Positions 1 through 29,191 of a stretch of 29,191 nucleotides of DNA are shown piece by piece. Every line of letters starts with the position of its first letter. The stretch's first letter is position 1. This stretch comes from a virus. The position numbers were made by a program, and so were the translations under genes. Location of the stretch: IMG/VR virus record IMGVR_UViG_3300032288_006360, positions 1-29,191 of that record, one strand, 5' to 3'. The notes under the pieces are model-generated. The model did not search any database, was not told the origin of the DNA, and saw only the letters and a program-made list of their open reading frames with translations.

Positions 1-657
1 AAGTCAGGAGTCGTCATGCTTTGCTATCCTTCGAACCCGACAGGGTATTGTCCTGATGTGGAGACTATCAAAGGATTTTTGATAAGGTCCCGAGAAGCTG
101 GAGTGACTGTGGTATTGGATCTTCCATACTACTATCTGTTCAGCGACATGAATGACGGGCTATGCGATTTCTTCTTCGAGAACGTGATAGTCGTCTCGTC
201 TTTTTCAAAGTCTATAGGCCTTTCAGGATACAGGGTAGGGTATATCTCTACGAAAAGCGACGCGCTGTATCAGACATTGAGAATAAGATCGCTGTATAAA
301 TACAATTCCATTTCGACCATTCCGCAGAACATAGTCTGCGCTCTTCTTAAAGAAAAGAAGTCGATCGCCGAATATAGGCGCAAGACCGCGGACAGCATTA
401 GGAAGAACATAATGGTTCTAGAGATGAACGGCCTTCTTTTCGACGAGTATCCAAGCATTCCCACAGGACCTTTCGCGGTAGTCAAAGTTTCCTATGACGA
501 GCTTTTGAAGAACAGGATATCGAGCGTGCCTTTGAGCAAGTTTTCTCTGAACAGGCAGCTGAAGCATGAAAACTGCAGCCGGATATCGGTGGCGGTCGAC
601 CACAAAGTATTCTGGGAGTATTTCGAGAAGATGCTGTCTAAAGAAAAAGCCGCTTAA
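1..657 (+). CDS. PLP-dependent aminotransferase, class I/II (5'-truncated by window edge)
   Basis: The reading frame is open to base 1, so the N-terminal part lies outside the window; the first Met codon at 16 is internal. Visible fold-type I hallmarks are the NPTG motif about 12 residues in, the Asp-x-x-Tyr region (DLPYYY) that contacts the PLP pyridine nitrogen and ring oxygen, and the PLP-lysine signature SFSKSIGLSGYRVGY, with the Schiff-base lysine codon at 208-210. The C-terminal RISVAVDH segment fits the substrate-carboxylate arginine region, so the 3' end looks intact. Family enzymes transfer amino groups between amino acids and 2-oxo acids in the cytoplasm; substrate cannot be told here (aspartate-type or LL-DAP-type are both possible). 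It has no obvious pathway partner in view. Its stop codon sits inside a terminator hairpin shared with the convergent gene. Family call is firm, role in infection is unknown. Confidence 0.88.
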   Translation, partial: KSGVVMLCYPSNPTGYCPDVETIKGFLIRSREAGVTVVLDLPYYYLFSDMNDGLCDFFFENVIVVSSFSKSIGLSGYRVGYISTKSDALYQTLRIRSLYKYNSISTIPQNIVCALLKEKKSIAEYRRKTADSIRKNIMVLEMNGLLFDEYPSIPTGPFAVVKVSYDELLKNRISSVPLSKFSLNRQLKHENCSRISVAVDHKVFWEYFEKMLSKEKAA

Positions 658-668
658 TAAGCGGCTTT
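646..668. terminator. Bidirectional hairpin terminator with embedded stop codon
   Basis: Perfect 11-bp inverted repeat AAAGCCGCTTA / TAAGCGGCTTT around a single central A, with A-rich and T-rich flanks usable from either side. The aminotransferase stop codon (655-657) lies inside it. It separates convergent genes ending at 657 and 693. Confidence 0.85.
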
Positions 669-692
669 CTTATTCGTTATCGACTAATCGAG

Positions 693-998
693 TTAGCACA
701 TATTCTCGGTCTCATCTTGAAACAAGAATATCTGCTCTTGATACCACGAGACATTGTCATAGTTTTTTCTTTCATTCTCTGTAAAGTTCTTTACAAGCTG
801 CTCGACTCTTTCTTTCTGGCTTCCGCTTCTTTTGTCAAAAACATCTTTGTGCCAAAAGTTCATATAGCAGTATGAATATCCTATTTCCGAAAGCATCAGC
901 TGTCTTAATTCTTTTGTTGTTTTTGGTAAATATTCGTATGTTTTTGGGTCGTCTAAATCAACCTCATCTCCAAAAGGACTGCAGACAAATTTTCTCAT
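693..998 (-). CDS. Hypothetical phage protein, 101 aa
   Basis: The product is not recognised. I chose the ATG at 998 because the upstream extension would overlap the preceding UvsY-like gene (stop at 1013), and because the 14-base gap holds an A-rich leader (AAATACAAAAATG) of the type used elsewhere in this window. The protein is acidic and aromatic-rich, with DDPKTYEYLPKTTKELRQLM near its N-terminus, a GYSYCYMNFWHK stretch in the middle and a C-terminal NMC. No membrane segment or signal peptide is visible. It is the last gene of a three-gene minus-strand run that ends at the hairpin at 646-668. Base composition is somewhat more AT-rich than the UvsY-like gene before it, so it may be a later acquisition. 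Reality of the gene is supported by its spacing and leader rather than by homology. Confidence 0.65.
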   Translation of the reverse strand: MRKFVCSPFGDEVDLDDPKTYEYLPKTTKELRQLMLSEIGYSYCYMNFWHKDVFDKRSGSQKERVEQLVKNFTENERKNYDNVSWYQEQIFLFQDETENMC

Positions 999-1012
999 TT
1001 TTGTATTTATTT

Positions 1013-1507
1013 TTATTTTCCTAAATAGTTCATCAGCTCGATCATATTCTTTATAGAGTATCCGAAAGCTTCTAAGTTCTTTACCGTGTCTCTGAGAAAG
1101 GTTATGTAGGATTCGATCAGCTCTATGCATCTTTCGTTTTCCGCGATATGTGCGTCTATGAGTATCGCTTTCTCTCCCATGTTGGTCTTTACCTGGAATC
1201 CTATCGCGTAGAAGACGAACTTGTCTTGCCTTAGCTTCTTTATCTTAGTAGTTTCCTTGCTCCTTTTGTTCAGGAAGAAGTTTATGTTCTCGTTTATCTG
1301 CTGCCTGAAGGAAAGCGCGGTAGACTGCGCGTCCAGTATGTATTTCGAGTTCGAAGGGTTCGATAGGTCTGTCGTAAGCGCCTTGAAGAGGGGATCTACC
1401 TGCTTGTTCCATTCGGCTCTCTTGTCGTTGAAGAGCTCTTCGAGCCTGTCGTTTGTTTCTTTGGTCTTCTGTATTCTGTCTAGTTCTTCTTGATTATAGA
1501 GATTCAT
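1013..1507 (-). CDS. uvsY: UvsY-like recombination mediator
   Basis: A 164-residue, highly charged helical protein. Its C-terminal segment, ITFLRDTVKNLEAFGYSIKN followed by MIELMNYLGK, matches the pattern of the T4 UvsY C-terminus (LDAIKSRGFAIKHIQDMRAF then a final GK): same spacing of the G-[FY]-[AS]-I-K core and the terminal GK. In T4, UvsY is a hexameric mediator that helps the UvsX recombinase load on gp32-coated single-stranded DNA during recombination-dependent replication. The homologue here is longer than the 137-residue T4 protein, the extra length being N-terminal (residues 1-30, coiled-coil-like). It overlaps the upstream gene by 14 bases and is probably cotranscribed and coupled with it. 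A gp47-like nuclease elsewhere in the window fits the same recombination system. The call rests on the C-terminal pattern and context, not on a profile search. Confidence 0.62.
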   Translation of the reverse strand: MNLYNQEELDRIQKTKETNDRLEELFNDKRAEWNKQVDPLFKALTTDLSNPSNSKYILDAQSTALSFRQQINENINFFLNKRSKETTKIKKLRQDKFVFYAIGFQVKTNMGEKAILIDAHIAENERCIELIESYITFLRDTVKNLEAFGYSIKNMIELMNYLGK

Positions 1508-1922
1508 CTTCTTCGTCGAATATTTTTTTCATCTTCCATTCTCTATGGATGTCTTTGTTGTGGCACCCGGCCAGCGTATTCTCTATCATTTCCCTGAAGT
1601 CGGACTTCAGGCTTTTTGATATGTGCTCTTCTATTATGTCACACCACTTTTTCAGCAGAGCTGTGTCTTCTATCGTTATCTGAGATATGCTGGTAGTATC
1701 CGAGCTGAATACCACGCATTCGTTTCTGCAGTCGAAGTGTATGCTAAGCCTTCCCAAAGAAACTCCCCAGTGCTGGCTTTTCGATTTTGGCGGTTCGCCG
1801 TCTATGTTGAATGTTATCCAATAGTTTTTGTGTCCGTATTTTATGTCCTTCTCTATCGTTACTCGCTCGTCGTCTTTATGATCCATCATGAAGCTGATGA
1901 ATTCGTCTATCTCTTGTATCAT
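1494..1922 (-). CDS. Hypothetical phage protein, 142 aa
   Basis: Not recognised. A soluble acidic protein whose middle (YWITFNIDGEPPKSKSQHWG, then SLGRLSIHFDCRNECVVFSS) looks like alternating beta strands, followed by a helical C-terminus rich in Glu/Lys/Asp. No signal peptide or membrane helix is visible. It is the first gene of a minus-strand run; its last 14 bases overlap the start of the UvsY-like gene, which suggests translational coupling and possibly a linked role in recombination or replication. The start at 1922 follows a region (1923-1980) that lies just after the terminator of the preceding gene, so a promoter for this run must sit there. I cannot assign a function. Confidence 0.75.
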   Translation of the reverse strand: MIQEIDEFISFMMDHKDDERVTIEKDIKYGHKNYWITFNIDGEPPKSKSQHWGVSLGRLSIHFDCRNECVVFSSDTTSISQITIEDTALLKKWCDIIEEHISKSLKSDFREMIENTLAGCHNKDIHREWKMKKIFDEEDESL

Positions 1923-1982
1923 CGTCTCGTATTTTTAGTTCTATCTTATTCTATATAAATATGAGCTGAATGTTTAAAAAAA

Positions 1983-2002
1983 ATCCTCTCGAATGAGAGG
2001 AT
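1983..2002 (-). terminator. Rho-independent terminator of the homing endonuclease gene
   Basis: Inverted repeat ATCCTCTC / GAGAGGAT with a 4-base loop. On the minus strand it is followed by an uninterrupted T run (complement of the A run at 1976-1983). It ends the minus-strand run that contains the GIY-YIG gene, so the 1922 gene must have its own promoter. Confidence 0.8.
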
Positions 2003-2046
2003 CTTCTATTATTACTATTATTAATTGAAACGGATATTCAATATTA

Positions 2047-2718
2047 TTAATCAACATCGGTTATTATATACCTTTTCATTAGTTTATAGTTATTCTTACA
2101 CATTCTTACATTTGATGGTTTTGCATTCAACTTTAGTGCACACTCTTTTGAGTTTTTAAAAAATAAAACATCATCTGTAAATGTATCAACTACTTTTATA
2201 TGTTTTTTACTATTTGATTCAATCTGTTTTTTTATATAATCTTCTGTTTGTAGTTTACCACCATAATTTGGATTATTAGATTCTTTTGAACTATTTGATA
2301 TCTTCTTCAAAGATTCTTCTGTATGTTTTTTGCCATAAAACGTGTTTTTCTCGCCTTTTTGGTTTTCTGACATTTTATCTATTGTTTCTTTCGACCATAC
2401 CATTTTCTTACTTTTGGTGGATGTTAAAAAACAATTTAATCCATTTTCAACACTATTATAAAATTCTTGATAATATCTCTCTCTTTCCAATAAAGTATCA
2501 ATATCACATAATTCGATAATTTCTATTTTATGATTCTCCGGAAGATATTTAATGAGAGATCTATATATCGCTCTCTGTCCTTTAACTCTGTTTGGATTTA
2601 AATAGTATGCACATCTATTTTTTAGATTTTTTGCTTCTCCGATATATATTCTACCCGTAGGTGAGGTTATCTTATAGATGCCTGAAGACTCCGGTAAAAA
2701 TTTAATATCATCTATCAT
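2047..2718 (-). CDS. GIY-YIG homing endonuclease with NUMOD-type DNA-binding repeats
   Basis: A 223-residue protein. The N-terminal GIY-YIG nuclease domain shows G-I-Y at residues 13-15, Y-I-G at 25-27 and the catalytic Arg at 35 (LKNR). After about residue 105 come NUMOD3-like repeats (KMSENQKGEKNTFYGKKHTE, then NPNYGG and TEDYIKKQIE), and a C-terminal NUMOD1/IENR1-like helix-turn-helix segment (FFKNSKECALKLN). This is the usual arrangement of free-standing phage homing endonucleases: the nuclease cuts a cognate site and the modular tail binds DNA. Its ATG overlaps the stop of the upstream gene as ATGA, and it ends just before a strong terminator. The gene is markedly AT-rich: a 60-base window at 2221-2280 has 14 G/C, against 29 at 3181-3240 in the next gene. 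That points to recent transfer. Confidence 0.9.
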   Translation of the reverse strand: MIDDIKFLPESSGIYKITSPTGRIYIGEAKNLKNRCAYYLNPNRVKGQRAIYRSLIKYLPENHKIEIIELCDIDTLLERERYYQEFYNSVENGLNCFLTSTKSKKMVWSKETIDKMSENQKGEKNTFYGKKHTEESLKKISNSSKESNNPNYGGKLQTEDYIKKQIESNSKKHIKVVDTFTDDVLFFKNSKECALKLNAKPSNVRMCKNNYKLMKRYIITDVD

Positions 2719-3110
2719 TTTATATCTGAGCTTTCTATTAGTGTGTATGTAAAAGAATTCCCATGAATCTTTGCTGCTTTCTTACAGATTTTCATAAACT
2801 CATCAAAATCTTTTGCTCTTTTAAAAACGCTACATCCTGCGGACCAATTTTCTACCCATGTAGAATCTTGTCCTGCTTTATGAATATTTATACCATAGAT
2901 ACCTTCAGTTATTTTATCTTCATTATATTCTAAATCAAGGTCACTGTCTCTATAAACTTTAACTGGTTTTTGCTGACATATTGCTTCATATTTTCCTTGG
3001 TGTAAACGTATTGTATGAGATCCTCTATATTGGTTAGGTACTAATCTAGCACAACCTCCGGTAATGCCCATCTTTTCCCATTCTAGCATTGATTTTTTTC
3101 CTGGGTCTGT
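2047..3110. other. AT-rich island: homing endonuclease plus 3' half of neighbouring gene
   Basis: Base composition and codon choice change sharply near 3110, inside the L,D-transpeptidase-like gene. Counted 60-base windows: 2221-2280 has 14 G/C, 2941-3000 has 20, 3181-3240 has 29. The island covers the whole GIY-YIG gene and the catalytic half of its upstream neighbour, as expected for co-conversion of flanking sequence during homing or for a recombination event that replaced both. Confidence 0.65.
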
Positions 3111-3320
3111 CGTCGCTGCCCAAATGAAGAACTTCCATTCTCCGTTTTCCTTGTAGGATACTGTAAGGTAGTCGTCGAAGACGTTCGTGACTTTCTTTCC
3201 GGTAGACGCGTTTCTTACTCCGACGATGTTCACGTCGAATCCTTTGTTCGACGCGTCGTCAAACCATACGTATTTTTTTGATTTTACCGCGGCCTCAATC
3301 TGCTCTCTTGTATAAGACAT
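2715..3320 (-). CDS. L,D-transpeptidase (YkuD)-like cell-wall protein, mosaic gene
   Basis: Start chosen at 3320 (201 aa): it follows an A-rich leader (ACAATATTTAAAAATG) and avoids overlap with the upstream gene. The C-terminal half carries H147 in GINIHKAGQDS and S160-A-G-C163 in WSAGCSVF. This H-x15-C arrangement with S-x-G-C resembles the catalytic His/Cys of the YkuD L,D-transpeptidase fold, whose members act on peptidoglycan stem peptides; several phages carry such proteins in lysis or structural regions. The exact YkuD SHGC signature is not present, so activity is uncertain and a peptidase-like role is possible. No signal peptide is seen. The first about 70 codons have genome-typical composition (GAC, GTC, TCG codons), whereas the rest, from about base 3110 downward, is AT-rich and uses CGT and TTA codons, matching the adjacent homing endonuclease gene. 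Confidence 0.55.
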   Translation of the reverse strand: MSYTREQIEAAVKSKKYVWFDDASNKGFDVNIVGVRNASTGKKVTNVFDDYLTVSYKENGEWKFFIWAATTDPGKKSMLEWEKMGITGGCARLVPNQYRGSHTIRLHQGKYEAICQQKPVKVYRDSDLDLEYNEDKITEGIYGINIHKAGQDSTWVENWSAGCSVFKRAKDFDEFMKICKKAAKIHGNSFTYTLIESSDIK

Positions 3321-3336
3321 TTTTAAATATTGTTTT

Positions 3337-3906
3337 TTATAGGCTGAAATCTTCGAAGCCTTTGATATTTTCGCCATCTCTATATGTGGCGTCATGCGCT
3401 GAGTGAGATGATTCCGGTCCGCCCAATAGAGGCTTTTCTTCGTGATTGTGCGCTGGCTCTTCATGTCCTGCCAAGAAGTTGAATACTTCCTCGACATCGT
3501 CTTTTGATGTCGCTATGTGGTCTAACGCCCAGTTGTGCTCTGACAATATGGAGTCTACTTCTGATTCGTCCATCTCCAGCATCTCGTCTACAAGCCTCTT
3601 GATTGTCTTCAGGTTTCCGAAGAACATGTAGTTCTGAGTCTCTTGATGCTCTTTCAGAGACCTTAGAGTCTTTGCCAATTCCAATCTTCTTTTTTTAGTA
3701 GCATCCTTTTTGTCAAGCTGAGTTCCTGGCTTTTCCTTGTCTTTGTCTTTAGCCTTCAGCTTGTTGATTTCCTCTTGGATCTCTTTTTTCGTAAGCTTTT
3801 CGCCTTCTTCTTTTCCTAAAGACTTTTTAAGCGCGCCTGGGTGCTTGATCGCGTCTTTGATCCATTTTTTCTCTTCATTGAAAGAGCCGAAACTTTTTAT
3901 TTCCAT
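3337..3906 (-). CDS. Hypothetical phage protein with KHPGAL motif and C-terminal FEDFS tail
   Basis: A 189-residue, highly charged helical protein. It opens with MEIKSFGSFNEEKKW and then AIKHPGALKKSLG, a Lys-x-Pro-Gly-Ala-Leu type segment that I associate with phage proteins of unknown function. A Lys/Glu-rich coiled-coil-like region follows (about residues 35-95), then a His-rich acidic linker (AHNHEE, SSHSAHD), and the protein ends in ENIKGFEDFSL. Nearly the same peptide (IKKFEDFSLE) occurs inside the protein encoded at 26240-27235, and the N-terminal SFNEE resembles the FIxEE tags of the PPK2 and of the 88-residue protein at 13489. The gene sits between PPK2 (15-base gap with an A-rich leader) and the L,D-transpeptidase-like gene. 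A head-associated or packaged role is an inference only. Confidence 0.7.
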   Translation of the reverse strand: MEIKSFGSFNEEKKWIKDAIKHPGALKKSLGKEEGEKLTKKEIQEEINKLKAKDKDKEKPGTQLDKKDATKKRRLELAKTLRSLKEHQETQNYMFFGNLKTIKRLVDEMLEMDESEVDSILSEHNWALDHIATSKDDVEEVFNFLAGHEEPAHNHEEKPLLGGPESSHSAHDATYRDGENIKGFEDFSL

Positions 3907-3921
3907 TTTTGCTTGTTTTTT

Positions 3922-5082
3922 TTATTTAAGCACGTTTACTACTTCTGGGTAGTATCTGCATATATTTTCATTCTTTCCTTCGTAAGGAATCGCGGAAAGC
4001 ACGTATCTCATCGCGTTGAGCCTTCCTATCTTCTTGTCGTTAGAGTTTATTATGACCCAAGGAGACGTCCTGCTCGAAGTCGTGTTGAACATCTGGTTCT
4101 TGTAGTGTCCGATCACCTCCCATTTGTCTACGACCTTTGCGTCGTTAGGAGAGAACTTCCAGTATTTGAGAGGGCTTTGCTGCCTTATGTCGAATCTCTT
4201 CAGCTGCTTCTCTTTTGTTATAGAGAACCAGAACTTGATGAGGCTAAGCCCTTGTCTTTTTATCATCTTCTCTTCCCATGCCAGCACTTTGTCCATGAAG
4301 TCCTTATACTGATCTTCCGTGCAGTAGCCCATCGCTGGCTCTACTACCGCCCTGTTGTACCAAGACCTGTCGAAGAATACTATCTCGCCTTCTTTAGGCA
4401 TGTGCGCTTCGTATCTGGCGAACCAGTTTTCCTTTTCCTCTGGAGTAGGAACTCCAAGCGCGACGACCCTGAATCCTTTTGGGTTCAGATACTCGATGAA
4501 TCTCTTTATGGTAGATCCCTTTCCTGCTGAATCCCTTCCTTCGAATACTATGGCGATCTTCTTTCCGTTCTTTATGACCCATTCCTGAAGCTTCAGAAGC
4601 TCTACCTGTATCTGGTACTTCTCTGCTTCGTAGTCTCTTCTTGTCAGTATGGATCTTTCGCCTTCGAATTCGTCGAAGTGCTGCGCCTGAGCTCCTGTCC
4701 TGATGACGGATATCCTGCTGTCTATGGTCCTTGCGAAGTCGTCGAACTGGCTTCTTATGTTCTTCTTTGTGTCTCTTCTCTTGAGCTCCATAAGCTGGTT
4801 GACTTTCCTTAGAAGAGTTTCTATGTTGAGGTCTTGTATGACTTCTGGAGTGAACTCGTTGTTGAGCTCTCTCATCATTATGTCTACTTCGATCTTGTCG
4901 AATCCTTTGTATGATATGGTGTTGGTCCTCATGTCATAGACGATGTTGTCTAATATAGACCTTTTGTATTCCGCGAGGCGACCGAGCAGGTTTCTCTTGA
5001 TCCGATCTACGTTTTCAGGATCCATCTTGTCGATCCTAAGCTCTTCTTTTATGAAATCCAAGAATTTGCGCAAATTCTTCAT
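3922..5082 (-). CDS. ppk2: Polyphosphate kinase 2 (PPK2) family phosphotransferase with N-terminal extension
   Basis: 386 residues. The PPK2 core spans roughly residues 135-385: Walker A EGRDSAGKGS (181-190), Walker B-type FFDRSWYNRAVVEP (236-249), and the lid segment RFDIRQQSPLKYWKFS (about 296-311). PPK2 enzymes move phosphate between inorganic polyphosphate and nucleotides, most often making NTP from NDP (or NDP from NMP in other classes) in the cytoplasm. Typical one-domain PPK2 proteins are about 270-300 residues; here some 130 residues are added in front, mostly charged helices. The first residues, MKNLRKFLDFIKEE, contain F-I-x-E as in the T4 capsid-targeting peptide MKTYQEFIAE, so packaging into the head is possible. 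It follows the WYL-like gene after a 39-base gap that contains the motif TTAATATATA. A phage nucleotide-supply role is the simplest reading. Family assignment is firm. Confidence 0.95.
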   Translation of the reverse strand: MKNLRKFLDFIKEELRIDKMDPENVDRIKRNLLGRLAEYKRSILDNIVYDMRTNTISYKGFDKIEVDIMMRELNNEFTPEVIQDLNIETLLRKVNQLMELKRRDTKKNIRSQFDDFARTIDSRISVIRTGAQAQHFDEFEGERSILTRRDYEAEKYQIQVELLKLQEWVIKNGKKIAIVFEGRDSAGKGSTIKRFIEYLNPKGFRVVALGVPTPEEKENWFARYEAHMPKEGEIVFFDRSWYNRAVVEPAMGYCTEDQYKDFMDKVLAWEEKMIKRQGLSLIKFWFSITKEKQLKRFDIRQQSPLKYWKFSPNDAKVVDKWEVIGHYKNQMFNTTSSRTSPWVIINSNDKKIGRLNAMRYVLSAIPYEGKNENICRYYPEVVNVLK

Positions 5083-5101
5083 TTTTGGAATGGTTTTCTT
5101 T

Positions 5102-5111
5102 TATATATTAA
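5102..5111 (-). promoter_or_regulatory. TTAATATATA motif, candidate phage promoter (PPK2)
   Basis: Exact TTAATATATA on the minus strand, 19 bases upstream of the PPK2 start at 5082. The same motif heads several other transcription units in the window. Promoter function is inferred from recurrence and placement. Confidence 0.5.
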
Positions 5112-5121
5112 AAGAGGAAAG

Positions 5122-6021
5122 CTATATTTTCTTGTCGAACAGATATAGGTCGTATAGCGTGTTGCCTTTGACGTTCTTTATGTTCTTCAGCACCTGTCCT
5201 GTCACGGAGTCCAGAACTTTGAAGACGCCTAGCTGCGTTCCTTTGTCGGTCTGAACCTTGACTGTGTTTCCTGGCTGGCCTAAAGCACCCAGAACTGCCA
5301 GATATTTGCTTCCGTATACGCTTTTCAAGAAGGACATCCTTAGAGTAGACGTGTCTTTTATGTTGCTTACATAGGGATTTTCCATCGCCTTCGTAAGGTC
5401 GAGCTGCGTCTCGGTGTCTTTGGCGACTATGGTGGCGAACTTCCTGTCGTCTCCGAGAGTGACTTCTTCCCTGTTCTGTATCTTGTTTTGGCTGACTAGG
5501 TTCTGCTGGTTTCTCCTTATCTCGTTGAAGTCTGCTCTGGCGATTATCCCGCCGCGCATTCCTTTGTCGTTCATGTTGTAGCCGGCTGGGGCCAGCCTGT
5601 AGAACGATCCGGTGAATGTCATAGAAAGTATCCTGTCTGTCCTGAAAAGCCTCCAGATCTTGTTTATGTGCCTTTTCTGAGATACCGACCATCCGTTTAG
5701 ATGCCAGCCTCTCAATAGAGTCTTTCCCTTAGAAGACCTTCCTATTACCATAGGATATATGACCCTCTCATGCCCGGCGAAATGCGAGTCTTCTTCTCCT
5801 TTGTAGTTGATGAGGAATACCATTCCGTATTTGATTGCCTTTATCATAGTCTGCTCGTTGTACTTGATGGGCTCGTTGATAGGTATGTTGGCTATGTCCT
5901 TTACGTTCTTCAGTGAGAACCTAGGTATGAACTCGTTGTCTTCGACAAGCTCGTAACGCTCTTTGACGACGAATTCCACGGGCTTCGTGTTGTAGTATGC
6001 TCTTGTTTGCGCTAGGTTCAT
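5122..6021 (-). CDS. WYL-domain-like phage protein, 299 aa
   Basis: Start placed at 6021 (MNLAQTRAYY); an in-frame ATG at 6114 would add 31 hydrophobic and low-complexity residues translated from the terminator region and is unlikely. Residues about 50-140 resemble a WYL domain: AIKYGMVFLINYKG, then RVIYPMVIGRSSKGKTLLRG, HLNGWSVS and KIWRLFRTDRILSMTF, which follow the family order of a beta strand ending in Y, an R-x-I-x-P strand, and a final F-R-x-D-R-I strand. WYL domains bind ligands or nucleic acids and are common in Bacteroidota regulators, but no helix-turn-helix is visible here. The C-terminal 150 residues (TDKGTQLGVFKVLDSVTG and others) are unfamiliar. It sits immediately upstream of PPK2. 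A structural or packaged role is as possible as a regulatory one. Confidence 0.6.
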   Translation of the reverse strand: MNLAQTRAYYNTKPVEFVVKERYELVEDNEFIPRFSLKNVKDIANIPINEPIKYNEQTMIKAIKYGMVFLINYKGEEDSHFAGHERVIYPMVIGRSSKGKTLLRGWHLNGWSVSQKRHINKIWRLFRTDRILSMTFTGSFYRLAPAGYNMNDKGMRGGIIARADFNEIRRNQQNLVSQNKIQNREEVTLGDDRKFATIVAKDTETQLDLTKAMENPYVSNIKDTSTLRMSFLKSVYGSKYLAVLGALGQPGNTVKVQTDKGTQLGVFKVLDSVTGQVLKNIKNVKGNTLYDLYLFDKKI

Positions 6022-6025
6022 AAGG

Positions 6026-6035
6026 TATATATTAA
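6026..6035 (-). promoter_or_regulatory. TTAATATATACC motif just upstream of the WYL-like gene
   Basis: Exact TTAATATATA (followed by CC) on the minus strand, but only 4 bases before the ATG at 6021. If it is a promoter element, the transcript would be leaderless or the true start lies further in; otherwise it is a different kind of site. Confidence 0.35.
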
Positions 6036-6073
6036 TTCTTATGTATATATAAAATTCGGCGGACGCGAAATAA

Positions 6074-6107
6074 AAAAGCGAGGACGCATTTGATGCTCCT
6101 CGCTTTT
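6074..6107 (-). terminator. Strong hairpin terminator after the lipoprotein gene
   Basis: Stem AAAAGCGAGGA / TCCTCGCTTTT extended inward by GCAT / ATGC with a TTG loop. On the minus strand it ends in a T run (complement of 6072-6077). It lies 31 bases after the lipoprotein stop and separates that gene from the WYL-like gene. Confidence 0.85.
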
Positions 6108-6138
6108 CCAACATTTCCGTTGTAACCCTCTGCGCCGA

Positions 6139-6324
6139 TTACTTAACTGCTTCAACAGCTTTTGCGGTATCAGCGACTGCTACTGAAGTAGTTGCTACTG
6201 CAGCTGTATCTACAGCTGCTGCAACCGCAGTAGAGTCAGTCTTCGCAGCTTCTTCAGCTGGAGCGTGTCCGCCGCAAGATACGAGTACCACAGATGCGAT
6301 TACTAAAAATAATGCTTTTTTCAT
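6139..6324 (-). CDS. Small Ala/Thr/Val-rich lipoprotein, 61 aa
   Basis: Start chosen at 6324 (MKKALFLVIASVVLVSC), since the longer in-frame extension to 6471 is low-complexity and crosses the divergent promoter region. Residues 1-16 form a type II signal peptide with lipobox LVSC; Cys17 would be lipidated. The mature part begins GGHAPAEEAAKTD and is a repeat-like string of Ala, Val, Thr and Asp (AAVDTAAVATT, AVADTAKAVEAVK). Bacteroidota genomes are rich in such small lipoproteins. Once made in the infected cell it would be exported and anchored in the inner or outer membrane. Phage lipoproteins of similar size in other systems (for example T5 Llp) block superinfection by masking receptors, which is a possible role, but nothing here proves it. 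It is a single-gene unit with its own terminator. Confidence 0.82.
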   Translation of the reverse strand: MKKALFLVIASVVLVSCGGHAPAEEAAKTDSTAVAAAVDTAAVATTSVAVADTAKAVEAVK

Positions 6325-6404
6325 AATTTTCTGTCTTGTTATTTTTTGTGAGATATATATATTTTCATGAAAGCTTTGTTTTGACAAAAGCGAAAATTTT
6401 TTTT

Positions 6405-6414
6405 TTAATATATA
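6405..6414 (+). promoter_or_regulatory. TTAATATATA motif, candidate promoter of the 6440 gene
   Basis: Exact TTAATATATA followed by GA on the plus strand, 25 bases upstream of the ATG at 6440, within the divergent spacer between the lipoprotein gene and the 247-residue protein gene. Confidence 0.5.
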
Positions 6415-6439
6415 GATATACAACAAAATAATTATTATC

Positions 6440-7183
6440 ATGTCGATAAAAAGCAGAGAAGACGCGAACAAATACTATCAGCTCGTAAACGAGCTGGTCG
6501 ACGACTATATGTCGAAGGGAAAGATAAGGCCCTCCAACCTGAAGAGATACCTTCAGCCGGGCAGCGAAAGATTCAAGAAGTTCCTTATGAGGTGCAAGCT
6601 GAACGAGATAACCGGGATAGAAAGGGTTTTGGCAGACGTCATAGAAGACCGCGCGAGCATGGAGTCCGACGGCGTTCTTACGTTCGAAAGCTTCAAGTTC
6701 TTCGAGTCCGACGAGTTCAAGATTTCTTCTATAAGGCAATGCCTCTACAAAGGAATCGAAAAGGCCGACCTGAAAATGGAGAAGGTTCTGGCGGACGTCT
6801 TCGACACAAATCTGGGATCTATAGACGTGGTTGATTCCGACAAGCACGTCTTTCACATAGAAGAAGAGATGCTAAATGTGGTCTGCTTCTCTCTGGAAGA
6901 CATGAAGATAATAGAGAACAACGTGGTCGAGTTTCTCTATTCAGAGCTTAAGAAAAAAGAGGTTGAGCTTTTAGACCTGATTCAGGGCGGAAGTCTTTCT
7001 ATAAACCTAGGAGATTTCATATCGAGCAACGAGGCTGTTTTCAGCGCGTTCGACGAGGCCATAAGAAAGAAGCTAGACGACGGAGAGCTGCTTTTGATTA
7101 TAGAAAACCTTCTTTCTTCTGACTACCAAGGATACGCGGAAATGAAGTCTGCGAAGGACTATTACATCTGGTGCTGGAAGTGA
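6440..7183 (+). CDS. Hypothetical phage protein, 247 aa
   Basis: Not recognised. A soluble, mostly helical, acidic protein. The N-terminal half contains IRPSNLKRYLQPGSERFKKF, then ITGIERVLADVIEDRASMES and the phrase VLTFESFKFFES; the C-terminal half is Glu/Lys/Asp-rich with LEDMKIIENNVVEFLYSELK. It ends in an aromatic DYYIWCWK. No signal peptide or membrane segment is seen. The gene is monocistronic or the first of a pair with the endolysin, since a modest hairpin follows it. Codon choice is typical of the window: Ile is mostly ATA and Arg mostly AGA/AGG. No function can be proposed from sequence alone. Confidence 0.8.
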   Translation: MSIKSREDANKYYQLVNELVDDYMSKGKIRPSNLKRYLQPGSERFKKFLMRCKLNEITGIERVLADVIEDRASMESDGVLTFESFKFFESDEFKISSIRQCLYKGIEKADLKMEKVLADVFDTNLGSIDVVDSDKHVFHIEEEMLNVVCFSLEDMKIIENNVVEFLYSELKKKEVELLDLIQGGSLSINLGDFISSNEAVFSAFDEAIRKKLDDGELLLIIENLLSSDYQGYAEMKSAKDYYIWCWK

Positions 7184-7215
7184 AAACATGTAACATCATG
7201 ATATACTCTATACTT

Positions 7216-7236
7216 AAATTCGCATGTCGCGGATTT
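7216..7236 (+). terminator. Hairpin terminator between the 247-aa protein and the endolysin
   Basis: Stem AAATTCGC / GCGGATTT (8 bp, one G-U pair) with a 5-base loop and followed by TTTTG. It lies 32 bases after the stop at 7183 and would isolate the endolysin transcript. Confidence 0.6.
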
Positions 7237-7278
7237 TTGTTTTCTATTCTGGATATATAATAAAAATAATGGCCATAT

Positions 7279-8100
7279 ATGTTTCTAAAAATTGGTTCTA
7301 AAGGAGGAGATGTGAAGAATCTCCAAGAAAAGCTAGGATTGCCTGCCGATGGATCATTTGGTCCTGGAACCGAGAAAGCCGTAAAGGATTGGCAAGCCAA
7401 GATTGGATTGACGGCTGATGGCATAATAACTTCCGCAAATAAAAGCTGGGATTTAATGTTTGGCTCATCGGCTCCGGTTTCTAATGTTTTTATTCCTGCC
7501 AGCGAATTCAAGCTTGAGGCTTTAAAAGGGCATCTTCCGGATTCCGTGATCTCTCAGATTCCTGATACCGCTAAAAAGTTCAACATCACGACTGTATTGA
7601 GGCTAGCTCACTTCTTGGCGCAATGCGGTCATGAATCAGGCGGATTCAAAGCGGTTTCTGAGAACCTAAACTACTCTGCGGATGGATTGAAAAAAATATT
7701 CGGAAAGTATTTTACTGGCGATGCTACTGCTTATGCTAAAAATCCAGAAAAAATCGCTTCTAAAGTCTATGCCAACAGGATGGGCAATGGCGACGAAGCA
7801 TCTAAGGAAGGATGGAAATTCAGAGGAAGAGGCTATATTCAGCTGACTGGAAAATCTAACTATCAAGGATTCACAAAATTCATCGGAGAAGATTGCGTGG
7901 CAAATCCCGATCTAGTGGCCACTAAATATCCATTGGCTTCAGCTGCATTCTTTTTCGACTCTAATAAGCTATGGTCTATTTGCGACAAAGGTGCGGACGA
8001 CGCGACGGTAATTGCTGTCACTAAAAGAGTAAATGGCGGAACCATAGGATTACCGGATAGGATCAAGCATTTCAAAGAATTTTACAATTTGCTTAAATAA
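7279..8100 (+). CDS. Endolysin: peptidoglycan-binding domain plus GH19 lysozyme/chitinase domain
   Basis: 273 residues. Residues 1-56 form a PG_binding_1 domain (GSKGGDVKNLQEKLGLPADG, then FGPGTEKAVKDWQ). Residues about 75-273 are a glycoside hydrolase family 19 domain: AHFLAQCGHESGGF with the likely general acid Glu119, a second acidic residue at Glu128 in SENLNYS, the FRGRGYIQLTGKSNY loop (181-195) and VNGGTIGLPDR (251-261). GH19 phage endolysins cut the glycan strands of peptidoglycan at lysis. No signal peptide or signal-anchor is seen, so a holin or other export route is needed; none is evident next door. The ATG at 7279 is used because the nearby ATG at 7269 is out of frame and soon stops. 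The stop codon touches a bidirectional terminator. Codon use is slightly more host-like than in flanking genes. Confidence 0.95.
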   Translation: MFLKIGSKGGDVKNLQEKLGLPADGSFGPGTEKAVKDWQAKIGLTADGIITSANKSWDLMFGSSAPVSNVFIPASEFKLEALKGHLPDSVISQIPDTAKKFNITTVLRLAHFLAQCGHESGGFKAVSENLNYSADGLKKIFGKYFTGDATAYAKNPEKIASKVYANRMGNGDEASKEGWKFRGRGYIQLTGKSNYQGFTKFIGEDCVANPDLVATKYPLASAAFFFDSNKLWSICDKGADDATVIAVTKRVNGGTIGLPDRIKHFKEFYNLLK

Positions 8101-8130
8101 AAAAAAGAGAGCCAAAAAGCTCTCTTTTTT
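8101..8130. terminator. Bidirectional terminator between endolysin and the 8792 operon
   Basis: Perfect 12-bp stem AAAAAAGAGAGC / GCTCTCTTTTTT with a 6-base CAAAAA loop, giving a U run on either strand. Both convergent genes end at its edges (8100 and 8130). Confidence 0.93.
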
Positions 8131-8792
8131 CATGATAGTATGTTTTTAATCTTGGCGTCTCTTATCAGAATCTTGGATAGTCTTTCCGAGTGCATGCTGA
8201 TTGCTTCGAATATCTTTTTACTTGAAAAGAATCCGTTGTATATAGTTCTGAATTCGTCCTTTTCCAATATGAGCTTCAAGAATAGGTTTGGCTGAACCCT
8301 TGCTATGAACTTCTCGTATTCTTCTCCTTCTTTAAGATACAATATGTATGCTTGCTCCATTTCCTGTCCTAAGTTGAGCTCGGATGGCTCGAATCCTAGA
8401 TCTTTTAGCAAATTCGCCACCAGCTCGTATTTCTCGTATCTGCATTTGAGCTTAGTCTCGGTATCGTAGTACGAGAATCTCGACGGCATCATGTTGAAGT
8501 CCATTTCAGTTCCTATGTGGTAAGGATCGCTTTCCAATATTTCAGATAAATCTGACTCTCTTCTGTCTTCTCTGTTCATTATCATCTTTCTCTTCACGAG
8601 GTGAGACAGGTTTGTGTCGAACAGGAAGTGAGTTTCTCCTGTCTCTTCCGCCAATCTTTCGCATTCGTCGATGAAATATTGCTCTATCTCTGCTCTTTCG
8701 TATGTGAAAGAGCCTTCTTTCTCTACAAGTCCGTCGGGCTTGCTTCCGTCGTCTATTTGTATAGTGCCGTCAGGCATTTGTATTATGTTCAT
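8130..8792 (-). CDS. Hypothetical phage protein, 220 aa
   Basis: Not recognised. The start at 8792 overlaps the stop of the preceding gene as ATGA, which supports it over the longer in-frame ATG at 8855. The protein begins MNIIQMPDGTIQIDDGSKPD, then has a Glu/Arg-rich helical body (YERAEIEQYFIDECERLAEE), a segment NREDRRESDLSEILESDPYH, and a C-terminal helical half ending AISMHSERLSKILIRDAKIK. No signal peptide or membrane helix is visible. It is the last gene of a four-gene overlapping minus-strand operon headed by the nucleotidyltransferase, so it is probably made in fixed ratio with its neighbours. Function unknown. Confidence 0.78.
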   Translation of the reverse strand: MNIIQMPDGTIQIDDGSKPDGLVEKEGSFTYERAEIEQYFIDECERLAEETGETHFLFDTNLSHLVKRKMIMNREDRRESDLSEILESDPYHIGTEMDFNMMPSRFSYYDTETKLKCRYEKYELVANLLKDLGFEPSELNLGQEMEQAYILYLKEGEEYEKFIARVQPNLFLKLILEKDEFRTIYNGFFSSKKIFEAISMHSERLSKILIRDAKIKNILS

Positions 8793-9016
8793 GCTATTGT
8801 ATAGTTTTTTTCGTGGTCGAACCTGCTTTTCGAGAATTCGAGCAATCTTTGGCATTTCTCATATTCTTCTCTTTCCTCGAAGTATGAAATCAGGCTGGCT
8901 ATTAATTCCTTGGTATAAGGCTTGAAGGAGATGTCGTAGATCTTTCCCGATTCTATCCTTTCGAAAGTGGTGTTCATCAAATAGCTGTAGCTATGCATTA
9001 CTATCTTTTCCATCAT
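8789..9016 (-). CDS. Small hypothetical phage protein, 75 aa
   Basis: Not recognised. A small, charged, probably helical protein (FKPYTKELIASLISYFEERE, then YEKCQRLLEFSKSRFDHEKN). The reading frame starts at one of two adjacent ATG codons (9016 or 9013); the first overlaps the stop of the upstream gene as ATGA, and its own stop overlaps the next start as ATGA as well. This double coupling is the main evidence that it is a real gene. No membrane segment. Confidence 0.7.
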   Translation of the reverse strand: MMEKIVMHSYSYLMNTTFERIESGKIYDISFKPYTKELIASLISYFEEREEYEKCQRLLEFSKSRFDHEKNYTIA

Positions 9017-9666
9017 TGCTTGTTGCTTTGTCTTTTTAAGAAATCCAGTTCTTCTTTGGTTATGTTGCTTATGCCTACTCTGCTTATTTTGTCTAATATA
9101 GAGTCTACGTCGAATCTTTTTTCATTTTCCTTTATTATCTTTTCCATGTCCGTGGATTCATTCTTGTCCATCTCTTTCATTTCGATTTCTGGGTGCATCT
9201 TCTCGAAATCTTTCATCTTGCTTTCCAGCTCTTCTCTTGAAATTGTTACTCCCATTACTTCTACCACGTCGTCTATCTGTTTTCCATATTTTACTCTTAT
9301 GCTTTCGATCAGGCTTTCGCTTAGCTTTTTGTCTATCTTCTCCGAAGTATAGATGCATCTGTTTTCCTTGAAGACATATATTACGCTTTTGTCCATCTGA
9401 TACACGAGATTTACGGCTTTGTAGTCTTTCAGCTTGGTGTCTATCATCACTGTATGGTTTATCCTGCTCACGAAGACAGCATGTCCTTTTTTTATGTTGT
9501 CCAATATCTCTTCGAATTGGCTAGCCATGTCTTTCAGAAGCTTCTTTCCTTTGAAATATTCCTTGATGCTTTCCGATGCCTTGGCGTATAGAAAGCCTAA
9601 TATGAACATCAGCGCAAGCGATGCTGCCAGCTGCGTATTCATTCCTAAAATTTCGGTCCCTGTCAT
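9013..9666 (-). CDS. Membrane-anchored protein with C-terminal DUF6576-like segment
   Basis: 217 residues. One N-terminal membrane helix (about residues 11-27, AASLALMFILGFLYA) is followed by a charged helical stretch (KEYFKGKKLLKDMASQFEEI) and a small alpha/beta region (VFVSRINHTVMIDTK, VNLVYQMDKSVIYVFKENRC). A charged linker leads to the C-terminal VDSILDKISRVGISNITKEE, then LDFLKRQS. That last segment follows the pattern of the DUF6576 tail found behind rhomboid proteases of Bacteroidota (ILDKIS..G...L...E..FL), here without a protease domain. It would sit in the inner membrane with a cytoplasmic body. Start at 9666 overlaps the nucleotidyltransferase stop as ATGA. Role unknown; regulation of host membrane processes is speculative. 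Confidence 0.65.
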   Translation of the reverse strand: MTGTEILGMNTQLAASLALMFILGFLYAKASESIKEYFKGKKLLKDMASQFEEILDNIKKGHAVFVSRINHTVMIDTKLKDYKAVNLVYQMDKSVIYVFKENRCIYTSEKIDKKLSESLIESIRVKYGKQIDDVVEVMGVTISREELESKMKDFEKMHPEIEMKEMDKNESTDMEKIIKENEKRFDVDSILDKISRVGISNITKEELDFLKRQSNKQ

Positions 9667-10853
9667 ATTATGTTATATATACTTTTCCTTATTTTGATGA
9701 GCAGGCTATTGACAAAATCTTCGTCTACTCTATCTGGAAGAGAAGAATTCGCGAACAGCTCGTCGATTTCCGCGATTTCCGCCTCTACTTGGTCGATCAG
9801 AGTCTGAAGGTCTATCTTTCCCTTTCTTATGTCGATAAGCTCCTTAGCGTTTTCCCTTCTGACTTTTATGCCTTGTCCCAACGCTATCTCTCGTGCCATG
9901 TCCATCAGCCTTCTCGAATGCATCATGTTCTTGCCGTCTATCTTCTGGCCGTGAGACTGAACGTCTACCCATCTGGATTCGTTCTTGTTCTCTAGCCATT
10001 CCTGATATGACTTATAGTCCTTGCAGTGCTCGGTATAGCTGTCTTTGTTGTAGACGATGCTGCATATCGGCACTTCCTCTTTCGGAATGGAAGAAAGCCT
10101 CAGCGAGTTTGACTCGGCAGCGTTAGCTCCTTCGCCCGTCTTCACCAGTCCTTTGTATCCGAATCCTAGCTGCTGGCCGATTTCCTTCTTGGCTTGTATA
10201 AGCGCTTTTCTTGATTCTTCAGAAACGCTTTCCGAAAAGCACAGATGCGACTGTATGTCATAGTAGACCGTGTATACGTCTTTTGCGTTCGGCACGTTCA
10301 CTATTCCGCAGAACTTCTCTTCGAATCTTCTGTCTTCGTTCCATTTCTTCCATGGGATGGACTTTGATCCGTCTATGACGTAGACGAAGTCTAATACTTC
10401 CTTTCGCGTCACTTTGTCTCTTTCCCAGTTTTGCTTCTTGTTCTGCCCTTTTGCCTTCTGTATCTGCATCTTTCCGTATCCGCCGAAAGACTTGGCGCAT
10501 GCTTTGGTTATGAACTTTTCCCTGTTTTCGAGCACTAGTTCGAATATGGGATCTTTGTAGATTATGCAGTCTTCTGGGGTGTTCAGAAGCTCCAGCACGG
10601 TAGGGTTGTTGCTGGAAAGCAGCTGCAGGAATCTCTTTATCTCGTAGATGACGGTATCGTTCTTTTCGTCGTTTATCTGCTCTTTGTACCTGAATCCGAA
10701 TATGTCGTCCGCGGACTGTATGAAGACTCCTGCATAGTCGGTGTCTGAAGTCTCTACGTTGGTGCCGTAAGCATGCGACCCTCTTATGACAAGCAGCAGT
10801 GGCTTGGCGCCTGGTGACTTTTCTTCTATGAATCTGAATAGCTCTTCTTTCAT
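9663..10853 (-). CDS. RlaP-like nucleotidyltransferase
   Basis: 396 residues from the ATG at 10853, preferred over 10883 because an A-rich leader (AAAATTCAAAAATG) precedes it. The N-terminus holds the Pol-beta-type nucleotidyltransferase signature G-S-H-A-Y-G (25-30) followed by D37-T-D39-Y-A-G, the paired acidic residues that bind metal. This G-S-x-A-Y-G arrangement is typical of the predicted RlaP family, which is often seen in phages and near RNA ligases. Later regions are charged and include RDKVTRKEVLDFVYVIDGSK and NMMHSRRLMDMAREIALGQG, the latter likely a helical nucleotide-site segment of this family. Substrate is unknown; end modification of RNA or a small molecule is possible. It heads a four-gene operon with successive ATGA overlaps. 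Confidence 0.82.
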   Translation of the reverse strand: MKEELFRFIEEKSPGAKPLLLVIRGSHAYGTNVETSDTDYAGVFIQSADDIFGFRYKEQINDEKNDTVIYEIKRFLQLLSSNNPTVLELLNTPEDCIIYKDPIFELVLENREKFITKACAKSFGGYGKMQIQKAKGQNKKQNWERDKVTRKEVLDFVYVIDGSKSIPWKKWNEDRRFEEKFCGIVNVPNAKDVYTVYYDIQSHLCFSESVSEESRKALIQAKKEIGQQLGFGYKGLVKTGEGANAAESNSLRLSSIPKEEVPICSIVYNKDSYTEHCKDYKSYQEWLENKNESRWVDVQSHGQKIDGKNMMHSRRLMDMAREIALGQGIKVRRENAKELIDIRKGKIDLQTLIDQVEAEIAEIDELFANSSLPDRVDEDFVNSLLIKIRKSIYNII

Positions 10854-10918
10854 TTTTGAATTTTGTCTTACAAATATAGCCATAATGCCGCAAATAAAAA
10901 ATAAAGCGATGCGGGAAT

Positions 10919-10928
10919 TTAATATATA
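10919..10928 (+). promoter_or_regulatory. TTAATATATACC motif, candidate promoter of the tail-fibre genes
   Basis: Exact TTAATATATA followed by CCAAAA on the plus strand, 20 bases before the ATG at 10949, in the divergent spacer with the nucleotidyltransferase operon. Confidence 0.55.
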
Positions 10929-10948
10929 CCAAAAAAAGAATAGCTCAT

Positions 10949-12097
10949 ATGTCTACACAGAGTTACAATGCGGGAAACAGCCTATATGATGTATATGGAA
11001 ACCAGAATGTGGTCGCGGACTATAGGTTCATAACTGATTTGCTAGACAACATACCTGATAACACGTCTAATTTGATTGACGCCAAAGATGTAAGGGATGC
11101 TGTCTGGACTCTATGGAACAAGATCGACGATGTCGTCGCTGGGCTGTCTTCTTCCGGAATAAACGTATATGGAACATCTTCTGGCACTTTTTCCGCTGAC
11201 ACTACCTACAACAGGACTAGGCCATCTAGTGCCGCTGCTGTTGGCGGAGTCGCTACCGGATCTACTTTCAGCGGAAGCATACAGGATGTTCTTGACCGGA
11301 TATTCTATCCATACACTCCTCCTACCTGCGCGCTGAGCGGTGGCGAAACTAGGCAGTTTGGCGCGGGAACCTCCGTAGTTCTAAACTTCACTCTGAACAA
11401 GAACGAAAAGCCAATAAACTCTGCTTCTATATTCCTTTTGAATAGCACTACTCATTTGATATCTCCTCTTCCTGCTTCAGTGACTCAGAACAACACGACT
11501 CCGGCCACTTTCGGACCGAGCACGCTTTCAAGCACTCCGGCTTCGCTGACGACTTATGCGACGCATAGCGTTGCTCCGGCTTCTCCAAGCTGGACCAACA
11601 CCTATACTCTTTATGTGGGCGATGGAACGAGCACTGCCACTGCCGCGACTTCCATAGTTTGGATGAACAGGATGTATTATGGTACTATAAACCTCAGCAC
11701 TCTGCCTTCGAATTCAAATCCTGACCTCAATATAAGGCCGGATGGATCCAACTCTCAGCAGGTCGCTTCTTCTATTATACAGATTGGCTATTTCATAACC
11801 AACGCTATAATAAACACTTCGACCGTGACTTCTATAAGGCCCATCGTAAACAGGCCGCTGACAATTACAAAATCTCTTACTTTGACAGATTTTCCGGCGG
11901 GAGGAAACTACCTATTCTTTGCTTGGCCGGTCATCTTCGGAACGCCTATATTCAAGATCAACGGCTTGACAAACACTTCCTTTACGAAGGTAAAGAGCAA
12001 TTTCGTCTTTGTCAACGAATTGGGATTTTCCGGAGTAAACTACGACGTGTGGATAAGCAACACTCCTTATGGGACGTCTACTATAAACATAAGCTAA
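10949..12097 (+). CDS. Tail fibre / baseplate-like structural protein, 382 aa
   Basis: The composition is typical of phage fibre proteins: rich in Ser, Thr, Asn, Pro and Gly, poor in charge and Cys. The N-terminus (about 1-70) is helical and may be the attachment part (YRFITDLLDNIPDNTSNLID, DAVWTLWNKIDDVVAG). It is followed by a beta-rich repeat-like segment (SGTFSADTTYNRTRPSSAAA, then VGGVATGSTFSGSIQDVLDR) and a long beta region with FYPYTPPTCAL and many STxT strings to the C-terminus. No enzymatic motif is seen. It lies 19 bases ahead of a second fibre-like gene on the same strand, and the two are probably cotranscribed and assembled near each other in the tail. Receptor binding versus structural role cannot be decided. 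Confidence 0.7.
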   Translation: MSTQSYNAGNSLYDVYGNQNVVADYRFITDLLDNIPDNTSNLIDAKDVRDAVWTLWNKIDDVVAGLSSSGINVYGTSSGTFSADTTYNRTRPSSAAAVGGVATGSTFSGSIQDVLDRIFYPYTPPTCALSGGETRQFGAGTSVVLNFTLNKNEKPINSASIFLLNSTTHLISPLPASVTQNNTTPATFGPSTLSSTPASLTTYATHSVAPASPSWTNTYTLYVGDGTSTATAATSIVWMNRMYYGTINLSTLPSNSNPDLNIRPDGSNSQQVASSIIQIGYFITNAIINTSTVTSIRPIVNRPLTITKSLTLTDFPAGGNYLFFAWPVIFGTPIFKINGLTNTSFTKVKSNFVFVNELGFSGVNYDVWISNTPYGTSTINIS

Positions 12098-12116
12098 AAA
12101 ATAAAGATATAGATAT

Positions 12117-13487
12117 ATGCCAACTCCAAACGTAGGAACATTAGTAGGATCCGCGATCAGACCGCTCGATGACGCGATGCAGATAGCGTCTGCCTTCGCA
12201 TTCGAGATAAACGGCGGGCATCATCAGGTCGCTACTATTACCGAAAGAAACAACATAATGGTGCAAAGGAGGCAGTGGGGCATGCTATGCACCGTATACA
12301 ATGATTCGACTGCTGCCAACAACGCGACATATCAGCTTAAATACGGATATAGCAGCGTGAATACCATGGACAACTCCAACTGGGTGGTATTCGGAGGAGG
12401 CGTCTCTGGCGCGGGCTCGGGATCAGGCGCTGGAAATTGGGCAGATCCTGTAATATCTGTATCCACTTCTTCTCCTAACTATCCGGAGGACGGCGCGCGA
12501 TATCTTGTGGGCAGAAGCTCTGTCTCTTCTCTAACCGGCGCTTTCTCTAATCTCACAAACACGGCATATTCTGGAAATCTGGTCGGCGGATTCATCGCCG
12601 AATACAAATCCGCGCTTGGAAACTGGATAACCACGCTTCCTTCCAACGGAATGACATTGAGAGTAAACAACGACGACAACGCTTTCTATAGATATGAAGG
12701 GACTTATTCTACAGGACAATGGTATAAAGAAAGGGTAAATCAGGTAAGGACTCTGGCCGCATCGAGCGTGAATAAGGCAGACTACATCATAACGACAGGC
12801 GACTATTTCACTTATTCTACTGAAGCGGTCTATCTGGTTCAGTTCGGAACCGCGAATTCTGGCGGAACTTGTTCTTTGAACATAAACAGCTTAGGCGTCA
12901 AGGACATGAAGAAGCAGACTGCTTCTGGGATAGTCGACTTGGATTCGAACGATCTGATTCCTTCGGCGATATACCATCTCATATACGATGGAACCTATTT
13001 TAGGGTCAATCCAATAGGCGCTGCTTCAAGCTCGGGTGGCGGCGGTGCCGCGCTGAAATATAAAATAGTGGAGGATGAGAGAATTGTGGTTCCTGCCTAC
13101 TCTGAGTATCTTCTATATGGCGATCTTGAGGTGAACGGCACGCTGGACATAAGCTCTACTGGAAAAGTGGTGATAATAAACGGGGCATTGAATGTCAATG
13201 GCGGTACGGTTTCGAATTCTGGAAACATACATCTAATCACTTTCGCAACCAGCTCTGTGTCAGTCCCGTCTTCTGGCCTGCAGAAATATACCGAACTGGT
13301 TTCTATGAGTGCTGGAGTCACATATAGCATATCGCATGGGCTCAACACGCTTTCGCCTGTCGTCAATATCTGGAATGAAGATAATGGCGAGCTTGTGATT
13401 GTTGACGTATTCAGGAAAAATGCAAATGTGATTGATATCTATTCCACTGAAACCATTTCGAATGTTAGGTTCGTTGCAATAGGATAG
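12117..13487 (+). CDS. Tail fibre-like structural protein, 456 aa
   Basis: An N-terminal region (PLDDAMQIASAFAFEINGGH and ITERNNIMVQRRQWGMLCTV) is followed by a beta-rich stem with glycine linkers (GAGSGSGAG near 105, SSGGGGAA near 310). The C-terminal quarter has a small right-handed-helix-like ladder (VNGTLDISSTGKVVIINGAL then NVNGGTVSNSGN) and a final compact domain with SISHGLNTLSPVVNIWNEDN, a motif common at the tips of phage and Bacteroidota adhesion proteins. It ends in a TAG stop. The order anchor, stem, ladder, tip fits a receptor-binding fibre. Convergent with the 88-residue gene, one base apart. Confidence 0.72.
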   Translation: MPTPNVGTLVGSAIRPLDDAMQIASAFAFEINGGHHQVATITERNNIMVQRRQWGMLCTVYNDSTAANNATYQLKYGYSSVNTMDNSNWVVFGGGVSGAGSGSGAGNWADPVISVSTSSPNYPEDGARYLVGRSSVSSLTGAFSNLTNTAYSGNLVGGFIAEYKSALGNWITTLPSNGMTLRVNNDDNAFYRYEGTYSTGQWYKERVNQVRTLAASSVNKADYIITTGDYFTYSTEAVYLVQFGTANSGGTCSLNINSLGVKDMKKQTASGIVDLDSNDLIPSAIYHLIYDGTYFRVNPIGAASSSGGGGAALKYKIVEDERIVVPAYSEYLLYGDLEVNGTLDISSTGKVVIINGALNVNGGTVSNSGNIHLITFATSSVSVPSSGLQKYTELVSMSAGVTYSISHGLNTLSPVVNIWNEDNGELVIVDVFRKNANVIDIYSTETISNVRFVAIG

Positions 13488-13492
13488 CCTAT
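13479..13492. terminator. Weak palindrome at a 1-base convergent junction
   Basis: ATAGG / CCTAT with an ATAG loop that contains the TAG stop of the fibre gene. The 5-bp stem and lack of a strong T run make it a doubtful terminator, unlike the other convergent junctions. Confidence 0.3.
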
Positions 13493-13755
13493 AGAGATTT
13501 TATTATCTGTATGATGTTCTCAAGCGAGAATCCGTCGAGAGGCTTTCCTCCTGACTTCAGGTATTCTTGGTATATGTTGTTGTAGTCGTCTATGGTGTAG
13601 AATTTCGAATCCAGCTCGCAGAATATCACGTTTGTGTCATGAGAATTAACGGTCTTGTTCTGCAGCCTTGTCTCTCCGTATGCTGGCCCTACCGGTCCCA
13701 CGAGCTCGGTTCCGCTCACCTCTTCATTTATGAAGTCTCTGAATTTCTTAATCAT
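13489..13755 (-). CDS. Small phage protein with FIxEE N-terminal tag, 88 aa
   Basis: It begins MIKKFRDFINEEVSG, which shares K-F-x-D-F-I-x-E-E with the PPK2 start (RKFLDFIKEE) and F-I-x-E with T4 internal-protein targeting peptides. The next part, GPVGPAYGETRLQN, is Gly/Pro-rich and could be a linker after a removable tag. The C-terminal 50 residues (NVIFCELDSKFYTIDDYNNI, YQEYLKSGGKPLDGF) form a small alpha/beta unit of a type I believe recurs in phage genomes without known function. The start overlaps the stop of the upstream minus-strand gene by 8 bases. A head-packaged peptide is an inference. Confidence 0.7.
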   Translation of the reverse strand: MIKKFRDFINEEVSGTELVGPVGPAYGETRLQNKTVNSHDTNVIFCELDSKFYTIDDYNNIYQEYLKSGGKPLDGFSLENIIQIIKSL

Positions 13756-14206
13756 CGCTTCCTGATTCGATTTTCTCGTAGTATTCGTCTTGCTCCTGCA
13801 GCGAATATTCGTCTTTTTTGATGTCGTAGATTATGTTGTAGAGAAATCTGTCGTCTAGCTTATGTGTTTCTCCGCCTTTCATGACCACTATGCATGTTTC
13901 CTCCTCGAAGACATTCTCGACCTTCTTTATTTCGATTCCTAGCTTTCCGTATTTGTCGTGCAGGTTGCATATTATCTTTTTCCCGAAAGAAAGAAGTTCT
14001 TCTATTTTAGAGAATGTTGAGTTTTTGGAAAGATACATGAAGTCTTTCATGTTATCTTCTCTAGTTTCCTGATATAGGTTTAGAAACTTTATCTCTTTAT
14101 TGCAAAGCCTTTCCTGTTTGGTTATCTTGTCCAATATTCGGTTCAGTTCTATCTCTTTGATAGACTCTCCTAAAAGGTAGTATTTTATCAGTTTTTTGAT
14201 TTTCAT
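13748..14206 (-). CDS. Hypothetical phage protein, 152 aa
   Basis: Not recognised. I prefer the ATG at 14206 (MKIKKLIKYYLLGESIKEIE) over the one four codons upstream at 14218, because the latter would overlap the TTAATATATA motif. The protein is helical and charged in the first 80 residues (ELNRILDKITKQERLCNKEI), then has a small strand-rich segment (KVENVFEEETCIVVMKGGET) and an acidic C-terminus (SLQEQDEYYEKIESGSDD). It is cotranscribed with the 88-residue gene, which it overlaps by 8 bases. Confidence 0.7.
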   Translation of the reverse strand: MKIKKLIKYYLLGESIKEIELNRILDKITKQERLCNKEIKFLNLYQETREDNMKDFMYLSKNSTFSKIEELLSFGKKIICNLHDKYGKLGIEIKKVENVFEEETCIVVMKGGETHKLDDRFLYNIIYDIKKDEYSLQEQDEYYEKIESGSDD

Positions 14207-14217
14207 ATCTTCTATCA

Positions 14218-14227
14218 TATATATTAA
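14218..14227 (-). promoter_or_regulatory. TTAATATATA motif, candidate promoter of the 14206 gene
   Basis: Exact TTAATATATA on the minus strand, 11 bases upstream of the ATG at 14206. Confidence 0.45.
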
Positions 14228-14244
14228 TAAGCGTAACTGATTTT

Positions 14245-14254
14245 TTTATATATA
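14245..14254 (+). promoter_or_regulatory. Near-match (TTTATATATA) before the tape-measure gene
   Basis: Nine of ten bases match TTAATATATA, followed by G as in the 6405 and 26205 copies, and 26 bases upstream of the ATG at 14281. Confidence 0.4.
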
Positions 14255-14280
14255 GTTTATATTAAAATTTATATTGAATA

Positions 14281-17200
14281 ATGGATCAAAAGTTATTAGA
14301 TGCCTTGAATAATTTGTCAGAAGCGCTTGAGCAGATATCTGAGGCTCTCAAAGACAAAAAGGGCAATAAATCCCCTACTGCCGAGGCATTGCAGGGCGGG
14401 AAATTCATTAATCAGATAAAGGAAATAAACATTGGTGTCAGGCAGCTTCAGAAAGACAGCAAGCAGATTCTAAAAAACCAAGAGACCATAATACAGCTTT
14501 CCAAGAATTCGTCTTCTGATAAGAAAAGCGAATTCGAAAAGGCAGGCGGAGACAAAAAGCAGGAAAGCAATATCAAGAAGGGAGTCGGAACGATATTGCT
14601 TATCGCGGTGGCCGTTCTCGCTATAGGAATGGCTTTCAAGCTCGTCGGTGGCATAAACTTCCTTTCCGTGATTGGGCTGTCTTTGGGCATACTGATCATG
14701 GCCAAGGCTTTCGAAAAGGTGGCCATGCTCAACCTAAGCATTAAGCAGGCAGCCATCGTCTCCGCTTCTCTCGTCATAATGGCGTTTGGGCTTACTGCCG
14801 CGTCTTGGATAATGAAGATGATAACTCCTATTTCGATAGCTCAGTCTTTTACCGCCATACTTATAGGAATCGGATTCAGCGTTCTTAGCCCTGCGATCGC
14901 CAAGATAATCAACGCATTCAAAGGAATGGGATGGGGTGCTCTGATAAAGGCGGTCGTGTTCCTTCCATTCGTGCTTCCTGCTATCGCTATCGGGATAACG
15001 CTGTCTTCCTGGGCGCTTAGGCATGTCAGTCCTATATCTTTCGGTCAGGCCATAACCGCCATATTGATTTCTGGTCTGTTCACCGTTATTTCTTTTGGCA
15101 TAAGGAAGATGCTCAGCGCTTTCGGAAGCGGCTTCGGCACGCTCATCAAGGCGGTGATTTTCCTTCCTTTGGTGCTTCCCGCGATTGCTTTGGGCATAGC
15201 TGCTTCTTCATGGCATTTGAAGAAAGTCACTCCTATATCCTTTGGCCAGGCCATAACATCCATATTGATTGGCGCGGTGTTCGCCGTCATCGGATTTGGG
15301 CTTAAGAAGCTTTTGGGTGCCTTCGGTGGCAATTCGATAATTGGAATCGCGGCCGCGATATTGTTCCTTCCTTCCGTTATGGAAGCAGTCGCGGACGGCA
15401 TCGTTAGGGCATCTGGCTATTTGAAGAAGACTCAGAATGTCGGATGGAATCAGGCATTGAGCGCCATATTGATCGCCGTCATATTCACCGTCATCTCGTT
15501 CGGGCTCAAGAAGCTGGTAGACGCGGTATCTTCCTTGAAAAATCCATTGGCCATAGTATTGGTGCCGATTTTGCTGCCTGCCATGGCATATGCCATACAG
15601 CTTTCTTCTAAGACATTGAGCAAGGTCACCTTGATGACGATGGATCAGTTTTGGACATCTTTAGGGATAGCGGCGCTCTTTGTCGTCTTCGCGCTTGCGC
15701 TGAAGATAATCGGGCCAAACATAGACCGGATAAACATGGGTGCTGTCGTCAAGATGCCTTTGATGTTTACCGCGCTTTCTGTGGCCATATGGGCATCTTC
15801 GAAAATATTGGCCAAGGCCACCGTAATGGAGGACGAATTCTTGAAGCAGCTTCTCAAATTTTCTATAGTGGCCGCCATAGCGATGGCGGTGATGGGAGGA
15901 GTTTCATTTTTGCTGAACAAAATAGGATTCACGAACATACTCAAAGGCTCTCTTGCCATACCTGTAATAGCCGCCGTCATAATGGCATCTTCTTTGATAT
16001 TGTCTTTAGGGGTATATAAAGAGGGTTCATATCCTAGTCTGGACTGGGCGTTGGGTGTTGGGCTTAGCCTCGCTGGATTCGCGGCTGGCGCGGGCATATT
16101 GGGTCTTCTGGTCTTCGGTCCTCAGGCGCTTGTCTTCGCGGCTGGGCTAGGGGCGATTCTTGTAGTCGCCGGAACCATTGTCGCGACATCTCACATACTC
16201 GCCAAGGGAAATTATAAGCAAGGTCCAGGTCTAGCCTGGTCGCTTTCGACTTCGCTTCTCATGCAGACATTCGGAACTTTGGTCGGAATACTTGGCATCA
16301 TGCCGAAGTCTTGGGTAAAGGACGGCACGGAGGCAGTGAAGGCGATCGCCAATTCTATCGTTCATTCTGCTTGGATCTTTCATTATGCCAAGGCTGCCTT
16401 CGTCGGAGGGCCTACCAAAGCTTGGGCTGATGGAGTGGGAACGGCTATCTCTGCCTTCTCTCCGGTCTATGCGATGTTGATGGCAAACGGCGTCGCCAAG
16501 CTATTCGGCGGCGGCGGCGTGGGACCTGAAGAATTTTCGCTCGCCATAAAAACCGTTTCCAAAGGAATCATAGATTCCGCGAACGTATTCGCGAAAAGTC
16601 CGGCTGTTTGGACCGGCGGGCCTACCTTCGAGTGGGCCGATGGCGTCGGAACCGCGATATCGGCGTTCGCGCCTGTCTATTCGATGTTGCTGGCAAACGG
16701 CGTCGCCAAGTTATTCGGTGGCGGCGGCATAGGTCCTGAAGAGTTCTCTGCTGCGATAGTCACTGTATCTAGCGGCATCATACAGGCTGCCAAAGTATTT
16801 GCAAGCCCGGACAACAAGTCTGTTTGGATAAACGGTCCTACCAGCGAATGGGCGGAAGGAGTCGGAATAGCATTAGGCGCGTTCGCGCCTGTCTATAAGA
16901 TGTTGATGGCAAACGGCGTCGCCAAGCTATTCGGTGGTGGCGGCGTGGGTCCAGCCGACTTCGCTACTGCCATAGTAACGGTTTCAAATGGAATCATACA
17001 GGCCGCTGGAATATTCGCTATAAACACTGCCAAATTCGAAGAAGGGAAATATCCATCGGAAAATTGGGGCAAAGGAGTAGGCGCTGCTCTGAACGCGTTC
17101 GCGCCTGTCTTCAACTCTCTCAGCAAAGATACTGGCTGGTTCACTTCGGGCGACGAAGTGATAAGCAATATGGTCAATGGCGTCATCAGAATCGCTTCTG

Positions 17201-18183
17201 CCATAGTCAGCGTCGCCAAGCTTTTTGGATCTCCAAAAATAGACTGGACGAAATATCCTTCGGCTTTATGGGCCTCTAATGTGAGGACGACGCTTCTTCT
17301 GTACACTAATCTCGCCAATACCATCAATGCGATGAAGCTTGATTTGATGGCGATGTTCAAATTGGAGATGGTGGTCAGGAAATTGACGATGACTGCTCGC
17401 CTTTTCGGTGCCAAAGACATCAACTGGAAGGCCAGGCCTGATCCTCTATGGTCTTCCAAAGTGCAAACCACTGTCATTCTATATGCGGCTCTTGCACGGA
17501 GCGTCAATAACATGAAGGTTGATATGGTTGCGCTGAATAGATTGGAGATGATAGCCAAGAAGCTGGTGGTGACTGCTCGCATCTTCAGCATGAATGAGAA
17601 ATTATTCAATGCAAAGATAAATCCAAACTTCATGAAGTCGGTGAGTCATAATCTGTTCTACTATATGGAGGTCGCCAAAGCCATTCAGTCAAAGCAGGGT
17701 GGCCTTACTGGATTCTTGAATCGCGCTATCATGGGTGATCCTGTGGTGCGCATGGCTGAAGGGATGGCATTGCTCGCCAAGGCATATGACAAGCTTGCTG
17801 CTTCTATTACAAAAATGGGCACTGCGATGCGCAGCCTTGACGACAAGAAGATAGCGCAGATGGAAAGAATGTCCAGGATAGTTGTGCCTAAGAGGGAGAT
17901 GTCTGGTATAGGGGGCTTTATAGGCGATGCGATCGGATCTGCGGTAAAGTCCGCCGCCAATATAGTTACTCCTAATGTCATGGCGCCTACAAACAGTGCC
18001 AGCGCCAAAAGGTCGGCAGATAGGAACCTTCCCCCTAAAGGAAAATATGGCGAAGTCACTAAGCAGAATGACATGATAATAGATCTTCTCATCCAGCTCA
18101 ACGGTGCCATGGGTCCTGAATCCACTCTGAACATCTTCTTGATAAAGAAGCTTCAGGAAGGAGAATCCTCTATGTATCACTAA
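14281..18183 (+). CDS. Tape measure protein (putative)
   Basis: 1300 residues, the longest plus-strand gene here. Residues 1-95 are a charged coiled coil. From about 100 to 680 the protein is very hydrophobic with many membrane-helix-like segments, including 67-68-residue repeats that each contain a PISFGQAITAILI-type segment and FLPLVLPAIALGI. From about 585 to 1065 come eight units with W-x10-[FY] (for example WADGVGTAISAF), spaced 60-72 residues. The last part is charged and helical. Large size, coiled-coil start, hydrophobic centre and regularly spaced Trp/Phe repeats are the usual features of phage tape measure proteins, which set tail length and may help DNA cross the membrane. At about 1.5 angstrom per residue this predicts a tail near 195 nm. 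Small tail-region genes follow it. A large virion membrane-active protein is the alternative. Confidence 0.8.
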   Translation: MDQKLLDALNNLSEALEQISEALKDKKGNKSPTAEALQGGKFINQIKEINIGVRQLQKDSKQILKNQETIIQLSKNSSSDKKSEFEKAGGDKKQESNIKKGVGTILLIAVAVLAIGMAFKLVGGINFLSVIGLSLGILIMAKAFEKVAMLNLSIKQAAIVSASLVIMAFGLTAASWIMKMITPISIAQSFTAILIGIGFSVLSPAIAKIINAFKGMGWGALIKAVVFLPFVLPAIAIGITLSSWALRHVSPISFGQAITAILISGLFTVISFGIRKMLSAFGSGFGTLIKAVIFLPLVLPAIALGIAASSWHLKKVTPISFGQAITSILIGAVFAVIGFGLKKLLGAFGGNSIIGIAAAILFLPSVMEAVADGIVRASGYLKKTQNVGWNQALSAILIAVIFTVISFGLKKLVDAVSSLKNPLAIVLVPILLPAMAYAIQLSSKTLSKVTLMTMDQFWTSLGIAALFVVFALALKIIGPNIDRINMGAVVKMPLMFTALSVAIWASSKILAKATVMEDEFLKQLLKFSIVAAIAMAVMGGVSFLLNKIGFTNILKGSLAIPVIAAVIMASSLILSLGVYKEGSYPSLDWALGVGLSLAGFAAGAGILGLLVFGPQALVFAAGLGAILVVAGTIVATSHILAKGNYKQGPGLAWSLSTSLLMQTFGTLVGILGIMPKSWVKDGTEAVKAIANSIVHSAWIFHYAKAAFVGGPTKAWADGVGTAISAFSPVYAMLMANGVAKLFGGGGVGPEEFSLAIKTVSKGIIDSANVFAKSPAVWTGGPTFEWADGVGTAISAFAPVYSMLLANGVAKLFGGGGIGPEEFSAAIVTVSSGIIQAAKVFASPDNKSVWINGPTSEWAEGVGIALGAFAPVYKMLMANGVAKLFGGGGVGPADFATAIVTVSNGIIQAAGIFAINTAKFEEGKYPSENWGKGVGAALNAFAPVFNSLSKDTGWFTSGDEVISNMVNGVIRIASAIVSVAKLFGSPKIDWTKYPSALWASNVRTTLLLYTNLANTINAMKLDLMAMFKLEMVVRKLTMTARLFGAKDINWKARPDPLWSSKVQTTVILYAALARSVNNMKVDMVALNRLEMIAKKLVVTARIFSMNEKLFNAKINPNFMKSVSHNLFYYMEVAKAIQSKQGGLTGFLNRAIMGDPVVRMAEGMALLAKAYDKLAASITKMGTAMRSLDDKKIAQMERMSRIVVPKREMSGIGGFIGDAIGSAVKSAANIVTPNVMAPTNSASAKRSADRNLPPKGKYGEVTKQNDMIIDLLIQLNGAMGPESTLNIFLIKKLQEGESSMYH
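14827..15640 (+). repeat. Hydrophobic 67-68-codon tandem repeats in the tape measure gene
   Basis: Four diverged units beginning near 14827, 15031, 15232 and about 15436, each with P-I-S-[FI]-x-Q-x-[IF]-T-x-I-L-I followed by an F-G-x-[KR]-K-[ML] segment and, in the first three, an L-P-x-[VI]-[LM] segment. Units two and three are closest; the fourth has lost the PIS start (VGWNQALSAILI). Confidence 0.75.
16045..17484 (+). repeat. Eight W-x10-[FY] units in the tape measure gene
   Basis: Trp codons at 16045, 16237, 16423, 16633, 16849, 17065, 17269 and 17449 are each followed 11 codons later by Phe (six units) or Tyr (last two). Spacing is 180-216 bases. The units at 16423, 16633 and 16849 are close copies that share ANGVAKLFGGGG, with nearly identical DNA; the outer units are more diverged. 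Confidence 0.85.
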
Positions 18184-18212
18184 ACAAAGACTTTTTTTTT
18201 CATATAACAATT

Positions 18213-18647
18213 ATGAAAAAAAACATAGGCCTCTTGAAGAAGATAAAGCTATTTTCTTCTTACAGAAATACTCTGAAATCATTGGAGGGTACTATTGGTC
18301 AAAATTTCGGAATAAGGGTAGATGGTGCTTACCGGATGTATACCGTTCTTAATATTCCGGAAGAAATCATAGGCGATGCCTTTTCTATCAAAAAATCCGA
18401 CATAGATAGGATTTCAGACAACTATATCAAAAAATATATATCAGATCTTAGTGCATTCGCCAACCAGAATGGGATGTCGGAGCTTTTGGATGTTTATGAA
18501 ATAAAAAAGGTAGACAAATATTCATATCTCGTAGTCATCGGATTCTCTCTTTTCAGGAGCAATAGATTCTATGATACTCTATATTGGAGAGTATATCCGA
18601 TTGTAGGCCTTTTGGCTATATCTGCTTTAATTTTATTGCTTTTGTAG
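18213..18647 (+). CDS. Small C-terminally anchored membrane protein, 144 aa
   Basis: A basic N-terminus (MKKNIGLLKKIKLFSSYRNT) leads into a soluble alpha/beta part (GIRVDGAYRMYTVLNIPEEI, SDIDRISDNYIKKYISDLSA), and the protein ends in one hydrophobic helix (VGLLAISALILLLL) after about residue 128. There is no N-terminal signal, so it is probably a tail-anchored membrane protein. It follows the tape measure gene by 29 bases on the same strand. A single-helix membrane protein beside tail genes could be a holin-like or tail-associated factor, but the large soluble part argues against a simple holin. Function unknown. Confidence 0.78.
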   Translation: MKKNIGLLKKIKLFSSYRNTLKSLEGTIGQNFGIRVDGAYRMYTVLNIPEEIIGDAFSIKKSDIDRISDNYIKKYISDLSAFANQNGMSELLDVYEIKKVDKYSYLVVIGFSLFRSNRFYDTLYWRVYPIVGLLAISALILLLL

Positions 18648-18670
18648 CAAACTTTCGACATCGGCTAAAT

Positions 18671-18678
18671 TATAAATA
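18671..18678 (+). promoter_or_regulatory. TATAAATA element upstream of the 18699 gene
   Basis: Exact match to the T4 late-promoter -10 box TATAAATA, 20 bases before the ATG at 18699, followed by an A-rich leader. The spacing matches the TTAATATATA sites. With such AT-rich spacers a chance match is possible. Confidence 0.4.
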
Positions 18679-18698
18679 AAAACTTAAAAACAAAAAAT

Positions 18699-19145
18699 AT
18701 GGCAAAAGAAACAACAGAGGCATTCTATGAGCTTGACGAGACGACAGAAGAGCTTTTTATGGAAATCTTCAACAAGAAATCGCTTCCTGTGAACGTTAAC
18801 TTCCAATTCATTGGCAGCTCCAAGCAAAAGCAGTTGATAAAAGTATCTAAAATCGCTGACGATTTTTCATTTATCCTTAAAAAGGAACTTAAAGTAATCA
18901 TCAACGAAGATTTGCTCAACGTATTTGATGAAGAGTCTATAACGATTCTTATCGAGCAGGAAATCGACAAGATAAACATCAACATGGAGAGCGGCAAGAT
19001 AAAATTGGTCGGCACCGATTTGAATACATTTTCATCTCTTGTGAATAAATACGGAGTAGAAAAAGTCGCAAGAGCCAACAAAGTAGAAGAATTATATCAA
19101 GAGCAAAAAGAAGACGCTAAGAGCGACGAAGAATTCATCATCTAA
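18699..19145 (+). CDS. Degenerate phage metallopeptidase-like protein, 148 aa
   Basis: The segment LKVIINEDLLNVFDEESITI, then LIEQEIDKININMESGKIKL and GTDLNTFSSLVNKYG, resembles the layout of the putative phage metallopeptidase domain: a strand with I-I-N, a helix that normally bears H-E-x-x-H, then a hydrophobic strand, an Asp, and a F-x-x-x-V-x-x-[FY]-G helix. Here the expected H-E-x-x-H position reads Q-E-I-D-K (in IEQEIDKI), so the zinc site is lost and catalytic activity is unlikely. The acidic C-terminus ends KSDEEFII. The gene sits after the tape measure region and ahead of two small genes on the same strand, with a very A-rich leader (AACAAAAAATATG). Structural use of a dead protease fold is a plausible reading. 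The family link is from memory of the pattern and needs a profile test. Confidence 0.45.
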   Translation: MAKETTEAFYELDETTEELFMEIFNKKSLPVNVNFQFIGSSKQKQLIKVSKIADDFSFILKKELKVIINEDLLNVFDEESITILIEQEIDKININMESGKIKLVGTDLNTFSSLVNKYGVEKVARANKVEELYQEQKEDAKSDEEFII

Positions 19146-19150
19146 AAATT

Positions 19151-19411
19151 ATGAGCATGATAACCAAAAAATACGTATCCGCGCTTCAGAAGAGATACGA
19201 GGCTGAGATGGCCGAGGCAGAAGCAAACATTTCTCTGTACTTATCGGGGCAAAACCTTGCTGCCATCGGAGAACATTCCGATTTGATGGAGGAGCAGGAC
19301 AAATGGATCGAGAAGTACACCAATGCGAAGGATAAATTGGAAACAATAAAATCTTTGGATTTGAACGACTCTGATTTAGAAAAGAAATCACCTGAAAGAA
19401 TCAACAGCTAG
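19151..19411 (+). CDS. Small coiled-coil protein, 86 aa
   Basis: Not recognised. Begins five bases after the previous stop; an alternative ATG lies two codons in. Almost wholly helical: KKYVSALQKRYEAEMAEAEA then a short hydrophobic turn (ISLYLSGQN) and EEQDKWIEKYTNAKDKLETI. No membrane segment or signal. Uses TAG as stop. Likely a small virion or assembly protein because it is embedded in the tail gene run, but this is context only. Confidence 0.72.
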   Translation: MSMITKKYVSALQKRYEAEMAEAEANISLYLSGQNLAAIGEHSDLMEEQDKWIEKYTNAKDKLETIKSLDLNDSDLEKKSPERINS

Positions 19412-19437
19412 TCTGTAAAAAATAAAAAAAACAAAAT

Positions 19438-20094
19438 ATGTCAAATATTGAAACAAACGTAGTAAAGCCTGAAATCAAGTTTTTCGAAAACGATGTCGAA
19501 AATCTCACGATAGATCCTTCAAATGAAAGCATCTTGGATGGAAAGATAAGATCCATAGAGGATTTCATGGAAAATAACGATGGAAAAGGAAAGAGCGACG
19601 AGGAAAAAGATAGCCTTTATAGCAATTCTCAGGAATTGTGGAAAGAATATACCAATGCGTTGAGAGATGTTAAGTATAACTTCCACCTAAACAGAGTTCA
19701 ATGGAAGTTCTTGACTGATCTTATCTTGTCTAAGCTTGAGTATGACGTGAATACCGTATTCTTCGCGATCGAGCTTACAGAGTTGCTTGGCTCTATGAAA
19801 AACGTTAAGTATTCTAACGATGAGGAACTTGTTGCTTTCCCGGTTAATGCCACAGAAATAACCTACATCTATCACTTGATTTCCAAATATAAAGTGAAAG
19901 GTCTTACGAAAGATTCTTATACTTTCTCTAAAGTGTTGATGAGAATCGGAAATATCAGCAAGCTATTCAATTATTATGATTCGTATGCGAAGAGCCTGTC
20001 TACCGACATCCAAAACTGGGTAACTTCTTTCGAAGACGGTGTTTTTGTAGAAAAGAAGAAAAAAGTCGAAGAAACGGCTGAGTCAAATGGCTAA
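19438..20094 (+). CDS. Hypothetical tail-region protein, 218 aa
   Basis: Not recognised. Preceded by a strongly A-rich leader (AAAAAAAACAAAATATG), typical for Bacteroidota translation starts. The N-terminal 60 residues are acidic and probably flexible (SIEDFMENNDGKGKSDEEKD), the centre is helical and aromatic (YNFHLNRVQWKFLTDLILSK, then FAIELTELLGSMKN), and the C-terminus is Lys/Glu-rich (KKKKVEETAESNG). It is the last gene of the plus-strand tail run and ends just before a strong bidirectional terminator. The size, acidity and location would fit a tail assembly chaperone, though chaperones usually precede the tape measure gene; I do not assign this. Confidence 0.75.
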   Translation: MSNIETNVVKPEIKFFENDVENLTIDPSNESILDGKIRSIEDFMENNDGKGKSDEEKDSLYSNSQELWKEYTNALRDVKYNFHLNRVQWKFLTDLILSKLEYDVNTVFFAIELTELLGSMKNVKYSNDEELVAFPVNATEITYIYHLISKYKVKGLTKDSYTFSKVLMRIGNISKLFNYYDSYAKSLSTDIQNWVTSFEDGVFVEKKKKVEETAESNG

Positions 20095-20107
20095 TTCTTC
20101 AAAGTAA

Positions 20108-20140
20108 AAAAAAGAGGCGCTCAATAAGCGCCTCTTTTTT
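20108..20140. terminator. Bidirectional terminator between tail run and 2004-aa gene
   Basis: Perfect 14-bp stem AAAAAAGAGGCGCT / AGCGCCTCTTTTTT with a CAATA loop, giving U runs on both strands. It lies between the convergent stops at 20094 and 20143. Confidence 0.95.
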
Positions 20141-20142
20141 AT

Positions 20143-23100
20143 TTAGTATACCGGAGTTATCGGCCTGAATGGTCCTATGACGTCAAGCTCTCCGGACGGT
20201 TCCTGTATGTCTTTAAGCCCTCTTATCTCATAGTTCTTCTTGTCTCTGAATACCGATCCATATCCGTTTTCCGACGTTATCTCTATTACAATGAATGGAT
20301 CTATGTTCGAGTCTATCGCGAAATTGAATGGTGCTATAGGCGGTATCTTGTGCGGGCTCAAATCCCCCGGCCTTATTATTGACTGAGTTGCTCCAATCTT
20401 CGGTGGTGGCGGTATTCTTCTATATTCGTCTATTGTCTGAACCGGCTCTAAGTCTATCTCCGTCCATTCCGTGATGTTCAGCCAATTGCTGTCATCCCCT
20501 TGGTCCAATACCGGAGGTATGGAAGAATATGTGGCGCCTAATCCGCTATAGACGAACGTCTCTCTGTTGTATTTGACTATGCTGGTCACGGTATATGAAG
20601 AGTTCGCGTCCCATTCGGAAACGTCTTCGTATTTTCGAGGGCTTTTGACTTTGTTGTTGTCTATCGCTGACATATATAGCTTTCCGTAATATGTCACTTT
20701 ATCCCCTTTGCTGTAGTTCGTGAAAGGCGCCCATTCTTTGTATGTCTTGTATGTCCTTATCTTTATCGTGAAATATTCAGGCAGAACAAGCCTTTCTCTG
20801 AATTCGAAATATGGCCTGGGTGGCGGTATCAGTCCAGTCGGATTCTTGTCCGCGCCTATTCCTTCCATTATCGTATAGAAGTCTAATACGCAGTTGTATA
20901 CGGTCGATCCGCTGTTTACCGGCATCAGATATGCCTCGTTCAGCTTGAAGGTGATAGGAGTCATGTTTTCTCTTATGTCGACTATCCTCATGTCGTTTAC
21001 CCGGTGCGTTATCTGGTTTCCTCCGTTGAAATATGACCTTCCTGTTATGTCTAGTATTTTGTGAGTTAGCGGTATGATGTTCTTCTTGAGCCAAGATTTA
21101 AGCCCTTGTAGCTTTATGGCAACTTCGTCTATGGTATATGGCAGGAGGTTGTTTCCGTCTTTGTCTGTGATGAAATATGTTAGGTTCATCAAATTGGTCT
21201 CTTCGAACTTCTCGTTGGGGAAAGTGTGCTTTATGAAGTCGTTTTCGGTCCATCCTTCGACCGTGTTGTCGAATATGTCCGGTATCTCTACTTTGAAAAG
21301 CTTCGAGAAGTTTTCGGACTTTACATCTATGTTCCTATAATATTCGTTTAGCTGAAGGTCGTTATATCCAAAGAAGTTTATCGCGTTTATGATGGATTTG
21401 TAGGATCCGATGTATGGGTATATCAGATTCTTCATCATGAGAAGCTCCTTTCTTTTCGCATTTAGGAATTTCCAGTCGACGCCGCCTTCGAATACGTCAT
21501 ATTCCTTGAATATGAATACTTCGTTCGGACCTATGTTTTTCCCTATGTTTCCGAGCTCTATGTCAAATCTTGGATCTTCTATATCCGTTTGTCCCAGTAC
21601 TCTGAATCTGGCTATTTCCCTGTCTATTACCTTCAGCGTCGTCTTGAGGTATGTCGTGTCTCCTGATTTCGGATAGTTTGTCAATACGGTCTTTTCGCTT
21701 TCGAAATAATCCAGTTGTATATTGAAGAAGTCGACTATCATCGTCTTGTTATACAGCTCGCCAATCTTCACTATATACCCGCTGTTCATCGAGATATGCT
21801 GGTTCGTCGCGTTCGTGATGTCCTTTATGGTTATTCCTAGATATTGGCCTACTTTCAATCCTCTTCCTATGAAGGTTTCTTCCGACATCATGTTCAGCTT
21901 TATCTGTCCTCTTTTTGCGCCGTTGACATATATTGTATCAAAAGATAATACCGTGTCGTTTGCGTCGGTACTTGTTATTGTGATTTCTATCTCTTCTTTT
22001 TTATAGAGCTGCAGGCTTGCCGAATATGCGCCTTCCTCCAATGCCTTGAATCCCATGAATGTCTGTAGCGGAACCGGTTCTGTGGATACATCGTCCTGGT
22101 CGTCTATGTAACTCAGCTCGTATTCTATCTTTTCGAATACGGTCTGCTGATATTCAGGCAGATATACTTTTTCTATTTCTCTGTTTGGATATTTGTTTAA
22201 AGGAACGTCTACCAATGGCTTTGGTCCAAGATATGCATATGATCCTGTCTTTTCCAATTGATCGCCGCTGAGGTCATACATGAAGAATTCTGGGCTTTGG
22301 TCCAGCCATTTCCAGTAGTACTTCACAGGAACGTCGCCTTCGAAGTTTTCCCTTGGCCTTCTTACGCATTCCATTGCCTTTATCCAAAGGCCTTTCGGCT
22401 TTTCGTATCCTGGATCAAGCGTTCCGTATTTTCCCTCTTCTATCAGCGATCCTGTCGCTGCTATTATTTCTATCTCGCTGTTGACTATCGACTTCACCTC
22501 GAATATTCCCTTTATGCTTGGCTGTAGCGCCCAGATGGATTTCCTTTCTGGGTTGTATATTATCTTGGTGTTTGGCGCAGTCGTGCTTTCTATATGCGCG
22601 ACAAGTCCTGTTCCTGAATCCAGCGCGATTATCTGGTTGCTGGTCTGCGACGCCAGATATACTCCTCCGTCATACATGTTCAGCGCCAGGTATCCATATG
22701 CAGCGGGATTCTTGTCTATGCCTATCGCGTTGTTTTCCAAGTTCAGAGATCGGAATCTGTATGTCTTGTCGGATATGTTCATTTCTCCGGTGAGGCTGTT
22801 GTATATGACGTCCGCGAATTCGCTCATCGTTATTCCTGCTATGGAGTATGTCATGCCGTTGTCTATCCTCCAGAGCTGCGTCTGTGCGTAAACGTATATG
22901 GACTCGTTTACTGGTTCGTAGAATATGGAAGACTGTGTTAGTCCAGGTATGTGGTATGAAGTCTGTATGTCTCTCGATGAGCCATTTACCCTGAGCAGAA
23001 GCTCTGCGTCAGTTGTTATGTACATGTCTTTTTCGAAGGCGTTATATACCATCTTTCCGGTTCTCGTGTCGCTTGCCGGCGTCACGATCGTCGACGCGAG

Positions 23101-26100
23101 CGCGTTTGTGCTGTCGTATATCGATATTATCGGATTGTTCGCGTACGTTATGTATATGTCCCCGTTGTCTGGATTTGTCGATATGTCTGCAGCTTCGCTG
23201 TTTAGCGAGATTGTCTTGAGTATGGTGTTCATCACCGGATCTATTATCCAGACTTTGCTTTTCGATAGGCAGTATAGATAGCTGTTGAATGTGTTGAACT
23301 CCATCTTTATGCTGTCCGAATTGTCTATTCCGTTTTCGGTCAGATATATAGTCGATAGATATATCCCTGTATATGCGTCTATTACGCTCAGATTGTCTCC
23401 AAACCCGAATATCGAATTAGACAGCTGTATGTATTTTAGGTCTACCAGATTGGATACTCCTGGCAAGTCTATATTTATGTTGATCGGTATGTAGTCGTTT
23501 GGGTTGAATGATACGCCGAACTGGTCTTTATTGTGCTGTCCCTGATTGAACGGGCCAGCTTGGCTGGCTGATATGGGAGGAGTGCATGTTGTCTGTCCGA
23601 AGCCTATGTTGAATGCTAGTGTTATGAATCCGGAAGACCTGCATGGGGTTGTTTCCAATCCCCAAAAAGGACCTTGATAGGAAAGGTTTATCGATTTGGG
23701 CTCTACGCTCAGTATGTTGTATTTTATGTCCTGAAGCGGATACTTCGTATTGTTTATAGAAATTATCCTGCCGGTGCCGAATCCCGCGTCTTCGAATGAA
23801 ACATCTGAATCGCTTTTTGAAAGAACCAGTTCGTTTCCGGTTATTATGACTCCTTTGTTTCCCTTTATCTTTTCGGTCACTATGTAGTCGGTCTGTCCTG
23901 GAAGCATCAGCTTGCCGGTCTTTATCGTATAGTCTAGCCTCCTGTCTGTCCTCTTTACGTCTATCTTTATGAGGTTGTTTATGTTGGTCGCTATTATCCC
24001 ATATGTTTCCAATATCGGCCCGTGTGCGTCTACCCAAGCTTTGAGAGTCTTCGGTATGTCTGGCAGCTTCACGGACGCCGATGCCGACGTCGCCGAGACG
24101 GTCGATCCCGAGCTGTCCAGGAAAGTTCCATATATCGTTTGCGTCTCATATGGAATGTTGTTTATCGTGAAGGATATATTTCCTCCTATAGAGTTGAACA
24201 GCACTCTTGAGTGTTCTATGTGATAGTCCGCAGTCGTGCCTACTTCTATCCTGTTTATCTCTATCGGTATGTTTGGATATTCGGACCTTATGACTATGGC
24301 GTTGAAGAAAGGAGATATATAGCCGCCTAGATACTCCAATTCTGCTATTATTCCTAGTTCTCTAAGCCTGAGATGGTGTCTGGTCAGCCAGTTCCTCAGA
24401 GTCCTGTCTATGGTCCTTTCCATGTCTGGCGCCGCACCCGAGTATATCCAGTTTATCTCTTCATCATATACATGCTTGTTTATGACTACTTTTATGCCAA
24501 ATTCGTCAAGGTCGGTGAATACCAGATTGTATCTGTAGTTTTCCGAATAGTCGTAGTTGAGCTCTTGCTTTAGCTGTTCCTTGACTTCCACCATCCTTTC
24601 GTTTGTCTGCAGAGTCTTTCCTATAAGGCAGGAGCTGCATTTTTGGGTTTCTTCGTCGTATAGGTTCGACAGCTGAAGATATTCGTTTGATGTCAAAGAG
24701 CTTGTCGAAGATAGGTCGTTTGGCTTTCCAAAGAGCTCTATGGCCTTCGTTATTATGAACGTTTCTCTTTCTCCTAGATTCGCAAGGCATGTGTTTACCG
24801 TCTCCGTATGGTAGAAGTTTACCTCGGCATATCTGCTCGGATACATAAGGTCCGCCTTCAGCTTTCCTTTTTCGAAATATAGGTCTATGTTTAGCGCCTT
24901 AAAGTCATCTTTGTATCTTTCTGCAGCCATCGCCATCGTTACCGTGCTGCTTTGCGTGTATGCTTGCTCGAAATATAGCCTGTCTGTGGTCAGGTATATC
25001 TGGCTGGAATTTATCGTTTCGTCTTTTATTGGCTGCTCGACGCTTACATATGTGGGGATTCCCCAATATTCCGTGTTTTTCGCCGGAGTTATCGCCATCA
25101 TTACAGGATTCGAATAGTCTTGCGTGTATGCCTTCTTGCATTCGTATATCATGTTGTTGTATACGACTTGATCGCCTTGAAGATAGCTAGTAAACGATAC
25201 GTTTCCTGAAAAGCTTGGTATTTCGGCCACCAATAGGAAGTTGGCATTCAGCGAAGAACCTATTATCTTGAATTCCCTGCCTGGCTTCAGTATCCTAGGG
25301 AAGAATCCGTTTTTGAAGTATATCCTTCTTCCTGTCGCTGCTATGTTTATGGGTCCGTCGTATATCTTAGGAACATCCGTTCTGGAAATAAGCTCTATCA
25401 ATAGCGTCTTGTCCGTCGGTACGCTGTTTGCGTAATATTCGAAGTGAACTGCGTCCGTGACTTCGTAGTCCTTTACGGTGACGACGCCGTCATTGCTTTT
25501 GGAGTTGACTATGTTTAGCCTTTTCCCGTTATAGTATCTTTCGTAGAACGCCCTTTCGTTCCATTCTTGCAGGTTGTTCGTATAGCTCGAATCTATGTAG
25601 TTGTATATGCCAATCAGGTTGGATCCTCTTACTATCACGCTGCCATAGTCGTTCGATGTATAGCTGGTGTAGTACATGGTCTCGAATGTGGCGTTGTCGA
25701 CGCTGCTCAATATCATGATCGCGTCTTTTTTGCTGCCTATTACCGCATATGTCTTTTTAATGTCCGTGAATTCCAAGAACGGAGTGTCGAACATTATGAA
25801 TGTCCCTACAGGGAATATGGATTCGAAGTCTTTTCCGTATATCCATTTCGAATAGAAGCTTGGATCGTTGTTTATGGGCTCTATAGAAGACATTGAAAAT
25901 GTCCCTAGCCTCGCACCGTAAAAGTGCGTTCCCCATTCGTTGAAAAGCTGGAATCTCTTCAGGGTCAGATCCTCTGGTATGGCGTATTCGAAGGCCGGAA
26001 GATATTCCATCGTATATAGGCCATATGTCTTGTATATGTCCGAAGAGCTTTCGTGAAAAAGCAAGTCTCCTTCGAATCTGTCTGTCGCGTTGTTGTATTT

Positions 26101-26157
26101 TGCATTTAGGTAATCGCCTTCTTTGTTGAAGAAAACCAGGCTTTTATGATTGGACAT
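20143..26157 (-). CDS. Giant baseplate/adhesin-like structural protein with beta-propeller and carbohydrate-binding-like modules, 2004 aa
   Basis: Longest gene in the window. About residues 323-350 hold a CBM5/12-like unit (SYLQGDQVVYNNMIYECKKA). Residues about 900-1215 form a series of blades of the YVTN/NHL beta-propeller type (NLSVIDAYTGIYLSTI; KVWIIDPVMNTILKTISLN; NQIIALDSGTGLVAHI; KIIYNPERKSIWAL). Residues about 1576-1605 read YPYIGSYKSIINAINFFGYN, a pattern I associate with phage baseplate/tail proteins. Two more CBM5/12-like units lie near the C-terminus: WAPFTNYSKGDKVTYYGKLY (about 1806-1825) and WDANSSYTVTSIVKYNRETF (about 1846-1865). The remainder is beta-rich with little charge. 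This suggests a baseplate-linked protein that binds cell-surface glycans or sugars on the host. It is monocistronic on the strand opposite to all neighbouring tail genes. Exact role (baseplate hub, wedge or side fibre) is unresolved. Confidence 0.78.
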   Translation of the reverse strand: MSNHKSLVFFNKEGDYLNAKYNNATDRFEGDLLFHESSSDIYKTYGLYTMEYLPAFEYAIPEDLTLKRFQLFNEWGTHFYGARLGTFSMSSIEPINNDPSFYSKWIYGKDFESIFPVGTFIMFDTPFLEFTDIKKTYAVIGSKKDAIMILSSVDNATFETMYYTSYTSNDYGSVIVRGSNLIGIYNYIDSSYTNNLQEWNERAFYERYYNGKRLNIVNSKSNDGVVTVKDYEVTDAVHFEYYANSVPTDKTLLIELISRTDVPKIYDGPINIAATGRRIYFKNGFFPRILKPGREFKIIGSSLNANFLLVAEIPSFSGNVSFTSYLQGDQVVYNNMIYECKKAYTQDYSNPVMMAITPAKNTEYWGIPTYVSVEQPIKDETINSSQIYLTTDRLYFEQAYTQSSTVTMAMAAERYKDDFKALNIDLYFEKGKLKADLMYPSRYAEVNFYHTETVNTCLANLGERETFIITKAIELFGKPNDLSSTSSLTSNEYLQLSNLYDEETQKCSSCLIGKTLQTNERMVEVKEQLKQELNYDYSENYRYNLVFTDLDEFGIKVVINKHVYDEEINWIYSGAAPDMERTIDRTLRNWLTRHHLRLRELGIIAELEYLGGYISPFFNAIVIRSEYPNIPIEINRIEVGTTADYHIEHSRVLFNSIGGNISFTINNIPYETQTIYGTFLDSSGSTVSATSASASVKLPDIPKTLKAWVDAHGPILETYGIIATNINNLIKIDVKRTDRRLDYTIKTGKLMLPGQTDYIVTEKIKGNKGVIITGNELVLSKSDSDVSFEDAGFGTGRIISINNTKYPLQDIKYNILSVEPKSINLSYQGPFWGLETTPCRSSGFITLAFNIGFGQTTCTPPISASQAGPFNQGQHNKDQFGVSFNPNDYIPININIDLPGVSNLVDLKYIQLSNSIFGFGDNLSVIDAYTGIYLSTIYLTENGIDNSDSIKMEFNTFNSYLYCLSKSKVWIIDPVMNTILKTISLNSEAADISTNPDNGDIYITYANNPIISIYDSTNALASTIVTPASDTRTGKMVYNAFEKDMYITTDAELLLRVNGSSRDIQTSYHIPGLTQSSIFYEPVNESIYVYAQTQLWRIDNGMTYSIAGITMSEFADVIYNSLTGEMNISDKTYRFRSLNLENNAIGIDKNPAAYGYLALNMYDGGVYLASQTSNQIIALDSGTGLVAHIESTTAPNTKIIYNPERKSIWALQPSIKGIFEVKSIVNSEIEIIAATGSLIEEGKYGTLDPGYEKPKGLWIKAMECVRRPRENFEGDVPVKYYWKWLDQSPEFFMYDLSGDQLEKTGSYAYLGPKPLVDVPLNKYPNREIEKVYLPEYQQTVFEKIEYELSYIDDQDDVSTEPVPLQTFMGFKALEEGAYSASLQLYKKEEIEITITSTDANDTVLSFDTIYVNGAKRGQIKLNMMSEETFIGRGLKVGQYLGITIKDITNATNQHISMNSGYIVKIGELYNKTMIVDFFNIQLDYFESEKTVLTNYPKSGDTTYLKTTLKVIDREIARFRVLGQTDIEDPRFDIELGNIGKNIGPNEVFIFKEYDVFEGGVDWKFLNAKRKELLMMKNLIYPYIGSYKSIINAINFFGYNDLQLNEYYRNIDVKSENFSKLFKVEIPDIFDNTVEGWTENDFIKHTFPNEKFEETNLMNLTYFITDKDGNNLLPYTIDEVAIKLQGLKSWLKKNIIPLTHKILDITGRSYFNGGNQITHRVNDMRIVDIRENMTPITFKLNEAYLMPVNSGSTVYNCVLDFYTIMEGIGADKNPTGLIPPPRPYFEFRERLVLPEYFTIKIRTYKTYKEWAPFTNYSKGDKVTYYGKLYMSAIDNNKVKSPRKYEDVSEWDANSSYTVTSIVKYNRETFVYSGLGATYSSIPPVLDQGDDSNWLNITEWTEIDLEPVQTIDEYRRIPPPPKIGATQSIIRPGDLSPHKIPPIAPFNFAIDSNIDPFIVIEITSENGYGSVFRDKKNYEIRGLKDIQEPSGELDVIGPFRPITPVY

Positions 26158-26177
26158 TTATATTAAATACTTTTTGG

Positions 26178-26187
26178 TATATATTAA
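26178..26187 (-). promoter_or_regulatory. TTAATATATACC motif, candidate promoter of the 2004-aa gene
   Basis: Exact TTAATATATA followed by CCAAAA on the minus strand, 20 bases upstream of the ATG at 26157. It matches the 10919 copy for 16 bases or more including flanks. Confidence 0.55.
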
Positions 26188-26204
26188 AATTGTGGTTCTT
26201 GATA

Positions 26205-26214
26205 ATAATATATA
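26205..26214 (+). promoter_or_regulatory. Near-match (ATAATATATA) before the Cys-rich protein gene
   Basis: Nine of ten bases match TTAATATATA, followed by GA as at 6405, and 25 bases upstream of the ATG at 26240. Confidence 0.42.
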
Positions 26215-26239
26215 GAGTATAAAAATCTCAAATAAAAAC

Positions 26240-27235
26240 ATGGCCAAAATAGAAAGAGCTGAAAAGTTCCTTAAAGAGGAAAAGCCGAAAAAGACCAAAG
26301 ACCTTGAAGTAGGGTTCGACATCGAATCGTTCGAAGGAGAAGAAGATACCGACACTCTTGGATTCAGATCCGAGCTTGAGCCTATCGCTAAGGGCGAAGA
26401 GAAGAAGTTGAAGAAAGAAATACAGGTTACCACTCCTGGACTGAAGAAGTCCATAAAGAAGTTCGAAGACTTCTCTTTGGAGGTCGAAGATGAATACGAT
26501 CCTTACGAATATTCTGGATTCGGATGCTGTCCTGTATGCACGGGAGAGAGAGACTGCGAATGTGGATGCGTCGAGTGCAACTGCCCGCCAGATGAAGATG
26601 AGTACTGTGGCTCTTGCGACTGCATGCCTTGCGAGTGCGAGGATTCTTCGAATGACGATATCGCCAAGTTTTCAGAATTCGGCGACGACCTTGTCCTTTC
26701 CGAAAGCTTGAAGTATCATCTGGATAACAAAAAGCCTATCACTGAAAATATATTCAGACCAGGTTCTGAGGCCTTCTATGACGTTCTTAAAGAAGCTAGA
26801 AATCATTTTGATTCCAATAGAGTAAACCTAACCGGGTTGGACAGGGATTTGTTTGAGTCTACCGAGATAGGAAGGTTCGCTAAGTTCAAAGGCGAGATGG
26901 TTCCTTTGGATCTTCCGATGGAGGCGATCGAGGAAGTGAACGAGGCTGAATACAAAGGCAGGGAAGTCGAATTGAATCATCCAATGAGAGGCGGAAAGAA
27001 GAAGTATCACGTCTATGTTAGGAATCCTAAGACTGGTAAAGTCAATAAGATTGCGTTTGGCGATGTTCATGGAGGATTGACCGCAAAGGTTAGCGATCCT
27101 AAGGCAAGAAAGAACTTTGCGTCTAGACACAAATGCTCTACCAAGAAAGACAAGACTAAGGCTGGATATTGGGCTTGTAGAATAAACAAATACGGACATC
27201 TTTGGGGTGGAAAAACTTATCCTGGATACTGGTAA
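26240..27235 (+). CDS. Cys-rich phage protein with C-terminal RHKC/YWAC module, 331 aa
   Basis: Residues 1-80 are a Lys/Glu-rich helical region ending in KKSIKKFEDFSLEVEDE, whose KFEDFS core matches the tail of the protein encoded at 3337-3906. Residues about 95-134 hold 13 cysteines in about 40 residues (CCPVC, then CECGCVECNCPP, CGSCDCMPCEC), spaced like metal-binding knuckles. Next comes ENIFRPGSEAFYDVLKEARN and IGRFAKFKGEMVPLDLPMEA. The C-terminal 80 residues (YHVYVRNPKTGKVNKIAFGD, then KNFASRHKCSTKKDKTKAG and YWACRIN) match a small module I know from phage and giant-virus proteins (DUF5872-like), with a possible Cys/His site at RHKC...YWAC. A head-related or scaffold role fits the module and tag, but this is inference. 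The leader is A-rich (AAATAAAAACATG). Confidence 0.65.
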   Translation: MAKIERAEKFLKEEKPKKTKDLEVGFDIESFEGEEDTDTLGFRSELEPIAKGEEKKLKKEIQVTTPGLKKSIKKFEDFSLEVEDEYDPYEYSGFGCCPVCTGERDCECGCVECNCPPDEDEYCGSCDCMPCECEDSSNDDIAKFSEFGDDLVLSESLKYHLDNKKPITENIFRPGSEAFYDVLKEARNHFDSNRVNLTGLDRDLFESTEIGRFAKFKGEMVPLDLPMEAIEEVNEAEYKGREVELNHPMRGGKKKYHVYVRNPKTGKVNKIAFGDVHGGLTAKVSDPKARKNFASRHKCSTKKDKTKAGYWACRINKYGHLWGGKTYPGYW

Positions 27236-27955
27236 AAATTCATTATTTTTTATTAATAAAAAAATACAAAAAAATGAAAAACACTAAGTAAATTACTTTA
27301 ATGAAGGGAGAATTTTCTTCAGATGAAGCTAGAGAAATTTTATTTAATACATGAAATATTTAAAAACATATAAAATATTTGAATCTATTGTAAGTGAAAA
27401 ATTATATCACGGTAATAGAAAAGGCGATTTTCCGCCTCAGATAAAAAGATTCGCAGGTGCTATATTCTTAACCAGTAATATAGACTTTGCAAAAAACTTT
27501 GCTTCACTTGATGAGAAAGATGAATTTCCAGATGCGTCGGTTTTTGAAGTTAAACTTAAATCTGATATTAAGTTGTGTAATCCAATGGATAGTGAAGTAA
27601 TGAAAGAATTGAATTTGATTGCGGTTATTCAAAAAATGATAGATAGTAACTATATTGATAGTGTTAATGGTACTAAGTTTGTTAAAGTTTCTAATGGTAT
27701 GAGAGGGTATAATCCGGATAAAGATGAAGAGTTTGATATAACTGGTCAAGAAGAAAGTGTCTATCATTATTTATGGAGAGTAAAAAATGGAGCATGGCGA
27801 GTTGTTGAATGTGAGCCAATTATTAATCAGATAAAGTCTAAAAAATATGATGGGTTTTATGTAATTGAAAGAGGTTCTAAAAATGTTGCAATATTTGATG
27901 AGTCGTCAATTGAGAAATTTAATAAGATAATATAGTGTTACCATATAAAGAAACT
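27236..27955. other. AT-rich island holding the ADP-ribosyltransferase-like gene
   Basis: From the stop of the Cys-rich gene to just inside the cupin-like gene the sequence is far more AT-rich than its surroundings: 27601-27660 has 14 G/C in 60, against 23 in 28021-28080. The 115 bases at 27236-27350 contain no convincing gene; a 17-codon frame at 27301-27354 overlaps the next start and is probably chance or a remnant leader. Confidence 0.6.
27351..27935 (+). CDS. ADP-ribosyltransferase-like protein with capsid-targeting-like N-terminus, 194 aa
   Basis: The N-terminus MKYLKTYKIFESIVSE resembles the T4 internal-protein targeting peptide MKTYQEF. It is followed at residues about 18-21 by LYHG, then GAIFLTSNIDFAKNFAS, and then VFEVKLKSDIKLCNP. 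This order (Y-H-G on the first strand, a strand-turn-helix I-F-[LF]-T-x-x-x-x-x-A-x-x-[YF]-A, and a following V-x-E/K-V strand) is the usual look of ART-fold proteins of the Y-H-G class. The catalytic third motif is not clear to me. T4 packages an ADP-ribosyltransferase (Alt) in the head and injects it to modify host proteins, so a similar role is possible. The gene is strongly AT-rich compared with its neighbours, which suggests recent acquisition. Its stop overlaps the next start by one base (TAGTG). Confidence 0.5.
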   Translation: MKYLKTYKIFESIVSEKLYHGNRKGDFPPQIKRFAGAIFLTSNIDFAKNFASLDEKDEFPDASVFEVKLKSDIKLCNPMDSEVMKELNLIAVIQKMIDSNYIDSVNGTKFVKVSNGMRGYNPDKDEEFDITGQEESVYHYLWRVKNGAWRVVECEPIINQIKSKKYDGFYVIERGSKNVAIFDESSIEKFNKII

Positions 27956-28201
27956 AAAATAGGAGATAGCACGTTTATCAGAGAGTTTGCGCAGGATACC
28001 GACTCTGGCGAGTTTATGTGGCATCGCGATAGAGAAGATAGAATAATCGAATCTATCGAAGAAACAGATTGGATGGTACAGATAGACAACGAACTACCTA
28101 AGAAGATTGAAGGCGAGGTCTTCATACCGATGGGTGTCTACCATAGGCTGATAAAGGGATCGAACAATCTTAAAATAAGACTAATAAAAAAACCACTCTA
28201 A
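27935..28201 (+). CDS. Small cupin-like protein, 88 aa, GTG start
   Basis: The frame has no ATG before its conserved core, so the GTG at 27935 is used; it shares its G with the TAG stop of the previous gene. The core reads FMWHRDREDRIIESIEETDW, then MVQIDNELPKKIEG and FIPMGVYHRLIKG. This is a single-domain cupin layout with H30-x-D32 and a late H70 as likely metal ligands. Similar small W-H-x-D-x-E-D-R proteins occur in many phages, with no known reaction. Composition is genome-typical after the first few codons, unlike the AT-rich gene before it, so the 5' end may have been reshaped by that insertion. The stop codon lies in a bidirectional terminator. Confidence 0.68.
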   Translation: MLPYKETKIGDSTFIREFAQDTDSGEFMWHRDREDRIIESIEETDWMVQIDNELPKKIEGEVFIPMGVYHRLIKGSNNLKIRLIKKPL

Positions 28202-28212
28202 TGAGTGGTTTT
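28189..28212. terminator. Bidirectional terminator with embedded stop codon
   Basis: Perfect 10-bp stem AAAACCACTC / GAGTGGTTTT with a TAAT loop; the cupin-like gene stop (28199-28201) is in the loop. It separates convergent genes ending at 28201 and 28217. Confidence 0.92.
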
Positions 28213-28216
28213 CTTT

Positions 28217-29191
28217 TTAGTCGATCTTTGACTTGTAGTTTTCGTTGTATATCCTTATGACCTCGTCGTATTCGCTCAATACTCCTTCTTTGAAGTCGGA
28301 GTTTTCGTATTTCTTCCTATCTATATACTCTCTGATATAGCTTTCGTATTCGAGTTTTATCGATATGTCCATAGACTCTTCGTCTATTTCCACTGCCTCT
28401 GAAACGTCTTCTCCATCTTCTGTCTTCTGCACTATGTCGTCTATGTACTCTACCGACGCGAAGTTTCCTTTCTCCAGCATGATTTCCAGCTTCCTTCTGA
28501 GCTTCCTGTTGCTTATGAGAAGGCTGTTGGATATGGCTAGGTCTATGTAGTCTTTAGTGTCTTTGAGATCGTCCAGCTTGTCTATGTCTTCTTCTGCAAC
28601 GACTCTGAACTTCCTGAATACTGGAGAGTAGTCGTTTGCGTGAAAAGATACTTCTCCTGTCTCCAGGTCTAATACAGTGATTCCTTTTTGGTCTCCTATA
28701 TCGTTTCGGTCCATCTGGTATAGCGATCCGATGAACCTGAAGTTCTTGTTCTGCTGCGTGATGTGCACGTGTCCTGAGAAAACGTCTTTGTATCTGCTGA
28801 AGTTCTCGACGTCGATTTTGTCTGCGTTCCGATGTGCTACTGAGTTTAGGTGCATTCTGCACCCGTTAAGATCCGAATGGCAGAATAGATAGTCTCCTGG
28901 ATTGGATTCGATTTCTTTTATCATATCCAGCCTTTTCTCTACCCACGGCATTAGGACGAGCTTCTGTCCTCCTGCTTCTATCGCGGTCGTGCTTTCATAG
29001 ACGGTTATGTTCTTGTTCATGTACCCGAATAGCCTGACCGAATTGACTTCGTTTGATCCTTTGTTCCAAAGATCGTGGTTTCCTACCATTATGTGTACCG
29101 GAAGTATGTTGGATATCTCTTTGAGTATCTTTTCTACCTTGTTTATTACTATGATGGGTAGGCTCGTCCGGTTGTCGAAGAGGTCGCCTAG
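28217..29191 (-). CDS. 47: Mre11/SbcD-type nuclease subunit, T4 gp47-like (5'-truncated by window edge)
   Basis: The frame is open through base 29191; the first Met in view (29089) is internal. Reading from the edge the protein shows LGDLFDNR (metal-binding motif II), VHIMVGNHD (motif III), LFCHSDLNG and FSGHVHITQQ (motifs IV and V) of the calcineurin-like phosphoesterase fold; motif I (D-x-H) is expected just outside the window. The C-terminal 130 residues are acidic and helical (EDGEDVSEAVEIDEESMDIS), as in gp47 and Mre11 capping regions. In T4, gp47 pairs with the gp46 ATPase to process DNA ends for recombination-dependent replication and host DNA breakdown; the partner is expected upstream on this strand, beyond the edge. 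It agrees with the UvsY-like gene in pointing to a T4-type recombination system. Confidence 0.88.
   Translation of the reverse strand, partial: LGDLFDNRTSLPIIVINKVEKILKEISNILPVHIMVGNHDLWNKGSNEVNSVRLFGYMNKNITVYESTTAIEAGGQKLVLMPWVEKRLDMIKEIESNPGDYLFCHSDLNGCRMHLNSVAHRNADKIDVENFSRYKDVFSGHVHITQQNKNFRFIGSLYQMDRNDIGDQKGITVLDLETGEVSFHANDYSPVFRKFRVVAEEDIDKLDDLKDTKDYIDLAISNSLLISNRKLRRKLEIMLEKGNFASVEYIDDIVQKTEDGEDVSEAVEIDEESMDISIKLEYESYIREYIDRKKYENSDFKEGVLSEYDEVIRIYNENYKSKID

Follow-up and report, generated by a model that had tools for sequence, protein, structure and literature searches.

Why would a bacteriophage encode a polyphosphate kinase 2 (PPK2), and does the stretch ahead of its kinase core send the enzyme into the virion? 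The question is raised by a 29-kb virus fragment of IMG/VR (G000; 29,191 nucleotides, the whole of the DNA analysed and hereafter the window), in which 26 open reading frames (ORFs) are found. The original prediction held that a PPK2 core is preceded here by additional residues whose beginning resembles the targeting peptide of the T4 internal proteins, and that the enzyme may be carried in the phage head and work right after injection.

The kinase and the phage that carries it

The gene and the landmarks of its kinase part are as follows.

3922..5082, minus strand: PPK2 gene, 386 aa, ATG start at 5082
3970..4644, minus strand: PPK2 kinase domain, residues 147-371 (PF03976, E 9.3e-77; Foldseek match to 5LL0)
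4513..4539, minus strand: Walker A, GRDSAGKGS, residues 182-190, read from the sequence and largely invariant in the 50-sequence alignment
4354..4377, minus strand: Walker B, FFDRSWYN, residues 236-243, with N243 at the class I signature position

It is almost certain that the product of this ORF is a PPK2 enzyme. Residues 147-371 match PF03976 in Pfam with 258.1 bits (E 9.3e-77) against a cut-off of 22.3, and the protein scores 306.3 bits with TIGR03707 of NCBIfam, above its cut-off of 301.8; the PPK2 core originally claimed is confirmed. The catalytic motifs pointed out at the time, namely EGRDSAGKGS, FFDRSWYNRAVVEP (from aa 236) and the lid RFDIRQQSPLKYWKFS, are all present, and Walker A with its catalytic Asp, Walker B and the lid sequence are conserved in the PPK2 alignment. 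An AlphaFold2 model, for which the 50-sequence alignment served as input, reaches a pLDDT of 89, and Foldseek places its kinase part on 5LL0 (TM 0.95 by target length, 47% identity over 240 residues, E 7e-27), the Francisella PPK2 structures being the nearest solved relatives. The kinase fold, the Walker A and B motifs and the Asn signature are common to the phage protein and the class I PPK2 of Francisella tularensis (5LL0, TIGR03707), whereas a helical domain of ~110 residues and a tag are found only in the phage PPK2 and not in its cellular relatives, including that of Francisella.

The class of a PPK2 can be told from the residue after Walker B, where Asn stands for class I, and enzymes of class I phosphorylate nucleoside diphosphates (PMC8776046). 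At this column, which was located by the alignment pattern and without direct superposition, Asn is present in all 50 aligned rows (N243 in the window). Judged by these motifs, the enzyme should be of the class I type and is predicted to make GTP and ATP from GDP and ADP together with polyphosphate.

Across 22 of its 26 ORFs the window runs colinear with the contig G001 (113 kb), and the two PPK2s are 88% identical. The 634-kb genome LR745206 (W01, 779 ORFs) matches 20 of the 26 ORFs, and the 735-kb genome LR756501 (W03, 819 ORFs) matches eight; each ORF comes from a mechanical call within 20-kb pieces of sequence and begins with ATG. The genomes above 634 kb described by Al-Shayeb in 2020 are placed in the Mahaphage clade, with Bacteroidetes as predicted hosts (PMC7162821), and the PPK2 gene probably belongs to a Mahaphage-type huge phage. 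Elsewhere in the window, at 9663-10883 on the minus strand, lies an RlaP-type nucleotidyltransferase (PF10127, E 6.7e-20), a member of an RNA-repair family.

The view that PPK2 is not a usual phage gene needs correcting. As many as 348 candidate loci in IMG/VR encode a relative, and metagenomic work has described viral ppk2, with its presence and expression, as an auxiliary metabolic gene (PMC13188868). Those genes likewise encode a phage PPK2, and the accessible part of that report describes them without an N-terminal tag or packaging. Viral ppk2 is already known; in the literature searched, outside which most subscription journals fell, neither the proposed packaging label nor the extent of its use was found. 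When the kinase cores are arranged in a tree, a 100/99 branch sets the 53 phage rows apart, with three long-branch cellular rows among them; since the cellular rows were chosen as best matches, the tree shows separation and not the origin of the gene. The 735-kb phage encodes a second PPK2 (L059, ~7874-8578, corresponding to LR756501 447874-448578), which is untagged, carries FNRSYYEE and looks like class III.

The N-terminal extension

Ahead of the kinase domain, two parts can be distinguished.

5041..5082, minus strand: N-terminal tag MKNLRKFLDFIKEE, residues 1-14, with the core F7xxF10-I11-K12-E13
4696..5019, minus strand: phage-specific N-terminal domain of PPK2, residues ~22-129, helical with a beta hairpin

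The extension spans ~145 aa and not the 130 residues originally counted. Structure prediction of the N-terminus, as suggested at the time, gives a helix of low confidence for residues 2-14 (AlphaFold2) and then, for residues ~22-129, a folded domain of helices and a hairpin with a pLDDT of ~90. A correction is needed here: the tag takes up no more than ~14 residues, and residues ~22-129 make up a separate folded phage domain. This domain has no fold match at E<=0.001, and its identification with a known domain was abandoned, as neither Pfam nor comparison with PDB sequences and folds gave the extension a match of note. A profile built from the extension, in part from these same loci, hits 78 of 80 viral PPK2 loci; of the 1686 ORFs taken from 80 cellular PPK2 loci it hits none, which argues that the domain is phage-specific and is not a cellular N-terminus. 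Cellular PPK2 N-termini gave no alignment with the extension, and the original reading was not refuted by its own sequence-level test.

The inner-head cargo of the giant phage SPN3US carries N-terminal propeptides of 124-127 aa, which are thought to be prohead-targeting (PMC5694885). There the whole of the ~125 residues is removed, whereas in PPK2 only ~13 residues are propeptide-like and the rest is a folded domain that is kept in relatives.

The N-terminal sequence MKNLRKFLDFIKEE is present as it had been quoted, and the start of the PPK2 is backed by orthologues (L002, L005 and IMG/VR loci) that are similar from this very Met onwards. With a weight matrix trained on another phage (W03), the tag of the window PPK2 scores 18.0. 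The PPK2s of distant huge phages start with MKNLRKFLDFIKEE, MRNLYKFIDFIKEE, MPVYNFHKFINEE, MINNFIKFINEE and MISNYDNFMNES, and F10 and E13 are invariant among six aligned huge-phage orthologues. A cut by a prohead protease is predicted after E13.

Recurrence of the tag across huge-phage genomes

A loose form of the tag motif occurs in the first 14 residues of 100 of the 779 ORFs of W01, against 1.4% of interior windows, and in 93 of the 819 ORFs of W03. The strict core [FY]xxF[ILMV]xE lies within the first 18 residues of 20/779 ORFs in W01 and 34/819 in W03, where shuffles give 0.9 and 1.4, and the same search of phiKZ, phage G and RaK2 returned 0. An iterated weight matrix puts the number of tagged proteins at ~130 per 634-735-kb genome, or ~16% of ORFs (W01, W03); as the profile was trained iteratively, counts within one genome are partly circular, which does not apply to the cross-genome test or to that on T4. 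Carried across genomes, the matrix trained on W03 picks 6.8% of the N-termini of W01 against 0.11% of its interior Met sites. The step [ILMFV]xE is found at residues 7-17 in ~73% of tagged proteins, ~40% of shuffles and 21-25% of untagged ORFs, an enrichment that is partly circular because the matrix rewards Glu at those positions.

Once the tag is removed, the 131 tagged proteins of W01 fall into 117 clusters and the 128 of W03 into 94, which indicates that the tag is borne by unrelated proteins; on the W01 figures, gene duplication was rejected as the source of the tags. Codons are used in the tag much as in the genome at large, which points to selection as a peptide, and a signal at the level of RNA or DNA was rejected on the same ground. 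Orthologues of tagged proteins are themselves tagged more often than those of untagged proteins in three comparisons (6/17 vs 9/136, 6/11 vs 3/67 and 6/8 vs 3/55), a retention above expectation with Fisher p from 0.002 to 3e-5.

While most tagged ORFs have no family match, those that do include PPK2, NUDIX, CCA-type nucleotidyltransferase, RNA ligase, 2'-5' RNA ligase, NFACT-R, RNase T-type exonuclease, an Acb1-like anti-CBASS protein, peptidase M15, methyltransferases, dephospho-CoA kinase, DeoC and GNAT. A match to a DNA primase family, seen for one tagged protein, is less readily expected of a cargo, and a few other tagged ORFs resemble membrane proteins and are probably false positives. 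Two further tagged proteins are encoded in the window.

13489..13755, minus strand: second tagged protein, 88 aa, MIKKFRDFINEEVSGTELVGPVGPAYGE..., tag score 27.7
27351..27935, plus strand: third tagged protein, 194 aa, MKYLKTYKIFES..., tag score 8.9 with the W03 matrix

The 88-aa protein is conserved in LR745206 (74%) and in G001 (82%). For the 194-aa protein no family match was found, and its assignment as an ADP-ribosyltransferase, suggested by eye alone, gained no support from the family search. A literature search, outside which most subscription papers fell, returned no prior report of such tag sequences or of capsid-targeting sequences in huge phages. Ribosomal protein rpS21 reportedly has N-terminal extensions in huge phages; it was rejected as a tagged protein, the W01 copy starting with MLIIKIKEGEK and the open frames being only 64-70 aa.

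Two other ORFs of the window deserve mention on their own account. Beside PPK2, at 3337-3906 on the minus strand, a 189-aa ORF starts with MEIKSFGSFNEEKK and ends with GENIKGFEDFSL, and is tag-like at both ends, with a weak match to phrog_15706. At 26240-27235 on the plus strand, a 331-aa protein with a tag-like stretch in its interior (KSIKKFEDFSLE) also has a segment rich in cysteine (CPVCTGERDCECGC) and, at its C-terminus, a phrog_7595 domain; it could be a precursor that is cut internally.

The probable link to the capsid and the competing readings

In phage T4, the internal proteins IPI, IPII and IPIII carry the targeting sequence MKTYQEFIAE, which is cut by the gp21 prohead protease. A blind scan of 202 T4 ORFs with the W03-trained matrix ranks IPIII (19.6), IPII (18.6) and IPI (11.5) as the top three, and all three are annotated in T4 as internal head proteins. 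Apart from the targeting sequence, the internal proteins of T4 have nothing in common and form a diverse group (PMC3012670). The huge phages resemble T4 in that the core [FY]xxF[IL]xE is N-terminal on otherwise unrelated proteins and in that a gp21-family protease and a gp23-family capsid gene occur within the same phages. They differ in that the same profile finds three tagged ORFs in T4 and ~130 per huge-phage genome, many of them enzymes, and in that their protease is fused to a motif-repeating scaffold and the packaging of their tagged proteins is a prediction. To our knowledge, ~130 cargo types per virion would be far beyond any known case.

The window itself contains no head genes, and the capsid link rests on its relatives. 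A gp23-like capsid gene and a gp21-type protease are present in W01, W02 and W03. Immediately upstream of this capsid gene lies an ORF whose product is a head maturation protease (phrog_207, E 4e-30, in agreement with tblastn to annotated proteases), fused to a tandem-repeat region, e.g. NIAYSEYIAENLDK. Within this protease-scaffold fusion, the core [FY]xx[FY][ILMV]xE occurs 11 times in W01, 14 times in W03 and 11 times in G001, against ~0.2 in shuffles. The N-terminus of the capsid protein is propeptide-like and ends in YAEFHSINE or YAEMHQMNE, each followed by N across a likely cleavage site, as seen also in G001. At the level of sequence, the tag, the scaffold repeat, the capsid-protein site and the YQEFIAE of T4 have one core in common. 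The resemblance to the T4 targeting peptide, noticed originally on PPK2 by itself, is now supported by genome-wide recurrence, by the blind ranking of IPI, IPII and IPIII, and by the presence of its core in the scaffold repeats and of a similar core in the capsid-protein propeptide.

The enzyme family, the tag and its genome-wide use were computed here, as were the scaffold repeats, protease and gp23-like capsid gene of the relatives. Taken with the T4 scan, they make it quite probable that the tag is a T4-type capsid-targeting sequence, and reasonably likely that PPK2 is packaged and delivered with the DNA. The tag would mimic the repeat of the protease-scaffold fusion (Y-S-E-Y-I-A-E), and this mimicry would draw PPK2 into the scaffold core of the prohead, where the S77-type prohead protease would cut after FIKE, at residue 13, and leave the enzyme in the head. 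Injected together with the DNA, PPK2 would use the stored polyphosphate of the new host and supply NTPs at once, ahead of phage gene expression.

It could be asked whether the tag is an address label for somewhere else, such as a replication/transcription compartment, a membrane or a non-prohead protease, with PPK2 acting in the cell. That ~130 proteins per genome are many for a capsid, and that the tagged set includes the DNA primase match and many nucleic-acid enzymes, would fit such a destination. However, the core of the tag is that of the capsid scaffold repeat, with a similar core at the capsid-protein propeptide, and it is the internal head proteins that the blind scan singles out in T4; we regard another address as unlikely.

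Still less probable is that PPK2 is an ordinary cytoplasmic auxiliary metabolic enzyme, as viral ppk2 is known to be (PMC13188868), with an N-terminal likeness that is incidental or a relic. The tag-A motif is indeed missing in many group B viral PPK2s, but huge-phage PPK2s keep the tag at their start down to 42% identity, and the group B enzymes open with another short motif of their own that has an [IL]xE step. One of these, in contig G005 (IMG/VR 3300027804_000038), starts with MRKLLTEVEKIKEIMG, and in this phage of a group B PPK2 (loci L311-L325) an exploratory search found an enriched N-terminal motif, MK[YL][LI]ITESQ, in 25/323 ORFs vs 10/1326 interior sites. This motif possibly hints at the label of another lineage. 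None of its type was found in G006, and the group B start motif MRKLLTEVERIREMIG... is unsupported as a genome-wide label (1-4 of 323 ORFs in G005). A DHH-like enzyme is tagged in W01 (MISKYNQFINEE) and starts with MRKIISES in G005. A point against the capsid reading itself is that RaK2, pT24 and HTVC008M, with heads of the gp21/gp23 type, show no tag enrichment, so the tag is not general to such heads; either it is a trait of the lineage of the window or labels differ between lineages. In L192 and L201, group B viral PPK2 cores are fused to much longer N-terminal regions, in ORFs of roughly 800-1000 aa.

That PPK2 sits in the head and works there during assembly or storage, synthesising polyphosphate or adjusting counter-ions around the DNA, is hardly credible, for although the enzyme is reversible and the tag would put it in the prohead core, a closed head has a poor supply of NTPs. 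The best-studied class I PPK2 also strongly prefers NDP phosphorylation over polyphosphate synthesis (PMC8776046).

Under the preferred reading, namely capsid targeting and delivery with the DNA, a broader proposal follows that could equally well prove right or wrong: the largest phages would load more than 100 different proteins into the head via one short scaffold-mimicking label and inject this kit with the genome. The predicted kit may comprise metabolic, RNA-repair and anti-defence enzymes, e.g. PPK2, NUDIX hydrolases, the CCA-adding enzyme, RNA ligase and the Acb1-like protein. If true, the injected proteins among the unknowns of the largest phages could be read from sequence, and ~16% of such a genome would move from 'hypothetical' to 'predicted injected'. 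It would also explain how a huge phage could act, ahead of the expression of its genes, on a host that is poor or defended, and the idea of T4 internal proteins, so far a handful of small anti-restriction proteins, would be widened to take in whole metabolic enzymes. Moreover, the label could be leveraged for loading foreign enzymes into very large capsids.

Finally, the likely cut in the capsid protein (L019, 752-2434) is followed by a sequence of the form SGMGAVxxAQPxxLAGT, which recurs in a small tagged protein (L013, 13266-13520) and in a third protein (L036, 14784-15284).
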